64,000 bases of DNA, from the NCBI GenBank assembly GCA_947479535.1, contig CANJZQ010000002.1, positions 1 through 64,000 of the forward strand, in the 5' to 3' direction. Under the pieces are notes generated by a model. The model ran no database searches. It saw only the letters and a list, made by a program, of their open reading frames with translations, and was not told the DNA's origin. Below, one piece after another: positions 1 through 64,000 of the stretch. The translations under genes were made by a program, and so were the position numbers. Numbering within the stretch: the first letter of the stretch is position 1; each line of letters opens with the position of its first letter. The DNA is from Oligoflexales bacterium (GTDB lineage: Bacteria > Bdellovibrionota_B > Oligoflexia > Oligoflexales > RGVZ01).

Positions 1-689
1 AAGACCCCATTCGGCGTTTGAACGGGCTCCATGGCAATTTGGACGACCAAAGAGTCACGCAAAAGTCGAAATTCAATCAGGTCGGCAATCGACACGAGCG
101 GCATATTATGGCGTTTTGAAAAATGCTCCAGGTCGGGCATCCGGGCCATGGTGCCATCGTCTTTCATAATTTCACAGATGACGGCGGCCGGTTTCATTCC
201 AGCCAAGCGGATCAAGTCGACCGATCCTTCGGTGTGGCCAGACCGTTCAAGCACGCCGCCATGCTTTGCCTTCAACGGAAAAACGTGACCAGGCACCACG
301 ATGTCGTCAGGCGTCGATTTGTCATCAATGGCGACGCGGATCGTCTCCGCGCGATCCGCAGCACTGATCCCCGTTGAGACGCCGTGACGTGCCTCGATGG
401 AAACCGTGAATGCTGTCGATCTGGAGCTACCCTGTTTGGCGTTGTCGCCCATCATTGGCAACTGAAGGCGGTCAATCAATGCCGGAGCGACGGACAGGCA
501 AACAAGACCACGTGCCTCGCGCACCATGAAGTTGATCTTGTCTGCTGCAACGTGTTCTGCCGCAAAAACAAGGTCGCCCTCGTTCTCGCGGTCCTCGTCG
601 TCGACCATGATGACCATTTGTCCCGCACGGATCGCATCGATCGCGTGCAGGACTCTGGTGATGGCTTTTTCTTGAGATTCACTTGTCAT
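1..689 (-). CDS. ribBA: 3,4-dihydroxy-2-butanone 4-phosphate synthase, probably bifunctional RibBA (3' end outside window)
   Basis: This frame is open from an ATG at 689 to the window edge and is absent from the ORF track because it runs off the end. The translation begins [18 protein letters not shown] and carries the DHBP synthase signature [11 protein letters not shown], then [18 protein letters not shown] and [23 protein letters not shown] motifs. It converts ribulose 5-phosphate to the four-carbon riboflavin precursor in the cytosol. The last visible residues ([11 protein letters not shown]...PNGVL) match the linker where RibBA proteins enter the GTP cyclohydrolase II domain, so a fusion is likely but not visible. 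It lies 27 bases after the caspase-like gene and is separated from ribE by the 7-kb island. Confidence 0.93.
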
Positions 690-716
690 AGAGGGAGCTT
701 CTACAGGTCCGGATGA

Positions 717-1592
717 TTATTCGTAAAGGAAGAACTTTTCGCCCAGAATTTGAGCCGACGGAAACGCGCTCCAAACCGGGGTATGGCCACCGACGTCTTC
801 CGTATCCCGGCGAGTTCTTTGAGCAATTTCGAGGATCGTCGCATCACGGTCGGATGCGCTGGATTCATTGATGACGCCCCGTAAGGACCAGGTAAAGGCC
901 CCGCCACGGGTCCGGCCCAGATCTGCCGAGGTCTCGTTCTTGGTCGAAGAGGTCAAAACGAAGGCCTGGTTGAAGAGGGTCCCCTGAAATTTCCCAATCT
1001 CTGCCATTGCATCTTCAGAGCTGCTCAAAGCACCAGCCATAGGAATACACTTGCTGCGAATGCCATTTCCCTCACTCGACGGAATGATCGGCGTGCGGCC
1101 GTCGACAAAGGATCCGCTGTAGCAAGAGTCGATCATGACGACCAGGCGTGCGAGAGGACGGTTGTTGCGAGCCGTCATGACGGCTGTGGCAACTTCGGAA
1201 AACGTGAAGGACCGGTCTTCAGCCAACATGATGCCAGTATTGCCGTGGCCGGAAAAATACCAGAACAAGGTATCGGCATCAGAGGCTGCATCTGCGGTGG
1301 CAGAAAAAATATCGTCGGTGGTCGCCTCGTTGTCCTTCACCACTTCGTCAAATCCAAGATCGACCTGCGTGTTGCGAAACAACAAATCCAACTCTTGGAT
1401 GTCCGTGGGAACGCCCGGCAATCCATTCGGAGAGCCCATCAACACGGCAACGTTTTTTCCAGCGTCGCTGTGGGCAAGCCCCTTGAGCGATGTGCCAATG
1501 TGATTGGACGATCCGCCGCAGCCTGCGACCGAGCCAAAAACAAACAGCGAGACCAGCGAAAGACGACGACGAACACCATCAAGTAAAAACAT
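717..1592 (-). CDS. Caspase-like (peptidase C14 / metacaspase family) lipoprotein
   Basis: I place the start at the internal ATG at 1592 because GGGGGA sits five to six bases upstream; the ORF-track ATG is four codons earlier. Residues 1-25 form a lipoprotein signal peptide with lipobox VAGC (Cys25). The body has the caspase fold signatures: a hydrophobic strand ending in SGHGN (catalytic His about residue 116) and VVMIDSCYSG (catalytic Cys about residue 157). Both catalytic residues are present, so it is probably an active Arg/Lys-directed cysteine protease, anchored in the envelope. Substrate is unknown. It is the last gene of the island before ribBA and reads in the same direction. Confidence 0.85.
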   Translation of the reverse strand: MFLLDGVRRRLSLVSLFVFGSVAGCGGSSNHIGTSLKGLAHSDAGKNVAVLMGSPNGLPGVPTDIQELDLLFRNTQVDLGFDEVVKDNEATTDDIFSATADAASDADTLFWYFSGHGNTGIMLAEDRSFTFSEVATAVMTARNNRPLARLVVMIDSCYSGSFVDGRTPIIPSSEGNGIRSKCIPMAGALSSSEDAMAEIGKFQGTLFNQAFVLTSSTKNETSADLGRTRGGAFTWSLRGVINESSASDRDATILEIAQRTRRDTEDVGGHTPVWSAFPSAQILGEKFFLYE

Positions 1593-1741
1593 GAGTTCCC
1601 CCATCCACGTCTTGAGAAACGAAAAAAGAATCAGCGGGAATATTTCTCCGCAGCTTCAAGCGTACCAACGGGGAAACCGACGTTGCGATGGGTACGAATT
1701 GCCCAGTGTGCAGGTCATCTGAATCACGCGATATTTCGGAC

Positions 1742-1788
1742 ATTTTTCAAATTGATCGCGGGCATCTGATGGGATCAGGTGACAGTGC
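1742..1788. repeat. 47-bp direct repeat, copy A (REP-like hairpin)
   Basis: About 42 of 47 bases match copy B at 2820-2866, with a perfectly shared 26-bp right part. The core ATCTGATGGGATCAGGT folds into a 7-bp stem with a GGG loop. It lies just after the stop of the 178-aa gene. Confidence 0.8.
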
Positions 1789-1808
1789 ATTGGGAGGGCT
1801 TTCTTAGA

Positions 1809-2345
1809 TCACGCCGCATTGCGCGCGAAACGATGCCCGTGACGAATCATGAAATTACGGTAATTACGATCCGCAGCAATAGGATCACTACCGTCCCAAG
1901 ATGAATGTTCGCACGACAGCTCGAGTTGCTGAAGTTTTAGATGATAGGGACCTCGGTAGCTTAAAAATTCAAATTTGGACCGTGTCGCAAGATTGACTTG
2001 GGCCCACGAAATATAATTTGAAATTGGATCACCAGCACCCAAAGGAACGTTGATCTGGAGAAGCCAGTTTTTATGGGACCAAAAATCTACCCAGGAAATC
2101 TCACCCCATTCAAACGCCTCCCTCATGGGACAGCCCCCAGGAGCCTCGATTCCGTAAAGCGTAAATTCCCCATGTTCCTCATCTAAACCGCCAACGGCGA
2201 CTAGAAAAACAGACGATTTGTCGGGGGAATCAATTTCATGAAGTACGGCTTGGTGGTTTCGGTCGTAGGGTTCTGGACGCCGCGTACAACCAATTTGATC
2301 ACTCGTCCATCTTGGCGCAACATCATTTCTTGATTTGAAGTCCAT
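1809..2345 (-). CDS. Hypothetical protein (178 aa)
   Basis: I do not recognise this protein. I choose the ATG at 2345 (MDFKSRNDVAPRW) over the longer ORF-track start because GGGAGAG lies just upstream. It has no signal peptide or membrane segment, is rich in Trp, Tyr and acidic residues, and looks like a compact soluble domain (for example ISWVDFWSHKNWLLQ). It is encoded 79 bases downstream of the 118-aa gene on the same strand, and the pair lies between the two 47-bp direct repeats. A paired small-protein module such as effector/immunity is conceivable from the context, but nothing in the sequence identifies it. Confidence 0.55.
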   Translation of the reverse strand: MDFKSRNDVAPRWTSDQIGCTRRPEPYDRNHQAVLHEIDSPDKSSVFLVAVGGLDEEHGEFTLYGIEAPGGCPMREAFEWGEISWVDFWSHKNWLLQINVPLGAGDPISNYISWAQVNLATRSKFEFLSYRGPYHLKLQQLELSCEHSSWDGSDPIAADRNYRNFMIRHGHRFARNAA

Positions 2346-2424
2346 GCTTGCTCTCCCTAAATCTCCATCGGACCTTGGGGACAGGCAGTTAGTGGCACAA
2401 ATCATTTGCGTTTCATATCAATCA

Positions 2425-2781
2425 TTATTTAGTTCTAAAATTCCCATAGAAACAGCTGCCTAGGAACTGACGGTTCCGAACTAGAAGAGAATCAGGCAAG
2501 CGATACTTGATCACCGCCACGCCACATTTCGCGGTCACTGATCCAACAAATTCAATTTTCTCATTCCAATTAAGCGGATCCTCTAACCCCCAACCAATGA
2601 CTTCCAACACCTCTTTCACGCCCCGAATCAACTCATGCATACTCACATGATCCATCGTCATCTTGTAGGTTGTTTTTCCTGTCGGGGTGATTTCTAGAAC
2701 TACCTTGTGATGGTAGATCGTCTGACCTGACTTCAGAATAAAGTCCGGTGCCCGTCCGATAATAATTTGTTGCAAATTCAT
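2425..2781 (-). CDS. Hypothetical protein (118 aa)
   Basis: No family is recognised. The predicted protein starts MNLQQIIIGRAPDF and seems to alternate strands and helices, with one Cys in the middle and one near the C-terminus. There is no signal peptide or transmembrane segment. It is the first gene of the two-gene module bounded by the direct repeats and is more A/T-rich than the photolyase gene beside it, consistent with acquired DNA. Its stop lies 79 bases before the start of the 178-aa gene, so the two may be co-transcribed. Confidence 0.55.
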   Translation of the reverse strand: MNLQQIIIGRAPDFILKSGQTIYHHKVVLEITPTGKTTYKMTMDHVSMHELIRGVKEVLEVIGWGLEDPLNWNEKIEFVGSVTAKCGVAVIKYRLPDSLLVRNRQFLGSCFYGNFRTK

Positions 2782-2819
2782 ATCGCCTACTCCGCTGATC
2801 CAACGGAACCTTACAACAA

Positions 2820-2866
2820 GATTTTCAATTTGAACGCGGACATCTGATGGGATCAGGTGACAGTGC
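2820..2866. repeat. 47-bp direct repeat, copy B (REP-like hairpin)
   Basis: Second copy of the repeat at 1742-1788 in the same orientation, with five mismatches near the left end. It lies 41 bases past the stop of the photolyase-related gene. Both copies thus follow a gene 3' end. Confidence 0.8.
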
Positions 2867-2907
2867 GGGGATCGTTGAAATTTAAGAAAAGGATCCTTAG
2901 CTGGAGT

Positions 2908-4470
2908 TTACTGGGTCACCTTGCTGATGAACGCGTCGGCAGAAGCCAAAAGCGCCTTCTGCTGTGCGGGAGTCTTCTTGTTCCACATCGCGACCATCAT
3001 CGACAGGCGTGGGTTTTTTTGCAGGTACTGGAACTTTTCGGAAACGAATTTCCAGTACAGCCCATCCCACACCTCGCACCAAGGGCCCTTTTTCCAGTCG
3101 CTCATTTTCAGGATGTAATTTGACCCGCAAATATACGGTTTTGTCGCAAAAATGCCGCCATCGCTGAACTGGCCCATCCCATACACGTTGGGGCCCATGA
3201 CCCAATCAGACGAATCGACATACATCTCCATGAACCAACGGTGGACATCCTGTGGATGAACTTCGCACAGGAGCATGAGGCCGTTGATCACCATGAGGCG
3301 CTCGATGTGGTGGGCCCATCCGTACTTGATGGATTTGGCGAGCGCGTCATCTAGGGGCGGGATTCCGGTTGAGGCTTCGTACCACTGGGGGCCCAGGCGG
3401 CGCGTGTGCTTGAAAAAATTGGTCGTATCCTCTTTCTCGCTGAAGTTCTGGTAGATCCCCCGGATGAATTCGCGCCAGCCGATCACTTGGCGGATGAAGC
3501 CCTCAAGGCTGTTCATGGGGGTCTTGTAGGCTTCCGCGTGCTCCAGCGTCTTTTTTACGATGCCTTCCGGGGTCAACAACCCGAGGTTCATCGCCGGCGA
3601 AAGGACCGAGTGGAACAAGCTGAAGTGGTGTGGGGTGATGGCGTCCTCAAAACGTCCGAAGTTCGCGAGGCGTTTTTCGAGGAAATCGTCGAGCCACACA
3701 TCGGCTTGATCGAGCGTCACAGGCAACCAGAAGTCAGCAGATGATCCAGGATGGTCCGGAAACAACTCGTCCACGGCGGCACTGACTTCACGGACATGGG
3801 AGTTGGCTTTTATCTTTGGCAGGGACGGAATTTTCACATCGGGATCCAGGCGCTCACGGTTTTCCGTGTCAAAACTCCACTTGCCGCCGACAGGCTCGCC
3901 GGTCTTTGTAACGAGGATCCCCGATTCCTTGCGGCGCTGTTCGTAGAAGGTCTTCATGAAGGGCTTTTTCGTGCGCTTCAAATAGGCCTGGAACTCGTCG
4001 CGCCCCGTGAGGAACATGGGACTCTTCATGGTGAATTGAGGCAGGTTCATGCGCGCGGCGAGTTCATGGATCCTTTGCTCCATAAACTTGTCCTCGATCT
4101 CGAAGTGGACAAGGCCCTTGCCTGGATGTGCCTTTAAAAACGCGCCCAGTTTTTCTTCGAAGGTCTTTCTGCGCGCGGTGGCGTCCGTGATCTTGACGTA
4201 ATGGACCTGGTAGCCTGCGTCGCGCGCTGCATCGGCCCAGCTCCTCATCGCGGCGAGGAACAGGATGATCTTGTGTTTATGGAACTTGTAATAGGTACAA
4301 AGTTCTGGGTCCTCGGCCATGAAGATCGTGACACTTTGCCGAGGAGGCAGGTGCTTCACGGGGAACAGCTGGTTGCCAAAAACAAGAAGGACGCCTGAAG
4401 CGTCCTTCGGGAGGACGGTGTTCGCCGCGTTTGCTTTCACAGGAGCCTCGTCACACGTTTGGGTCAACAT
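2908..4470 (-). CDS. Cryptochrome/photolyase-family protein (deoxyribodipyrimidine photolyase-related)
   Basis: The 520-aa protein matches the photolyase-related (FeS-BCP/CryPro) family. An N-terminal Rossmann half covers about residues 20-170 (EDPELCTYYKFHKHKI, AGYQVHYVKITDAT). A helical FAD-binding half follows, with QVIGWREFIRGIY and DSSDWVMGPNVYGMGQFSDGG. The usual role is FAD-dependent light-driven repair of UV lesions. Family members normally bind a 4Fe-4S cluster through four Cys. Here CEVHP and PWCEVWDGLYW supply two, but the CxxC after MSD is replaced by WKKG, so the cluster may be absent. Codons 86-98 are duplicated next to ribE (4178/7108 repeat). It lies in the island with no other repair gene nearby. 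Confidence 0.88.
   Translation of the reverse strand: MLTQTCDEAPVKANAANTVLPKDASGVLLVFGNQLFPVKHLPPRQSVTIFMAEDPELCTYYKFHKHKIILFLAAMRSWADAARDAGYQVHYVKITDATARRKTFEEKLGAFLKAHPGKGLVHFEIEDKFMEQRIHELAARMNLPQFTMKSPMFLTGRDEFQAYLKRTKKPFMKTFYEQRRKESGILVTKTGEPVGGKWSFDTENRERLDPDVKIPSLPKIKANSHVREVSAAVDELFPDHPGSSADFWLPVTLDQADVWLDDFLEKRLANFGRFEDAITPHHFSLFHSVLSPAMNLGLLTPEGIVKKTLEHAEAYKTPMNSLEGFIRQVIGWREFIRGIYQNFSEKEDTTNFFKHTRRLGPQWYEASTGIPPLDDALAKSIKYGWAHHIERLMVINGLMLLCEVHPQDVHRWFMEMYVDSSDWVMGPNVYGMGQFSDGGIFATKPYICGSNYILKMSDWKKGPWCEVWDGLYWKFVSEKFQYLQKNPRLSMMVAMWNKKTPAQQKALLASADAFISKVTQ
4178..4214. repeat. 37-bp direct repeat, copy 1 (inside photolyase-related gene)
   Basis: This segment, encoding about YQVHYVKITDAT of the photolyase-related protein, recurs at 7108-7144 with a single mismatch, 2930 bases away and in the same orientation. 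Confidence 0.9.
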
Positions 4471-4595
4471 TTTGCAAAGTTATCCCATGCCAACGCCTCG
4501 AATTCAACTGCATGATCGGCGGCAAGCGACACGTCCTTGATCCTTTCCAACTTTGTCTTGATACCAGACACTGGCCGTCTCTCACTGGATGACCA

Positions 4596-4832
4596 ATGAT
4601 GTCACTTCACACCATGGGCCTTGATGGATTTCTTCGCATGACGTGTGAGGGTTGTGATCAAGAAAAAGTTGTAGCGTTTAGTTGTAAGAAACGAGGCTGG
4701 TGTCCATCGTGTTGCGCCAAACGCAAAACTGAAGCCGCTGATCATCTGGTGGACGACGTGCTGCCGCTGGTCCCCTACCGCCAGGCCTTCCCAGATTTTC
4801 CCGTTGCAAAATCGGTGGTTCTTATGCCTTAA
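4596..4832 (+). pseudogene. IS91-family transposase fragment (N-terminal zinc-binding domain)
   Basis: The 78-aa ORF reads MTCEGCDQEKVVAFSCKKRG followed by WCPSCCAKRKTEAADHLVDDVLPLVPYRQ. This is the Cys-rich N-terminal domain typical of IS91/IS801 transposases (CxxC...SCKxRGxCPSC...HLVDxVLPxVPxRQ). The reading frame ends soon after, and no catalytic Y2/HUH domain is found downstream, so it is a decayed remnant. A stop codon lies just upstream of the first ATG. It marks this interval as having hosted a mobile element and may relate to the nearby 37-bp duplication. Confidence 0.8.
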
Positions 4833-4918
4833 GGACATTAAACGAATTGTCTGGAATAGATACCATCAGGTTGGTATCGAATGGCACTGATAATCAGTTA
4901 CTTAGAAGGGATCAGCTC

Positions 4919-5536
4919 ATGTGGCAAAAACGGTTAATTTTTCTTACGGGCATCTTGTTGTTCGCCTCGCAGCGCTCAATTGCGCAAATCGTAGCGGAGC
5001 CAACATCGTCTCCAAGTGAAGCGCCCTATTCGAGTTTCGCAGTGACCGTCAAAGGGGGAGCTACCGTTTTTAGTGGCGACCTTACAGCAAATAAAAAAGC
5101 ATATTACGATGGCTTCGCGTTGGTCAGCTTTTTCCAACGCACGAACTCTCCCCTAATGGCATACATTGGCATGGACGTTAGTGATATCAGCGGTGCTACT
5201 AGCAAGGCTGATGGATTTCCATTTAGTGACGACCGCTCGCTAACGGTGGCTTCAGTGATTTTTCCCGCGGTTGGTGTGTGCTTTCCGTTGCTGAGTCGCT
5301 CTCTAAAACCTTGCTTTGGCGGCGGAGTAGGTGCCATCGCAATACGAGATAAAGACGGAAATGATCAGACATATGGAAGCACTATTCTCAATTTGTCGAC
5401 CGCATATACTCTCGATAGTGGTCTCCAACTTGGTATTGAAAGTCGTTACTTCAACGTTTCTGAGCGAAGAAACAATATAAATTCGGAATTTGCAGCGCTG
5501 TCCTATGGAATAACAGTAGGGTGGGAGATGCGGTAG
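4919..5536 (+). CDS. Putative outer-membrane beta-barrel protein
   Basis: I start at the ATG at 4919 (MWQKRLIFLTGILLFASQ), preceded by AGAAGGGA, because it gives a clean signal peptide cleaved near SIAQ; the ORF-track start adds 24 residues without secretion character. The 205-aa product has repeated amphipathic strands, Gly-rich turns (FGGGVGAIAIRDKDGND) and a C-terminal strand ending in an aromatic/hydrophobic pattern (YGITVGWEMR), as in small outer-membrane barrels. No enzyme motif is visible. It lies in the island downstream of the IS91 fragment and reads opposite to the rib genes. Confidence 0.6.
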   Translation: MWQKRLIFLTGILLFASQRSIAQIVAEPTSSPSEAPYSSFAVTVKGGATVFSGDLTANKKAYYDGFALVSFFQRTNSPLMAYIGMDVSDISGATSKADGFPFSDDRSLTVASVIFPAVGVCFPLLSRSLKPCFGGGVGAIAIRDKDGNDQTYGSTILNLSTAYTLDSGLQLGIESRYFNVSERRNNINSEFAALSYGITVGWEMR

Positions 5537-6080
5537 AGAGGTTACAAGAAACAGGTATCGCGGGTTCGTGATTGAAATGGCCCCCGTTTGAACCGGACAT
5601 TCGAGTTGGGCGTGGCTTCTTTCTCGTGCTCCGCCCAGGTGCGAATCCGTGATGCTGGAGTTTGACACGGCATATCCTGCGGTGGATCCGGTCTCGGACG
5701 TAACACCCACCTGACGACGGACTTAACGATGCAGGCGACGGACCCCAGCTCGGACTAAATCAAGCATAGATGTGTTGCAGGCGGCGCCATGAAAATGGAC
5801 GCGGTGGTGAGGTGTACTCAAAAAACGGGGTGGGGAAGGAAAACGCAAGGAAGGTGGGGCGGAAGGTGAGATATTGGTCGGTCTTACCGGCCAGATTTCA
5901 CGCAGCTAGAGGTTTGTGGTGCGAAAACGGTTGCGGGAACGGCGGCGGGATAGATCGTGAAGTGTGCTTAAGTTTCCTACAATCTGATGGATGTTTGCTA
6001 ACGGCTTCCAAAAAAGGGCAGGTATGCTTACCTTAGGGCTTCAAAAAATATCCGTTTTTTTTCGGGCAAGGAGTCGTCGG
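5537..6080. other. 544-bp stretch without a supported gene
   Basis: Only short ORFs without recognisable products or convincing ribosome sites occur here (for example 5770-6036). I see no RNA gene or terminator. It may be decayed mobile-element DNA. Confidence 0.5.
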
Positions 6081-7067
6081 ATGCGTATTTTTGTCGCTGC
6101 TTTGATTTTTCTTTATCCGCATATAATGCTCGCGAACGACTGGCGTGGAGTTTATCAATCTTCCGTGGAATCTATCCCTTTTATCTACTCCGCCGGTGCG
6201 ACCTGTTCTGGTGTGCTGGTCTAAGAGGATCGGATTTTAACCGCGTGGCATTGTGTTGACTTGATACGACCCATTAAAGTGAAGTGGAAAGCTACGGACA
6301 AAGCCGATGAGAGGGATGCTGTCACGATTTACAAAGACGAAGACCATGACATCGTCCATTTGTACTATCGGTCACCCGATGTCGCGCGATGAAAAAGCAA
6401 ACTTAGCCTTTTCTATATCGGCTGGACTAATCTCGAAAATAAACAAAGACAATATGGTCACAGACATGTCTATAAGTCCCGGCAATTCTGGCGGACCGGT
6501 GTTGACATCAGAGGGAAAAATTCTTGCTGTCGTTTCACAAAAATATATAGGTGCGCGAATCGGAAACGTAGCGATTCTGTCGCAGCCAGACTCAGTGGCA
6601 AATGCTGTAGCAGTATCAAAAAAAAACAAACACCAATAACCTGGATGGACGCCAAAAACACATGGTATCTGTACATTCCGGCAGCCGGTACTATGTCGAT
6701 CGGAAAAATAAACGATTTAAAAGAGTCATCAGCAAAAAAGGATATCCAAGAATATCACCTTGAGTGGCGCGCTCATGACAGGATATCTATTGGTGCATCG
6801 TGGGGTTGCAATAATAGCGTCAGCACTGGCTCTTTCACAGTCGGATTTAATCTGCCTCTGCCGGAGTTTAATTTCTCGGTAGGAGCTTTTGTCGGTCCAC
6901 GCATGGTGGAAAGAAGCGAAGAAAAAAAGCAAAAATATTCAACAATGGCTGGAATGGAGCTATCTGCCTTTAGATCAATCTTTCGCTTGCGTGGTGAACA
7001 CTCGATTGCCGCCGAAAGACCTTTGTCAATAGTTACAGCTTCGGTAGACTTGCTATCACTTTTTTAG
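6081..7067 (+). pseudogene. Frameshifted trypsin-like serine protease with C-terminal envelope domain
   Basis: Three overlapping reading frames together make one secreted protease. Frame one starts at 6081 (AAGGAG upstream) with signal peptide MRIFVAALIFLYPHIMLA and runs to SAGATCSGVLV. A second frame supplies ILTAWHCVD (catalytic His motif) and DHDIVHLYY (catalytic Asp). A third frame supplies SPGNSGGPVL (catalytic Ser). A further shift at a run of nine A at 6618-6626 joins it to residues read from 6645 to 7067, a strand-rich C-terminal part without a known name. All three catalytic motifs survive, so inactivation looks recent; homopolymer sequencing error could explain at least the last shift. 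Confidence 0.75.
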
Positions 7068-7107
7068 TGACGCCCTCGACTAACCGACGGCTCGAATACA
7101 GAATAAT

Positions 7108-7144
7108 GTGGCGTCCGTGATCTTGACGTAATGGACCTGATAGC
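7108..7144. repeat. 37-bp direct repeat, copy 2 (photolyase gene fragment)
   Basis: 36 of 37 bases match 4178-4214 inside the photolyase-related gene. It lies between the protease pseudogene and the ribE stop, at the right boundary of the island. It encodes no intact gene here. Confidence 0.9.
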
Positions 7145-7224
7145 AGGGTGCGGAAGATCTGGCCGCTTGGTGTGCTGGCGGTAGCCCCGCCAGGCGCAGC
7201 CATGTAGAGCAGTTTATAATTGTC

Positions 7225-7842
7225 TCACGACCAGACGGAAGTCTCCATCTGCCGGGCCGAAAACTTGGCAATCATGTCGAGTTCGATGTTCACATGATCT
7301 CCGGCTTTGCGCTCAGACAGGTTGGTAATCTGAATGGTGGCAGGAATCAGCATGACTTCGACTGTCGTCCCGTCCGGTTGATCGGTTACCGAATTGACCG
7401 TCAGGCTGACGCCGTCAATGCAGATCGATCCCTTGGAAATCACAAAGCGACCCATGGGTTTTTCCAAATGGATTTTAAAGACCCACCCCAAGTTGTTTTT
7501 CTCAACCAGCAGAACACGTCCCTTGCCATCCACATGACCGGATACGAGATGGCCACCGAGGCGGTCGCCAACCTTGAGGGCGCGTTCGAGATTGACCGTT
7601 GACCCTTGCGCACCATGACGGCCAAAGGAAGTGCACGCCATGGTCTCGCTGGTCACATCAAACGCAAATTGGTGATTCCTGCGCCCGACAACCGTCAAGC
7701 AGCAACCATTAACAGCAATGCTATCGCCATCTGCAGCTTCGAAATCCGGACCAACATCTATCCAAAATCGATAGGGTGCCACGCCCTTTGGCTGAACCAC
7801 CTCCACCAACGTTCCTGTTCTTTCCACCAGTCCAGTAAACAT
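7225..7842 (-). CDS. ribE: Riboflavin synthase, alpha subunit
   Basis: The 205-aa protein begins MFTGLVERTGTLVEV, the family's near-invariant start, and has two tandem lumazine-binding barrels. The first carries DSIAVNGCCLTVV and the second GSICIDGVSLTVNSVTD. It dismutates two 6,7-dimethyl-8-ribityllumazine molecules to riboflavin. Its start is directly adjacent to the nrdR stop, so it is translated from the acpP/rpiB/glyA/nrdR cluster. ribD, often found between nrdR and ribE, is absent, and the next rib gene on this strand (ribBA) is 6.5 kb away beyond the island. Confidence 0.96.
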   Translation of the reverse strand: MFTGLVERTGTLVEVVQPKGVAPYRFWIDVGPDFEAADGDSIAVNGCCLTVVGRRNHQFAFDVTSETMACTSFGRHGAQGSTVNLERALKVGDRLGGHLVSGHVDGKGRVLLVEKNNLGWVFKIHLEKPMGRFVISKGSICIDGVSLTVNSVTDQPDGTTVEVMLIPATIQITNLSERKAGDHVNIELDMIAKFSARQMETSVWS

Positions 7843-8289
7843 TCAGCTCAGGCCCTTAAGTTCTGCGAGAAATTCGTCGGGATCCTTGAAATCCTTATAA
7901 ACAGAGGCGAACCGCACGTAGGCCACTTTGTCCATCTCGTGCAGTTTTTCCATGATCATGTCGCCCAACTTCTGACTGGGAACCGTCCGTTCGCCGAGTT
8001 CCTGAATGGCGCGCTCCAGGCGGTCGAGCATCTCCTCGATTTGAACCATGGATATTGGACGCTTGCTGCAGGCAATCTGCAACGACATGGTGGCCTTTGC
8101 CCTAAGGTAGGGCTCGACCCGCCCATCTTTTTTGATGATCTGAAAGCTGAATTCTTCTTCCTTCTCATAGGTCGTAAACCTGTGATTGCACTGGACGCAA
8201 GAGCGCCGCCTGCGAACGCTTCGGCCCTCGTGTGACAGCCGGCTTTCCAGAACCTTGGTATCTTCAAACGCGCACTGCGGACATTTCAC
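7843..8289 (-). CDS. nrdR: Transcriptional repressor NrdR (ribonucleotide reductase regulator)
   Basis: I start at GTG 8289, which gives the canonical MKCPQC N-terminus with GGGG five bases upstream; the ORF-track ATG would overlap glyA and add 16 non-homologous residues. The zinc ribbon uses CPQC and CVQC (about residues 3-34, RRRRSCVQCNHRFTTYE). An ATP-cone domain follows (about residues 45-140), with QIIKKDGRVEPY and MDKVAYVRFASVYKDF. NrdR senses ATP/dATP and represses nrd operons by binding NrdR boxes; no nrd gene is in this window. It sits between glyA and ribE, a common arrangement. Confidence 0.95.
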   Translation of the reverse strand: MKCPQCAFEDTKVLESRLSHEGRSVRRRRSCVQCNHRFTTYEKEEEFSFQIIKKDGRVEPYLRAKATMSLQIACSKRPISMVQIEEMLDRLERAIQELGERTVPSQKLGDMIMEKLHEMDKVAYVRFASVYKDFKDPDEFLAELKGLS

Positions 8290-8299
8290 AGAAACCCCA

Positions 8300-9568
8300 T
8301 CAAGTCCAAATCTTGTAAAGCGGATAACGACCCGCAAGATCCATCACATCACGGCGCAAGATGGCCAGCTTTTCATCGTTCTTCACATGTTCAAATGCCG
8401 TTCGCGTGAACCGCGCAATCAACACCATCTCATCAGGGCCCATGCCACGAGTGGTCAGGGCTGGAGTCCCCATGCGAATTCCACTGGTCACAAATGGTGA
8501 ACGCTTCTCATTCGGAACCGTGTTTTTATTGACCGTGATGGCGGCCTTGCCCAAGGCTTCTTCCAGTTGTTTGCCGCTCACCGATACCGGAGAAAGATCG
8601 ATCAGCAAAAGGTGATTATCCGTCCCGCCGGACACGATTTTGAAATCCACATCCATCAAAGCTTTTGCCAAGACCGCGGCATTTGTGACGACCTGCTGCT
8701 GATAGGTGCGGAATTCAGGGCGCAGCGCCTCACGAAAACAAACGGCCTTCGCCGCAATGATGTGCTCCAAAGGTCCACCCTGGATGCCCGGAAACATTGC
8801 CTTGTTGAGTTTGATCGCAAGGTCGTCGTCATTCGTAAGGATCAAACCACCGCGCGGCCCGCGCAGGGTCTTGTGCGTTGTGGTCGTTACAACATGCGCA
8901 TGGGGAACGGGACTTGGATGAACCCCGGCAGCAACCAGGCCTGCAATGTGCGCCATGTCGACCAATAGATACGCCCCGACTTCGTCGGCAATGGCGCGGA
9001 ATTTTGCAAAATCAATGACTCGTGAATAGGCGCTGGCGCCAGCCAAAATCATCCGGGGACGGACCTCAAGGGCTTTTTCACGAACGGCATCGTAGTTGAT
9101 GGTTTCTGTGACGGGATCGACACCGTAGAAATGCGATTCGTAAAGAATCCCGGAGAAATTGACTTTGGAACCATGGGTCAAATGCCCACCGTGTGCGAGG
9201 TCTAGACCAAGGATTTTGTCGCCAGGCTTTAACAAGCCAAGGTAAACGGCGGCGTTGGCTTGGGCGCCAGAGTGGGGCTGGACGTTGGCGTGACGGGCTT
9301 CAAACAGAGTGCAAGCGCGGCTGATGGCCAGGGCTTCGACTTGATCCACAACCTCACAGCCGCCGTAATAGCGTTTCCCGGGAAGTCCTTCCGCGTACTT
9401 GTTGGTCAGCGGATTTGCGGCGGCAGACAAAACTGCGGGGGACGCAAAATTTTCCGAAGCAATGAGTTCGAGCCCGTGTCGCTGGCGCCCTAACTCTTCT
9501 TGAATCAAATTAAAAATATCCGGGTCAGACTGTTGCAGGATTGCCCAAGGCGATTCGCGGTGGCTCAT
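8300..9568 (-). CDS. glyA: Serine hydroxymethyltransferase
   Basis: The 422-aa protein has full family length. The PLP-binding lysine lies in [16 protein letters not shown], and the N-terminal [13 protein letters not shown] and [12 protein letters not shown] motifs are intact. It interconverts serine and glycine with tetrahydrofolate, supplying one-carbon units. The start ATG has AAGGGAAG upstream. It follows rpiB by 21 bases and precedes nrdR by 10, forming one operon. Confidence 0.97.
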
Positions 9569-9589
9569 CAGTACTTCCCTTCCGTGGCA

Positions 9590-10060
9590 TCAAGGCTCGA
9601 GGCGAACCTTGAAATTCTTTTTTTCAATTTCGCGAATCTTGTCGCGGCGCATTTTGTGCCGCCCACCCTCGAACGCGGTCTCAAGCCAAATTTTCAAGAA
9701 ATCCGCAGCCCGGTGCAAGTTCGTGGTTCTGGCGCCAAGGCAGATCATGTTGGCATCATTGTGGGCGCGGGACATCCGTGCGCTATATTCATCCCAGACG
9801 ACGGCGGCGCGGACACCGGAAAACTTGTTGCCGGTGATCGCCATACCAGTGCCGGTGCCACAGATGGCAACCCCTGCCTCGATCTTTCCGCTAGAAATAT
9901 CCTGGGCTAGCAGCGCGGCGTAGTCGGGGTAATCAACAGATTGCTCATTGGCAACCGCAACACCGTAGTCGACAGCCTCATGGCCGAGGGCCTTCACGAG
10001 GTCGAGCATCGCATCCTTGAGTTCTTTGCCGGCATGGTCTGCCGCAAGTCCGATGATCAT
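9590..10060 (-). CDS. rpiB: Ribose 5-phosphate isomerase B
   Basis: The protein matches the RpiB/LacAB family: MIIGLAADHAGKELK at the N-terminus, CGTGTGMAITGNKFSGVRAA with the active-site Cys, and SRAHNDANMICLGAR near the C-terminus. It interconverts ribulose 5-phosphate and ribose 5-phosphate. I choose ATG 10060 because CCGGAGGA lies ten bases upstream. The ORF-track start at 10087 would place the initiation region immediately against the T-tract of the acpP terminator. The C-terminus is slightly extended and basic (HKMRRDKIREIEKKNFKVR). It precedes glyA by 21 bases. Confidence 0.93.
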   Translation of the reverse strand: MIIGLAADHAGKELKDAMLDLVKALGHEAVDYGVAVANEQSVDYPDYAALLAQDISSGKIEAGVAICGTGTGMAITGNKFSGVRAAVVWDEYSARMSRAHNDANMICLGARTTNLHRAADFLKIWLETAFEGGRHKMRRDKIREIEKKNFKVRLEP

Positions 10061-10089
10061 AAACGTCTTGTCCTCCGGATCAGGCATGG

Positions 10090-10134
10090 AAAAAAAACAG
10101 GGGCATCAGGCAAGTTGCCACTTGATACCCCTGT
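10090..10134 (-). terminator. Rho-independent terminator of acpP
   Basis: On the minus strand ACAGGGGTATCA pairs with TGATGCCCCTGT (one G-T pair), an inner stem GGCAA/TTGCC follows, and the hairpin runs into eight T. It lies between the acpP stop and rpiB, so acpP transcripts should largely end here. Confidence 0.9.
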
Positions 10135-10158
10135 GAATCCACTTGCCGGTAGCGGCAA

Positions 10159-10401
10159 TCAGGCTTCTTCAGTCTTCTTGATAAATGCAATCGCATCGTT
10201 CACGGTGCGAATGTTTTCGGCTTCTTCATCGGGGATATCAACGCCGAAAGCCTCTTCCATTGCCATGACGAGTTCCACGATGTCCAAGGAATCGGCACCA
10301 AGGTCTTCGATGAACTTTGCATTGGTGGTCACTGCGGACTCTTCCACACCAAGTTGGCTCACCACGATTTGTTTTACTTTTTCCTCAACGGAAGCGGACA
10401 T
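10159..10401 (-). CDS. acpP: Acyl carrier protein
   Basis: The 80-aa acidic protein has the phosphopantetheine attachment motif [12 protein letters not shown] (the Ser is the attachment site) and typical ACP length and helices. It carries acyl chains in fatty-acid and lipid A synthesis. GAGGAG lies eight bases before the ATG. A strong terminator follows its stop, so it is probably expressed at high level from its own short transcript. fabF, often next to acpP, is not in the window. Confidence 0.97.
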
Positions 10402-10507
10402 TCTTGCAACTCCTCAAAATGATCTTCAGGCGGTCATGCCCGACACTCGATGCCGGAAATGGAATCAAAATCAGGAGTTTTTAGCAAGGCGCTTTGCTAG
10501 GAGGGAT

Positions 10508-11809
10508 TCAGAAAAAAATGCGGGAGGACAATAAAAGATTCTCCAAGGCACCGGTCACGGACTGGGTTGCATACGAATCAGCCACCAACTGGGCCCGCCC
10601 TGAGCCCTTCTGCGACACATAACTAACTGAAATCTCACGTGATTTTTGAATCAACCCGACGCCCCACGTCAGGCCCGAGTAATCGATGGCTGTTGGCTGA
10701 TTGGCCAGTCCTGATCTGGGTGCGGGAAACAAGCTGGCATTGGAAAAGGCACCCCCGCGCAGGACAAGTCCCCCGAAAGTGGCTTCGACTCCAACCGAGT
10801 AGTTGTAGGTCGTTTGCAAGCCGCGGGCTTCTTCGGCAGGTCCGGTCGCATGCTTGACCAGATCCGCAGCCACCAGCAAGCGTCCAGGCTCGCGCCATGC
10901 CAAGCCAAACTGGTAGGTTCGAATTCCAGGTTCATCCATTTCGCTGGATTTGCCTTCGGTGGACGAAATCTGATTCTCGCTGCCAGGTAATGCAGCTGTA
11001 CCAGGGCTTTCAGCCTGATAGTCTGAGACAGACGTGTTGTTGCTCAGAGGAAACGGATACCGCAGACTGAAACCAAGGCGCATACGCCCTGCCACGACCA
11101 AGACGCCTGCGGTTCCAAGCAGTCCCTCATTCAAAGTTTCATACTTGAGGTTTCGCGTGGTGAATGCGCCGCCTGTCCCCGACATGATTTGAAAATTTGA
11201 AACTGCCGACTGGCGACGGTAATAGGCTCCGGAGACACCGAGAGACATCCAGTCGGTCATCAAATAGGACACGCCGGCACCAGCAGATGAAAGCGTCGAT
11301 GCCTCCTGATAGGTCCGGTAGTAATCCACCGACTCACCAGAGACCAATTCCACGTCCAGAAAGGAATCATTCTGGTTGACGTTCCGTTCATCCAAGGACG
11401 CAAAACCATAGCCCACGCCGAACCGCCCCTCGCGCAAACTTGCTCCGAAAAATCCCGGCGACAATGACTGTGCCCGTTCGACAAAAGGTTCGTCACCGAT
11501 GGTCTGATCAAAGGAAGTTGACGACTGGATCAGGCCGATCCCTGAGACGGAAACTTCCGGACGATCGATCAGGCTGTAGCCCGCAGGATTCCAGTAGACC
11601 GCAGACGGGTCATCGGCAACAGCAACAAAGGCCCCTCCCATCGCTGCGGCTCGTGGACCAGGCAGCAAGTTGCGTTGATGCGAGAACGTCCCGGCAGATG
11701 CAGGAGTGACGCCGGTGACAAGGAAAGCCATGGCAAGCACCATGATCCAGTGCATTGCCCGTCCAAGGCTCCGTCGTGGTCCCGGCGAAATTTTTCTGAT
11801 AGGGAACAT
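10508..11809 (-). CDS. FadL/OmpP1-like outer-membrane transport protein
   Basis: The protein has a signal peptide (MHWIMVLAMAFLVTGVTPASA) and the FadL/TodX-family N-terminal motif RAAAMGGAFVAVADDPSAVYWNPAG. A long region of amphipathic strands ends in LLLSSRIFF, a typical barrel terminus. Such proteins pass hydrophobic compounds or fatty acids across the outer membrane; the substrate here is unknown. The start is uncertain: the ORF-track start is a GTG at 11839, and I prefer the ATG at 11809 although neither has a strong ribosome site. It lies 107 bases upstream of acpP on the same strand. Confidence 0.8.
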   Translation of the reverse strand: MFPIRKISPGPRRSLGRAMHWIMVLAMAFLVTGVTPASAGTFSHQRNLLPGPRAAAMGGAFVAVADDPSAVYWNPAGYSLIDRPEVSVSGIGLIQSSTSFDQTIGDEPFVERAQSLSPGFFGASLREGRFGVGYGFASLDERNVNQNDSFLDVELVSGESVDYYRTYQEASTLSSAGAGVSYLMTDWMSLGVSGAYYRRQSAVSNFQIMSGTGGAFTTRNLKYETLNEGLLGTAGVLVVAGRMRLGFSLRYPFPLSNNTSVSDYQAESPGTAALPGSENQISSTEGKSSEMDEPGIRTYQFGLAWREPGRLLVAADLVKHATGPAEEARGLQTTYNYSVGVEATFGGLVLRGGAFSNASLFPAPRSGLANQPTAIDYSGLTWGVGLIQKSREISVSYVSQKGSGRAQLVADSYATQSVTGALENLLLSSRIFF

Positions 11810-11941
11810 GATAGAGTCTTCGGCATCCTTGGGCCGCACTGGAGCCCGGACGGGTGGCGAAGGAAAGACGAAGGAAAAAGCCGAATTGCACGCGGTTCGG
11901 GCAGGTTTCAGTAAACAGTGGGCTAATTTTGGGGTCTTTGC

Positions 11942-12742
11942 ATGTTTGCCAATGCCGAATTTGTGGCGGTCTCAGACATCCACCTGGAACATCCCGGCGA
12001 CGACCGGGGTCAGGTTCTTTTGGAGGTCATCGATGCCTGTATTACGGCCAACGTGCAGTGCTTTGCCCTCCTCGGTGATATTTTTGACTTTTGCCTTGGC
12101 GGGACAGGTTACTTCTCAAAAAAATTTGCTGCCGTCGGCGAACGACTGGAGGCACTGGCCGCAAGCGGCACTCGCGTCGTGTTCATTGAGGGCAATCACG
12201 AATTCGACATGATAAAAATGGGTTGGCGCGGTGTCGAGGTTGTCAGCGAATCCGAGCGCGAACGCGGGATGACCTGGCGAAGCGCTTCGGGAAAAAAAAT
12301 CCTCATGACCCATGGCGATCTTTTTTATGCACCGGACAGCTACCTGGTATTTCGAAAACTGATCAAATCACGGCCAAGTTTATTTGCGGTGTCGATGATC
12401 CCAGGACCATTGATGGATGCATACGCGTTGCGCCATGCCCGCGCATCTCGTTCCCGCGATCCTTACCGTGTCATAAATGAAGGTGCGATCCTTGATGACG
12501 CACGGAAATTTGCAGTGGAAAAAGAAGCCGATCACTTGCTGTTCGGACACTTTCATATACCTTGGGCCGAACCGTTGCGCGATAAAACCAGCGAAGGCTC
12601 TACAGAGAGCCTCATGCTATGCATGAACTCCTGGGATAAGCCGAACGTCTTGATGTTTGACGGCAAGACCTTTCACCGGGGATTCGCCACCGGAACCGGA
12701 AATCCAATGACTTTTTCGCCTGCGCTTATAGCTCAGACCTGA
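11942..12742 (+). CDS. lpxH: Metallophosphoesterase, UDP-2,3-diacylglucosamine hydrolase-like (LpxH family)
   Basis: The five calcineurin-like metal motifs are all present in order: VSDIHLE, LLGDIFDF, IEGNHEFD, LMTHGDLF and LFGHFHIPW. Spacing and length (266 aa) fit the LpxH group, which cleaves UDP-2,3-diacylglucosamine to lipid X in lipid A synthesis, though LpxH-like paralogues with other roles exist. The ATG at 11942 has GGGG upstream. It is transcribed opposite to its neighbours and its 3' end overlaps the next gene tail-to-tail by 17 bases. Confidence 0.8.
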   Translation: MFANAEFVAVSDIHLEHPGDDRGQVLLEVIDACITANVQCFALLGDIFDFCLGGTGYFSKKFAAVGERLEALAASGTRVVFIEGNHEFDMIKMGWRGVEVVSESERERGMTWRSASGKKILMTHGDLFYAPDSYLVFRKLIKSRPSLFAVSMIPGPLMDAYALRHARASRSRDPYRVINEGAILDDARKFAVEKEADHLLFGHFHIPWAEPLRDKTSEGSTESLMLCMNSWDKPNVLMFDGKTFHRGFATGTGNPMTFSPALIAQT

Positions 12743-14486
12743 TCCCAAGGTAAAACTTCGAAGAATCGTAGACTGCAGTTTTGCTGTTTCCAAGTTGAAA
12801 CGAATGCGATTCATATTGCCAGGTCAGGCCATATTCTGCAGCGCCCTTTGCATCTGCGGGACGAAACAGTTTGACCTCGATCCCGGTACCAAGGGCCGAG
12901 TCGATCGATTGCTTGACTCCCTTGTACCCATAACTGCCGACCGTCAACGGATACAGAAAAACGTCACCTTGGATTCCCAGTTTCCGGTTTTTATCACCAA
13001 CATTTAAATCCCCACGACCGCCGACGAATCCACCAAAGAAAAAGGCGTCGAGGCCTCCAAACTTTTCGCCCGACACGCTGAGCCCGACCAAACGGCCGAC
13101 GCCACCATAACGCCAGCGATGAAACTGGATCCCTGCGCCTTGCGATTCGCGTTCCACGGGATACTCCAAGTAGCCATTTCCCCGCAGATCGTATCCAGTG
13201 AAACTTCCGTTCAAGCTTGAGCCAAACGAAAAATCAGCTTCCATGTCTGCAAAGGCCTCGCGACTGAGGCGACGGGTCCCACGCAGCCCAATGTTGTTCA
13301 CCAACGTATAAGGCGCCGCCGTCGATGCCGACACGGGTCCAGTCACAGACCAAGACCGCAGTCCCAGTCCAAGCTCTCCTTCAGAGAAAATTCCGGCTGC
13401 GACAGAACCAAACCAGGATTCCTTGCGTCCTCCACCAACACCACCCTCTTCTTCGGCAACGGAAGCCGCGGGCGTCACTTGCTCTTCCGTGGCCACAGGA
13501 GGGTCTAACGGAGAAACCGCCGCGGGAGCTGCTGGAACGGGATTCACGACCGCCGGCTTTTCGTTTGTCTGAACAACTTTTTCCGGATTCCCGGCCGTCA
13601 ACTGCGGTGTCAACGGTTCCACTGGAATTGGGCGCGTGCCCGAGCCAAGGACCTCGGGACCATAGGACGGCACCGCGGCCTCGCGGGCAAACCGTGCACG
13701 GGAAGCGATTCGCAGCAATTTCACGCCATCGCCAACCCGGACTGCGCCAGGCTTGATTTGCCCTGTCATGCGCGCAATCGAAGTCCTGTCCTTCACTTCG
13801 GCCACCTGCGCACTGCCGAGGGCCTCTACGGAAAATTTATTCCATGCGCCGGTTGCCGGATGACGAGACGTGACGGCAACACGGCTGATTTTGATTTCAT
13901 CCCCGACTTGAACCCCCTGCTCAAGACCACCGGAAACCACGAGGAAACGCCCCTGCATTGACAGGATCTTGGCATCATATGGAACACGGTTAAAGAGGCG
14001 GTAGACCAAGCCCTCAATGCTGTTTTTAATGCCTGCCTCGCCGGCAGAATCGATCCTTGCAACATCCACAGAATCTGACTCTTGCAGCAAAGGCTCTAGT
14101 TTCCGGTCAAAAAGACGAACCACAAAGTCAACCGTATCGGTCCGGTCCAGAATGTCCAACGAGACAAACCCATCAACCTCGAACTGTTCAATCAAGTCGG
14201 CGCGGATTTTTTCGTCGGTCCGGGCATTTCTGGTCAATTCAGCATCAATCACCCTGAACCGGCCCGAGGACTTTACCGCCTCGGGAAAAATACGTTGAAC
14301 CCCCGAGCGAAAATCCGCCATGCGCGGGTTCGAAAGGATGGATTGTGAAAAAACAGGGGGGAAAACGACGGCGCGCTCCAGCCGAGGCATATCTGCCGCG
14401 GCGAGAACATTACCCTCAGCAAACGCCGCACATGCAGCCAGCATTGCCAGTTGAAGAGAAAGAACCCTGATCAATTTCCTGGACAT
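12726..14486 (-). CDS. Exported envelope protein with C-terminal beta-barrel-like region
   Basis: I choose ATG 14486 (MSRKLIRVLSLQLAMLAA), which has AGGGGAGCG upstream and a good signal peptide. Residues about 40-170 look like a periplasmic lipoprotein-type nucleotide-free domain (RLERAVVFPPVFSQSIL, FRVIDAELTRN). Residues about 180-260 resemble an OB-like beta domain (VVSGGLEQGVQVGDEIKISR). A Pro/Ala/Glu-rich linker follows (about 280-350), then a strand-rich C-terminal region with Gly and aromatics, ending YDSSKFYLGIRSEL, suggesting an outer-membrane barrel. No named family is recognised; the first part recalls FlgT-like assembly proteins, which is only a guess. It overlaps lpxH at its 3' end. 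Confidence 0.6.
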   Translation of the reverse strand: MSRKLIRVLSLQLAMLAACAAFAEGNVLAAADMPRLERAVVFPPVFSQSILSNPRMADFRSGVQRIFPEAVKSSGRFRVIDAELTRNARTDEKIRADLIEQFEVDGFVSLDILDRTDTVDFVVRLFDRKLEPLLQESDSVDVARIDSAGEAGIKNSIEGLVYRLFNRVPYDAKILSMQGRFLVVSGGLEQGVQVGDEIKISRVAVTSRHPATGAWNKFSVEALGSAQVAEVKDRTSIARMTGQIKPGAVRVGDGVKLLRIASRARFAREAAVPSYGPEVLGSGTRPIPVEPLTPQLTAGNPEKVVQTNEKPAVVNPVPAAPAAVSPLDPPVATEEQVTPAASVAEEEGGVGGGRKESWFGSVAAGIFSEGELGLGLRSWSVTGPVSASTAAPYTLVNNIGLRGTRRLSREAFADMEADFSFGSSLNGSFTGYDLRGNGYLEYPVERESQGAGIQFHRWRYGGVGRLVGLSVSGEKFGGLDAFFFGGFVGGRGDLNVGDKNRKLGIQGDVFLYPLTVGSYGYKGVKQSIDSALGTGIEVKLFRPADAKGAAEYGLTWQYESHSFQLGNSKTAVYDSSKFYLGIRSEL

Positions 14487-14530
14487 AATGCGCTCCCCTG
14501 CTTGCGACATGCACGCCGGCATCAATTAAC

Positions 14531-16021
14531 CTAGATCTTTTCCACCTGGTGGTTCGATCCATCAAAGGTAACCCGACGCCTTGAATCTTCGACCATCGTC
14601 TCAATATGCACTGGCCTGCGCCATATTTTAAAAATATTCTTGAGTGTTTCCAGTGCGAAATCATGTTTCAGGTCGACGCCCTCGTGCTGATGAAGTAGCA
14701 GGAGTTCTCCGCGATTCTTGAAATTGCCGTCTTTTACCGCGATGACAGGCTGCCCGAAGTTGGTCAGCTGCTGAAGGAGACGCTGTTTGATCTCAGAAAA
14801 GTCCCGTCCCGAAATGACATGCTGACCGCTGCGGCGGTCAAAATCATAAATAAACATTTTGCTTTCATGACAGAAATCCTCATCCAGAAATTCATCAATG
14901 AAGGTAATGTCATTGTGAATCCTACGGATTTCAAAAAGCTTGGCGCGCCCTTGATTGGCCCTGGTGTCCCATTCAGAACGCTTTTTCGGATCATCGCAGT
15001 CTGTGTAATCCTTGCCAAATCGCCCTTTGTCCCAGCGGCGCTCCACGTGTCGCAGGAGCTCAACGCCCAGTTTGTACGGGTTTAATTGACCTGGCTGGGC
15101 AGCCACGATTCCCGCATACTGTTCGCAATAATCAACAATCTCGCTTTCCGTCAGCGGGGCAAGTTTGGTCATCATCTCGCTGTGCCAGTATGTGGCCCAG
15201 CCTTCGTTCATGATTTTTGTCTGACCTTGCGGAGCAAAATAGTAGGATTCATCGCGAATGATCTCGAGAATCCGCTTCTGCCAATGATCGAATGGCGCAT
15301 GATCGATCAGGAATTTCAGGACATCCCGCTCTGGATTCTCGGGAAACCCACGCTGTTTTTCCGCAGCCTGCACCTGCTTTTGAGCCTGGGCATCAAGGAA
15401 TTCCTTTGGATTGACATAGCGGTCCATGTAGGACTTTGCCCTGATCTTGGGCACGCCTTTTGGCCGGGCAGCCTCGTCGCCAACTTCAGATTTTTTAAGT
15501 GCGGGGCGGAAAGGCGCGTGAATATCAATCAGGTTTTCGATCGATAAACAGACATCGATGAAGGATTCCACTTCATCGTGGCCGACATCATTGATCACAG
15601 ACCTGATGTACGCCGCATGATTCGCCATTTGATCCAGCATTTTTCGGTTTGTCTTGCTGAACCAGTAATTATTCTTGAAAAAATCGCAGTGGGCATAGAC
15701 GTGCGCCATCACCGTTTTTTGAAACGCGAGGCTATTTGCACGCAGCAGATAAGCGTAGCAAGGGTTGGTGTTGATCACCATTTCATAAATCGTTGACAGG
15801 CCATACGTGTAGCTTTTCGAAAGCCGGTCGTATTCCATGCCAAAACGCCAGTGGGGATATCTTGTCGGAAAACCGCCATAAGCCGCGATTTCGTTGAGTT
15901 GCTGATAGTCGATCAGTTCGAAAATGGTTGGAAAAAAATCAAGTCCAGCAGTCCTCGCCACATCGGCAAGCTTTCCGGCCACATCCCGCAGTTCAGGGGT
16001 TAATTGAGTTTTAAACTCCAT
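14531..16021 (-). CDS. spoVR: SpoVR family protein
   Basis: I use ATG 16021 (MEFKTQLTPELRDVAGKLAD), one base after the yeaH stop, with AGGGGAAA upstream. The 496-aa product has SpoVR/YcgB signatures: FELIDYQQLNEIAAYGGFPTRYPHWRFGMEYDRL near the N-terminus and MNEGWATYWHSEMMTKL in the middle. The biochemical role of SpoVR is unresolved; in Bacillus it affects spore cortex formation, and in enterobacteria YcgB accompanies YeaG/YeaH. Here it ends the prkA-yeaH-spoVR operon, which is generally tied to stationary-phase or starvation stress. Confidence 0.95.
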   Translation of the reverse strand: MEFKTQLTPELRDVAGKLADVARTAGLDFFPTIFELIDYQQLNEIAAYGGFPTRYPHWRFGMEYDRLSKSYTYGLSTIYEMVINTNPCYAYLLRANSLAFQKTVMAHVYAHCDFFKNNYWFSKTNRKMLDQMANHAAYIRSVINDVGHDEVESFIDVCLSIENLIDIHAPFRPALKKSEVGDEAARPKGVPKIRAKSYMDRYVNPKEFLDAQAQKQVQAAEKQRGFPENPERDVLKFLIDHAPFDHWQKRILEIIRDESYYFAPQGQTKIMNEGWATYWHSEMMTKLAPLTESEIVDYCEQYAGIVAAQPGQLNPYKLGVELLRHVERRWDKGRFGKDYTDCDDPKKRSEWDTRANQGRAKLFEIRRIHNDITFIDEFLDEDFCHESKMFIYDFDRRSGQHVISGRDFSEIKQRLLQQLTNFGQPVIAVKDGNFKNRGELLLLHQHEGVDLKHDFALETLKNIFKIWRRPVHIETMVEDSRRRVTFDGSNHQVEKI

Positions 16022-16022
16022 G

Positions 16023-17126
16023 TCATTTCCCCTTGCCCAGAAAAACCTTGATGGCATCAATGATGGCATCACGGTCCTTGATCTGTGCGATCGTCACCCG
16101 ATCACTCTTCTCTCCAAAATGCTTCTGCAGGTCCCTGAGAAACTGACCCGAACCATAACGGGACTCAACCTGCCCATAGCAAAACAGATTTGAGACGTTG
16201 AGCAGGTTCCCCTCCAGGATCTTCATACATTCCGCAGTGTCATTCCCTGACCAGTTGTCACCATCAGAGAAATGAAACAGATAAATATTCCATTCTGCCG
16301 GGGGAAAATGGTCTTCGATCAATTTCGCAGCGAGCCTGTATGCTGAGCTGATCAGCGTACCCCCGGATTCCTTCGTACGGTAAAACGTATCCTGATCGAC
16401 TTCCCGGGCCGTCGCGTCATGGATGATATAGCGCCGCTCAAGGCCTTCGTATTGCGTCTGCAGCCACGTATCGAGCCAGAAACTGGTCAACCGGACGATT
16501 TCTTTTTGCTCATCACCCATCGATCCCGAGACGTCCATCATGTAAAGGATCACGGCGTTGGCAACTGGCAGGTTGACGACTTTGTACGACCGGTATCGCT
16601 TGTCATCCTTGACCGGGATAATGATCGGATTTTCCGGATTATAGGTCCCCGAAGAAATCGAACGCTTCAATGCCTCGCGGTATGTTTTCTTGAAGTGCCG
16701 CAGCGATTCAGGGCCTTGGCGTAAAATGCCGGTGTACTTGTACTGCCGGTCTTTGATGTTCTTCTTGCCCTTGTTCTCGATATTTGGAAGGGCAAGTTCC
16801 TCACCCAGAATTTGTGCCAGCTCCTGAAGGGGAACATCCACCTCAAGGCTATGTTGCCCCTCCTGGTTTCCGGCTTCCCCCTCACCTGGCTCGCCTTGAC
16901 CTGGCTGCACCGAGTCACCGACCTCGCCCTTGCCCTGGCCAACGCCGCCTTGCTCCTGACCGCCAAATTGAAAATGAGGAATCTCAATCCGCGGCAAGGG
17001 GATGGTAACAACCTTCTTCCCCTGTCTGCCAAGCAAGTCTCCGTTCGCGATGAAACGACGGAGTTCTTGCTTGATCTTGCCGCGAACGATTTTGCGGAAT
17101 CGGTTCAGGTCCGATTCCATCTTCAT
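16023..17126 (-). CDS. yeaH: DUF444 (YeaH/YhbH) family protein with VWA-like domain
   Basis: The 367-aa protein has the YeaH/YhbH layout: a basic N-terminus ([20 protein letters not shown]), a Gly/Gln/Glu-rich linker (about residues 55-90), and a VWA-like domain with a MIDAS-type motif [15 protein letters not shown] near residue 200. [13 protein letters not shown] follows. Its start shares a base with the prkA stop (TAATG), so the two are translationally coupled; a second in-frame ATG two codons on could also serve. Its function is not established; YeaH works with the kinase PrkA/YeaG in stress adaptation. Confidence 0.94.
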
Positions 17127-19195
17127 TAGTGCTTCTCCTTGTCACTCTTCACAATGTCTCCTCGCGCAAAGATGCTTGCAACAAAACCAAGGGCGTCATT
17201 TGCGCAGATTTCACAGTATCCGTAATTCTTGATCAGACGATTCTTTACGATATCGATCTTGGCCTGGGTCTCACGGTCCACAACATTCGACACCAGGGTG
17301 GTCAACTTGATGGTGTCCTTCTGATCTTCAAACAGCTTGAGCTCGAGGGCTTTATGCAGCCTCTCGTTGGTTCTGAAATCAAACGACTTGCCTTCGATGG
17401 CCAGCGCCCCGATGTAATTCATCAACTCCCTGCGGAAGTCATCCTTGCGGCTCTCGGCAATATCAATTTTTTCCTCGATCGAACGAAGCAGACGCTCATC
17501 TGGCTCCTCGTCCGCACCAGTAAATGGATTGCGGACCTTTTCGCGCTGAACGTATGCTTTCAAACTATCAATGTAGTTTCCACACAGCTTTTGAATGGCC
17601 CCTTCATCTGCAGACACGGCTCGCTGAACTTCGTGTTTCACGATGTCTTCGTATTCGCGACGGACCTCGGCAAGGATCTCCCGGTAGCGCTTCCGCAATT
17701 CCTCATCATTAATGAGCGAGTGCGTCTTGAGCCCAGAATCCAGCTCGTTGAGGACGATGAAGGGATTGATGCAACCTTCGCCCTTGTCCAAAACGAGTGA
17801 TTGGGAAATCTTGTCTTGAATGTAACGGGGGCTGATCCCGTCCATCCCTTCACGGACCGCCTCTTTGCGCAGCTCTTTGATGTTGTCCTCAGTAAACTGG
17901 GCCATGGTCTTGCCGTTGTAGAGTTTCATCTTCTGCATCAGCGTCAGATTGGCCTTCTTGGGCTCTTCAAGGCGCGTCATGATACCCCACATTGCAGCCA
18001 TCTCAAGGGTATGGGGAGCGATGTGAATGTGCGGAACGGAATGGGCGTTAAAGTCCTTCTCGTAAATCTTGATCTCCTCGCCCAACTTGGTGATGTAAGG
18101 AATATCAATTTTCACGGTCCGGTCGCGCAACGCCTCCATAAACTCGTTGCTTTGGAGCTTGCGGTATTCCGGCTCGTTCGTGTGGCCGAGGATGACCTCA
18201 TCGATGTCGGTCTGGGCAAACTTCTTTGGTTTGATCTTGTGCTCTTGGCTGGCCGTCAGCAAATCGTAAAGGAACGCAACGTCGAGTTTCAAGACTTCGA
18301 TGAATTCAATCATGCCGCGGTTTGCGACGTTAAACTCGCCATCAAAGTTGAAGGCCCGCGGGTCTGAATCGGATCCGTACTCGGCAATCTTCCGGTAGTT
18401 GATGTCACCGGTAAGTTCGGTTGAGTCCTGATTCTTCTCGTCCTTTGGCTGAAAGGTTCCGATACCGATCCGGTCCCGCTCTGACAAGATCAGGCGCCTG
18501 GTTTGAATGTGATTCTTGACCATCATTTCCCAGTTTCCCCGGTAATGGTGCATCAATTCGCGAAACACATAACGACATGCCGGACAAACATCACCTTCGA
18601 TATGGACCGCCTCCGAATGGTCACGGCCATCATTGATGGTTTTTAACAACGCCTCACGGCGCTCCGGTGGAACGAGATGCAACGGCTCTTCGTGGATTGG
18701 ACACGGCATGGTGTCGTCCATACGAAGGATTTCGCGCAGGTTGGTCCAAGTGTATGTGTAGAGCGGACCTTGCGGCGTTTTGGAATAGGCTTCGACGCCC
18801 TTTTTCAACAAGCGTGCAATGGTGGATTTCGAAGACCCTACGGGACCATGCAGCAAAAGCACGCGTTTTTCCGGCCCGTAACGGTAGGCCGCTGCCTTCA
18901 GAACGTTGACTAGTTTCATCAACTGGACGTCCAGACCAAAGATCGCATCGCGACCATTGTCGATTGGATCGTCAAAAAATTTGAAGTGAGTGATCTGCTT
19001 TTTGTATTCGGTGTAATTGTACGAACCGTAGCTTGCAATCATGTCGTAGATTCGCTGAAAGGCGGTGCGTGCGATGGCCGGGCGTTCCACGACCATGTCG
19101 AGGTAATCTTCGAATGTTCCGGACCAGTTCAGTTCTGCATACTGGCGGTCGAAGTCTGCATTGTTGATGACATCCATCAGTCGCTTGCCGTTCAT
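17126..19195 (-). CDS. prkA: PrkA family serine protein kinase
   Basis: I start at ATG 19195 ([15 protein letters not shown]), preceded by AAGGGG; the ORF-track ATG is 17 codons earlier and lacks such a site. The protein has an AAA-type P-loop [20 protein letters not shown] near residue 110 and a complete PrkA C-terminal domain, total 689 aa, the family's normal length. PrkA/YeaG proteins are serine kinases with AAA-like N-termini, linked to nitrogen starvation and stationary-phase survival. It heads the prkA-yeaH-spoVR operon and lies 187 bases downstream of prfB. Confidence 0.95.
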
Positions 19196-19280
19196 AATAA
19201 CCCCTTCAATGCGGCGATTGGACCTGTGTGCGTGAGCCTCCGGCAAAACCCGGCGCCTCGCTTTTGATTTTAAGGCATTC

Positions 19281-19296
19281 CGGGCATAAATGCCCG
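19281..19296. other. Short perfect hairpin between prfB and prkA
   Basis: CGGGCATAAATGCCCG is a perfect 7-bp stem with a two-base centre. No T-tract follows on the minus strand, so it may be a weak attenuator or regulatory palindrome rather than a full terminator. Confidence 0.4.
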
Positions 19297-19381
19297 TATT
19301 TGAGTGGGCGCAACTCTAAAACCGGAACTCGTGGATGTTGGCAGGGTTTGCGAAAAGATAAAATGCGGGTTGGAAAATCTG

Positions 19382-20504
19382 CTATTTAACTGGCTCTTGC
19401 CCTTGCTTAAAGGACTCTTCCAGATAGCGATTAATGAAAGAATCGAGGTCACCATCAAGAACTTCAGACGGGGTATGGGACTCAAAGTCTGTCCGGTGGT
19501 CCTTTACCAGCTGGTAGGGGTGCAGGACGTAACTGCGGATCTGATGGCCAAATGAGATGTCACTTTTAGCTGCCTCTTGCGCATCTTGGATCTTACGCCG
19601 TTCGGCTAGTTCACGTTCGTAAAGTGCACTGCGCAACAGTTTCATGGCCTGGTCACGGTTTTGGTGCTGCGACCGTTGGGTCTGGCAGGCCACCACGACA
19701 CCGGTGGGGATGTGGGTGATCCGGATGGCAGAGTCTGTCTTGTTGACGTGCTGGCCACCGGCACCGCTGGACCGGTAGGTGTCCACCCGCAGATCCGCTG
19801 GATTGATCTCGATGACAATGGAGTCATCCACCACAGGGGTTACGGATACCGAAGCAAAACTGGTATGACGCCGGGCATTGGAATCATAAGGACTGATCCG
19901 CACAAGGCGGTGCACGCCACTTTCACACTTTAAAAGTCCGAAGGCGAAGTCACCTTGAACCTCAAAGGTCGCATTGCGAATCCCGGCCGTGTCACCGCTC
20001 AGGATGTCATATAATTCTGTCTTCCAACCCTTGCGTTCTGCATAGCGCAAGTACATCCGCAGGAGCATTTGAGCCCAATCACAGGACTCCGTCCCGCCGG
20101 CCCCGGCGTTGATGGAAACAATGGCCGCGTTGTTATCCAGCTCGCCACTAAGCAGGCTCTGGGCCTCGACGGCAGTGAGTTCCTTCTTGAGCCCGGTCAG
20201 CAAGGTTTCCGCCTCGACGCGGTAGTCGTCATCACCGTCCCCAGCAAGCTCAATGGCGGCATCGAGATCATCGATGGCCCGCTTCAGCCGGTCTGCCGTT
20301 GCAAGGCTGATTTCGAGAAGCCGCTTTTCTTTAATGATCGGTGTCGCTAAATCGGGGCGAGCCCAGAAGTCAGGGGTGACTTCAATTTGGATTTCAAGGT
20401 CTTCGAGGCGTCGCTTTTTGTTGGCGACGTCAAAGAAACCCCCATACGCGTTCAAATTTGACGCGCTGATCTTTAGCTTCGCTGGAGATAGAGTGCAAAT
20501 CCAT
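19382..20504 (-). CDS. prfB: Peptide chain release factor 2 (programmed +1 frameshift)
   Basis: The ORF track shows only 19382-20455, but the gene begins at ATG 20504: MDLHSISSEAKDQRVKFERVWGFL, then in-frame UGA at codon 25. Ribosomes must slip +1 on CUU to continue as DVANKKRRLEDLEIQIE. The remainder has the GGQ loop motif (SSGAGGQHVNKTDSAIR) and the SPF-type region near HTSFASVSVTP. RF2 releases peptides at UGA and UAA in the cytosol. The frameshift gives autoregulation: low RF2 slows termination at the UGA and favours read-on. It is divergent from flbD with only 41 bases between starts. Confidence 0.95.
20429..20443 (-). promoter_or_regulatory. prfB programmed frameshift site
   Basis: The minus strand reads GGGGGTTTCTTTGAC: an internal Shine-Dalgarno-like GGGGG, a three-base spacer, and the slippery CUU UGA C. 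This matches the classical prfB recoding signal. Confidence 0.93.
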
Positions 20505-20545
20505 GGTTCAATTGGTCTAACAGAATTCAGCGGGGAGGTAAACCG

Positions 20546-20734
20546 ATGATCAAGCTGACGAAACTTGATAACAGCTCAATCCTGATCAACCTGGAAACGA
20601 TCAAGTATGCAGAGTCCGTACCCGATACGGTCCTGCGTTTTCTCAACGGGGACAGCGTGATTGTCCGCGAGTCTCTGGAGCAGATTGAATCCAGCGTGCT
20701 AGAATTAAAGAGAAAAATCTTTAAAACCCCCTAA
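20546..20734 (+). CDS. flbD: FlbD family flagellar protein
   Basis: The 62-aa protein MIKLTKLDNSSILINLETIKYAESVPDT... fits the short FlbD family (MIxLTRLNGxxxxLNxxxIExVExTPDTxI, ending with VxESxxEVxxxI). A strong GGGGAGG lies eight bases upstream. FlbD-family genes usually sit in flagellar/motA-motB clusters; their exact role is not well defined. Here no other flagellar gene is visible, only a large exported TPR protein 31 bases downstream on the same strand, which may be co-transcribed. Confidence 0.85.
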   Translation: MIKLTKLDNSSILINLETIKYAESVPDTVLRFLNGDSVIVRESLEQIESSVLELKRKIFKTP

Positions 20735-20764
20735 GACCCCCGCGAGGGAGCAGGAGCGGCCATC

Positions 20765-23140
20765 GTGACTCGCAGCCGGCAATTAGTCTTTTCACGGCGT
20801 GGCGTGCCACTCTTGGGGGCACTTGCAGTTGTCCTTGTCACCGCGTTAGCCATCACCTTGCCGTCCCTGGCCGCCACCAAGACCTCTTTAAAATCCAAAA
20901 CCAAGGCCAAACCAGCCGAACCGAAAAGCGTCGAGCAGTCCATCCGGGAATTCCGCTTCGTTGCGGATTTCAGTCCGAAGGAACCTGAGCGCGAAATATC
21001 GAATGAACTCTTCTGGCGCTATCCATTGGAATTGCCAAAGGTTGAATTCCCAATTGAGCCGGATTTCACTGACCTTGAGGCAGAGATGCCGCGCACCATC
21101 GGAGAGGGTCGGGCGGTCCAGCACCTCAATAACGCCCGCCAGGAGTTTATCGACGGCGACTTTGAATCGGCCCGCAAAAGCCTGCTCTCGGCGAAGGCCC
21201 GCTATGGCAAGGAATATCCATTTCACCGCCGGACGGACTATTTTCTAGCCTATGTGTTCATGAAAGAGGGCTTTGCCGGAATGGCAAAAAGGCGCGTCTC
21301 ACTTGACGATCCCAAGACGAAAGGAAATTTCAGCAATGCTGCAACCTTTCTCAGTTGGGCCTTCAACTTGAAAAAAGACATCCCTGATCCTCTCGTGGAC
21401 CGGGCGACTCCGAAGGGGCTCTACAACCTGGCCGCAATTTATTTCCGTTATGACCGGTTCGCAGCATCATTTGCCGCCGCAGAACTTGGCTTGGATTTTC
21501 TGCGAGCAAACGGCCGGGCGGACTTTCGCATGTCATTCCGCCGGATCAATGCAGAAAACTACATCAAAAACGGAACTTTTCTGGAGGCCATCCAGGAACT
21601 GGATCAAGCCCTGCGCCAAGACTACAACAAGGTGGAAGCGGCAGCGATCATGCACCGCGCCGGGGACATCTATTTCAACTTGAACAATTATGAGCTGGCA
21701 GAGGAGGCCTATGAGCTGGGGGCCAGGGCAGATGAATCACTGCGGCAAATCAGCCCAGCCCAACTGATGCTGCGCGCAGAATCCCTGTTCTGGCTGAAAC
21801 GTTACCGCGAAGCCCAATTGTTCCTGAACAATGCGATCGAAGGCGTTTCCTTCCGGAAGGAAAAAAATCCACCGTCACCGGCCACCGCATCATGGGCAAG
21901 CCTTCGATTTGCCGACATTCACCTTGCACTCAATGACCCGGCGAAAGCCAAACTGGCGTATTTCAAAATGGATCGTGAATTCCGGGGATTCCCTGCGGCA
22001 AAGGTCGCCAAGATCAGATTGGCCTGTCTGGAATTGCCGTATTACGAGGGCAACAATATCAACCACGCCAGAGCTGAACTTGAACAGCTGCGAGTGGATC
22101 CAGACCTGCCGCCGCAGGCAAAAGAGCTGGCCTGGGCGTGCCACACGGCATCCTTTGCGACCAGGGAACGGACACCTCAGATGCTGGACAAGGTTCGGGC
22201 ATTTGCGAAGGCGTACCCGGAATCACGGTTTCTCAAAGCCATGGTCGAACCGGTGCGTCAAACCCAAGCCATGTCGATTGAAAAATTCTTTACCAATGAC
22301 GACGACTACGGAGCTGTCGCCTTTTTTGAGGAAAACCGCAAACGGCTGTTCACAAAAGGCGTCCCGCCCAAGATTGCCACCGAACTATTTCGCTCGTACA
22401 GCGACATTGGAAAATCGGCGAAGGCCAAGGAATTTCTTTCCTCAATCCTTGCTGAAAAGAACGAAACGGCATCTGTTAGAGCGACGAGCGACCTCGACGT
22501 GCTCCGCATCGCGACCGTCTTGGCCGAGACAAAAGACGCCAAGAGAATGTCGCGCTTCAATGCGCAATTGATCAAACGTGCCTGGAAGATCGAACGCACA
22601 CCTGCAGCAGACCAACTGGCGACCCGGATCATCGAATCCAACATGGAACGCACTGCCTTGCCTTGGCTCCTGCCGCTTTATGAACACTGGGCAACGGCAG
22701 ACGAGTCGCTCATCTGCGATATGCAGCTTTCCCTGCTGACCAAAGCCGCGGCGCTGTCTGAAAAAGCAAAAAAAGCCATGAAGCTGGATGAGCGGATCAC
22801 GTTGGCCATCGACGACTATATGCCTGACCTGCAGGATGACGATCCATCTTGCGCCGCCACCCTGCTCGACATGGAATACAATCTGATGGCGCGCAAACCC
22901 GAGACCCTTGCAAAACGTTACCTGGAGAGAAAAGAGTGGAAGGCAACGCCGGAAACCGTAACCCACGCATGGTCGGTCTCGGAGAACCTTTCCCACAAAA
23001 CCCCGTCGGCTGCTCCCGCTGCCGCAAAGGAACTATGGAAATTTATCGTCGCCAAGGGAGACTCGCGCAGTCCCGAAGTGACATTCGCAAAATCCAGACT
23101 GGATCCAAATGCAACCGAATTTGAAAAGATCTGGAAATAA
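20765..23140 (+). CDS. Exported tetratricopeptide-repeat protein (791 aa)
   Basis: The start is GTG 20765 with GGGAGCAGGAGC upstream. The N-terminus has basic residues and a hydrophobic stretch (LGALAVVLVTALAITLPSLA), a signal peptide or anchor. The rest is almost wholly helical with several TPR-like units, for example HLNNARQEFIDGDFESARKSLLSAKARYG, AIQELDQALRQDYNKVEAAAIM and RAGDIYFNLNNYELAEEAYELGA. It probably serves as a periplasmic scaffold. Function is unknown; position between flbD and a chemoreceptor-like coil protein suggests a link to motility or envelope assembly, which is inference. Confidence 0.75.
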   Translation: MTRSRQLVFSRRGVPLLGALAVVLVTALAITLPSLAATKTSLKSKTKAKPAEPKSVEQSIREFRFVADFSPKEPEREISNELFWRYPLELPKVEFPIEPDFTDLEAEMPRTIGEGRAVQHLNNARQEFIDGDFESARKSLLSAKARYGKEYPFHRRTDYFLAYVFMKEGFAGMAKRRVSLDDPKTKGNFSNAATFLSWAFNLKKDIPDPLVDRATPKGLYNLAAIYFRYDRFAASFAAAELGLDFLRANGRADFRMSFRRINAENYIKNGTFLEAIQELDQALRQDYNKVEAAAIMHRAGDIYFNLNNYELAEEAYELGARADESLRQISPAQLMLRAESLFWLKRYREAQLFLNNAIEGVSFRKEKNPPSPATASWASLRFADIHLALNDPAKAKLAYFKMDREFRGFPAAKVAKIRLACLELPYYEGNNINHARAELEQLRVDPDLPPQAKELAWACHTASFATRERTPQMLDKVRAFAKAYPESRFLKAMVEPVRQTQAMSIEKFFTNDDDYGAVAFFEENRKRLFTKGVPPKIATELFRSYSDIGKSAKAKEFLSSILAEKNETASVRATSDLDVLRIATVLAETKDAKRMSRFNAQLIKRAWKIERTPAADQLATRIIESNMERTALPWLLPLYEHWATADESLICDMQLSLLTKAAALSEKAKKAMKLDERITLAIDDYMPDLQDDDPSCAATLLDMEYNLMARKPETLAKRYLERKEWKATPETVTHAWSVSENLSHKTPSAAPAAAKELWKFIVAKGDSRSPEVTFAKSRLDPNATEFEKIWK

Positions 23141-23164
23141 GACTGCCAAAACGGAGATGATCCA

Positions 23165-24415
23165 TTGCCTAGCCTCATCATTTTTTTAGCCGCCGCCGTC
23201 GCCGCAACCGTTGGACCATGGGTTGATGCTCCGGCATTACTGAGCACATTATCTGGATGCATCGCGATCGCCGTTGCGTGGATTTCAATGGCGTCACTTC
23301 GCCGGAGCCTGCACGAGGCACAAAACAAGATCCCGCCAAGTCCGCCTGAAGTCGATCCAGCCCAAAGTGCTGATAGCTCGATGCTGCAAAGTCGCCTCCA
23401 AGTGGAATCCATGCGCGTACAAGCCCTCGAAAGTGAGCTCCGTGAAACCAAAAAGAAACACGGAGAACTCCTGGCGGACAGGATTGAATTGCTGCGACGA
23501 ACCACGCCAATCGAACCCAATCATTCCAGCAAAGGCCCGCCAAATCTGTTGCAAGGCGGACGCGAGGCAGCCCAAAGCATCCGGCAGCGCGACCTTTGGA
23601 TTCAAGCCCAGCAGGCTTCGCTTGGGGAGTTCAGGTCTGGCTTAAATCAGGTCACACACAGCCTGCAACGCTGCCTTAACCTGTTTCATTCGATCTCCCT
23701 CACCAGCCTTAACGAGGGTGCCATCGGAAACAAATCCGTCCTTCAGCTGAAAGAACTTCTTGCGCAATGCACGGACACCTTCGAAAGGGCGGCCAAGGAC
23801 AGCCAGCCTCCTTTGGGCATGCTGGATATCAGTCCGCCGGATTCAATTGACGGAATTTGCACCGGATTTCTCTCGCTGAAAAACCGCCTTGAAGAGATCG
23901 CGGATCAGGCCAGGGTCGCATCCATGAATGCGCGCTTGTTGAAGGATCGCCCCGCAGACACCGACGCGTTGGACAGCCTTGACGAAGAGATGGCGAATGT
24001 CTCTGCCGGATTGAAAAAGCTGCTGAATTTTTCCGGACCGTTTGCACCGGATCTCGAAAAGACGCGCCGCCAAATCGAGGATAATACAAACGCCCTTGCA
24101 GGTCTGGTCAACGGTTTGAAGGCACAGGAAACCAGATTAGAACAGCGTCTTGCCCGAACATCAGAGGAATTATCCGAGGGAATGAACCGGCTCAAACACA
24201 TCACCGAAACCGGCGCCGATTCAGAAGAAAAAAGAAGGATTGAACTGGAGCAAATTGAGGTTGCAGTCCAAGACACGACTGAAGCCCTTACCAATGCCTG
24301 CAACATTGCACATTCGCTGGACTTGATTATTGAGCGGATGGTTGAGGTTTCAAAAATAGCAACTGGCCTCGCAGAACCCGTCAGGATGCCGCTGGAAACT
24401 TCTGCGAACGATTGA
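23165..24415 (+). CDS. Membrane-anchored coiled-coil protein with degenerate chemoreceptor-like signalling region
   Basis: The start is TTG 23165 with GGAGATGATCCA upstream. Two hydrophobic segments lie in residues 4-45 (LIIFLAAAVAATVGPWV and LSGCIAIAVAWISMA), followed by long coiled coils. Around residue 250 the sequence LEEIADQARVASMNARLL resembles the MCP hairpin tip (IxxIADQTNLLALNAAIEAAR), but the conserved tip is clearly degenerate. HAMP and ligand domains are not evident. It could be an atypical chemoreceptor or a scaffold that evolved from one. Its 3' end overlaps the ChaN-like gene tail-to-tail by 35 bases. Confidence 0.6.
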   Translation: MPSLIIFLAAAVAATVGPWVDAPALLSTLSGCIAIAVAWISMASLRRSLHEAQNKIPPSPPEVDPAQSADSSMLQSRLQVESMRVQALESELRETKKKHGELLADRIELLRRTTPIEPNHSSKGPPNLLQGGREAAQSIRQRDLWIQAQQASLGEFRSGLNQVTHSLQRCLNLFHSISLTSLNEGAIGNKSVLQLKELLAQCTDTFERAAKDSQPPLGMLDISPPDSIDGICTGFLSLKNRLEEIADQARVASMNARLLKDRPADTDALDSLDEEMANVSAGLKKLLNFSGPFAPDLEKTRRQIEDNTNALAGLVNGLKAQETRLEQRLARTSEELSEGMNRLKHITETGADSEEKRRIELEQIEVAVQDTTEALTNACNIAHSLDLIIERMVEVSKIATGLAEPVRMPLETSAND

Positions 24416-26153
24416 TTTCACGCGATTCGCGAGCATCCTTGTGTCCGGCAAGAAGCAAGGTGTTCACAACCCTGACAAAATCACAAAGAAACGCTGTTGT
24501 TGGCAGCGTTTCAGAAAAACCCCAAAGAAAAAGCCTCTTGATCCAATCTGCAGGAATCCGGTTGCGCATGACGCCCGCGTACAGCCCAGCGCCCAACAAT
24601 CGACCAAAGTCAGCACTGACTTCACCCCGGGACATGTTTTCCGTTTTCACCAGAGACGATACCTCGCGGGACGGACGACCTGACTCCCAGACACCCAACA
24701 GGGATTCAAACGAAGAGAGGGCGTTCAAGACCTCGCGACTGACCAGCCGCCGGATGCGTGCGTATCCAAGAAGGCGGCGTCGAACCGTTTGTTCAATGTA
24801 ATTGACGTGAAACGCATGGTCCTTTGTTTTGCGTCGGGGGTTCAGGATTTTTGACCCGATGATACCTGCCGCATGTTTCATGGCATTACGCGCAAATTGC
24901 TCTGCGGCAGACCCTCGCCATTCAACAAAACCACAACTCCTGGCAAGCAAATACTGACCAGCTGCTTCAGCCAGATTGTTGATCGACACAGTCGTGATTA
25001 GCAGCGTCTTGGTTTTGCAATCAAAGTAGTATCCCTCGAGGGCTGCGTGTTCCACCATCAGATCAATATCACTTTTCGAATAGCCGGCAGAGCGCAAGCC
25101 CCCCGTTGCAAATTCGGCCGTGGGCGAAAACTGGGAGTGAAATTTCGCGAGTTCCTTTTTCGAAATATCCAGCCCCAAAAAGGAAGACAAGGTTTGCGTT
25201 AAACCGAGAAACTGAAAATCAAGATCGAAAGTATCGTCATCGGCGTGATCATCATCACCCTCCAGACCAGTTTCCGCATGCTCCAAAGAGCCGGGGAACC
25301 CCGTGCGCATTTCTTCCCATAGCGCAAACGACTGCCATTTCATCCATGGCGGAGAATTCAGGATGCAATAAAAGTCACGCTTCAGACGCAGAACTTCGGT
25401 GGACGCCAGGGATTTCCCAACGGATTCGAGATCGAAGTAGTAGCGGTCGACGTTGCAAAGGATTCGCATCAACGGGGTTGCAGCATCAGAGTCACGACGG
25501 GCCAACTCATTCCACAGGGTGGCGGGCAAGTGGTTGTCGGCCAGATGGTATTCTCCGATCAGACAAAAGACGATGTGATCGGGATGTTCTTCGCTGGCAT
25601 TGGCAAGTAACTTGGCACACGTCTGGTCACGCAACTCCAGGCTCCTGGGACCAGGGTGGTCGCTATTGACGCAAACAACAGGAATCATATGATCCCGGGC
25701 CAGTTCAATCAAAGGCTTGTAATGGGCCCAAGGAAAGCCCCACTCGCGACTGTAATTAACGGACTGGAGGAACTGCTCCTCCGAGGTCTCGCCCGCCATG
25801 TATGATTCCAGCTGCTTCTGGTAACGGTTCTTCAGCAATTCAAGAGCCAAGACAATCTTCGGGCGCGGGGTCAAGGAAAGGATGTCGCGTAAAAGACGAA
25901 GGAGCGCGCGTTGCGTTTGCTTGAAGGTATGGAAGTCACCAAAAAGGACAATGCGTCGCCGCAGTATTGTTTCAATCAGATGAAAGTTGTCGACACGGGC
26001 AAAGGATGATGGAAGGCTGCGATCGAAATCCTGGGCATAACGGAGAAGCTTTCCGCTTGGACCAGCACCCAATGCATTCGCATCGGCGTGGGCACGCCGG
26101 TACAAGGACTCATGAAGCTTCTGCAGCTGGCGGGCCGCAGTGACCTTCCTCAT
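24381..26153 (-). CDS. ChaN-like (Tiki/heme-binding uptake family) protein with long C-terminal extension
   Basis: Residues about 60-260 match the ChaN/DUF399 fold: RRRIVLFGDFHTFKQTQRALL, KIVLALELLKNRYQKQLESYM and DHIVFCLIGEYHLADNHLPATL. These carry the conserved Gly-Asp/Glu-x-His motifs (GDFH, GEYH) used for metal or heme binding and, in Tiki homologues, proteolysis. Unlike classical ChaN lipoproteins there is no lipobox or signal peptide. The protein is 590 aa, about twice the usual length, with a helical C-terminal half of no known family. The ATG has AAGAGGG upstream. Confidence 0.75.
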   Translation of the reverse strand: MRKVTAARQLQKLHESLYRRAHADANALGAGPSGKLLRYAQDFDRSLPSSFARVDNFHLIETILRRRIVLFGDFHTFKQTQRALLRLLRDILSLTPRPKIVLALELLKNRYQKQLESYMAGETSEEQFLQSVNYSREWGFPWAHYKPLIELARDHMIPVVCVNSDHPGPRSLELRDQTCAKLLANASEEHPDHIVFCLIGEYHLADNHLPATLWNELARRDSDAATPLMRILCNVDRYYFDLESVGKSLASTEVLRLKRDFYCILNSPPWMKWQSFALWEEMRTGFPGSLEHAETGLEGDDDHADDDTFDLDFQFLGLTQTLSSFLGLDISKKELAKFHSQFSPTAEFATGGLRSAGYSKSDIDLMVEHAALEGYYFDCKTKTLLITTVSINNLAEAAGQYLLARSCGFVEWRGSAAEQFARNAMKHAAGIIGSKILNPRRKTKDHAFHVNYIEQTVRRRLLGYARIRRLVSREVLNALSSFESLLGVWESGRPSREVSSLVKTENMSRGEVSADFGRLLGAGLYAGVMRNRIPADWIKRLFLWGFSETLPTTAFLCDFVRVVNTLLLAGHKDARESREINRSQKFPAAS

Positions 26154-26269
26154 TGCCGCCCTCTTCTGGGTTATGGCGTTTAAGCCATTTTAACCTGAAA
26201 AACGGCTGCCTAGCTCGCTTTCGCCAGTCAGATTTACAACAGAAATATCGGAATGAAATTGGCAGGAAA

Positions 26270-27406
26270 TTAAAAAGGGACGAATAGACCGCCGGTGACG
26301 CTATCTTTGGCAAGAGTCTCACCAGGCCGGTAGTATGAACACCGGATTCCTGAAAGGCCTTCTGACAACTTGGACTGTGTCAAAACTTTGGCGATGCCTT
26401 TGCAGTGGCTCTGGATTTCCACCGTCGATAATTCCTTCATCAGGCGAAGTTTAAACAGAACTCCGGCACCCCGCGGGACCAGCAAGGAGACCGCATCTTC
26501 CAGTCGCAGGCCTTCAGAATATTTTCCAGTCTCTGCAAGCCATTCCTTTGCACTCATGATGCTGTCTCGTTCGGCAATCACGGCTTCATGTGCGGCATAT
26601 GATGCAAAACCGTTGCTGCGTAAAAGTTTTTCAGCAACATCAAATTGAACCCAAGACGCGTAAGGATGTTTCTGATTGAGCGCGGTGCGGGCACTTTGAA
26701 TCCAGGCCAAAGGATCCTTTCCGGCGTGAGTCCACTGCTGAGAATGAAAGTATCCGATCTTCCATACTGCACTGACTTTGTTGTCACGATCCGGCATCGG
26801 CACCAGCCCAATCATGATTCGGGCAATATCGAGTTGCCCCGATGCCTGAAACAAAAAAGTGGCCTGATTCTTATAACCATAGAGCGGGTTCACCATCGCT
26901 CCATCAAAATTACATGGGATCGCCGCCGGATCCCCATCCACCGTGTCGAGCCACAGAAGTTTCAGGGGCGAAATATCCACCGGCTCAACATAACGGGCAC
27001 GCAACTCGGCCAACTGATTTGCCACGACGGATGCCGTCATCTTCAAGCGAGGATGGAACATGGTGGCTAAGGCCTGGCTGTCGCCCTTGCGCATGGCAAT
27101 GACAAGGGACTCCACCGCCTTTTCAAAACTTTTCGAATCATCAACTTTTGAATCATCTTGGACTGGCAAGCGATCGACCAGCTTTCCAGCGGGAGAAACC
27201 GTCAGTACTTGACAGGACTTCTTTGGAGATGACTTTTCAATTCTGTCGGGTGTGGCGGCAAGAACGACCGAAGGAGTGCGACCACTGGACAGCATGACTA
27301 CCAATGACGCGCATTGAACCAGGCGGCTGACAGGGGCAACCCAGCGCGGCTCAGTTGCCCTTGGCCACACAGCTGCCACAACCTTGTTTGGCGGAAAGAT
27401 CGACAA
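26270..27406 (-). CDS. Hypothetical exported protein
   Basis: The frame is long and has coding character, but I do not recognise a family. The ORF-track start is a TTG at 27406 that overlaps the preceding gene by 56 bases; the true start may lie further in, near the hydrophobic stretch LVQCASLVVMLSS. A mid-region (AMRKGDSQALATMFHPRLKM) resembles the opening helix of NTF2/SnoaL-like domains, which could be a binding or scaffold fold. The C-terminus ends FVPF. It follows the 100-aa gene and ispA on the same strand, and 116 bases separate it from the ChaN-like gene. Confidence 0.5.
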   Translation of the reverse strand: MSIFPPNKVVAAVWPRATEPRWVAPVSRLVQCASLVVMLSSGRTPSVVLAATPDRIEKSSPKKSCQVLTVSPAGKLVDRLPVQDDSKVDDSKSFEKAVESLVIAMRKGDSQALATMFHPRLKMTASVVANQLAELRARYVEPVDISPLKLLWLDTVDGDPAAIPCNFDGAMVNPLYGYKNQATFLFQASGQLDIARIMIGLVPMPDRDNKVSAVWKIGYFHSQQWTHAGKDPLAWIQSARTALNQKHPYASWVQFDVAEKLLRSNGFASYAAHEAVIAERDSIMSAKEWLAETGKYSEGLRLEDAVSLLVPRGAGVLFKLRLMKELSTVEIQSHCKGIAKVLTQSKLSEGLSGIRCSYYRPGETLAKDSVTGGLFVPF

Positions 27407-27653
27407 GTTCCCACGCCCCGAATTCGCTGTTGATCACTTCCAATGCGTCATCAAGAAATTCATACTCGCACGAGAACAGCTCGGTGAGAAGCTTCGTCTC
27501 GATGCAATAGGCATTGTAACTGTAGGTATTTGATTCGGGATCGAACACGAGACCAATTCCAGCCTGGCGTTCGCGGAATTGAAGGATCTTGTACTCAAAA
27601 TTTTCACCGGTGATCTTCCAACCATTTTCCGGCGTTGGCGCAGCAGAACTCAT
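27351..27653 (-). CDS. Small hypothetical protein with C-terminal Cys cluster
   Basis: I use ATG 27653 (MSSAAPTPENGWKITG), which has GGAGGAAA upstream and lies one base after the ispA stop. The 100-aa protein has no signal peptide and ends with QGCGSCVAKGN, a CxxC that might bind a metal or thiol. An earlier Cys-rich strand contains YCIETKLL. The family is not recognised. It is probably translated with ispA and its end overlaps the start region of the following gene. Confidence 0.65.
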   Translation of the reverse strand: MSSAAPTPENGWKITGENFEYKILQFRERQAGIGLVFDPESNTYSYNAYCIETKLLTELFSCEYEFLDDALEVINSEFGAWELVDLSAKQGCGSCVAKGN

Positions 27654-27654
27654 A

Positions 27655-28581
27655 CTAAAATTTCCTCCGGCACAGGGCCGCGGCGAACTCTTCAAAAGCG
27701 GGTGTCAGAATCCCCACCTCCTTCAAACCCTGCAATGCCCCGGCGGTCAAGCCCTGAACGAGTTCAAGGCCGGCGGGCCGACCCAGCAGACTAAGGTACG
27801 TCTGCTTTCCGTCCACCGCATCTTTTCCCTTTGTTTTCCCGGTGTTAGAGGAATCATCAAGAAGGTCATCCATCACCTGGAAGGCGACCCCGATCTGCGC
27901 CCCGGCAAACCGAAAGGCGTCGATTGCCTTCTTGGAGCCACCAGCCGCCGCGGCCCCCAAGGCACAAGCTGCGCCGAGCAATGCCCCGGTTTTGTGGCGG
28001 TGGATCTGTTCAAGGGTTTTTAGGGCTGATCCACTGGCTTGCAGCCTTCCCGCAGCATTGGCCAAGTCCAGCGCCTGACCAAAAACCATGCCCTGGCTGC
28101 CAGCGGCGGCGGCGAGTTCCAGAATGCAAGCCATTGCATCCGCCGAATGCTCGGGCGGAACAGGTACGGCTGCGATGAGAGCAAAGGAATCGGTGAGCAA
28201 CGCATCACCAGCAAGCAAAGCCGTCGCTTCGCCATAAACTTTATGCAGGGTCGGCCGGCCTCGCCGAAAATCGTCGTTGTCCATGCATGGCAAATCGTCG
28301 TGAATGAGGCTGTAGTTATGAACCATTTCCACCGCATTGGCCGCGGCAATCAACAGCTCCCTCCTCCACGGTGAAACGGCGGAATGATCTGAAGACCAGT
28401 CCGGTAAAACCGCTGAGGCAGAAATCAAACAAATCCTTGGCCGGACCATCTTACCGGCACCATCCATAGCGTACGGAAGCGCCTCACCAAGAACTCCCCC
28501 CATGCCGGCATAGCGGTCACGGATTGCACGCCATTTGGCGAGGGCCGCAATAAAACCATCTGGATCCATGACGTTGTTCAA
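27655..28581 (-). CDS. ispA: Polyprenyl diphosphate synthase (farnesyl/geranylgeranyl type)
   Basis: Both aspartate-rich motifs are present: the first HDDLPCMDNDDFRRGRPTLHK (FARM) and the second FQVMDDLLDDSSNTGKTKGKD (SARM). The 308-aa length fits the IspA/trans-prenyltransferase family, which extends DMAPP with IPP in the cytosol. The ORF-track start is TTG 28581 with GGAGG four bases away; an ATG at 28569 is an alternative. The stop of fmt directly abuts it, so both belong to one operon with the downstream 100-aa gene. Confidence 0.93.
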   Translation of the reverse strand: MNNVMDPDGFIAALAKWRAIRDRYAGMGGVLGEALPYAMDGAGKMVRPRICLISASAVLPDWSSDHSAVSPWRRELLIAAANAVEMVHNYSLIHDDLPCMDNDDFRRGRPTLHKVYGEATALLAGDALLTDSFALIAAVPVPPEHSADAMACILELAAAAGSQGMVFGQALDLANAAGRLQASGSALKTLEQIHRHKTGALLGAACALGAAAAGGSKKAIDAFRFAGAQIGVAFQVMDDLLDDSSNTGKTKGKDAVDGKQTYLSLLGRPAGLELVQGLTAGALQGLKEVGILTPAFEEFAAALCRRKF

Positions 28582-29559
28582 TTATCCTCCGGCCGCAAAA
28601 CGACAATCAGAGCGGTCCTTGATCCCATTCCAAAAAGCCGCAGCATCCACTGGCTTGCCACCTTCGCTTTGCAGTTTTGTCACCGCGAGAAAGCCGTCGC
28701 TGCAGCGGACCAGAATCGCCTTGGCGGGTTTCGAAAAAACAAACGCGCCAGCCAAAAGTGACTGGCCGCCAGAACCAGCACCATTCGCGAGATCGGTCGC
28801 TGACGCTTGACGAACCTCCAGCAAGCCGACGCGCTTGCCATTAAAAAAAGTAAACAAACCCGGCCAGGGCTGAAAGGCGCGGTAGCGATTCAAGTTGACG
28901 TCAGCCGGCAAAGCCCAGTCCACCGCACCATCTGATTTTTCAATCTTGCTGCAATACGTTGCGGCGCGATCGTCTTGCGGCTGTCCCACAAAATTTGGGT
29001 CGCGAAGCCTTTCAAGGGCCTGAATTAAAAGCGGACCACTAAAATCGAACATTCGTTGCGTTAAGGTGCCGGCGGTTTCATCGGGGGCGATGGGAGACTC
29101 CCCGGCACAAATGATGGCACCGGCATCCAAGGCCTTCACCGTAAAGAGGACTGACACACCTGTTGTTGATTCTCCCCCGAGAAGGGCCGCTGGCACAGGC
29201 GTCGCGCCCCTGTATTTGGGCAGCAACGAGGGATGAATGTTGATCGTCGCACGTTTGGGGATGGCGAGAAATTTTTTTGACAGGATTTGCCCATATGCAG
29301 CCGTCACAATGACATCGACATTGAGACCGTCAAGTTGGTCAAGGAATTCAGGATCACGTGCCGACTCAGGCTGCAGGGTCAAAAGCCCCTTGGCCTTGGC
29401 AAATTCTGCCAGCGGCGGGTCCTGCAACTTTCCCGATCGCCCCACGGGACGAGCCGGCTGGCTAACCACGGCAATCACGTTAAAATCACCGTCGGCGGCC
29501 AGCAGTTGCTGCAACGGCGCGACGACTTCCTGCGGCGATCCCATGAACACAATGCGCAA
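28582..29559 (-). CDS. fmt: Methionyl-tRNA formyltransferase
   Basis: I start at TTG 29559, which gives the canonical MRIVFMGSPQEVVAPL N-terminus with GAGGG upstream; the ORF-track ATG adds 44 residues and crosses the divergent glpK start. Catalytic motifs include INIHPSLLPKYRGATPVPAALLGGE and VDVIVTAAYGQIL. The enzyme formylates initiator Met-tRNA using 10-formyl-THF. The C-terminal OB-like domain is present (AFQPWPGLFTFFNGKRVGLLEVR). It is followed directly by ispA; a neighbouring def gene is not seen. Confidence 0.95.
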   Translation of the reverse strand: MRIVFMGSPQEVVAPLQQLLAADGDFNVIAVVSQPARPVGRSGKLQDPPLAEFAKAKGLLTLQPESARDPEFLDQLDGLNVDVIVTAAYGQILSKKFLAIPKRATINIHPSLLPKYRGATPVPAALLGGESTTGVSVLFTVKALDAGAIICAGESPIAPDETAGTLTQRMFDFSGPLLIQALERLRDPNFVGQPQDDRAATYCSKIEKSDGAVDWALPADVNLNRYRAFQPWPGLFTFFNGKRVGLLEVRQASATDLANGAGSGGQSLLAGAFVFSKPAKAILVRCSDGFLAVTKLQSEGGKPVDAAAFWNGIKDRSDCRFAAGG

Positions 29560-29677
29560 GATCAAAACCCTCAAATAGACGACATGAACCGATTCTTGGT
29601 TGTCGCAAAACCGAAGCCCAATTGCTAGGCTTGTTGTGCCGCTGGAGCAACAACACTTCAACAGAGGCGTGACCGCC

Positions 29678-31204
29678 ATGACAGCATACATACTGGGGTT
29701 GGATCAGGGAACCACAGGCTCAACCGTTCTGGTCATCAGTGTTGGCAACCCAGCCAACCCCACGTTGATCGGCAGATCAACAGTGGATTTCCCCCAACAT
29801 TATCCGAAGGAAGGCTGGGTCGAGCACGACGCTGCGGAGATTTGGACCTCCATGCGCGAGGCCTGTCAGAACGCCCTTCGCGCCGCTGCCGGCAACGACC
29901 GGGATTTTGATGCGTCGAAAATAAAAGCCATCGGAATCAGCAACCAGCGTGAAACTGTTGTGGCCTTTGACCGGAAATCCGGCAAACCGCTGGCCAACGC
30001 GATCGTCTGGCAATGCCGGCGCACCGCCGCTGCCTGTGACGCGCGCCGCAAGCGAGGCTTGGAAAGCGAAATTCGCAAGAAAACCGGCCTGGTGCTGGAC
30101 CCATATTTCTCGGCGTCAAAAATGGAATGGTTGTTGGAAAATAGCACTTCCGTTAAATCTGCCGCGAATTCCGGGAGCCTTGCCTTTGGGACGATTGACA
30201 CTTATTTGCTGCACCGCCTGACCAATGGTGTTGCCTATGCGACGGAACCCAGCAACGCGTCTCGCACCATGCTTTTTAATCTGGTCACGCGTTCGTGGGA
30301 CGAGGCACTGCTTGAAGAATTTAAGATCCCGTCGAGAGCATGCCTGCCAGAAATAAAAGATAGTGCCGGAGTTTTTGGCAAGACACGCGGCCTTGATTTT
30401 CTGCCGGATGGAATTCCCATCTCCGGTATTTTAGGGGACCAACAGGCAGCCCTCGCGGGACAAGCCTGCTTCAGTCCAGGGCAAGCAAAATGCACTTATG
30501 GGACGGGGGCATTTCTTTTATTGAACACAGGCGACCAACCAAAATCGTCGTCTGCCGGAATGCTGACGACGGTGGCATGGTCGCTGAACGGAAAACTGAC
30601 GTACGCCCTTGAGGGCTCGGCCTTCGTCGCCGGGGCTGCCGTTCAGTTTTTGCGTGATCAATTAAAATTCGTCCCGAGCGCTGCGGCATCGGAGGCCTTC
30701 TCGCAAAACGCAACCGCCGCGCCCAGTGTTTACTTTGTTCCCGCCATGGTTGGACTTGGGGCACCCTGGTGGGACGCCCAGGCGCGCGGCGCATTCTTTG
30801 GATTGACGCGGGGTACGACGACGGCCCAACTCGTGCGCGCAGCCCTTGAGAGCATCGCCTTTCAAGTCACCGACTTGCTAACCGCCATGGCCCAAGACCT
30901 CGGGATGCCAGTTGGAATTGTTCGCGCCGATGGTGGCGCCGCCGCCAACAACTTGCTCATGCAGATGCAAGCCGACTATACGGACACGCGGGTAGACCGC
31001 CCCAGGAATCTGGAAACCACGGCCTTTGGTGCCGCAATGTTTGCCGCCCTCGGGGCAGGGATCTACGACAACATCACTCAACTGGAACAAGCTCGTGTTT
31101 CAGACCGGATTTTTGAACCGAAGCATTCCGCGGACCGCGAACTTCATCTTGCCGGATGGCACCGCGCCGTTCTTGCAACGCAAGTTTTCGCAGGTACAAA
31201 ATGA
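29678..31204 (+). CDS. glpK: Glycerol kinase
   Basis: I choose ATG 29678 (MTAYILGLDQGTTGSTVLVI), preceded by AGAGG. The 508-aa FGGY-family enzyme has the ATP-binding LDQGTTGS motif, GISNQRETVVAFDRKSG and the C-terminal RADGGAAANNLLMQMQAD signature. It phosphorylates glycerol to glycerol 3-phosphate in the cytosol. The usual partners glpF and glpD are absent; instead its stop overlaps the start of a DppB-like permease (ATGA), suggesting co-expression. Confidence 0.96.
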   Translation: MTAYILGLDQGTTGSTVLVISVGNPANPTLIGRSTVDFPQHYPKEGWVEHDAAEIWTSMREACQNALRAAAGNDRDFDASKIKAIGISNQRETVVAFDRKSGKPLANAIVWQCRRTAAACDARRKRGLESEIRKKTGLVLDPYFSASKMEWLLENSTSVKSAANSGSLAFGTIDTYLLHRLTNGVAYATEPSNASRTMLFNLVTRSWDEALLEEFKIPSRACLPEIKDSAGVFGKTRGLDFLPDGIPISGILGDQQAALAGQACFSPGQAKCTYGTGAFLLLNTGDQPKSSSAGMLTTVAWSLNGKLTYALEGSAFVAGAAVQFLRDQLKFVPSAAASEAFSQNATAAPSVYFVPAMVGLGAPWWDAQARGAFFGLTRGTTTAQLVRAALESIAFQVTDLLTAMAQDLGMPVGIVRADGGAAANNLLMQMQADYTDTRVDRPRNLETTAFGAAMFAALGAGIYDNITQLEQARVSDRIFEPKHSADRELHLAGWHRAVLATQVFAGTK

Positions 31205-31902
31205 TCGAAAGTGCCTTCAATCTGGACGGTGCGCTGACGACGGCATTAATTTTGGGCTGGCTTGGTGTTTTTACTTTGGCGGCGACTTTGGCTGGGATTT
31301 TCATTCACTGTCAGAGCGATGGCAGTCACGCCGAAAAAACCATGCCACAAGTCAAACGTGAGGCAACTGCCATTCCCTTCATTGTTCCCGCCTTGGCCCT
31401 TGCACCCATCACGATTTTTTCAGCGTGGACTGCGGCCCGGATCAATTTGATTTTCCCAGTCTTTGAATTCACGGGAATTGCGGAAATTGCGCTTGCGAGC
31501 ATCGCACCGGCACTTCTCCTTTTTATCGGCAGCGGACTTTTAGGACGGATCATCACAGTCAGCCGCAGCGAATGGTCTTTTTGGTCGGAAAAACCGTTTG
31601 TCCGGGTTGACCGGGCCTTTGGAAAAAACACCCGGAGCCGCTTGGCACCAATGATTGGCAGTAGAATTCTGCTGCAGTCGGCTTCGGATTGCTTGCCGCT
31701 TGTTTTTTCGGAACTGATCATCATTGAATCCTTGTTCAATGCTCCGGGACTTGGCTTCTGGTCGTGGGAGTATGCTAAAACGCGCGACATGGAATCGGCT
31801 GCAAAATCCATCGCTGCAATTTTTTTCGTTTATGGCGCGATCAATCTTACGATTTATTTCGCCAATAAAAGCCTCGGGAAAAAACTCACGGGGTACGTCT
31901 GA
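31201..31902 (+). CDS. ABC transporter permease, DppB-like (divergent)
   Basis: The ATG at 31201 overlaps the glpK stop by ATGA. The protein is strongly hydrophobic, with about six membrane segments. The C-terminal part ESLFNAPGLGFWSWEYAKTRDME...YGAINLTIYFANKSL matches the inner-membrane permease hallmark of DppB/OppB (ExxFxxPGLG...RDxP...). The N-terminal half is shorter than usual and the typical DppB N-terminus is not seen. Its partner follows immediately. No solute-binding protein or ATPases are encoded nearby. Confidence 0.7.
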   Translation: MIESAFNLDGALTTALILGWLGVFTLAATLAGIFIHCQSDGSHAEKTMPQVKREATAIPFIVPALALAPITIFSAWTAARINLIFPVFEFTGIAEIALASIAPALLLFIGSGLLGRIITVSRSEWSFWSEKPFVRVDRAFGKNTRSRLAPMIGSRILLQSASDCLPLVFSELIIIESLFNAPGLGFWSWEYAKTRDMESAAKSIAAIFFVYGAINLTIYFANKSLGKKLTGYV

Positions 31903-32661
31903 ATGGATTCTGCCATTTCCCAAATTGATCTTGGCCAGGCCTACCTCGCGCCCAGTTGGGTGCATTGGCTGGGAACCGACTACCTTGGACGCGATTTGTT
32001 TGCGCGCATAGGCGCAGCCATCATTCAAGCAAGCCTGCCAGTGATGGCAACGGTCACCGTTGGATTTTTGATCGCAGGCATTGTCTTTTTATCCTGGTTG
32101 CCGCGGGGATTTCCATTTCCCCTGATGACAGGGACTGCTGTGATCCGCAGTCTTCCGGCAGGACTTCTCGCTTTTGGTGTTCTGGTGCTTGCGGGCGGTC
32201 AGCAGCGATTTGAATTTGTCCTTCTCGTGATCGGAATCGCAGCAACAGCAGGGGCCTTGGACCATCTGATCCATTGCTGGGAACGAGATCGCCATCTTGG
32301 ATACTGGGACGCCCACCATGCGATGGGAGGTTCCGCACGACGGCGTGCCATTCAGTTTGGAATGCAGCAGGGTTGGCGCCAGTCGATCCTGCAGCTCTTT
32401 GGCCTGACCATCCAGACCAGCCTGGCGATCGAAGCGACGCTTGGATACTTGGGGATGGGAATTCAAGAACCGCGGGCATCGCTGGGGAACATCATCGCGG
32501 CGCACTATGACCGTGCGCTAAAAGGATATCCCATCCCCGCACTATCGGCCGTTGCGGCCCTGTTGGCCATCAGCATGCTGCCGCGTTTTTTGACCGTTGG
32601 ACCTATTGGCCGAAGGAAGCCCGCATGGCTACCACGGCCAGCATCAACCAGCCAAAAATGA
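31903..32661 (+). CDS. ABC transporter permease, DppC-like
   Basis: The ATG begins directly after the previous stop. The sequence WVHWLGTDYLGRDLFARI is the DppC/OppC N-terminal hallmark (HPLGTDxxGRDxxSR), and EATLGYLGMGIQEPRASLGNII matches the conserved membrane-proximal motif (LSFLGLGxxPPxPxWG). About six hydrophobic segments follow one another. With the DppB-like protein it would form a peptide or nickel-type importer core, but the ATPases and binding protein must be encoded elsewhere. Its 3' end overlaps the DUF423 gene tail-to-tail by 59 bases. Confidence 0.78.
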   Translation: MDSAISQIDLGQAYLAPSWVHWLGTDYLGRDLFARIGAAIIQASLPVMATVTVGFLIAGIVFLSWLPRGFPFPLMTGTAVIRSLPAGLLAFGVLVLAGGQQRFEFVLLVIGIAATAGALDHLIHCWERDRHLGYWDAHHAMGGSARRRAIQFGMQQGWRQSILQLFGLTIQTSLAIEATLGYLGMGIQEPRASLGNIIAAHYDRALKGYPIPALSAVAALLAISMLPRFLTVGPIGRRKPAWLPRPASTSQK

Positions 32662-32986
32662 GCAGTGCGCCCCCAATCGGAGTGATCGCTCCCAAACTGC
32701 GGTTGCCGGTCAACACAAGCGCGTAGAGGCTGCCGGAAAAAATCATGGTCCCGGCAAGAAATGAAAAGCCAGAAACTTGGATCATTGACTGATCGATCCG
32801 GCTCGCCAGCAAACCAAGACAAACGAGAGCCATGGCGTGATACATCTGATATCGCGCCGCCGTTTCAAACACTGCCAACAAATCAGCATCCACACGGGCC
32901 TTGAGTGCATGGGCGCCAAAAGCACCCGCAGCAACACCGGTCATTCCAAGTAGACCGCCTAAAGAGATCCAAGTCGTCCAAAGCAT
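32603..32986 (-). CDS. DUF423 family small inner-membrane protein
   Basis: The 127-aa protein has four membrane helices and the family signatures GVAAGAFGAHALK near the N-terminus and RYQMYHAMALVCLG in the middle. Function of this widespread family (E. coli YgdD) is unknown. It starts 6 bases after the CDF transporter stop on the same strand. Confidence 0.9.
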   Translation of the reverse strand: MLWTTWISLGGLLGMTGVAAGAFGAHALKARVDADLLAVFETAARYQMYHAMALVCLGLLASRIDQSMIQVSGFSFLAGTMIFSGSLYALVLTGNRSLGAITPIGGALLIFGWLMLAVVAMRASFGQ

Positions 32987-32991
32987 GTGAA

Positions 32992-33864
32992 TCAGCCCTC
33001 AAATGGTTCCATGTGAATCAGCACGTTTGCAACCCGTGGAACTTTCGAGCGAATTGCACCCTTTACCTTGCCGCTCAGAATGTGTGCATCATGCAGGGTG
33101 AGCAATGGATTTGCCTGGACATGAAGATCAACGTAGTAATCTGCACCGTGACGCCGGATTGCCATTTTTTCGGTGTGATGAACTCCCTCGACCGATCGCG
33201 CCGCCGCATCCACATCAGCAACAAGTTCAGAGGAAGGCATGCGGTCCATTAAATCGTTGACCACACCCCGTAACAATATCGATCCATTCATGGCGATGAT
33301 CCCGGCCGCGAGCAGCGCCGCCCAGTCGTCTGCAGACTCCCACCCCGGACCGCCAACAAGCGCGATACCAATACCCACAAACGCAGCCGCGGAAGTGATG
33401 GCATCGCTGCGGTGGTGCCAGGCATCGGCATTGACTGCACCACTGCCTGTTTGTTCGCCCACTTGAAGGACCCGCCTGAACAATAATTCTTTGACCAGAA
33501 TCACGCCCGGGATGACGGCCAGAGTAAATGACGAAGGAAGTTGATGGGGGGTCAAAATTTCGTGAACGGCAGCAATCGCAATGCCAACACCGGCACCAAG
33601 CAACATGAATGAAACCACGGCCGCCGCAAGGGCATCGGCCTTGCCAAACCCGTAGGGAAAATCTTCACTTGCAGGACGGTTTGAAATTCTTACCCCGGCC
33701 CAAACCACAACCGACGAAAAGACGTCCAAGGACGATTCAACAGCATCGGCCACCAGGGCATAAGAATGCCCCACAATTCCGGCAGCCAGTTTCACCAGAA
33801 CCAGCACCAGGTTCACCACCAGGCCGGTTTTCACTGCTTTAATGGCAAGGCCTTGACGGTCCAA
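32992..33864 (-). CDS. Cation diffusion facilitator (CDF) family transporter
   Basis: I place the start at TTG 33864, with GAGGA at suitable spacing; the ORF-track TTG is three codons earlier with no gap to that site. There are about six membrane helices, then a cytosolic C-terminal domain (ADVDAAARSVEGVHHTEKMAIRRHGADYYVDLHVQ). Metal-site motifs are ADAVESSLDVFSS in helix 2 and NADAWHHRSDAITS in helix 5; the first lacks the His of the zinc-type HxxxD site and resembles Mn/Fe-type carriers, so substrate is uncertain. It exports divalent metal in exchange for protons. It lies upstream of DUF423. Confidence 0.88.
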   Translation of the reverse strand: MDRQGLAIKAVKTGLVVNLVLVLVKLAAGIVGHSYALVADAVESSLDVFSSVVVWAGVRISNRPASEDFPYGFGKADALAAAVVSFMLLGAGVGIAIAAVHEILTPHQLPSSFTLAVIPGVILVKELLFRRVLQVGEQTGSGAVNADAWHHRSDAITSAAAFVGIGIALVGGPGWESADDWAALLAAGIIAMNGSILLRGVVNDLMDRMPSSELVADVDAAARSVEGVHHTEKMAIRRHGADYYVDLHVQANPLLTLHDAHILSGKVKGAIRSKVPRVANVLIHMEPFEG

Positions 33865-33979
33865 AAGCTGCAATCCTCGCGTTCCTCAGTTGAGTCCAGA
33901 CCACATCCTACGGTATTCTCGGCCTCGTTTCCACGAACTCTGACGATCCCGGTACCCGATGCCACCTGCAGGAGATTCC

Positions 33980-34807
33980 ATGCCCAATCAATCTAAACTA
34001 TTTTCTGGAAAAAAAGGCGTCATCATGGGCGTCGCCAACGAGCGCTCTTTGGCCTCCGGTGTCGCCTCATTCCTGAGTGCGCAGGGTGCCGAACTAGCCT
34101 TCTCCCATTTGCCGGACAAGGACGGTCGCGATCGCAACGAAAAACGTGTGCGGCAAGTGACCGACGTCCTAAACACCAAACTCGTCGCCCCCTGCGACGT
34201 TTCTTCCAACGACGACATTCTCGCCTTCTTCAATAAAGTTGGCGAGGCCTTTGGTTCCATTGATTTTTTTGTTCACTCGGTGGCCTTCGCACCGGTCGAG
34301 GACATCCGTTGCCCAACGGTGGCGGCATCTCGTGCCGGTTTTCTGACAGCGATGGACATCAGCGTCTACAGCTTCATTGCAACGGCTCGTGCGGCCAGCG
34401 AACTGATGACCAACGGCGGCAGCATGGTGACCATGACTTACTTTGGAGCTGAAAAGGTTTTGGCCGGATACAACATGATGGGTGTCTGCAAGGCGGCCCT
34501 TGAAGCCTCGGTGCGATACATCGCCAACGACCTGGGGCCAAAAAATATTCGGGTCAATGCCCTGAGCGCCGGTCCCGTAAAAACCCTCGCTGCATCAGCC
34601 GTCGGTGATTTTTCTTCGATGCTTGGAATGAACGCAGCGATCGCGCCACTTGGTCGCAATGTTACGAATGATGACGTTGGCCGCAGCACGGCAATGCTCT
34701 TGAGTGATTGGGCTTCATCGGTGACAGGAGAAACACTTCATGTCGACTGCGGCTACAACATCATGGGCAGCCCCGGACACGCGCTCGAACGGCTGGGAAA
34801 AAAATAA
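33980..34807 (+). CDS. fabI: Enoyl-[acyl-carrier-protein] reductase (NADH)
   Basis: The ATG at 33980 has AGGAGA upstream; the ORF-track start is seven codons earlier. The 275-aa protein has FabI features: GKKGVIMGVANERSLASGVA for NAD binding, HSVAFAP, and the catalytic YFGAEKVLAGYNMMGVCKAALE (Tyr-x6-Lys). GGSMVTMTYFG precedes it, and RVNALSAGPVKTLAA follows. It reduces enoyl-ACP in the last step of each fatty-acid elongation cycle. It stands alone on the plus strand and faces a strong hairpin terminator. Confidence 0.95.
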   Translation: MPNQSKLFSGKKGVIMGVANERSLASGVASFLSAQGAELAFSHLPDKDGRDRNEKRVRQVTDVLNTKLVAPCDVSSNDDILAFFNKVGEAFGSIDFFVHSVAFAPVEDIRCPTVAASRAGFLTAMDISVYSFIATARAASELMTNGGSMVTMTYFGAEKVLAGYNMMGVCKAALEASVRYIANDLGPKNIRVNALSAGPVKTLAASAVGDFSSMLGMNAAIAPLGRNVTNDDVGRSTAMLLSDWASSVTGETLHVDCGYNIMGSPGHALERLGKK

Positions 34808-34845
34808 GACCGCCATCCTGAGGTAACTTCCTCTGGATGGCGGCC
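34808..34845 (-). terminator. Rho-independent terminator for the lipoprotein gene (bidirectional hairpin)
   Basis: The stem CCGCCATCC/GGATGGCGG is followed on the minus strand by TTATTTTTTT. It should end transcription from 34858-35403; on the plus strand the hairpin lacks a T-tract but may still slow fabI transcripts. Confidence 0.85.
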
Positions 34846-34857
34846 TTGCAATGCAGA

Positions 34858-35403
34858 CTAGTAAATGTAGGTAACCGTGCCAGCCATGCGCGGGTAGTAG
34901 TAGTAGGTGTAGCCCACAACTACCGTTGCATAAATCGGCTGAACCACGACCGGGGTGTAGTAGTAAACTGGCGCTGCGTAAGTGTAGGCAACAGGACCGA
35001 CGTAGTAGGTCGGGCTGTAAACAACACCGCAACCAACCGAACAACGGTAGGCCCGGCGACGCCAGCCCCATGATTCCGTCGCTGTGTCGCGGTCGAGTTC
35101 GTCAACAACAACATTTTCAACGACATTCTTGGGTGCCACAGCGCTCTCGAACACTTGAGCTGCCGCAGTGCCATCCTTCACTTCGACCGATGCGTTCGCA
35201 TCAACAACGCGAAGCTCGGCCTGGTCAGCGATCTGATTGCCGCCAGCGTCAACCGGCACGCGCACGATGGCGGCCGATGGGAGTTTGGAAGCATCGAAAG
35301 ACCCGGCACCAGCAAGTTTGGAAACCGTCAGCGCGTCCTGGTTGCCACAGGCGGAAACAGCCAAGAGAGCGGCAGCCATGAAGCCTGCTTTAATCATTTT
35401 CAT
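34858..35403 (-). CDS. Lipoprotein with Tyr/Val-rich C-terminus
   Basis: The 181-aa product has a lipoprotein signal peptide ending in lipobox VSAC (Cys19). The mid-section is acidic with VDAGGNQIADQAELRVVDANA. The C-terminal third is a Tyr/Val-rich strand repeat (YVGPVAYTYAAPVYYYTPVVVQ), with two Cys pairs before it (RCSVGCGV). GAGGAGAATCCCTG precedes the ATG. I do not recognise a family; the Tyr-rich strands could form a sticky or self-associating surface, which is only inference. It is followed by a strong terminator. Confidence 0.7.
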   Translation of the reverse strand: MKMIKAGFMAAALLAVSACGNQDALTVSKLAGAGSFDASKLPSAAIVRVPVDAGGNQIADQAELRVVDANASVEVKDGTAAAQVFESAVAPKNVVENVVVDELDRDTATESWGWRRRAYRCSVGCGVVYSPTYYVGPVAYTYAAPVYYYTPVVVQPIYATVVVGYTYYYYPRMAGTVTYIY

Positions 35404-35518
35404 CAGGGATTCTCCTCAAACGGGGTTGATACGGTCCATCAAGACCCTAAGCCCTATGCAAGGAGCGGGAGAAAATCAATGCAAACATTCTAATGAATCG
35501 GTTGAAAAATTCTGTTTC

Positions 35519-36391
35519 TTACGGAATTCGCTCGGTTTTTTGGCACACGGCCAAAAATCCGGAACAAATTCCATACTCCGCCGGTGGGGTCACGCCCTGA
35601 CCAACCCCGCAATCGGGGATGACGCCAACCGCAGCCCACTTGAAGGCACCGGCCGGATCGCTGGCTGGACAGCGCTGGGCCTCAGGAGGCGGCGTTTTCA
35701 GCCGCTGGCCTGGGGTCATGAACTTGATATCGGTCACGAGGTAATCGCCAGACTTCACTTGCGCCGCTGGCTTTGTCCGTTTGCATAGCCTGACCGTTGA
35801 GAACGTCGTATTCGAATTGTCAGCGCTCAGCCTCGCCAATCCGAGGACATGGTAATTGCCGCCTACCGGACCGGCAGGGACGAATCCTGGGGTTGGGCAC
35901 GCCGCATCGAACGTCAAGTGCAGCTGCAAGGTCACATCTTTGGCGGTCTGACTGACGTCGGTGCAGACCGCCCTGTTTCCGTTGCAACGGTGATCCCTGC
36001 TCCAGTTAGGGCATTTGCCGGGAAACGATGCGCATGCAAAGCAGTCGCCTTGCATGGCAGCCGACTCAAGTTTAACGGCCGGTGCAATGCAGGCAGGGGC
36101 CTCCGGGACGCAATTGTCAACGCCACCGCACGAGCCTGGACCGTTACCACTAAAATAAATGCTCTTGATGTTCCGCTTCCTGATTCCTCCCTCCGTCATG
36201 TCAATAATTGGATTGGGAGAGTTTGAAGGGACCGAGCCAGGGACAGGCAAAGGCAAAACGTCGCCACTCCGGGCCGGGTTCTGTTTCGAGCCCGCCTTGA
36301 AGGAACTGTCCGAGCAAGCGGCGCTCAGGGCCATCACAGCCAACAGCGCAGCACCGATAGAAAAAGACTTTTTCTTAGCGAGCGAAAACAT
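35519..36391 (-). CDS. Cysteine-rich lipoprotein, unknown function
   Basis: The 290-aa product has a signal peptide ending in lipobox LSAAC (about residue 26) and many Cys pairs (SCGGVDNCVPEAPAC, GDCFACASFPGKCP), suggesting disulfide bonding outside the cytosol. A Pro/Ser-rich linker follows the lipobox. The ATG is preceded by AGGAGGCCGGG. No known family is recognised. It lies upstream of another unrelated lipoprotein gene on the same strand, with 115 bases between them. Confidence 0.7.
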   Translation of the reverse strand: MFSLAKKKSFSIGAALLAVMALSAACSDSSFKAGSKQNPARSGDVLPLPVPGSVPSNSPNPIIDMTEGGIRKRNIKSIYFSGNGPGSCGGVDNCVPEAPACIAPAVKLESAAMQGDCFACASFPGKCPNWSRDHRCNGNRAVCTDVSQTAKDVTLQLHLTFDAACPTPGFVPAGPVGGNYHVLGLARLSADNSNTTFSTVRLCKRTKPAAQVKSGDYLVTDIKFMTPGQRLKTPPPEAQRCPASDPAGAFKWAAVGVIPDCGVGQGVTPPAEYGICSGFLAVCQKTERIP

Positions 36392-36459
36392 CCCGGCCTC
36401 CTAAGAGCCCCTTATCGGACTCAAACAGAATGGACTTGATGATAGGGATAATAATTCAA

Positions 36460-37245
36460 TTAGATCGGGCAGTTAGAATCGCGACGTCGCTCCAGGTCGG
36501 CCACCACACGTTTTTTGAACGAACGATATTCGTCCTCGCTCAAATTTGCCGGAGCGCCCCCGGAAAGCCCCATCGCCTTCCGATAATCCTGCAAATTCAT
36601 CAATTCAAAATTTGCCCTGGCCGTTTGAAAGAGCGTTGGAAAGCGCTGCCCCGGCGAATGAATGTGATGAAGGCCCCCGCTGTACACGAACATGACCAAT
36701 CCATCCCATGTCATCCCGGCCAAAATATCTGCCACGCCGCCGCGCACGGTCATCGGCTGCCCGTGCTTGTCCAGCCCATCGGGACGCTTCATACGACCCT
36801 CTGGCGCGATCAAGATCACGGACTCGGGATTGCACGTCTTCAAAAAATCGGTCCACGTGCCGTCGCGACTGCGTGTGATGGAAACAACACTAGGGGCAAG
36901 GAAGCGAAAAAAATTGCCCAAAAGGGGGCGATTAAAGGTGATATCGGCGGCGGGAAAAGTCGCACCCTTGGCGAGAGCCCAGACAAAGGCCCACGGCAGA
37001 CCACCCATGTAAATCGGTTCAAACAAGCTCGTGTGATTCAAGACAATGACAAGCCTGACATCCCGGACCTGACTGGATGTGATCTTGTTTCCAATCCACC
37101 GGACTTCGAAACGATAAAACAAACCGGCCATGATTTTGACCGAAGACAGCAACCATGCAGAAATCAAAGTCCGCAATCTCGAATCCCCTTGCCCATCCGT
37201 AGAACTGGAACAAGAATACCATGAATGAACTTTCAGGAGACGCAA
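36460..37245 (-). CDS. PlsC-like acyltransferase (1-acyl-glycerol-3-phosphate acyltransferase family)
   Basis: The protein has the acyltransferase blocks VLNHTSLFEPI (NHxxxxE, in place of the commoner NHxSxxD) and LIAPEGRMKRPDG (PEG motif) in the right order, after a hydrophobic N-terminal segment (LISAWLLSSVKIMAGL). It likely transfers a fatty acyl group at the inner membrane. The start is uncertain: the ORF-track start is TTG 37245, which leaves only 3 bases before the divergent gpx gene; TTG 37176 with GGGGATTC upstream is a plausible alternative. Substrate is not clear. Confidence 0.7.
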   Translation of the reverse strand: MRLLKVHSWYSCSSSTDGQGDSRLRTLISAWLLSSVKIMAGLFYRFEVRWIGNKITSSQVRDVRLVIVLNHTSLFEPIYMGGLPWAFVWALAKGATFPAADITFNRPLLGNFFRFLAPSVVSITRSRDGTWTDFLKTCNPESVILIAPEGRMKRPDGLDKHGQPMTVRGGVADILAGMTWDGLVMFVYSGGLHHIHSPGQRFPTLFQTARANFELMNLQDYRKAMGLSGGAPANLSEDEYRSFKKRVVADLERRRDSNCPI

Positions 37246-37248
37246 GCC

Positions 37249-37755
37249 ATGTCAAAATCCGGCCATGAATCAACTCAGGAATCAATTTACAACATTCCCG
37301 TTAAAACCATCGACGGCAAGGAAATCACCCTCGCCCAATTCAAAGGCAAGGTCCTGCTCATCGTCAACGTGGCGAGCAAGTGCGGCTTTACGCCTCAATA
37401 CAAGGGACTTGAAGAACTCTATGAGCATTTCAACAAAAAGGGCCTCGAAGTGCTCGGCTTTCCATGCAATCAATTCGGTTCACAGGAGCCTGGTACTGAA
37501 AAAGAAATTAAGGAATTCTGTTCACTGACCTACAACGTCACGTTTCCCGTTTTTGCAAAAGTTGATGTCAACGGACCTGCAACCCATCCGCTTTATGCCT
37601 ATTTGAAAAAAGCAGAGCCTGGAATCCTTGGCACTGAGGGCATCAAGTGGAACTTCACCAAGTTTTTGGTCAATAAAGAGGGCGAGGTCGTGAAGCGTTA
37701 TGCATCCGCCACGACCCCGGAAGCTTTGAAATCAGAGATTGCGGCGCTGCTTTAA
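37249..37755 (+). CDS. Glutathione peroxidase family protein
   Basis: I choose ATG 37249, preceded by AGGAGA. The 168-aa thioredoxin-fold protein has the peroxidatic Cys in NVASKCGFTPQYKGLEELY, the resolving-Cys region GFPCNQFGSQEPG with the catalytic Gln, and the WNFTKFLV motif. Such bacterial enzymes often use thioredoxin rather than glutathione. It reduces peroxides in the cytosol or periplasm; no signal peptide is seen. Its 3' end overlaps hrpB tail-to-tail by 24 bases. Confidence 0.92.
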   Translation: MSKSGHESTQESIYNIPVKTIDGKEITLAQFKGKVLLIVNVASKCGFTPQYKGLEELYEHFNKKGLEVLGFPCNQFGSQEPGTEKEIKEFCSLTYNVTFPVFAKVDVNGPATHPLYAYLKKAEPGILGTEGIKWNFTKFLVNKEGEVVKRYASATTPEALKSEIAALL

Positions 37756-40251
37756 GTGGATCTTGGCCTCGGCCGTCAATGGATCCTCGGGCCAGAAATG
37801 ACGCGGATAGTCCCGTGACAACTCCCGGCGCAATGCCGGGTAGTGGTTTTTCCAGAATCCGGCCAAGTCGCCTGTGACTTGCACAGGCCGGTTGTTTGGT
37901 GCCAGCAAATGAACCACCATCGCCACGCGATCTTGCACCAGGCGGGGTAATTTTTGAGTGCCAAAAAATTCCTGCATTTTGCCCTCGACCCATGGCGGCT
38001 GGCCGGCACGGTAATGAATCGGAGTGATGCGCCCCGAGGCCAACTTCATCTGATCGGGACAGGCAGCGTTGATTTTTGCCGCGTCTGCATAGCCAAGAAG
38101 GTCTTCGATGTAAGCCCGCAGGGGCCGAGCCGCAATTTCGGCAAACGAGACTTTCCCTTCAGCCATCGCATCCAGCAAAAAATCAAAGTCCGCCCCACAC
38201 AAGTCAACGATTGGTTCCTCGTTCATTGCACCGGCGAAAACAAGAAGGCGCTGCTGCCAGCCGTGCAGATCAGCGTCATCATCAAACGGCTTGGGCCAAG
38301 CCTTGCGCAGCTCTTCGCGCAAGCGAACCCCCGCCAATTCCGGGTCGACCGGAGCCGGAGTTTCTTTAAGGATCAAGGCTCCAAAACGAACACGAATGAA
38401 GCCACGTACCCGGCCACCAGAGCCACTTTGACCAGTGTCCCATTCAACTTCAGGACCTTCTCTCCACATGGAATCCACAGCCCTCAATGCCGCAAAATCT
38501 GGAGTCAACTCCAGCGCCATCCAATTTCTTGCCATGATCCGCGAGGGATCAGCGGCGTTGACATCGGCATCGATCAAACAAATCCACTCCGGTAATGCGG
38601 AATCTGATTTCCGCAAAGCAACGGTCCGGCCATCAACCAGGCGATACGATCCTGCTGCCTCCATGCGCGCAACGCGGTCGGCGTAACCAGCAAGCATCAA
38701 TGCCGTCATTTGGGTGGACGATTTTCCTGCCGCCGTCAAGTCTGCCGGCTCAAGGTTTTTCTCGCCGGCAATTCGGGAAATCTGGGAAAACGTCTGATTA
38801 AAGCCAAACCCGGTCGTCTTACCTGACTGGGCCTCTTCACTGACGCGAGCCGCAAAGGTCACAGCATGACCCAGGGCGTTTAAGCGTTTGCCCTCTTGGA
38901 CAATCCTGGCCAGCCGGGGATGCAAGGGATAGCGGGCCATTTCGCGACCAATTCCGGTCACGTGACCCACCGCGTCCACAGCGCCCAAAGAACGCAACAG
39001 GGCCGCACTGCCAGCAAAGCGCACGGGTTCTGGAGGATCCACCCACGGAAGTTCACGCACAACATCGAGGGCCGGCTTGGTGTCAGGAGTGTCGACAACG
39101 CAGGCCACTTCCAAAAGGGTCTGACTTAAATCAAGGCGCAAGATTTCAGGGATTTCAAAACTGGCACGGCTGCGAAAATCTGATTCCGAAAACAAGCGCA
39201 CGACAGCCCCCGGCCCGCGCCGGGCCGCGCGTCCGGCCCGTTGGATGCATGACGCCTGACTAACCCGCTGTAACTTCAAGGTTGGCAATCCCGCCCAACT
39301 GGAAAAGGAGGGAACCTTGGCCAGACCAGCATCGACGACGAGGTTCACCCCCTCAATCGTCAGCGAGCTTTCAGCAATGTTGGTGGCCAGGATTATTTTT
39401 GGACGCGTCGATGGTTCAAAAACCGTGCGTTGCTCCTGCGGCGAGAGAGAGCCGTGCAGTTTGCAAATCAGTTCATCTTGAAATTGACCAGTCCGTGCCA
39501 GGTGATCGGCGCAACGGTCGATCTCCGGAGCGCCCGGCAAAAAAATCAGTGCATGACCAGGAATAATGCCAGATTGCGCCAGGGATTTTTTGCCAGATAA
39601 AAGCGCGGCCGCGACACGCTCATTGATGCGCGCCGCGAACATTTCCACTGATTCGGACTGCGTCGCACTAACATCATGGATGACGCTCATTGAATGATTC
39701 ACTGCCGACGTCGAAACCACAGGCGGCGCGCCGAGTTTCTCCGAAAGGCCGGCCGTGTCGAGTGTGGCCGACATAACAATCAGCTTCAAGTCCGGGCGCG
39801 AAGTCGCCTGCAACCTGCGGATGGTCGCCAGGGCAACATCTGTGTGCATGTGGCGTTCATGGAATTCATCAAGGATCACGGCCCCGGCCTTTTTAAGATC
39901 CGGATCCGCGATCAAGTATCGGAGCAACATTCCCTCGGTCATAAACAGGACGCGCGTTTCCGGGCCAAATTCCTGTTCAAATCGGATGTGATACCCGATC
40001 GTTTTGCCGCAAGGCTCACCGCACTCAAACGCAACCCGTTGGGCTGCGAGCCTGGCCGCAAGGCGCCTGGGTTCAAGAACAATAATTTGAGATCTTGGAG
40101 GTACAACCTCCAACAGGGCCGGTGGCACACGCGTTGTTTTTCCGCTGCCAGGCGTCGCCTGAACGATGAGTGTGTTGGACTCCAACAGAGCCTGCTTGAT
40201 CTCGGGCAAGCAAGCATCCACGGGCAGGGAAATGCGGCCTTGCGGGCTCAT
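37732..40251 (-). CDS. hrpB: ATP-dependent helicase HrpB
   Basis: The ATG at 40251 overlaps the tdk stop (ATGA), and is preferred to the ORF-track start 12 codons upstream. DEAH-box motifs run in order: TPGSGKTTRVPPALL (Walker A), ILDEFHERH (motif II), SATLDTAGL (motif III) and IQRAGRAARRGPG (motif VI). The 839-aa length and C-terminal region match HrpB, a helicase of poorly defined RNA role. It is the last gene of the DUF3025 / ATP-grasp-like / tdk / hrpB group and convergent with the peroxidase gene. Confidence 0.94.
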   Translation of the reverse strand: MSPQGRISLPVDACLPEIKQALLESNTLIVQATPGSGKTTRVPPALLEVVPPRSQIIVLEPRRLAARLAAQRVAFECGEPCGKTIGYHIRFEQEFGPETRVLFMTEGMLLRYLIADPDLKKAGAVILDEFHERHMHTDVALATIRRLQATSRPDLKLIVMSATLDTAGLSEKLGAPPVVSTSAVNHSMSVIHDVSATQSESVEMFAARINERVAAALLSGKKSLAQSGIIPGHALIFLPGAPEIDRCADHLARTGQFQDELICKLHGSLSPQEQRTVFEPSTRPKIILATNIAESSLTIEGVNLVVDAGLAKVPSFSSWAGLPTLKLQRVSQASCIQRAGRAARRGPGAVVRLFSESDFRSRASFEIPEILRLDLSQTLLEVACVVDTPDTKPALDVVRELPWVDPPEPVRFAGSAALLRSLGAVDAVGHVTGIGREMARYPLHPRLARIVQEGKRLNALGHAVTFAARVSEEAQSGKTTGFGFNQTFSQISRIAGEKNLEPADLTAAGKSSTQMTALMLAGYADRVARMEAAGSYRLVDGRTVALRKSDSALPEWICLIDADVNAADPSRIMARNWMALELTPDFAALRAVDSMWREGPEVEWDTGQSGSGGRVRGFIRVRFGALILKETPAPVDPELAGVRLREELRKAWPKPFDDDADLHGWQQRLLVFAGAMNEEPIVDLCGADFDFLLDAMAEGKVSFAEIAARPLRAYIEDLLGYADAAKINAACPDQMKLASGRITPIHYRAGQPPWVEGKMQEFFGTQKLPRLVQDRVAMVVHLLAPNNRPVQVTGDLAGFWKNHYPALRRELSRDYPRHFWPEDPLTAEAKIHLKQRRNL

Positions 40252-40835
40252 CTGGAAGCGGATTCTAAAATTTTCGCGTCGTAACAACCGGCACAGGAAG
40301 GAAGGTACTTTTCTTCACAGCCAAGTTCCACGACCGGCCCCTGGGAATCCGGACCGACCGCAAAACCATCCACCATTTTTAAATTGTAGACGGCCTTTTT
40401 GTTGCAGAAGGCACAAGTTGTTTTGACTTCTTCGATTGCGTCAGCCAGCTCAAGAAGCCTTTGGCTGCCAGAAAAAAGCCGCCTTTTAAAATCGGTACGC
40501 AGGCCATAGCAGATCACCGGGACGCGATATTCCGTCGTGATGAAACGCAACTGATCAATCACCCTGGATTCCAAAAACTGGCACTCGTCGACGAGCAGGC
40601 AGTCAACCCCGGCGAGTGTTGTTTCGTCGATCATGTCGTTGGCACCGAGCACAATATCGGCTTCTTGCTCCAAACCAGCACGCGACCGGACTTGATTGGC
40701 GCCAAACCTGGTATCCAAAGCAGGCTTCAGGATTAAAATCCGTTTGTTTTGCTGGCGGTAATTGTGGGCCACAGCGAGCAGGTTGAGGGTCTTAGCACTG
40801 CCGACTGCGCCATAGCGGAAATATAGTTTCGCCAT
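40248..40835 (-). CDS. tdk: Thymidine kinase
   Basis: I favour ATG 40835 (MAKLYFRYGAVGSAKT) with CAGGG upstream; the ORF-track ATG 40853 overlaps the previous stop by ATGA and is also possible. The P-loop YGAVGSAKT has Ala where most have Gly before the Lys, as in some family members. LLVDECQFLES is the Walker B motif. The zinc-binding Cys pairs CAFC and CAGC lie near the C-terminus. It phosphorylates thymidine for salvage. Confidence 0.93.
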   Translation of the reverse strand: MAKLYFRYGAVGSAKTLNLLAVAHNYRQQNKRILILKPALDTRFGANQVRSRAGLEQEADIVLGANDMIDETTLAGVDCLLVDECQFLESRVIDQLRFITTEYRVPVICYGLRTDFKRRLFSGSQRLLELADAIEEVKTTCAFCNKKAVYNLKMVDGFAVGPDSQGPVVELGCEEKYLPSCAGCYDAKILESASR

Positions 40836-40849
40836 AATACCCTGTTCGT

Positions 40850-42187
40850 TCATGATTCAACAATGAACGGCGCAAGCCCGCCGCCCGCACCGATATTGAC
40901 CACAGGACCAGATGCAAAGCGCGAGACGCCGCCCCCACAAAGAGGCTCCGTTCCTGTGTTCAAGAAAACCGATGCATCCGCATATCCGTCCACTTCCAAA
41001 AAATCCCGGCCATCGACCGTGACCTTGCTTTTATGCCGTCGTCCGGACATCCGCTTTTGGATCACCCACGTGTCCTCGGATTCAGTCATCACCCAGCACC
41101 AAAAAACTTCGGGGCTGACTTGGTGATTCATTTTCAAAAGTCTCTTAAGCCGGTCTTGCGTGGCGCCCTGATGCCACTCGCTGCCAACGAAGACAAGATG
41201 ACCACCATAACCCAATGAGTTTTTGATCACATAATTTTCGCAGTGTTTCGCAAAGTCAGAGCCACTATCAAAATCAATGTGAAAGTCGATGTCAATTTTA
41301 GCATCGAATGCCTTGCGCACCACGTCAACTTGATGTTTTTGTGACGGGATAATCCGTGTCCACGGCAGGCGCTTCATGGTTGCCTCGCGCTGATCACGAG
41401 AAATGCCGACACTGGATGCAAGCCTGTCGTCGCTGGCGACCACGGATACCATGGCGAGAAACGCCTTCACTTCATAATGCGCGCTGACTGGATTATAGAT
41501 CCTTGAACGCCGGGAATCATGAAGAGCCATCTGCAATTTTGGTTGCTGCGATAATCGCGTTGCAAAAATATGGCGGTAAACAAGATCAAAGGCCTGTTCC
41601 GTCCATTGGGACGGGGTGACTCGAACGGCATCAACACGGTCCTGCCAATGCTGCGCCAAATATTCCAGTTCAGCGAGTTGGGCATCACCTTCACGGTGCA
41701 GAATCGCAAGGCGCGGGCGCTGCGCTTGGCCACCATCACGGCGATAAAGCGCCAGAAGGCTGTCCAGCAAATCGTCACTGTTGCCGCGCGGAGGAACGGC
41801 AAGCCCGCGAGACTCAGACCATGCAGCAAGCACCATGTCGCTGTATGCCTGCATCGCTGGAATGGTGCAGTTGGCTTCAATCAATTTCAATCCATCGTTG
41901 TGCCAGAACAAGTCAAAGCGGATTGTGGCATGCCCCCAAGTCTCGGCTGGATCACGATGCGCTGCGTCGGCCTCGATGCCTGTCATTCCACCAAAGAGAA
42001 TCTGCCAGAGGCTTTGATTTTCTTTGCGCTGAATCCAACCCAAGACGAGTGGAAAACAAGACAAGACCAATCGAGCGTCTTGCACCATCGGATCCCATTC
42101 CGATCGTTTTACGATGACTGGATTCTGCGCCATGGGAATGGCCTGCCATGTTCCCGGAGATTTCTGCCAGATCGAAAGGTTGCGCAT
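40850..42187 (-). CDS. ATP-grasp-like protein (glutathionylspermidine-synthase-like fold)
   Basis: The 445-aa protein contains ATIRFDLFWHNDGLKLIEANCTIPAMQAYSDM, resembling the pre-ATP-grasp segment of glutathionylspermidine-synthase-like and circularly permuted ATP-grasp enzymes (RxDF...GxxxxExNxxxP). The C-terminal part has NHQVSPEVFWCW...TWVIQKRMSGRRHK and VNIGAGGGLAPFIV, compatible with nucleotide binding. The substrate is not known. It is followed by tdk with a 4-base overlap and preceded by the DUF3025 gene by three bases. It could be a ligase forming a peptide-like bond, but this is uncertain. Confidence 0.55.
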   Translation of the reverse strand: MRNLSIWQKSPGTWQAIPMAQNPVIVKRSEWDPMVQDARLVLSCFPLVLGWIQRKENQSLWQILFGGMTGIEADAAHRDPAETWGHATIRFDLFWHNDGLKLIEANCTIPAMQAYSDMVLAAWSESRGLAVPPRGNSDDLLDSLLALYRRDGGQAQRPRLAILHREGDAQLAELEYLAQHWQDRVDAVRVTPSQWTEQAFDLVYRHIFATRLSQQPKLQMALHDSRRSRIYNPVSAHYEVKAFLAMVSVVASDDRLASSVGISRDQREATMKRLPWTRIIPSQKHQVDVVRKAFDAKIDIDFHIDFDSGSDFAKHCENYVIKNSLGYGGHLVFVGSEWHQGATQDRLKRLLKMNHQVSPEVFWCWVMTESEDTWVIQKRMSGRRHKSKVTVDGRDFLEVDGYADASVFLNTGTEPLCGGGVSRFASGPVVNIGAGGGLAPFIVES

Positions 42188-42190
42188 CGT

Positions 42191-42934
42191 TCAGCCCGGT
42201 GAATTATGGATTTTCCGTCCTTCGAGAAACAATTTAAACACGATATCCAATCGCAGAGAGGGAAAAAGCGCCGGATGAAGGCCGAGGGCTTTTGAGTCAA
42301 GATACTCTGCCAACATCCCGTCTGCAGTTTCCGAGCCCTCTCGAGGCAAAACAAGGGCGAAGGCACCGACTTTGGACAGGGTCTCTGGACGCAGCACGAG
42401 TGACTCAAATAGGGCGTGACCAAAAACCGTCAATTGAGCCCCAGTGATCGCCATGAGATGCCGGATTTCCTCCGGGTAGTCGGCGGGATCGCCCTGACGA
42501 ACCCTGCGGATTTCGGCTGCCATGTGCTCTGCGGATTTTTGATCCTGCACTAAAACAACAACGCCGGCCTCATCAACAAGCGTGAGAAAATCCCGGCAGC
42601 GGCCACGTTTTCCCGGCAGTTCCGTGGCCATGGCATCCTTGTGGATGCGGTTGATTGCCGCCTTGGCGCGGGGAAAGGTGCGCCAGGCCAAAACATTGAA
42701 AAGGTCATGAAGGGATTTTTTGCGTACTGGAAGGACGCCTTCGTCGAAAATCCGCGCCTCGTAGTTGCCGCGGGTTTGAGCAAAATCAACCTGCAGGGAT
42801 TTAAGGGCCGGGTCCGGGTTGCGCAAAAAATCATTCAAAGCGCTTGCATCCCCCGATTCGAAAGCAGGCCAAAGGGAGGAGGGGGCGGCGGCCAAGCCGT
42901 CAAACTCGCGTCGATGTGCCAACAAATTAAGCAT
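42191..42934 (-). CDS. DUF3025 family protein
   Basis: The 247-aa product has the DUF3025 hallmark YEARIFDEGVLPVRKKSLHDLFNVLAWRTFPRAKAAINRIHKDAM. The start at ATG 42934 lies one codon inside the ORF-track TTG; no strong ribosome site is visible. The biochemical function of the family is unknown. It is the first gene of the tight group that continues with the ATP-grasp-like protein, tdk and hrpB. Confidence 0.8.
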   Translation of the reverse strand: MLNLLAHRREFDGLAAAPSSLWPAFESGDASALNDFLRNPDPALKSLQVDFAQTRGNYEARIFDEGVLPVRKKSLHDLFNVLAWRTFPRAKAAINRIHKDAMATELPGKRGRCRDFLTLVDEAGVVVLVQDQKSAEHMAAEIRRVRQGDPADYPEEIRHLMAITGAQLTVFGHALFESLVLRPETLSKVGAFALVLPREGSETADGMLAEYLDSKALGLHPALFPSLRLDIVFKLFLEGRKIHNSPG

Positions 42935-43026
42935 CAATAAAAAAGAATTTTTTCCAACAATTTCAGTAGGCAGCAGTGAATCGATCAGATAGTTTCACAT
43001 TTCACTTTTTGCAGGAGAACAGGGTC

Positions 43027-43245
43027 ATGGATCAACCGGAACTTTGGTGGAGCAAGGTTTTTGGACCTGCTGATCCCGACACCATCTTAAACCGCGTCGA
43101 TGAATCCATCGAACTGGAAGATTACTGCGACCGCGCAGAAGGCTTCATGGATCTCGTCGAAGAAGCCCTCGGCAAAGGCGTCCCGGCCACTCAGGTCAAG
43201 GACATCGCCCTCGGCCTTCTGGCGTGGGCTGAAACCCAAGAATAA
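43027..43245 (+). CDS. Small acidic hypothetical protein (72 aa)
   Basis: I use ATG 43027 (MDQPELWWSKVFGPADPDTIL), which has AGGAGAACAGGG upstream; the ORF-track start is 17 codons earlier. The protein is strongly acidic and helical (ESIELEDYCDRAEGFMDLVEEAL), with no membrane segment. The family is not recognised. It stands alone on the plus strand between two genes on the minus strand. Confidence 0.65.
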   Translation: MDQPELWWSKVFGPADPDTILNRVDESIELEDYCDRAEGFMDLVEEALGKGVPATQVKDIALGLLAWAETQE

Positions 43246-43260
43246 TTTTTAAAGACGATA

Positions 43261-44175
43261 TCAGCACGCATTTGGATCCCGCGGTCGGCAAGACCACCCT
43301 CTCCAATAGCGACTGTCGGGGCAGCCAACGATGCCGCCCCCGCGCGTCCATTGGCAATTACCAAAGAAAAACACTCCCGGCCGGGCAGTGGGAACTCTGA
43401 AGTAAACCGTGCACACGTCGGCAAGCGCGCCTGCGCCATTGTTAACGTTGCAGCATCGGCCTCCGATTCCAAACTGAACACAAAATTGAAATGGCTGAGC
43501 TGGATTTCCGCCTGCGCCTATATCACCACCATTGATTACTATTGGGGGTCTTGCCGCAGGGACTGCGGGCTGCGCAGGTGCAGGGACACCTGGTACTGGA
43601 GGCGCAACGGGATCGACCACAGGGTCCAGTTTGTCTTTGTTCAATTCTTCGACCAGTTTGGACCACCAGTCAACAACGACGCCCGCCCATGCCGGGGGCC
43701 GCTGGGTTGCTTCGCAATCAATGCATGGTGGTGCCTCAATTGTGGCAGTGTCCAAGCGTTTCGAGACAACCGGTCCATCATCAATGAGAGAGACAACCTG
43801 GGCATTTTCATCGGGCGATGCCAGACCAAACGTCTCGGGTAAACCGGCAAGGCGATCACGAATCTCCTTCGGGGAGAGCTTTCCCGTAGGCTTTTCTTGG
43901 CTCAACTTGGAGACCGAGGCCTCCAGATCTTTCTGGTACTGAGCCATCACTTGGACGTTGTTTTCACCAATGGTCACCACATTTCGTCCCGCCATCGGCG
44001 AGTCAACCACCTGAACAGGATTTGCGTCGGCCTGCCCTGTCGATTTTTCTTTTGACTTGCCGGCAGAGCAACCTGCCAAGGCTGCAACCGTGATGGAAAG
44101 CATCATCAAGCATTTAGTATTGAAGCCCATCGGGCTGCCCAATCGATCACGAACCTTTTGAGCATGATTTTCCAA
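43261..44175 (-). CDS. Lipoprotein with Pro-rich linker and Cys-rich C-terminus
   Basis: The protein has a lipoprotein signal peptide with lipobox LAGC (MLSITVAALAGC). The ORF-track start is TTG 44175 with GGAGGG seven bases upstream; ATG 44130 lies closer to the signal peptide but has a weaker site. A Pro/Val/Ala linker (VAPPVPGVPAPAQPAVPAARPP) precedes a Cys- and Trp-rich C-terminus (RGWSCRPRDPNAC). Function is unknown. It follows no operon partner, and a tandem repeat array lies just upstream. Confidence 0.65.
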   Translation of the reverse strand: MENHAQKVRDRLGSPMGFNTKCLMMLSITVAALAGCSAGKSKEKSTGQADANPVQVVDSPMAGRNVVTIGENNVQVMAQYQKDLEASVSKLSQEKPTGKLSPKEIRDRLAGLPETFGLASPDENAQVVSLIDDGPVVSKRLDTATIEAPPCIDCEATQRPPAWAGVVVDWWSKLVEELNKDKLDPVVDPVAPPVPGVPAPAQPAVPAARPPIVINGGDIGAGGNPAQPFQFCVQFGIGGRCCNVNNGAGALADVCTVYFRVPTARPGVFFFGNCQWTRGGGIVGCPDSRYWRGWSCRPRDPNAC

Positions 44176-44242
44176 TTATCGAGCCCTCCAGCTTAAAAAC
44201 CCCCTACGTTTCGGAAATTGAGCCCAGAATCTTGAGCAGGGA

Positions 44243-44351
44243 GGATCCTTCGCATTCGCTCAGGATGACGGTTTTACCCACGATGACGGTTATGCCCAGG
44301 ATGACGGTTATGCCCAGGATGACGGTTTTACCCAGGATGACGGGGTTGCGA
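44243..44351. repeat. Tandem 18-bp repeat array with GATCC...AGGATGACG head
   Basis: GGATCCTTCGC...CGCTCAGGATGACG opens the array, then five 18-bp units AGGATGACGGTTTTACCC (with small variations at 44280, 44298, 44316 and 44334) follow without spacers. The head resembles that of the second array at 59188-59297. It lies upstream of the lipoprotein gene, between it and the zinc-ribbon gene. Confidence 0.9.
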
Positions 44352-44460
44352 AGGATAGCGGACGGGTGCATTGACCGTATAATTCACTGATTTTATTTCG
44401 TTTTTTTATATTTGTTAATGGTTTTTAAAAAACCACCGAACAGCTCTATATCGAGGTTCG

Positions 44461-44504
44461 GTCCGTCCCGGTCGGGCAGGTTTTTGCACCTGCCACAATC
44501 GGAC
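44461..44504 (+). other. Possible structured 5' leader of the zinc-ribbon gene
   Basis: GTCCG at 44461 can pair with CGGAC at 44500, enclosing a perfect GGCAGGT/ACCTGCC hairpin (44475-44494). The structure sits 40 bases before the ATG. Upstream, the A/T-rich 44352-44460 stretch holds a GGTTTTTAAAAAACC palindrome, and nothing else is recognised there. Confidence 0.4.
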
Positions 44505-44544
44505 AAAGGCTTCCGGGTCCTCTTTAAAGGAGGCATCGCACAGT

Positions 44545-44850
44545 ATGAAGAAACCGCTGACGTATAACGAGAATGTGTACTTCTTTCAGCGCGACCGCGA
44601 GCTCATCCACGAGATGGATGAAAAACGGCGCCAGGTGGAGCACAGGCGTGAAATGCACAATCACGTCGGTCATTGCACTGCCTGCGGAGAAGACACCATC
44701 GAGGTAACATTGGAGGCGGCCCACATGCACGTCTGCCCATGCTGCCACGGTGTGTTTCTGGAGGGAGAGGCAGTGTCGGATCTGCTCCGGCGCGACGCCG
44801 TAAACATGGTGACCGGAGGAAAGCGAAGGAGACGAAACAATGCCGCATAA
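44545..44850 (+). CDS. Zinc-ribbon (TFIIB-type zinc finger) protein
   Basis: The 101-aa protein has two Cys pairs in the order HCTACGEDTIEVTLEAAHMHVCPCCHGVFLEGEAVSDLL, the compact bacterial zf-TFIIB-like ribbon. The N-terminus is charged and helical, the C-terminus basic (GGKRRRRNNAA), which may bind nucleic acid. AAGGAGG lies twelve bases upstream of the ATG. It is alone on the plus strand beside hemH. Function is unknown. Confidence 0.75.
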   Translation: MKKPLTYNENVYFFQRDRELIHEMDEKRRQVEHRREMHNHVGHCTACGEDTIEVTLEAAHMHVCPCCHGVFLEGEAVSDLLRRDAVNMVTGGKRRRRNNAA

Positions 44851-44891
44851 GGTTTTTGTATCGAGAATCTTTTAGAATCGGTCAGAATCGG

Positions 44892-45938
44892 TCAAAATCC
44901 ATGGTCAACGAGCGTCTGGTGCAGGCAATGCGCCAGACGCTCGTCGGCGTTTGGAACACCGACGCGATGCCAACCCGAAAAGCCAGCCTTTGCGGCATCA
45001 GCTTTGTAGGTCACATCCATTTCGTAGAGGGTTTCAATGTGATCTGAAACAAAACTCACCGGCACCATGACCAGCTGTCCGCCGCGCTCGCGACCAAGGC
45101 GGGCAATCATTTCTTCCGTATAAGGCTTCAACCATTCCACCGGACCGACGCGCGACTGAAAAGAAAGTTCAAAGGCCACGTCAACATCGCGAGGGACCCA
45201 CTTCAAGGCTCGCGCACGCAGTTCAGCAAAGTGGGCGCGGATTTCGTGAGGATAAGGATCGGCACGGCGGATGTATTTTGCTGGCAATCCGTGGGCGGAA
45301 AAAAGAACAGTAATGCGCTTGTTGTCAGATTTTTTGGCCGCCGCCAAAGCTGGCTCCATTGAGGCCTTCAAAAGGTCCCAGGAATAATCCAGGTAATCAC
45401 GCTGAAACCACCAGGACGCAATGCGGGTCATCGCCATCCGTCCCTCATGTTCGTCCCCGTGACAAAGGCGCCATGCCTTATCAAAATCGAACATGGAACT
45501 GCCAGCCGTTGCATGGGAAAAATGCGGATAAAGAGTCAACAGAAACACCCGCCGCGATTCCCGCGGATCGAAATGACGAACGACTTCCCCGGCACGCGGT
45601 GCCGTATAGCGGTTGATCACGTGAACTCGCGTCTTGGGGCGAACTTCGCGTAATTTTTTTTCCAGCAGTCGCGCCTGGATTTCCGTGTATCGATTGATCG
45701 GAGAATAGCCAATGGCGCGGTACTGGGCGTCAGACTTGGGCACGCGGCGGCGCGCAATAAATCGGCCAAGCATTTTGCGCAAAAACTCTGGAAGTAAAAC
45801 GCGCAGGATAAAGGGATCTTCAAAAAGCTCAGTCAAAAAAGGTTCGACTTCCGCACTCGATGTTGGTCCACCAAAATGCAGCAGAAACACATCGTTCTGA
45901 ATCTCGTCCCAATGAGCGCCAGGAAGATCACCGGCCAT
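44892..45938 (-). CDS. hemH: Ferrochelatase
   Basis: I start at ATG 45938 (MAGDLPGAHWDEIQND), which lies inside the last codons of the ferredoxin gene; the ORF-track start is seven codons earlier. Family signatures are LLHFGGPTS, FSAHGLPAKYI (metal-site His) and FVSDHIETLYEMD (catalytic Glu). It inserts iron into protoporphyrin IX to make heme, at the inner membrane face. It overlaps the ferredoxin gene, which directly follows the B12-binding regulator, so the three are likely one operon. Confidence 0.95.
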   Translation of the reverse strand: MAGDLPGAHWDEIQNDVFLLHFGGPTSSAEVEPFLTELFEDPFILRVLLPEFLRKMLGRFIARRRVPKSDAQYRAIGYSPINRYTEIQARLLEKKLREVRPKTRVHVINRYTAPRAGEVVRHFDPRESRRVFLLTLYPHFSHATAGSSMFDFDKAWRLCHGDEHEGRMAMTRIASWWFQRDYLDYSWDLLKASMEPALAAAKKSDNKRITVLFSAHGLPAKYIRRADPYPHEIRAHFAELRARALKWVPRDVDVAFELSFQSRVGPVEWLKPYTEEMIARLGRERGGQLVMVPVSFVSDHIETLYEMDVTYKADAAKAGFSGWHRVGVPNADERLAHCLHQTLVDHGF

Positions 45939-46239
45939 CAGGAAGCGCCTCCACAGCATCGGTCAGTGCTTGTGCCAGCAGTGCGTGGTCGTCCTGCTTG
46001 AGTTGTGTGAACCAGCGACCTTCCGGGTAAAGAACTGCCGTGATCCCGCGCTTGCAATGGCCCAGGCAACCAGACGAATTGACGCGGACGCGCCCCTTCC
46101 ATTCCGGGTGAGTTTCCTTGGACCAATTTTTCAAGCCGTCGCGCAGCTTTTGAGAATCCTTGCTGCCACAATTCTCGCCGGCGCCCTTTTGATTGGTGCA
46201 GATGAACAAGTGGGCTTCGAGTTTATTTTCAGAATTCAC
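45928..46239 (-). CDS. Thioredoxin-like 2Fe-2S ferredoxin
   Basis: The 103-aa protein has HLFICTNQKGAGENCGSKDSQKL and VNSSGCLGHCKRGITAVLYPEG, which supply the four Cys ligands of the thioredoxin-fold 2Fe-2S ferredoxin family. Partner unknown. It starts three bases after the regulator stop and overlaps hemH by 11 bases, suggesting a role in heme or iron metabolism. Confidence 0.9.
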   Translation of the reverse strand: MNSENKLEAHLFICTNQKGAGENCGSKDSQKLRDGLKNWSKETHPEWKGRVRVNSSGCLGHCKRGITAVLYPEGRWFTQLKQDDHALLAQALTDAVEALPDGR

Positions 46240-46241
46240 GC

Positions 46242-47261
46242 CTACTCCGCGAGTCTGTCTGTGTTTGCCTGCGTGCGATTGCCGAGCTTCTGCAGGTGGC
46301 TGTCGAGATCATGCAAGCTCCGGATATACCTTATCGTCCTGGCTCCGTCATCTGCTGCCACCTGATTGAGGTCGCATTCCAGAGCGCCGCCAACCCAAAG
46401 CTCGATTCCAGCCGGCATTAAACGGTCAAGTTCACGCAAGTAGTCCGCCTGTTCCGAGCCTTGCATCTTGCGGCTCAGCACGGCCGTGCGCCCGACAAGA
46501 ACTGCCGAACTCCGCAGGATCCCAGCGGCTTCGGCCAAGGGTTTCGCGGGCAAGTTGGGTCCCAGATACTGACATCGAATTCCATAGGCAGAGCACAGGA
46601 CCGCACTCATGAGGATGCCAAACTCGTGCAGGTCACCGTCTTGGGTTGCCAGAGTCACGCTATAATCACCACCGGTTGACTCATCCGAAAGACCGCCCCC
46701 GTTTCGCAGGGAAAAAATAATTTCACCCAGCTGCAACTTCAAAATCGCTGAAAATGCATGTTCCTGGGCAATCGAGAGCTTTCCGGCCAACACGCGCTCT
46801 CCGATCATCACAACCAGAGGCAAGGCCACATCGAGGACAAACGAACGCGCGCTGTGCTGCACCTTGGCCCGGAGGAGCTCAGCGTGAAGCTTTTCCAACT
46901 CAAAGTTAGACAAGACATCAAGGACGCGACCGCAGCTTTCGGAAATGGCTTCTGGCGTCGTCACCAGCTTTCGAATTTTACCGGCCACGGGCTTTTGATC
47001 GTCTGATGCCTCTTTGCTGACTCGCCAGAGCAGAGAGCGAAGGTCTTCCTCGCTCATGCGCGCCAAGTTACTGATCGTGTGGCCATGGGTGACAAGTTGG
47101 CCGAGGATCCTGAGGCGTTCTGCCTCCCGAACGCTGTACATCCGGCGCCCGCTGGTCCCACGGACGGGCTTGATGACGCCGTAACGCCTCTCCCAGGCAC
47201 GCAGGGTGTGGGCATTGATGCCCGAAAATTTGACGACGGCTTTGATATTGAACTGTTCCAA
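46242..47261 (-). CDS. MerR-family regulator with B12-binding domain (CarH/LitR-like)
   Basis: No ATG fits, so I use TTG 47261 (MEQFNIKAVVKFSGINAHTLRAWERR), with GGGGGAAT upstream; the ORF-track start adds 74 unlikely residues. The MerR helix-turn-helix covers residues 1-70. The cap helices follow, with AQEHAF (EH at about residues 167-168). The B12-binding Rossmann fold has the DxHxxG motif DLHEFG (His212). Such proteins bind adenosylcobalamin and repress promoters in the dark; light breaks the complex. The Trp of the photosensing W-x9-EH motif is Val here, so light response is doubtful. It heads an operon with the ferredoxin and hemH. Confidence 0.88.
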   Translation of the reverse strand: MEQFNIKAVVKFSGINAHTLRAWERRYGVIKPVRGTSGRRMYSVREAERLRILGQLVTHGHTISNLARMSEEDLRSLLWRVSKEASDDQKPVAGKIRKLVTTPEAISESCGRVLDVLSNFELEKLHAELLRAKVQHSARSFVLDVALPLVVMIGERVLAGKLSIAQEHAFSAILKLQLGEIIFSLRNGGGLSDESTGGDYSVTLATQDGDLHEFGILMSAVLCSAYGIRCQYLGPNLPAKPLAEAAGILRSSAVLVGRTAVLSRKMQGSEQADYLRELDRLMPAGIELWVGGALECDLNQVAADDGARTIRYIRSLHDLDSHLQKLGNRTQANTDRLAE

Positions 47262-47276
47262 GTCGAGATTCCCCCG

Positions 47277-47349
47277 ATTGTCTAATATTTCATGTTTTTT
47301 CTTAGACAATTCGGAATGTTTATAGACAAACCGGCAGAATCTGTCTAAC
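47277..47349. promoter_or_regulatory. Four TGTCTA half-sites in the divergent promoter region
   Basis: ATTGTCTAA (47277) and TTAGACAAT (47302) form a perfect inverted repeat; TATAGACAAA (47321) and CTGTCTAAC (47341) add two more. On the minus strand TTGTCT (47309-47304) and TATTAG (47287-47282), 16 bases apart, form a plausible promoter of the regulator overlapping the first pair. They probably bind the B12/MerR protein, giving autoregulation. Confidence 0.5.
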
Positions 47350-47372
47350 TCTGTTTCAAAGGAGGATTCTTC

Positions 47373-47912
47373 ATGAAGACCAGAATTTTCAAAAGTTTTG
47401 CAATTGCGGTGATCGCTTTTTTTGCGGTTGCAGGATCTCAGGCCATGGCCACCCCACCGGCTGAAGGCAGTGTCGTTGCCCAAGGCGGCGTATTCTACAA
47501 GATGCCGTCTGGCGAGATGGTCTTGCGGGATGCAACATTAGAAGTACCAGCGCGCGGCGAAGGCAAGGTTGTCCTGCGCAGCGGCCTGATTGAAATGACG
47601 GCCCACGGCTTCAAAACGGTGCACAGCCACGGCCGTGCGATTTTCTACGTCGTGTTCCTCGATCCTCCGGGAGCTCCAGAAAACACAGCCGTTGTGTACC
47701 GCGGTTCGTACCTTCGCGGCAGCAACGCAGCGAACTTCTGGGGTGATGTTTTCATCCAGACCTTCAGCAACCGCGCGGAGCTTTCTGACTTGACCAAAAA
47801 TCCCGGCGTTGACGCCCTCGTTTCTGACCTTGAAAACAGCAACGACGACGGCAAGGAATGGAAACACGGCGGCGGATTCTGGTTTAATACCAAAATCGGC
47901 GAAGCCAACTGA
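47373..47912 (+). CDS. Secreted protein of unknown function
   Basis: The 179-aa protein begins with a strong signal peptide (MKTRIFKSFAIAVIAFFAVAGSQAMA) cleaved near ATPPAE. The mature part is rich in strands (GGVFYKMPSGEMVLRDATLEVP, KVVLRSGLIEMTAHGFKTVHSHGRAIFYVVF) and looks soluble. No catalytic motif is visible. AAGGAGGA lies upstream of the ATG, and its promoter region carries the TGTCTA sites shared with the B12 regulator, so it may be a regulated target. A strong terminator follows. Confidence 0.75.
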   Translation: MKTRIFKSFAIAVIAFFAVAGSQAMATPPAEGSVVAQGGVFYKMPSGEMVLRDATLEVPARGEGKVVLRSGLIEMTAHGFKTVHSHGRAIFYVVFLDPPGAPENTAVVYRGSYLRGSNAANFWGDVFIQTFSNRAELSDLTKNPGVDALVSDLENSNDDGKEWKHGGGFWFNTKIGEAN

Positions 47913-47949
47913 TAATTACGTAAGTAATTGAAATAGAAGTAATTTTTAG

Positions 47950-47978
47950 CGGGAGGCTTCGGCCTCCCGTTTTTTTTC
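47950..47978 (+). terminator. Rho-independent terminator
   Basis: CGGGAGGC, a TTCG loop and GCCTCCCG form a perfect hairpin followed by eight T. It ends transcription of the secreted-protein gene. Confidence 0.95.
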
Positions 47979-48038
47979 TCCAGTGTAATCCCCACGTACC
48001 GATGTCCAACCATAATGGTTGAAAGCGGGAGCTAAATC

Positions 48039-50213
48039 GTGGCCTCATCGTCCGCCCAGTCCCAGCAGCAAAATCCCTGGCCACTGACCCTCTCCGGGAC
48101 AGCCCACGTTCGACCGTGCGTCGTCATAGCCCGCGACCCGCAGGCTGACACGTTCGCCGTGAGGGCAGTTGCAGGCGGCCCGGTCACTGACTTAACCAAA
48201 TCGGAAGCCTTCTTGTTTGAACAGATACGGACCAATGGAGTTCAAGTTGTCCTGCAGTCAAAATTTGGATCCGCCAGCGGAACACAAAGCATTGAGACAG
48301 CAATGGCTCTCACCCTTCGCCTTCATGAGAATGGACTACTGGAACCCCTCAGCAATCAAGACCTGATGAAAAGCCTTGAGGTGCTCGCCTCCCGGCATCA
48401 ACACCGCGCTCCATCCATCTCACAAGAGAGCGCCGTCAATCATCCCACGGGCCTCGCCAGAATTGCCGGGCATCCCGCTGTTTCCTGGGTCATCTTGTTT
48501 TCATTTTTTGCGGTATTCCAGAGTCCAGTCACCCGCTCTAAATTGAGCCTCGATCCTGTCCTCCGCTTTTTAGAAACGCCGGCTATTGCACTTGCCGGCC
48601 TCTGGTTCTGCCTGCTCGTGGCGTCGACGCTCTATGGCCTTTGCGCCCACGCCATCACCCAAGGGGCCTTGCCATCTTCCCTCCAAAGTCAGAGCTCCCT
48701 GAAGTTTCAGTGGCGCGGCGTCTTCTTCCTGATGGCCGAATTTGAAACAACGCCAATCGACATGCTGACGCGCATGGAAGAAATCCGCGTGCGGGCCACC
48801 CTCCTCATCCTGCCGTGGGTCGCCGCTGGGCTTCTGGTTCTGCTTTCCAATTCAACTTTTGACGCAGGCACCGGAGGAACGATTTCAGCGCTGGCCATTG
48901 CATTCGCACTGGTGGGACTTCGCGAGACCTCGCCGCTAGAACACAGGCAGCTCGTGTCGCTGATCGAAGCCTATTCCAATCGAACGGACTTGCTGAAAAG
49001 GACCAGCCAGTTTCTCCGAAAAGGATTGTTTCGATTTGATCAAAAATCCGTCGGGGGCGAGGGCATCCTTGCCAGCACGATGATCGCCTGGCTGGCCGGT
49101 TTGACCATCTATGGTTCAGAAATTTTAATCTCAAGTGTGTACGGATTGGGAAACCAGATTGGTGTGTTGGCAACAGAAAAGATTGCGGCAACAGATTTGG
49201 CCAATGCCATGGCTTCGGCTGCGTGGCTGCTGATGTTGGCCACCATCGCAATTGGAGGGGCCGCAAGGCTGATCTCCATTCCATTTGAGAATGCCTTTAG
49301 CCTGGCTGCAATTCCAATCAAAGCGCTACGTCCAAAGGCGCTTTTGGCCCTGGATAAAAACTTGACTCCGCAGGCGCTCCAGCAGGCTCTAAACAACCTG
49401 CCGATTTTTGCAGACGTGCCCGATACAGCGATTTTGCGGGCCATCCAAGTTTCGAAAATACAGCAGACGTCTTCGGGAGAAGTCATCATCCACCAAGGGG
49501 AAAGTGGACAAGAATTTTACGTGATTCTTGAGGGAAACTTCCTGGTCGAAGTATCGGACGACAGTAAAAAGGTAGAGGTTTCTGAAAAACTGATCGCCGG
49601 CGACACGTTTGGCGAAATGGCCTTGCTGCAAAACCAGCCCCGAACTGCATCCGTGAAATCTACCTCTCGCGGCCTCCTGATCAAGATCCCCCGGGAGGGT
49701 TTTGATTTGCTATTCCCGACCGGAACGGCGTCCAGAGAAAACCTTACGATGGTCATCCGGGCTGTCAAATTGCTTCAAGAAACTGAAGCCCTCTCTTATT
49801 TGACCCCGACGCAGACCCTCGGTATTGCGCGGGCGATGCAGCCACGCATGGCCAATGCAGGAGATGTACTCATCCACGAGGGCGACTCCAAAGCCGATTG
49901 CGCGCTGTTGATCGCGTCGGGATCGGTCAACGTCACGCTTCGAGGCCAGACCCTCGCTGAAAATCTGACCAGAGGAAACCTCTTGGGCACCACGGCCCTA
50001 ATGAATGAATCCGCCCGGACCGCAACCGTCGTTTGCGCATCAGATACGGTTTACCTTGAAATTTCGCGAGCCGACTTCTTGAACGCATGCAGCAGCAATG
50101 CCGTGATTGCGATCTTGTTGGGCACGATGATTCAGTCCCAAGTCAGGTCAAACTCCGTGGTTGCCACCGGACACGCAGAAATCCCTGCTCAAGGCAGGAG
50201 GATGGCGTCATGA
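48039..50213 (+). CDS. Membrane protein with degenerate M50-like region and two cyclic-nucleotide-binding domains
   Basis: The 724-aa protein has a soluble N-terminal part (about 1-140), several membrane helices (about 145-425), then two CNB domains in series. The first has FGEMALLQNQPRTASV, a complete phosphate-binding cassette; the second GNLLGTTALMNESARTATVV. The membrane part resembles putative peptide zinc metalloproteases, but LCAHAITQGALPS replaces the HExxH, so it is probably not catalytic. It may sense cyclic nucleotides and control a partner at the membrane. Its stop overlaps the next gene by ATGA. Confidence 0.7.
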   Translation: MASSSAQSQQQNPWPLTLSGTAHVRPCVVIARDPQADTFAVRAVAGGPVTDLTKSEAFLFEQIRTNGVQVVLQSKFGSASGTQSIETAMALTLRLHENGLLEPLSNQDLMKSLEVLASRHQHRAPSISQESAVNHPTGLARIAGHPAVSWVILFSFFAVFQSPVTRSKLSLDPVLRFLETPAIALAGLWFCLLVASTLYGLCAHAITQGALPSSLQSQSSLKFQWRGVFFLMAEFETTPIDMLTRMEEIRVRATLLILPWVAAGLLVLLSNSTFDAGTGGTISALAIAFALVGLRETSPLEHRQLVSLIEAYSNRTDLLKRTSQFLRKGLFRFDQKSVGGEGILASTMIAWLAGLTIYGSEILISSVYGLGNQIGVLATEKIAATDLANAMASAAWLLMLATIAIGGAARLISIPFENAFSLAAIPIKALRPKALLALDKNLTPQALQQALNNLPIFADVPDTAILRAIQVSKIQQTSSGEVIIHQGESGQEFYVILEGNFLVEVSDDSKKVEVSEKLIAGDTFGEMALLQNQPRTASVKSTSRGLLIKIPREGFDLLFPTGTASRENLTMVIRAVKLLQETEALSYLTPTQTLGIARAMQPRMANAGDVLIHEGDSKADCALLIASGSVNVTLRGQTLAENLTRGNLLGTTALMNESARTATVVCASDTVYLEISRADFLNACSSNAVIAILLGTMIQSQVRSNSVVATGHAEIPAQGRRMAS

Positions 50214-50605
50214 TCGAACGACTGCTGCCAATCGCCCTGATGGGATCGATGGGCTACAAAGGTGTCGAAAACAAGGAAGTTGTGACCGACAAAATCAAAA
50301 ATTTTGTTCAAAGCATCGAACGCGTTGTGAACTACCAACGCATTTCCACTGTCGCCCACGCCATAGAGTTGGCGATGATCGATGAGCATCCACCTAAAAT
50401 CGAAGACCCAAAAGTTTTCAAAGCCACCGTCAAACAACTTGTCGGCATTGGCAAGAAAGGCAAAGGCGACGCCTCAAAGGATTTTTGGGGGACTGAACTT
50501 CGCCTGACCGTGAAAGGGAACACTTTCGTGGTTTTTTCTGCCGGACCGGACATGAAATGGCGCACCAAGGATGACCAGTCCGTTCTTGCTGAAATCATCC
50601 GATGA
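50210..50605 (+). CDS. Hypothetical protein with GspG-like C-terminal motif
   Basis: I use ATG 50210 (MIERLLPIALMGSMGYKGV), which overlaps the preceding stop by ATGA and has AGGAGGATGG upstream; the ORF-track start lies 41 codons earlier inside the previous gene. The C-terminal FWGTELRLTVKGNTFVVFSAGPDMKWRTKDDQ resembles the DPWGxxY...SAGPDGxxGTxDD segment of type II secretion pseudopilins (GspG), but the prepilin leader and N-terminal helix are missing. It is probably translated with the cyclic-nucleotide-binding membrane protein. Confidence 0.6.
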   Translation: MIERLLPIALMGSMGYKGVENKEVVTDKIKNFVQSIERVVNYQRISTVAHAIELAMIDEHPPKIEDPKVFKATVKQLVGIGKKGKGDASKDFWGTELRLTVKGNTFVVFSAGPDMKWRTKDDQSVLAEIIR

Positions 50606-50622
50606 CCAATGGTTAAATTTTG

Positions 50623-52035
50623 ATGACCAACAAGCATTTTGAAAAAGCCGGATACGGCATTGCTGAAACCGGACTCACTGCCAGTGAAGTCCTGATCCGA
50701 CTTTACCTCTTGATCTTCTATACGGATATCGTCGGTCTTGAACCCAAACTAGCAGGTTATGCGGCCGCGATTGCCATTGTCTGGGATGCGATCATCGATC
50801 CCCTCATGGGCAACGTGAGTGACCGCACGCGCAGCCGTTTTGGGCGTCGCCGCCCCTACATTGCCCTTGGGGCTTTTTTGCTGGCCGGATCCATCATCTA
50901 TTTGTTTTCACCGCCGGACCTTACAACTCAGTCCGGTAAATTCTGGTTTCTGTTATTTTCTTACATGCTCGTGAATACGGCAACGACGGTGATTGCTATC
51001 CCACATGCAGCCCTTGGCAGCGAACTCACTCCCGATCGCAGTGAAGTGACCGAAATTTACGCCTGGCGCCTCATCTCCGGAAACATGGGCGCTATCCTGG
51101 GCACGATTGTTCCCGGCATTATTTTAACCCGCATGGCTGCGGAGCCAGGAAGTCATGAAACCGCCGCCAAGGCTGGAGCCCACGCCACTGCGGCGGCTGT
51201 GGTCGCTGCCGTTATCTTGGTCACAGCCTGCATCACCTTCTTTGCCACACGGCGCGCAGACAAACCCACTGCAGGTATCGCCAGCCACAAAAAGGCAATT
51301 GCCGAAACGGTCCCTGCGTCCCATGCGCCTTTGGGGCACTTCCAAGGTTTGCGTTCGATGGTGCAGAACAAGCCTTTTGTGATTTTGTTCTTCGCTTATC
51401 TGATCGCGACGATTGGCGTGAATATCAATTCAAGCTTTGCTTTTTTTTACTACAAATACCGCCTTGAACTGACGGAAGCCGACACCCAGAAAGTGATCGC
51501 CTTCTTCATGGTGGTTTTCACTCTGGCCCTGATTGGCTGGATCGCCCTGGCCAATCGCTTTGGAAAAAAAATCCCACTCTTTGCTGGCACCATGCTGCTG
51601 GGAATCATGACCGCAATTGGCTACCCGCTATTTCCGGCAGGCAGCCTGGCAGGGCCGGCCGTTGCGGCGATTTTCGGCGGATTGTTCGTCGGATCGATCT
51701 TGCTCCTTGATGCCTGGCTCGTTGATGTCATTGATTACGACCAGGTGAAAACGGGTCAGAGCCGGCCCGGACTTTACTTTGGCATCTGGAAAATGGGTTC
51801 AAAGGCGGCCCGGGCAATCGCCGTCGCCCTGTCGGGGATCATCCTGTCGGCGATCGACTTCCAACCCAACGCCACGCAAACTCCCGAAGTTTCCTGGCGC
51901 CTGGCGCTGGTCTTCGGGCCTGGAGTTGCGGTTTTTTTCATCCTCGGCGCACTTCTCACACTCGCCATCAAACTAGACGAGCCCCGCATTGCGAAGGTCC
52001 GGCGGATTTTAGCCAAAAGAAATCGCCTACGGTAA
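50623..52035 (+). CDS. MFS transporter of the glycoside-pentoside-hexuronide (GPH) cation symporter family
   Basis: The ATG at 50623 is one codon inside the ORF-track start. The 470-aa protein has about twelve membrane helices. GPH hallmark motifs are DAIIDPLMGNVSDRTRSRFGRRRPYI in the helix 2-3 loop and WKMGSKAARAIAVALSG later. It probably carries a sugar or glycoside with Na+ or H+ at the inner membrane; the substrate cannot be told. Its 3' end overlaps the DUF4143 ATPase gene tail-to-tail by 9 bases. Confidence 0.85.
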   Translation: MTNKHFEKAGYGIAETGLTASEVLIRLYLLIFYTDIVGLEPKLAGYAAAIAIVWDAIIDPLMGNVSDRTRSRFGRRRPYIALGAFLLAGSIIYLFSPPDLTTQSGKFWFLLFSYMLVNTATTVIAIPHAALGSELTPDRSEVTEIYAWRLISGNMGAILGTIVPGIILTRMAAEPGSHETAAKAGAHATAAAVVAAVILVTACITFFATRRADKPTAGIASHKKAIAETVPASHAPLGHFQGLRSMVQNKPFVILFFAYLIATIGVNINSSFAFFYYKYRLELTEADTQKVIAFFMVVFTLALIGWIALANRFGKKIPLFAGTMLLGIMTAIGYPLFPAGSLAGPAVAAIFGGLFVGSILLLDAWLVDVIDYDQVKTGQSRPGLYFGIWKMGSKAARAIAVALSGIILSAIDFQPNATQTPEVSWRLALVFGPGVAVFFILGALLTLAIKLDEPRIAKVRRILAKRNRLR

Positions 52036-53175
52036 ATTCAGCTCGTTGCAAAACTGTGTAAATGGCATGACAGAGATATTGCCACGACCGTAGTTCGCCT
52101 CACCCCTGTGGACCTGATAAAACTTTGGAATTTTGGTTCTTTCGGAAAAGTAGGAAAGATGCGGGCTCATTTGTTTTTCGCCCGACTTGCATTCGACAGC
52201 GAACAACGGCTTAGAGTCTTTCAGGACCACAAAATCCACTTCACGTTTATCCGTGTCTCGTAAAAATCGTAACTCCATGGCGTATCCTTCCGTATCCTCA
52301 ATAAAATGGCAGTACTTCAGAAGCTGCGACGCGACGAGATTTTCAAAACGAGCTCCAGGATCGCTCACTTGAGACCAATCCCATAAAAACAACTTCTTTT
52401 CTTTTTTTACCGCGCGAATCTTGGGCGAACCAAATGGCAGTATCCGAAAGCAGTAATATAAATTCTCAAGGATCGTAATCCAACGCTCAACAGATTTATG
52501 ATCAACCTGCAGGTCCTCCCGCAAACTGTTGACTGACAGCACTGATCCGACGCGTCCAGGCAATAAATCCACCAATTGCTCAATCAAAGAAATTTCGCGA
52601 ACGTATTCCAAGTCGCGTAAATCTTCTTTCACCACGCGCGCGATACGATCGCGCTGCCAAATTCGATGCATTCGCTCATCTTGGGCAAAAAGAGGTTCCG
52701 GAAATCCTCCGAATTTCAAAAGTTGATCGACGTGCGCCGCCGTGGGACTTGAATTCAGCTCTCGGAGTGAGAACGGATGAAGGCGAAAGTACCGGTAACG
52801 ATTTGCCAGAGATTCTCCACCTTTCCGGTAATAGTCTAGTCGCGCGGATCCGGTAACCACGATACGACGGAACGACTTCTCGGTGTCGTAGAGGCCTTTG
52901 ACCAGCCCGCGCCATCGCGCGAACTTATGGATTTCGTCTAATATGATTATTGGTTGCTTTTGAGGAAGGATTCCCCGCCGCAGATTTGCGGCCATTTCGG
53001 GGCGATCCCAGTTCAAATATCCTGGATGAGTCTCGTTCGCCTCAGGCCCTAAAAGCTGAAGGGCTAGCGTTGTTTTACCCACCTGTCTGGGACCACCAAT
53101 GAATACCATTTTCTTCTGTAGAGCCTCGCAAATGGCTCCCATTAGGTAACGTTCTGATGTTTTTGGCCTATCCAT
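52027..53175 (-). CDS. AAA-family ATPase with DUF4143 domain
   Basis: The 382-aa protein has a P-loop FIGGPRQVGKTTLALQLLG near residue 30, a Walker B IILDEIHKFARW, and the C-terminal DUF4143 domain with LRDTDKREVDFVVLKDSKPLFAVECKSG, a nuclease-like (PD-(D/E)XK-type) fold. GAGGGGG lies eight bases before the ATG. These genes are common in accessory DNA; some are linked to toxin-antitoxin or defence-like functions but their role is unresolved. Its upstream region has an unusual palindrome array (53199-53264). Confidence 0.9.
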   Translation of the reverse strand: MDRPKTSERYLMGAICEALQKKMVFIGGPRQVGKTTLALQLLGPEANETHPGYLNWDRPEMAANLRRGILPQKQPIIILDEIHKFARWRGLVKGLYDTEKSFRRIVVTGSARLDYYRKGGESLANRYRYFRLHPFSLRELNSSPTAAHVDQLLKFGGFPEPLFAQDERMHRIWQRDRIARVVKEDLRDLEYVREISLIEQLVDLLPGRVGSVLSVNSLREDLQVDHKSVERWITILENLYYCFRILPFGSPKIRAVKKEKKLFLWDWSQVSDPGARFENLVASQLLKYCHFIEDTEGYAMELRFLRDTDKREVDFVVLKDSKPLFAVECKSGEKQMSPHLSYFSERTKIPKFYQVHRGEANYGRGNISVMPFTQFCNELNLP

Positions 53176-53198
53176 TCATTGCCCCCTCTTTTTTATTA

Positions 53199-53264
53199 TA
53201 TGAGTATTTTTGCCTTAAAGCAAAATAACTCATGAGTGTTTTGGCATGAAGGCATAAATACTCA
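53199..53264. promoter_or_regulatory. Double imperfect palindrome array upstream of the DUF4143 ATPase gene
   Basis: Two 34-bp imperfect palindromes sit side by side, sharing two bases. The first is ATGAGTATTTTTGCC, a TTAAA centre, then GCAAAATAACTCAT; the second ATGAGTGTTTTGGC, an ATGAAG centre, then GCATAAATACTCAT. Four related half-sites in alternating orientation suggest an operator for an autoregulating factor, or an element end. Confidence 0.7.
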
Positions 53265-53313
53265 TAATTGTTCAGAAAGGAACCAACGGCAGGCATCCGA
53301 ATTGCACCATCTC

Positions 53314-53342
53314 CCATCGGCTGCGCAAATTTTTCCCGATGG
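53314..53342 (+). promoter_or_regulatory. Hairpin just upstream of the kaiC start
   Basis: CCATCGG at 53314 pairs with CCGATGG at 53336 over a 15-base loop. The 3' arm ends eight bases before the kaiC ATG and overlaps the only weak ribosome-site-like GGCGGA. It may restrain kaiC translation. Confidence 0.4.
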
Positions 53343-53349
53343 CGGACCC

Positions 53350-55113
53350 ATGACCAAGACCACAAAGAAAACGGCGAAAAACCTGACCGTGCCCATCCGA
53401 TCTATTCGTGGATCAGGCCTTGATAAGGCCCCGACTGGTATTGCTGGTTTTGACGAGATCACTTTCGGAGGTCTGCCCCGAAATCGTCCAACCCTCATTT
53501 GCGGCGGACCGGGATCTGGAAAAACCTTGTTCGGATTGGAATTCCTCGCGCGGGGCATTACAGAGCATGGCGAGCCGGGCGTGTTCGTGTCGTTTGAGGA
53601 AACGGAAGAAGAACTCGCAAAAAACGTCAAGTCTTTGGGTCTGGACCTGCCAGATCTGATCGCCAAAAAAAAACTTGTCATTGATACTTTGCGGGTCGAC
53701 CGTGAAGATTACCTGGAAACGGGTGACTACGATCTCGGCGGCCTGTTTATCCGCGTTGGCTGCGCCATTGATTCCATCGGCGCCAAACGGATCGTTTTGG
53801 ACTCGATGGAAGCGCTGTTTTCTGGCCTGACCGATCACATGCGGCTGCGCAGCGAAATCCACCGCCTGTTCCTTTGGCTGAAAGACAAAGGCGTCACAGC
53901 CATTGTCACCGGCGAAAGCATTGAACCATCCGGCAAAACCCGCGAGGGTCTGGAAGAATTTATTTCCGACTGCGTGGTTTATCTGGACCATCGCGTCAAC
54001 GACACCATCAGCACCCGCCGCCTCAGAATCACCAAGTACCGGGGTTCGTTTCACGGTACAAACGAATACCCTTTCATGATCGATGAAAGCGGAATCTGCG
54101 TCCTCCCTGTGACGTCGCTGAACCTGACTTACAAGGCATCCACGGAACGGGTGAGCACAGGCATAGCCAGCCTTGACGGGATGCTTGGTGGCAAAGGCTA
54201 TTACCGTGGATCCTCCGTTCTGGTAACCGGCACGGCAGGATCGGGTAAGACCAGCGTTGGCGCCCATTTCATCCATGCGGCATCCCGACGCGGGGAGAGG
54301 TGCCTGATGTGGTCCTTCGAAGAATCAGAATCCCAAATCGTGCGTAACATGCGTTCCATTGGGATCGACCTTGAGCCGTCAATCAAAGCTGGGTCGCTAA
54401 AGATCCTTACCAGTCGTCCCCAGATTTTCGGCCTCGAAATGCATCTAGGCATCATCCACAAAGAGATCAACGCCTTTGATCCAAAGTGCATTTGCATTGA
54501 CCCCGTAAGTAATTTCACCGGCGCTGGAACGATGAGCGAAACGAAGGTCATGCTGACGCGTCTAGTTGACCTGACGAAATCAAAAGGAATCACGACCATC
54601 ATGACGTATCTGATCCGCGGCGGGATGCCCGCGGAAACAACAGATGCGGGTGTCAGTTCACTGATGGACACTTGGATTGTGTTGAGTGACCCCGAATTTA
54701 ATGGCGAGCGGAACCGGATCCTTTCAGTCTTGAAATCCAGAGGCATGCCACACTCGAATCAAATGCGAGAGATGTTGTTGACATCCCACGGCGTGGAACT
54801 GATTTTCCCCTATTTGGGCCCATCTGGGGCCGTTACGGGTGCCGCACGAAAATCCCTAGAAGCCAGCGAAAAGGCACTCTCCGTTGCACAGCAAATCAAA
54901 ATCATGAAGAAGAAAAAAGACTTTGAGAGCAGCAGGGACCTGATTGAAGCCAAGATCAAAATGATGCGGTCACGCCTTCAATCCCAAGAGCAGGCCATCG
55001 CCCTTGAACTTTCACAGGCCAAAACGCGGGATGATGTGAAAACGGAAGAAAGGTCAAGGATGGGCGCAACCCGGGCGCCTGCACCGGATCAAAAGGCACA
55101 GGAGCTGCGATGA
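53350..55113 (+). CDS. kaiC: KaiC family circadian-clock-type ATPase/kinase
   Basis: I start at ATG 53350 ([21 protein letters not shown]); the ORF-track start is 38 codons earlier. The 587-aa protein has two RecA-like domains. CI has [16 protein letters not shown] (about residue 52) and the catalytic Glu pair [13 protein letters not shown] has [14 protein letters not shown] (about residue 293) and [10 protein letters not shown]. The phosphosite loop reads [13 protein letters not shown], with two Ser (about 436-437) where the cyanobacterial clock protein has Ser-Thr. A charged helical tail follows (about 530-587). Its stop overlaps kaiB1 by ATGA. No kaiA is nearby. Confidence 0.95.
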
Positions 55114-55424
55114 ATCCTGGTAGCGACAGATCAGAGATTTGGGAGCTTCGACTTTATGTCGCGGGGACGACTCCCAAAAGCATCGCCGCATTTCATAATC
55201 TACAAGAGATTTGTAAAACTCACCTTGCTGGTCAGTACACCATTGAAGTCATTGATCTGTTGGAAAACCCAAAACTTGCTGAGGGCGACCAAATCGTCGC
55301 CATCCCGACACTGGTGCGAAAACTGCCGGAACCCGTGCGGAAGATCATCGGTGACTTGTCGAACACGGAAAAAACCCTAATTGGCCTTCAAATTCGACGG
55401 GCTAAAGCTAGAAGCGCGTCATGA
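55110..55424 (+). CDS. kaiB: KaiB family clock protein, copy 1
   Basis: The 104-aa protein matches canonical KaiB closely: [59 protein letters not shown]. KaiB has a thioredoxin-like fold-switching structure and binds the CI ring of phosphorylated KaiC. It overlaps kaiC and kaiB2 by ATGA at both ends. It retains the conserved IPTL[16 protein letters not shown] core. Confidence 0.95.
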
Positions 55425-55792
55425 AAAAAAACACAGGTAAACCGATAACAGCAACCGATAAATTCGAGGCCTTCGATAAAGGCCCAGATAATCGCGTTTA
55501 CGTCCTTCGACTGTACGTCCATGGCATGGCTCAGCGGTCGACCGTTGCCATCGCAGCGATCGAAAAAGTCTGCAACCGACATCTGCACGGGCGCTTTACC
55601 CTTGAAGTTATTGACATCACCATGCACCCAAATATCGCCATGGATGACGATGTCGTTGCCATTCCCATGCTGGAGAAAATCCTTCCCTTGCCAAAGCGAC
55701 GCATGGTCGGTGACCTGTCAGACGAGGAAAAAGTCCTACGCCTGCTTGAATTGAAAAAGGCGTTAACATTATCCCCCGAGGCAAAATCATGA
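55421..55792 (+). CDS. KaiB family clock protein, copy 2 (divergent)
   Basis: The 123-aa protein is a second KaiB with an N-terminal extension of about 25 residues ([20 protein letters not shown]). It keeps [23 protein letters not shown] and [38 protein letters not shown], but departs from canonical KaiB at several contact positions (for example GMAQRS for GNTPNS). It may bind a different KaiC state or surface. It overlaps its neighbours by ATGA on both sides. Confidence 0.9.
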
Positions 55793-58560
55793 CCTCTGAA
55801 GGATCGAGGCTGAGGCGCGAAATAAATCAACTCAAGGCAAAGGTTTGCGAGTTGACTGAGATCATCGACGCCATGACCACTGGATCTGCTGACGCGCTGG
55901 TGGTCAAACACCCCAGTGGCAGTCAAATCTATACCATCGAGGCGGCCAATGATGCCTACCGGATCATGATCGAAGAAATGAATGAAGGCGCCTTGTCCCT
56001 GAGCAAGGACGGCATCATTTTATACTGCAACCGCAGATTCACCGAAATTCTTCATATTCCACCGGGGCAATTGATCGGAAAAAACTTGATTGATCTGCTT
56101 GATCCTGCGACCGCCCCAATTTTCACTTCTCTTCTAGAGGACCGCGGAAACGAAGGCGGCCAGGGGCAGGTCGTCCTTCTTACGCTCGATGGCCGTAAAA
56201 TTCCTGCACTTCTTTCCTTGCGGCATGTTTTCCGCGAATCAAAAGAAATTATCTCTGTAATCATCACGGACCTGACCGCTCAAAAGCGAAACCGAGAGAT
56301 TGAAGCCGCGGCCTCCATGACCAATGTGATTTTGGATCAAGCTGGCGATGCCGTACTGGTGTGTGATCCGGAAGGCGTGATCATTCGGGCCAATCAAGCC
56401 GCGCAAAGCCTCGCCAAAAAAAACCCGCTTTTCAAAAAAATATCCGATGTGTTTGCGCTCGGAGTAAAACATACAGATTACGTGCGCGGTTTGGATGTCG
56501 AGCTTCCAACAAAAGCGGGCGAATCGAAGCATCATATGATGGTGTCGATCAGCCCGCTAACGAGCCCTGACAACCAATCCAAAAACATCGGAACAGTCGT
56601 GACAATGACAGACGTTAGTAAAATAAAGATCCATGAAGTCGAAGCGAAAAAAAGTCGTGATTTCTTGCGAACGACTCTTGGCAGTATTGGGGACGGCGTC
56701 GTCGCTACCAATGCCATGGGCATCATCACACTAATTAATCCTGTTGCTGCAAAAATTTGTCATTGTGCGCCTGAAGAAGCGCTTGGCATGCCGTTTAAGG
56801 AAGTCTTTAAAATCAGCTCCCATTCTGGCAATACCGATGTCAGAGACATTATCACCCAGGTTCTCGATGCTCGATCCGTTCTTACTTTGCCTGACAATTC
56901 TGAACTTCAGACAAAGAATGGCGCACTGATACCAATCGAGGATCACGCTGCACCAATTTTAGACGACTCTGGTAAAATCACCGGTGTCGTACTGACGTTC
57001 AGGGATGTGACCGAAAAGCGGAAGGCATTCTCGCGGCTTGCAAAAAGCGAGGAGCTTCTCAATCAAGCGCAACATATCGCCCAACTTGGAAGTTGGCACT
57101 GGGATGTAAAGACCGGGACGTTTACAGGATCCAGTGAATTCCAACGCCTATTTGGAGTTAACCCTGAGTTGCAGGAGCCACAGGGAATCTGGGCTCAACT
57201 GGAGGTGTTAAGAAAGAAGTCAATGGAGAGCGGAGAGGGCTACGCAACTGAATTGGAAGGCACGCTCCGCAACAACGCTGGATCCGGAACATCCACTTGG
57301 GTGAAGTGCCACGGGGAACTTGAAAGAGATGTTTCTGGTCAGATCATCGGCATGAGCGGAACGGTGCAGGACATTACTGAACTCAAAAAAATCGAGATTG
57401 AATTAAATTGCGCCAAAAAAGGGGCCGAGGAAGCCAACAAATTGAAAAGCGAATTTCTGGCTTTGATGAGCCATGAGATCAGAACTCCGGTAACTGCAAT
57501 TTTAGGGTTCTCGGAACTCGTGACCAATCCAGAAGAGACTTTAGAAGAAAGGAAATCCTACAGCGAACGGATTCGTCGCAATGGCGAGCACCTTTTGCGC
57601 CTTATCGACGATATCCTTGATCTTTCTAAAATAGAGGTCGGCAGGATGGAGATCGACAGCGTTCACGTCAACATCCATGAAACTGTTAGTGACGTTTTTA
57701 CGACGCTACTTCCATTGGCCAGTGCGAAGGGGCTCCAACTCAGCCTGACGATGGACCCGTCTTTGCCGGTATCCTTCATGACTGACCGGACACGACTCCG
57801 TCAGATTCTGAGTAACATCATCGGAAACGCGATTAAATTTACCCGCGATGGATCGGTGAGGGTGAGGGTATCTGCAAGCGATGTCGATAAAAAGCTGCAC
57901 ATAATCGTGACCGACACTGGAATTGGCCTTACGGACACGCAGGCACGGGGTATTTTTCAATTGTTTATTCAGGGCGATTCGTCAATCACACGGAAATACG
58001 GCGGCACAGGGCTCGGGCTGGCCCTCTCCAGAAAACTGGCCCAGGCACTTGGCGGTGACGTCATCCTGGCTGAATACCGCGGAGTTGCCGAACCAAATCA
58101 CGGATGTACCTTTGAGATCACGATTGCCATGACCGACGCAACGTACCAGGAGAAACCTGCCCCAGTGAGTGCACGCAAGCAGCCATCGTCAAACCTTGAC
58201 GGGATCAAAGTGCTCGTCGTCGAAAGTAATCCTGAACTGCAATACTTGATTAACAGGTATGTAACAACTTCGGGAGGAATTGTGGATCTCGCCTCCAGTG
58301 GCGAGGACGGCGTGGTCATGGCTTTATCCGGTAATTATGATGCCGTGCTGATGGATATGTGGTTGCCCGTCATGAATGGGCGCGAAGCGACTCGGACCCT
58401 TCGAGCAAAGGGCTATAAAACACCCATCGTGGCGTTGACCAACGATGCCACACGAGATGAGGTAAACCTCTGTGAGGATGCCGGGTGCACTGCGTCCCTG
58501 CCAAAACCAATAAATAGAACAGATCTGGTGAGCATGATCGCCAAGATCGTTCGCCATTAG
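55789..58560 (+). CDS. Hybrid sensor histidine kinase with four PAS domains and C-terminal receiver
   Basis: The 923-aa protein starts with a coiled coil ([20 protein letters not shown]) and a GSADALVV...YTIEAANDAYRIMIEEMNEGAL segment. Four PAS domains follow (about residues 60-540). The HisKA motif LMSHEIRTPVTA has its His near residue 562; HATPase_c has NAIKFT, DTGIGL and YGGTGLGLALS. A receiver follows (about 804-920) with Asp in AVLMDMWLPVMNG and LPKP; its first acidic pair is ES rather than DD. No membrane helix is seen. The gene overlaps kaiB2 by ATGA, so it is the likely signalling partner of the Kai proteins. Confidence 0.93.
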   Translation: MTSEGSRLRREINQLKAKVCELTEIIDAMTTGSADALVVKHPSGSQIYTIEAANDAYRIMIEEMNEGALSLSKDGIILYCNRRFTEILHIPPGQLIGKNLIDLLDPATAPIFTSLLEDRGNEGGQGQVVLLTLDGRKIPALLSLRHVFRESKEIISVIITDLTAQKRNREIEAAASMTNVILDQAGDAVLVCDPEGVIIRANQAAQSLAKKNPLFKKISDVFALGVKHTDYVRGLDVELPTKAGESKHHMMVSISPLTSPDNQSKNIGTVVTMTDVSKIKIHEVEAKKSRDFLRTTLGSIGDGVVATNAMGIITLINPVAAKICHCAPEEALGMPFKEVFKISSHSGNTDVRDIITQVLDARSVLTLPDNSELQTKNGALIPIEDHAAPILDDSGKITGVVLTFRDVTEKRKAFSRLAKSEELLNQAQHIAQLGSWHWDVKTGTFTGSSEFQRLFGVNPELQEPQGIWAQLEVLRKKSMESGEGYATELEGTLRNNAGSGTSTWVKCHGELERDVSGQIIGMSGTVQDITELKKIEIELNCAKKGAEEANKLKSEFLALMSHEIRTPVTAILGFSELVTNPEETLEERKSYSERIRRNGEHLLRLIDDILDLSKIEVGRMEIDSVHVNIHETVSDVFTTLLPLASAKGLQLSLTMDPSLPVSFMTDRTRLRQILSNIIGNAIKFTRDGSVRVRVSASDVDKKLHIIVTDTGIGLTDTQARGIFQLFIQGDSSITRKYGGTGLGLALSRKLAQALGGDVILAEYRGVAEPNHGCTFEITIAMTDATYQEKPAPVSARKQPSSNLDGIKVLVVESNPELQYLINRYVTTSGGIVDLASSGEDGVVMALSGNYDAVLMDMWLPVMNGREATRTLRAKGYKTPIVALTNDATRDEVNLCEDAGCTASLPKPINRTDLVSMIAKIVRH

Positions 58561-58561
58561 G

Positions 58562-59167
58562 CTAGGGCGAAAGCAGGGTGGTTTTCCAAGAGGCGCTGGC
58601 ATCAGCCGATTCCGAAGTCAACGTGTAAACCAGTCGTTCGTGAAGACGACTTGGTTTGCCTGTCCAAAATTCGATGCGCGACGGCGCCACTCCAAAACCG
58701 CCCCAGTGTGGGGGGCAGGGGACCGGCGCATCTTTGAATTTGGCTTCGAATTCGGACACGCGTTTTTCCAAATCCAAATGGGACGAAATCTCGCGACTCT
58801 GGTTTGACGCCCATGCCCCGATTTGACTGCCGCGCGGGCGCGTTGCAAAGTAGGCTTCCGAACGATCACGGGAAAGTTTTTCCACTCGGCCTTCGATGCG
58901 AACCTGACGATTGAGGGTGGGCCACAAGAAAACAAGGGTGGCGAACGGATTGGCGGTGAGTTCGCGCGATTTGCGGCTTTCGTAGTTGGTAAAAAAGCAG
59001 AATCTTCCAGCTTCAACGGCTTTCAGCAGAACAATCCGGGCCGAAGGTTTGCCATCAAGGCCAATCGTGCACAGGGTCATTGCGTCGGCGTTATCCAGAC
59101 CTGTTTTGAGGCCGTCCTTGAACCAGGCCTCAAACCATTCAAATGGATTGCGGATTTCATGGGACAT
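58562..59167 (-). CDS. pdxH: Pyridoxamine 5'-phosphate oxidase
   Basis: The 201-aa FMN enzyme has the family motifs GKPSARIVLLKAVEAGRFCFFTNYESRKSREL, ATRPRGSQIGAWASNQS and WGGFGVAPSRIEFWTGKPSRLHERLVY. It oxidises PNP or PMP to PLP in the cytosol. The final W-x-LSP C-terminus is intact. It is convergent with the Kai-operon kinase, one base from its stop. Confidence 0.95.
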   Translation of the reverse strand: MSHEIRNPFEWFEAWFKDGLKTGLDNADAMTLCTIGLDGKPSARIVLLKAVEAGRFCFFTNYESRKSRELTANPFATLVFLWPTLNRQVRIEGRVEKLSRDRSEAYFATRPRGSQIGAWASNQSREISSHLDLEKRVSEFEAKFKDAPVPCPPHWGGFGVAPSRIEFWTGKPSRLHERLVYTLTSESADASASWKTTLLSP

Positions 59168-59187
59168 GGTGGAATTCCTTAAAGAAA

Positions 59188-59297
59188 AGATCCTTCGCTG
59201 CGCTCAGGATGACGACACACTCGTCAGGATGACGACACACTCGTCAGGATGACGATACACTCGTCAGGATGACGATACACTCGTCAGGATGACGACT
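59188..59297. repeat. Tandem 20-bp repeat array with GATCC...AGGATGACG head
   Basis: GATCCTTCGCTGCGCTCAGG leads into four complete and one partial 20-bp units TCAGGATGACGACACACTCG (59204, 59224, 59244, 59264, 59284). The last unit touches the stop of the following gene. The head resembles that of the array at 44243-44351. Confidence 0.9.
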
Positions 59298-60963
59298 AGT
59301 TGATCCACAGCGGCAAGGCAACCGAATCACGGGCGGAGTCGTCGAGGACTGCACGGCCAATGCGGACCCCGTCCAGTGCAGCACTCACGATGCCACCGGC
59401 AAAACCAGCGCCTTCACCGGCAGGAAAAATCCCGGGATGGCTGACCGATTGCAGGGCGCGGTCTCGAACCATGGAAACCGGAGCTGATGTTTTCGATTCA
59501 AGGCCGACGACAACGGCTTCGGGAGAAAGATATCCGCGCATCGTCTTATTGTAATCGTGCATCGCGCCGCGCAAGGCCTTGACGATGAAATCGGGAAGGA
59601 CTTGGTCCAAGCGGGCATTGGTGATGCCAGGCTTGTAGGTTGAGGTGATGGTGCCTTTGGAGTCACGGCCCTTCATGAAATCAAGGAGGCGCTGGGCAGG
59701 GGAGTTATAATTGCTGCCACCGGCCACAAATGCCTGCCGCTCCAAGGCGGCTTGATAGTGCATGCCGTCCAGAACGTGACCCTTGAAAAAGTCCTCGCGC
59801 AAGACATTCACCACAACTGCGGCATTGGCAAAACCACTTTTGCGGCCATGGTAACTCATTCCATTGATGGCAAGATGGCCGGGCTGGGCGCCGGTTGGCA
59901 TCAGATGGCCGCCGGGACACATGCAAAACGTCCAGATGCCGCGCGAGGCGGCTGTTGGATTAAGTCCGCCAGCGGAGTGTGGCGCGCTTTCCACCTGGGC
60001 GGCGAGCTTGTACTCGGCGGCTGCCGGCAGGGAACAGGAGCCAAACTGGATGCGGTTGATCTGATCTTGGGGATGTTCAATGCGGGCGCCCATCGCAAAC
60101 GGTTTGGGCACCATGGCAAGGCCCTTGTCAAAGAGCATCTGGTACGTGTCGCGCGCAGAATGACCAATGGCGATGATGAAGTGATCGGTTGGAAGTTCGC
60201 GGCCGTCGTCGAGTTTAACGATCCAACGCGCTGTGGGACCGCCATCAGAAAAATCAGTAAAGCGGTGTCCAAAAATAAATTCCGTGCCGAGGGACTTCAG
60301 GTACTGGCGCATGTTGTAGGCAATGCGCATCAGAAAATCGGTTCCGATGTGCGGCTTCGCATCGTAAAGGATGTCAGCCGGTGCACCGTGGCGGACAAAT
60401 TGTTCAAAAACGTGGCGGATCAAAGGATGATTTTTGCCGCAGGTTAGTTTTCCGTCCGAGAAAGTTCCGGCCCCACCTTCGCCGAAGCAGTAGTTGCTCT
60501 CGGCCTTGAAAGATCCAATCCGGCGAAGGTTATTGACCGTCCGCATCCGGCCTTCCACGGACTCGCCGCGTTCGACGATGATGCACGGCTGTCCGGCAAG
60601 AGCCATGGTCAGGGCCGCGAAAATTCCGGCCGGGCCAGAGCCAACGATGATGGGTTTGTGGCGCACGCGGATGGCGGCGGGATCAAGGCCGGCCAGAGGA
60701 TCGGCAATGTTGATGCCGGGAGATTTTTCCGCAATGGCCTGGTTGCGCGAGAGGACTTGATCCTCGTCCTCAAGGTCAACGTCGACTTGATATTTATAGA
60801 CGATGGCTGACTTGCGCCGGGCGTCGAGGGATTTTTTGAGGATCGTCATCGCCTTGAGGTTGGCCTGCGGCACACCCAGCATGCTGGTGACAGCCTGCTG
60901 CAGGGCATCCGATGGAACGTCGGTTCCGACAGGAATCACGACCTCTTTGAGGCGCAGGGTCAT
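59296..60963 (-). CDS. FAD-dependent oxidoreductase (COG2509-like)
   Basis: The 555-aa protein has a dinucleotide-binding motif PIIVGSGPAGIFAALTMALAG at about residue 105 and the C-terminal FAD-contact HPGIFPAGEGAGFAGGIVSAALDG. YCFGEGGAGTFSDGKLTC is typical of the COG2509 family of uncharacterised dehydrogenases. The N-terminal 90 residues form a small separate domain (RLKEVVIPVGTDVPSDALQQ). The substrate is unknown. The start ATG is followed by MTLRLKEVV; it runs toward the repeat array and pdxH. Confidence 0.85.
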   Translation of the reverse strand: MTLRLKEVVIPVGTDVPSDALQQAVTSMLGVPQANLKAMTILKKSLDARRKSAIVYKYQVDVDLEDEDQVLSRNQAIAEKSPGINIADPLAGLDPAAIRVRHKPIIVGSGPAGIFAALTMALAGQPCIIVERGESVEGRMRTVNNLRRIGSFKAESNYCFGEGGAGTFSDGKLTCGKNHPLIRHVFEQFVRHGAPADILYDAKPHIGTDFLMRIAYNMRQYLKSLGTEFIFGHRFTDFSDGGPTARWIVKLDDGRELPTDHFIIAIGHSARDTYQMLFDKGLAMVPKPFAMGARIEHPQDQINRIQFGSCSLPAAAEYKLAAQVESAPHSAGGLNPTAASRGIWTFCMCPGGHLMPTGAQPGHLAINGMSYHGRKSGFANAAVVVNVLREDFFKGHVLDGMHYQAALERQAFVAGGSNYNSPAQRLLDFMKGRDSKGTITSTYKPGITNARLDQVLPDFIVKALRGAMHDYNKTMRGYLSPEAVVVGLESKTSAPVSMVRDRALQSVSHPGIFPAGEGAGFAGGIVSAALDGVRIGRAVLDDSARDSVALPLWIN

Positions 60964-61047
60964 TGGCGAAGGATCCTTTTTATTGAAATCCGCGCCAATT
61001 ATTAGAATGATGCTTGAAACAGGTCAAGGTATTAATGAAGGCAGCCT

Positions 61048-62118
61048 CTAGAAGCAGGCTTTGGCTTCAAAATTGACGGCCGAGGGACGCAGGGCGTACG
61101 CCGCGCAGGCGCCCCCTGGGCCGTTAAAATTTACAGTTATATTGGCATCTTGCGATGAAAATTGGGTTGCCGCCGACCAGCCATTCATCTGGATGCTCAG
61201 GTTGCCGTTGTCGAACAAACTCCCGTTTTTCATCCGGGCAGAGGCGGTTGCCGTCAACAAGCGGCCTTTTTTTGAGTTGTCCACCAGATTGATCGATTCC
61301 GAACGTTCGAAAAGTCGGCAGGCACCGACAAGGTCACCCGCGGATTCCAAGTGAGATCCAGAACTGGAGCCTCGGCTGATCACACAGGGGGCTCCCGAGG
61401 AGCCGTCATCGTAACCACGCCAAAAACGCTGCTCGACCGGAACCTCACTGCGTGGGCCAACATAGCGCCCTTTCACCAACCCGGCAAAACGGTAGGCCCT
61501 GCCTGTGACCGACTTGCCTGCGCCGTTGGCGGGACAGGAGAATGCCGCTGTGGTCGCCATCACCGTGCTGGCCTTGCCATCAGAAATCAGGGTCGACAGA
61601 TCGCGGGAGCTACATTCAAAGGTCAGCGAGAATGCCGAGGTCTGCCGGTCGATGATCAAGGGATCCGCAACAAAATCTTCCTGTGCCAGGGCCTCAACCG
61701 AAGCAGGCTTCGTCACACAGGCGGTCACGTCCGCCTCGTAAGTCAATTTCACCCTGCCAGATTCAAAGCGCGCCGTGTCTATCACAGCCATTTCGCCATC
61801 GCAGAAAACGGATTTTTGAGGGGCCAGTGAAAGTTTTTTTCCAAAGTGGATAAAAGCGCCATCGTCGAAATCAAACATCCGGCCGAGGGATAAATCAGCA
61901 AGGGCCATTGAACTGGCCACCACAGCATCCAGCTCGCCCTTGGAGGCCACAGCAAAACCCGTCGCATCGAGGACATTGCGGCCGTCATTCAAGATACTTG
62001 GGGTGTCGTGTTCGCCACGACCCGAAGTGACATCTTTTCCACAAGAACTCACCATGGCGGCCTCGAAAGAAACCACCAATACCATCGCTAACCGCTGATA
62101 ATTTGCCATCATGATCAA
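61048..62118 (-). CDS. Putative lipoprotein, unknown function
   Basis: The 356-aa product has a signal peptide and lipobox-like VSSC (about residue 26). The rest contains several Cys pairs (SVFCDGEMAV, DVTACVTKPA, APCVISRGSSSG) and looks like a soluble envelope protein with strand-rich parts. No family is recognised. Its ATG overlaps the stop of the upstream membrane protein gene by ATGA, so they are translationally coupled. Confidence 0.65.
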   Translation of the reverse strand: MIMMANYQRLAMVLVVSFEAAMVSSCGKDVTSGRGEHDTPSILNDGRNVLDATGFAVASKGELDAVVASSMALADLSLGRMFDFDDGAFIHFGKKLSLAPQKSVFCDGEMAVIDTARFESGRVKLTYEADVTACVTKPASVEALAQEDFVADPLIIDRQTSAFSLTFECSSRDLSTLISDGKASTVMATTAAFSCPANGAGKSVTGRAYRFAGLVKGRYVGPRSEVPVEQRFWRGYDDGSSGAPCVISRGSSSGSHLESAGDLVGACRLFERSESINLVDNSKKGRLLTATASARMKNGSLFDNGNLSIQMNGWSAATQFSSQDANITVNFNGPGGACAAYALRPSAVNFEAKACF

Positions 62119-62642
62119 GCCACCTGGGAAAGTTCACCAAGAAATTTTCGATAATTGCGCTTGGTGACATCATCCCGGAAAACGGGCTCAGCTTCAATCG
62201 CGAACCAGGGCGGTTCGGCACTGATCTGACGAATTTCTTGGACGACCACCAGAACTCCGGGCGGGTTGATTTGAATGATGGACCCCAAATCCAACTTGAA
62301 TTTCGTGTAAAGCCGCATCGTGTGGGTCCCCAACGATGCCAGATAAGCTTGGGAGGGCTCCCCTGAACTGGCGCCCATTGAACTGAAGTTACGAAGGCCA
62401 TCATCCACAAATTCACCGGTATCCTGGATGTTGACCCTCATAAAAAGATTTTCTGCACGCTTTGGAAGGATTGCGGACAGCAAACGCCCGGCCACGGACC
62501 ATTGACGGGCAGAGAGAAAAATCACTCCAAAAATCGTGAGCATCAAAGCCACAATCGCCGCAATCAGGGCCCATGTTTCAGCAGCAAGCAAAAACCACGG
62601 ACCGCCGTCGCGTGCCTTCGCATATAGTTCAAGCGGATCCAC
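62115..62642 (-). CDS. Small membrane protein, possibly PilZ-like
   Basis: The 175-aa product has one membrane helix near the N-terminus (AAETWALIAAIVALMLTIFGVIFLS), then a soluble domain. FMRVNIQDTGEFVDDGLRNFSSMGASSG followed by FKLDLGSIIQINPPGVLVVVQEI recalls a PilZ-type barrel, but the RxxxR motif and DxSxxG are not clear, so c-di-GMP binding is doubtful. It is coupled to the following lipoprotein by a 4-base overlap. Confidence 0.55.
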   Translation of the reverse strand: MDPLELYAKARDGGPWFLLAAETWALIAAIVALMLTIFGVIFLSARQWSVAGRLLSAILPKRAENLFMRVNIQDTGEFVDDGLRNFSSMGASSGEPSQAYLASLGTHTMRLYTKFKLDLGSIIQINPPGVLVVVQEIRQISAEPPWFAIEAEPVFRDDVTKRNYRKFLGELSQVA

Positions 62643-62660
62643 AGGCGCCTCCGAAGGCTG

Positions 62661-63149
62661 TCAAGGTGCGCCTTTTGGCAAACTCAAAATATCCAAAACA
62701 CTGTCAGCTCCGCCATTTTCCGAGGTGTCCTTTTGCATGACCCGCAGAAGATCTGTTGATGTAATGATGCCGAGCAAGTGGTTCTCATGGTCGGTAACCG
62801 GAAGAGAATCGATTTCCTTTGCCACCATCGTCTCTGCAACGGCAGAGAGCTTTGCGGATGGCCGGCAACTGATCACCTCGCGCTTCATGATTTCCCCGAC
62901 TTTAACATCAGGAAAAATCATCCCTCCTTCACCGAACGTGGAGCGCAAAAGGATATCGCGGTCGGAGATCATTCCGATCAGTTTGCCGTCCTGCACGACC
63001 GGAAGGTGACGGCAGTGGATATCCTTCATGAGGGCATAGGCGTCCTCGACAAGATCATCCACGAGGGCACAAAGAACATGCCTCGTCATCTCTTTATCTG
63101 AACGCGGCTTGCCCACGGGAGATTTGCTTTTTTTTGAACCGGACGACAT
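62661..63149 (-). CDS. Tandem CBS-domain protein
   Basis: I use ATG 63149 (MSSGSKKSKSPVGKPRSD), with GGAGG about ten bases upstream; the ORF-track start is 24 codons earlier. Two CBS motifs follow one another: HCRHLPVVQDGKLIGMISDRDILL and EIDSLPVTDHENHLLGIITSTDLLRVM. Such pairs bind adenosine nucleotides or SAM and act as energy sensors. No catalytic domain is attached. It starts 19 bases before the membrane-protein gene on the same strand. Confidence 0.88.
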   Translation of the reverse strand: MSSGSKKSKSPVGKPRSDKEMTRHVLCALVDDLVEDAYALMKDIHCRHLPVVQDGKLIGMISDRDILLRSTFGEGGMIFPDVKVGEIMKREVISCRPSAKLSAVAETMVAKEIDSLPVTDHENHLLGIITSTDLLRVMQKDTSENGGADSVLDILSLPKGAP

Positions 63150-63277
63150 TTCCAAATGACCCTCCAGCGAAAACTGCAACGGAACAACCGTGCGATGATT
63201 TGCCTGAGTGCCGTGAAGCAAGAAATATTCCCATTCGGTGGCAGCATGACTTAATATGTCGGTTGAGGCGGGCAGAA

Positions 63278-64000
63278 ATGATGATCCATAAAAAAAAATC
63301 CGGACGTATCACCAGACGTACCACCAGACGCTGCAACAGAAATGGCAGGCGAAGCTTCAGCCTGAGCATGTTGTTCGGCCTCATGCTTGCGACGGGAACT
63401 CACGCGCACGCAATGCCGAATCCAGACGGGAAGTCGTCGACTGCGGAGACGCCGCCCCCGGTTTCATCGGGCGCGCTCGAAGTTCCCAAGGCCACACCAA
63501 ATACCGAGGCAGAATCAGATGACGGCCGCTTGATTCCAATCCGCAAAAAAACAGTCCGCAGGGGACGCGAGGCAAGAATCTGGAGTATCGGGGCCCGCGC
63601 TGGCAGCCTGGGCAACACGGGAGTTCTGGCCCAGTATGTCGGTGAGGGTGATGTGGCGTGGAACGTGGGCATCAACATGATGGACTATGCGGGAAAAAAC
63701 GGAGTGGGACTGACCATCGATCGCCTGAGCCTTCTGGACGATGGGTTTAATCCGTTGGCATGGCCAACCCTGCAAAAGTGGGACGCCAGCAGAGGCAAGA
63801 TCGTTTACTTGACTGGATTTGGGATTCAAATGGACAGCCAGGGGTTCTTTCCAAGGCTGCCCGTTGGCGCGCAGTACACGATGACGGGTGACCCGGTCAC
63901 GTGGTCGGCACAGGCCACTTTGTTCATTGGTCAAGTGCTCGGAACAAGCCCTGGAGTAGGGTTTGGATTGGCTCCGGAAATCGCGGTCCGGTATGTCATC
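63278..64000 (+). CDS. Exported protein, possibly outer-membrane (3' end outside window)
   Basis: This frame, not in the ORF track, is open from ATG 63278 to the window edge (241 codons). GAGGCGGG lies upstream. A very basic N-terminus (RITRRTTRRCNRNGRR) leads a signal peptide (LSMLFGLMLATGTHAHA). A Pro/Ser/Glu linker is followed by strand-rich sequence (RIWSIGARAGSLGNTGVLAQYVGEGDVAWNVGINM), suggesting a barrel or adhesin-like protein. No known family is recognised from the visible part. Confidence 0.6.
   Translation, partial: MMIHKKKSGRITRRTTRRCNRNGRRSFSLSMLFGLMLATGTHAHAMPNPDGKSSTAETPPPVSSGALEVPKATPNTEAESDDGRLIPIRKKTVRRGREARIWSIGARAGSLGNTGVLAQYVGEGDVAWNVGINMMDYAGKNGVGLTIDRLSLLDDGFNPLAWPTLQKWDASRGKIVYLTGFGIQMDSQGFFPRLPVGAQYTMTGDPVTWSAQATLFIGQVLGTSPGVGFGLAPEIAVRYVI

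Follow-up and report, generated by a model that had tools for sequence, protein, structure and literature searches.

The locus described here lies in a 64-kb window, the whole stretch of DNA that was analysed, which comes from a 2.4-Mb Oligoflexales assembly (G000; 72 contigs, 90.65% complete), and it comprises three minus-strand genes that face a plus-strand gene across a short intergenic region. In the direction of transcription the minus-strand genes encode a predicted CarH/LitR-type MerR regulator (46242..47261; 339 aa, TTG start) with a MerR helix-turn-helix (HTH), a four-helix bundle and a Rossmann B12-type domain, a thioredoxin-like [2Fe-2S] ferredoxin (45928..46239; 103 aa, GTG start) with the cysteine pattern C-x9-C ... 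C-x3-C, and the ferrochelatase HemH (44892..45938; 348 aa). The carH start is best placed at the TTG at 47261 (L-EQFNIKAVVKFSG...), which matches the N-termini of relatives in the alignment; a start near 47349 was ruled out because the intergenic region has no in-frame ATG or GTG. Hence the initial annotation, which had assigned the unit to 45928-47349, was right about the three minus-strand genes but placed the regulator start too far upstream and missed the end of hemH at 44892. A weak relative of a zinc-ribbon gene, discussed below, lies just after hemH (44545-44850).

The three genes form a tightly coupled operon both in this genome and in its nearest relative, a sister species (G001) whose CarH protein is 91% identical. 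The carH stop (TAG, 46242-46244) is separated by a 2-nt gap from the ferredoxin GTG at 46239, and the most likely HemH start, the ATG at 45938, gives an 11-nt overlap with the ferredoxin stop (45928). In the sister species the carH stop and ferredoxin start overlap as ATGTGA and the 11-nt ferredoxin-hemH overlap is identical, indicating that the coupling has been kept though the flanking bases differ. Scans recovered no minus-strand terminator-like site at the carH/ferredoxin and ferredoxin/hemH junctions and no minus-strand promoter-like site inside the operon. The earlier proposal that the three genes are packed within a few bases or overlap as one unit is thereby borne out, and extends to the second species. 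On the other side of the 111-bp divergent intergenic region (47262..47372), presumed to be a bidirectional operator-promoter, lies a plus-strand gene (47373..47912; 179 aa, with a signal peptide recognized by eye) that is a putative second target and is followed by a strong intrinsic-terminator-like stem-loop (47948..47971, plus strand, terminator scan). Its secreted or exported product is 96% identical between the two species, matches no known family by sequence, and yielded a low-confidence fold model with no significant fold match. An Rfam scan of the 64-kb window found neither a riboswitch nor any other RNA family.

Profile searches with the regulator recovered the Pfam MerR_1 domain as an N-terminal winged HTH above its cut-off (E = 6.4e-13), together with the B12-binding_2 (four-helix) and B12-binding (Rossmann) domains (E = 1.8e-4), both of which are present despite scores below the Pfam gathering thresholds (22.1 of 23 and 21.8 of 32.1). 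Its best match by sequence among solved structures is Thermus CarH/LitR (E = 3e-16), and all the top matches of its fold model are likewise CarH, even though the model is of low confidence (mean pLDDT 59). The NCBIfam CarH equivalog NF052513 scores 79.1 bits, below the curated cut-off of 400. Judged by its sequence, the protein is a MerR regulator of the CarH/LitR type, and its Rossmann domain with GxxH sets it outside the class II LitR proteins. Alignment to Thermus CarH shows that the lower cobalt ligand His177 in GxxH is kept (GDLHEFG against GERHEIG), as are E141-H142 (AQEH) and GxxxP (GPNLP). The position of Trp131 is instead occupied by valine (GERV in place of GxxW) and that of His132 by leucine. 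The published light signature consists of GxxW, EH, GxxH and GxxxP (PMC11796333), so with valine in GxxW the regulator fails one of the four elements. In CarH, Trp131 contacts the adenosyl group (PMC8221060), and His132 is the light-state ligand needed for breakup of the tetramer (PMC10442372). The initial reading of the protein as cobalamin-sensing thus holds for its type, lower-ligand histidine, EH and GxxxP, and does not hold for Trp131, His132 and the GxxW signature; that light or adenosylcobalamin is the signal we regard as a possibility falling a little short of an even call.

A tree and alignment of the regulator and its relatives revealed that all 17 clade members from the order lack the Trp131 equivalent, which the four outgroup proteins possess. 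Nearly every member of this Trp-less clade retains EH and His177. The missing Trp131 cap can be followed across the CarH-like branch (loci L030-L045) with the lower-ligand histidine kept, and two of these loci (L040, L042) also lack the EH glutamate. Six of the Trp-less relatives adjoin folE, and in another genome of the same genus (G002, L034:684-6045) the CarH relative is accompanied by genes for a photolyase, GTP cyclohydrolase I (folE), a SOUL haem-binding protein and an epimerase-type protein, a locus that by its gene content appears to be a compact light-type regulon. LitR of Pseudomonas controls genes of the folE and photolyase kind (PMC9758184). From the folE, photolyase and SOUL neighbours we infer that the Trp-less proteins probably continue to serve as regulators of light regulons, acting through a changed B12 mode or a partner. 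As a separate observation, in family f8 (L033, L035, L036 and L037) genes for a small zinc-ribbon protein and a heavy-metal P-type ATPase lie a few kb from CarH paralogues, and it is this zinc-ribbon gene whose weak relative follows hemH in the window.

The divergent intergenic region contains four copies of the hexamer TAGACA or its complement TGTCTA. Box 1 (47279..47284) and box 4 (47342..47347) read TAGACA on the minus strand (TGTCTA on the plus strand), whereas box 2 (47303..47308) and box 3 (47323..47328) read TAGACA on the plus strand. By eye, box 1 overlaps a candidate carH -10 element (TATTAG, 47287-47282) and box 2 a candidate -35 element (TTGTCT, 47309-47304), the two elements being 16 nt apart; a consensus promoter scan flagged no promoter here, since it accepts a second hexamer only if that ends in T and so does not list TATTAG. 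Comparison of the two species showed identity at 24/24 box bases and 44/75 linker bases (Fisher p = 2.5e-5), and shuffling the intergenic sequence 20,000 times never produced four boxes. The 64-kb window as a whole contains 7 copies of the hexamer, against 8.7 expected from dinucleotide shuffles. A search of the 2.4-Mb assembly for exact paired boxes (5-30 nt apart, any orientation, three patterns) matched here only, whereas reversed control patterns had matches in the same assembly; by this measure no regulon was found elsewhere in the genome, nor were boxes found near its photolyase or hemB loci. This restriction of paired boxes to the carH promoter region suggests that the four boxes are a candidate operator that is probably private and autoregulatory, and that also faces the secreted-protein gene. 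The stretch at 47270-47350 to which the initial annotation had pointed as regulator-binding DNA therefore contains a probable operator, with conserved boxes that are paired only here in the genome.

Upstream of other CarH relatives the TAGACA hexamer occurs as pairs in G008, G052 and Comamonas and singly in Azoarcus and Caballeronia, where the single copies are not significant on their own. These hexamers in distant relatives fit binding of the boxes by a CarH-type MerR protein, which they support without proving. Within the order an exact upstream box is missing for most other CarH relatives, and the nearest ones, G002, G016 and G038, are among these. Taken together, we consider it quite likely that the boxes and the operon form one regulatory unit of the CarH-like regulator. 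That a second regulator binds the boxes, with the CarH-like protein acting elsewhere or on other sites, strikes us as very improbable: the boxes do differ from the direct repeats of Thermus thermophilus CarH and from the TGTACA-N12-TGTACA site of Pseudomonas, and the nearest CarH relatives lack an exact box upstream, but the array lies where the regulator gene has its own promoter region, the genome has no further site with exactly paired boxes, and several CarH relatives from another phylum also carry this hexamer upstream.

HemH is assigned with 225 bits to TIGR00109 (cut-off 124.6), and its catalytic histidine and glutamate motifs (LFSAHGLP and SDHIETLYE) align to ferrochelatase structures. 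It is the single ferrochelatase detected in this genome, and likewise in the sister species, while none was detected in the assemblies of G002 and G003, which are about 90% complete. Five of the six genomes of the sister genus carry another HemH type, and in the HemH tree the proteins of our two species group with those of f8 and G011, away from their own family, which indicates that the gene has been replaced, transferred or differentially lost. HemB is encoded on another contig of the genome, so haem synthesis is not gathered at this locus. The ferredoxin has all four cysteines, matches PDB: 5abr and 1f37 (E = 5e-7), and matches NCBIfam fdxn_Clost at E = 5e-11, below the equivalog cut-off. 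With regard to cofactor supply, the genome encodes methylmalonyl-CoA mutase with MeaB, an IcmF-like protein and MetH. The two mutases, namely methylmalonyl-CoA mutase and the IcmF-like protein, use adenosylcobalamin, and this cofactor is therefore likely to be present in the cell.

In a search of 56 relatives plus a phylum set of 58 genomes, neither of which revealed a widespread version of it, the carH-ferredoxin-hemH arrangement was found only in these two species, and carH is not linked to any of 28 other HemH loci or 22 other ferredoxin loci at their flanks. In wider phyla, covered through plasmid records only, the three CarH relatives inspected all lie beside other genes. CarH/LitR regulation is known for carotenoid, photolyase, folE and fatty-acid genes, and in the literature searched we found no paper on point that ties CarH or LitR to hemH. 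In some Pseudomonas, presumably only a few genes separate hemH from photolyase and genes of the LitR type; if so, the novelty of a link between a CarH-type regulator and hemH would be lowered.

These observations can be brought together in a model in which the CarH/LitR-type repressor would bind the four TAGACA/TGTCTA boxes between its own gene and the divergent secreted-protein gene, and would thereby repress its own carH-ferredoxin-hemH operon and probably the divergent gene too. Derepression, triggered either when light acts on the bound cobalamin or when adenosylcobalamin is lost, would raise the levels of ferredoxin and ferrochelatase, the former probably serving the chelatase step as electron donor (Fe3+ to Fe2+) or through iron-sulfur chemistry, so that protoporphyrin would be turned into haem when it might otherwise act as a photosensitizer. 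On this reading, a local repressor of the light/B12-regulon type has been rewired onto the sole hemH, plausibly limiting photosensitizing protoporphyrin in the light. Loss of hemH in Myxococcus strengthens the response to light by way of protoporphyrin (PMC8156234), and the presence of hemH2 along with photolyases in the Shewanella RpoE2 regulon is a precedent for a ferrochelatase in a photo-oxidative regulon (PMC4336711). The initial annotation had reasoned from the pathway shared by cobalamin and haem; we find this rationale weaker than one based on light, given that relatives of the regulator adjoin folE, in one case with photolyase and SOUL, and that the substrate of HemH is itself photosensitizing. 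The model as a whole, a CarH-type repressor on these boxes that is released by light or adenosylcobalamin and raises ferredoxin and ferrochelatase against a photosensitizer, we judge to be evenly poised. Counting against it are the loss of Trp131 and His132, the NF052513 score (79 against 400), a linkage confined to two species with CarH proteins 91% identical, an operator unlike that of Thermus, the boxless nearest relatives and photolyase locus, and the failure of the scan to flag a promoter.

The same losses bear on whether the regulator is a photoswitch at all. It might be a real repressor of the operon that senses cobalamin, or haem or protoporphyrin, through the histidine on the Rossmann side, or one that is ligand-free like M. 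xanthus CarA and released by a partner protein. That Val-Leu replaces Trp131-His132 while the lower-ligand histidine, EH and GxxxP are kept would fit such a protein, as would the tetrapyrrole made by the operon product; CarA needs no B12 for repression (PMC8156234), and class II LitR operates via a LOV partner (PMC9758184). Retention of EH and His177 in nearly the whole clade nevertheless agrees with cobalamin binding, light-type genes adjoin members of this Trp-less clade, and no direct evidence points to another ligand, and we accordingly rate such a non-photoswitching repressor as somewhat unlikely. More speculative, and in our view unlikely, is the proposal that the Trp131/His132-less branch is a new sensor type, with another upper ligand or with haem or porphyrin in the B12 fold, that in two species would gate the sole ferrochelatase and hence the last step of haem synthesis. 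Alternatively, hemH might be a passenger transcribed mostly from an internal promoter, the regulator controlling only itself and the divergent secreted gene. A HemH type unlike that of the sister genus and undetected in G002 and G003 may mean that the arrangement is recent, and an essential sole ferrochelatase would need basal expression; set against these, both species retain overlapping starts and stops, and scans found neither minus-strand terminators at the junctions nor minus-strand promoter-like sites within the operon. We consider the passenger reading less probable still.

In comparison with known systems, the regulator shares with Thermus thermophilus CarH/class I LitR (PDB: 5C8D-F and 3WHP) the order of MerR HTH, four-helix bundle and Rossmann B12 domain, the lower-ligand histidine, the EH pair, GxxH and GxxxP, and a divergent promoter region as the presumed site of the operator. 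It differs in lacking Trp131 and His132, in having inverted boxes as candidate operator rather than the reported 11-bp direct repeats (PMC8156234), and in its predicted target, ferredoxin-ferrochelatase instead of carotenoid genes. With class II LitR, the PplR-PmlR proteins of Pseudomonas (regulon phr, folE, cryB), the similarity lies in the relatives from the order that adjoin folE, one of them with photolyase, and in the paired hexamers, whose spacers are 13-18 nt here and 12 nt in Pseudomonas; those proteins are without a Rossmann B12 domain, have a short LOV partner and use TGTACA sites (PMC9758184), unlike the Rossmann domain and TAGACA boxes found here. The Shewanella RpoE2-ChrR regulon (pgpD-hemH2) likewise places a ferrochelatase gene in a photo-oxidative or oxidative stress circuit with photolyases (PMC4336711), but through an ECF sigma factor rather than a MerR/B12 protein; moreover, the HemH there is a second paralogue, whereas here it is the only one. 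If the light-released repressor model is correct, a B12-type light sensor would govern how protoporphyrin, a photosensitizer, is passed on to haem in a cell that has a single ferrochelatase, and a CarH branch in which the cobalt ligand is retained without the presumed light-switch residues would provide a direct test of the role of those residues.

Elsewhere in the window the gene for a two-domain KaiC-type ATPase (53236-55113, plus strand) precedes one for a large hybrid of PAS histidine kinase and response regulator (55789-58560, plus strand), in which a LOV cysteine motif was looked for and is absent. Here, then, a KaiC from outside the cyanobacteria has a kinase next to it. Two intergenic tandem arrays (44261-44343, 18 bp x 4.6; 59204-59296, 20 bp x 4.7) have the common core CAGGATGACG and perhaps represent a dispersed repeat family of the genome.
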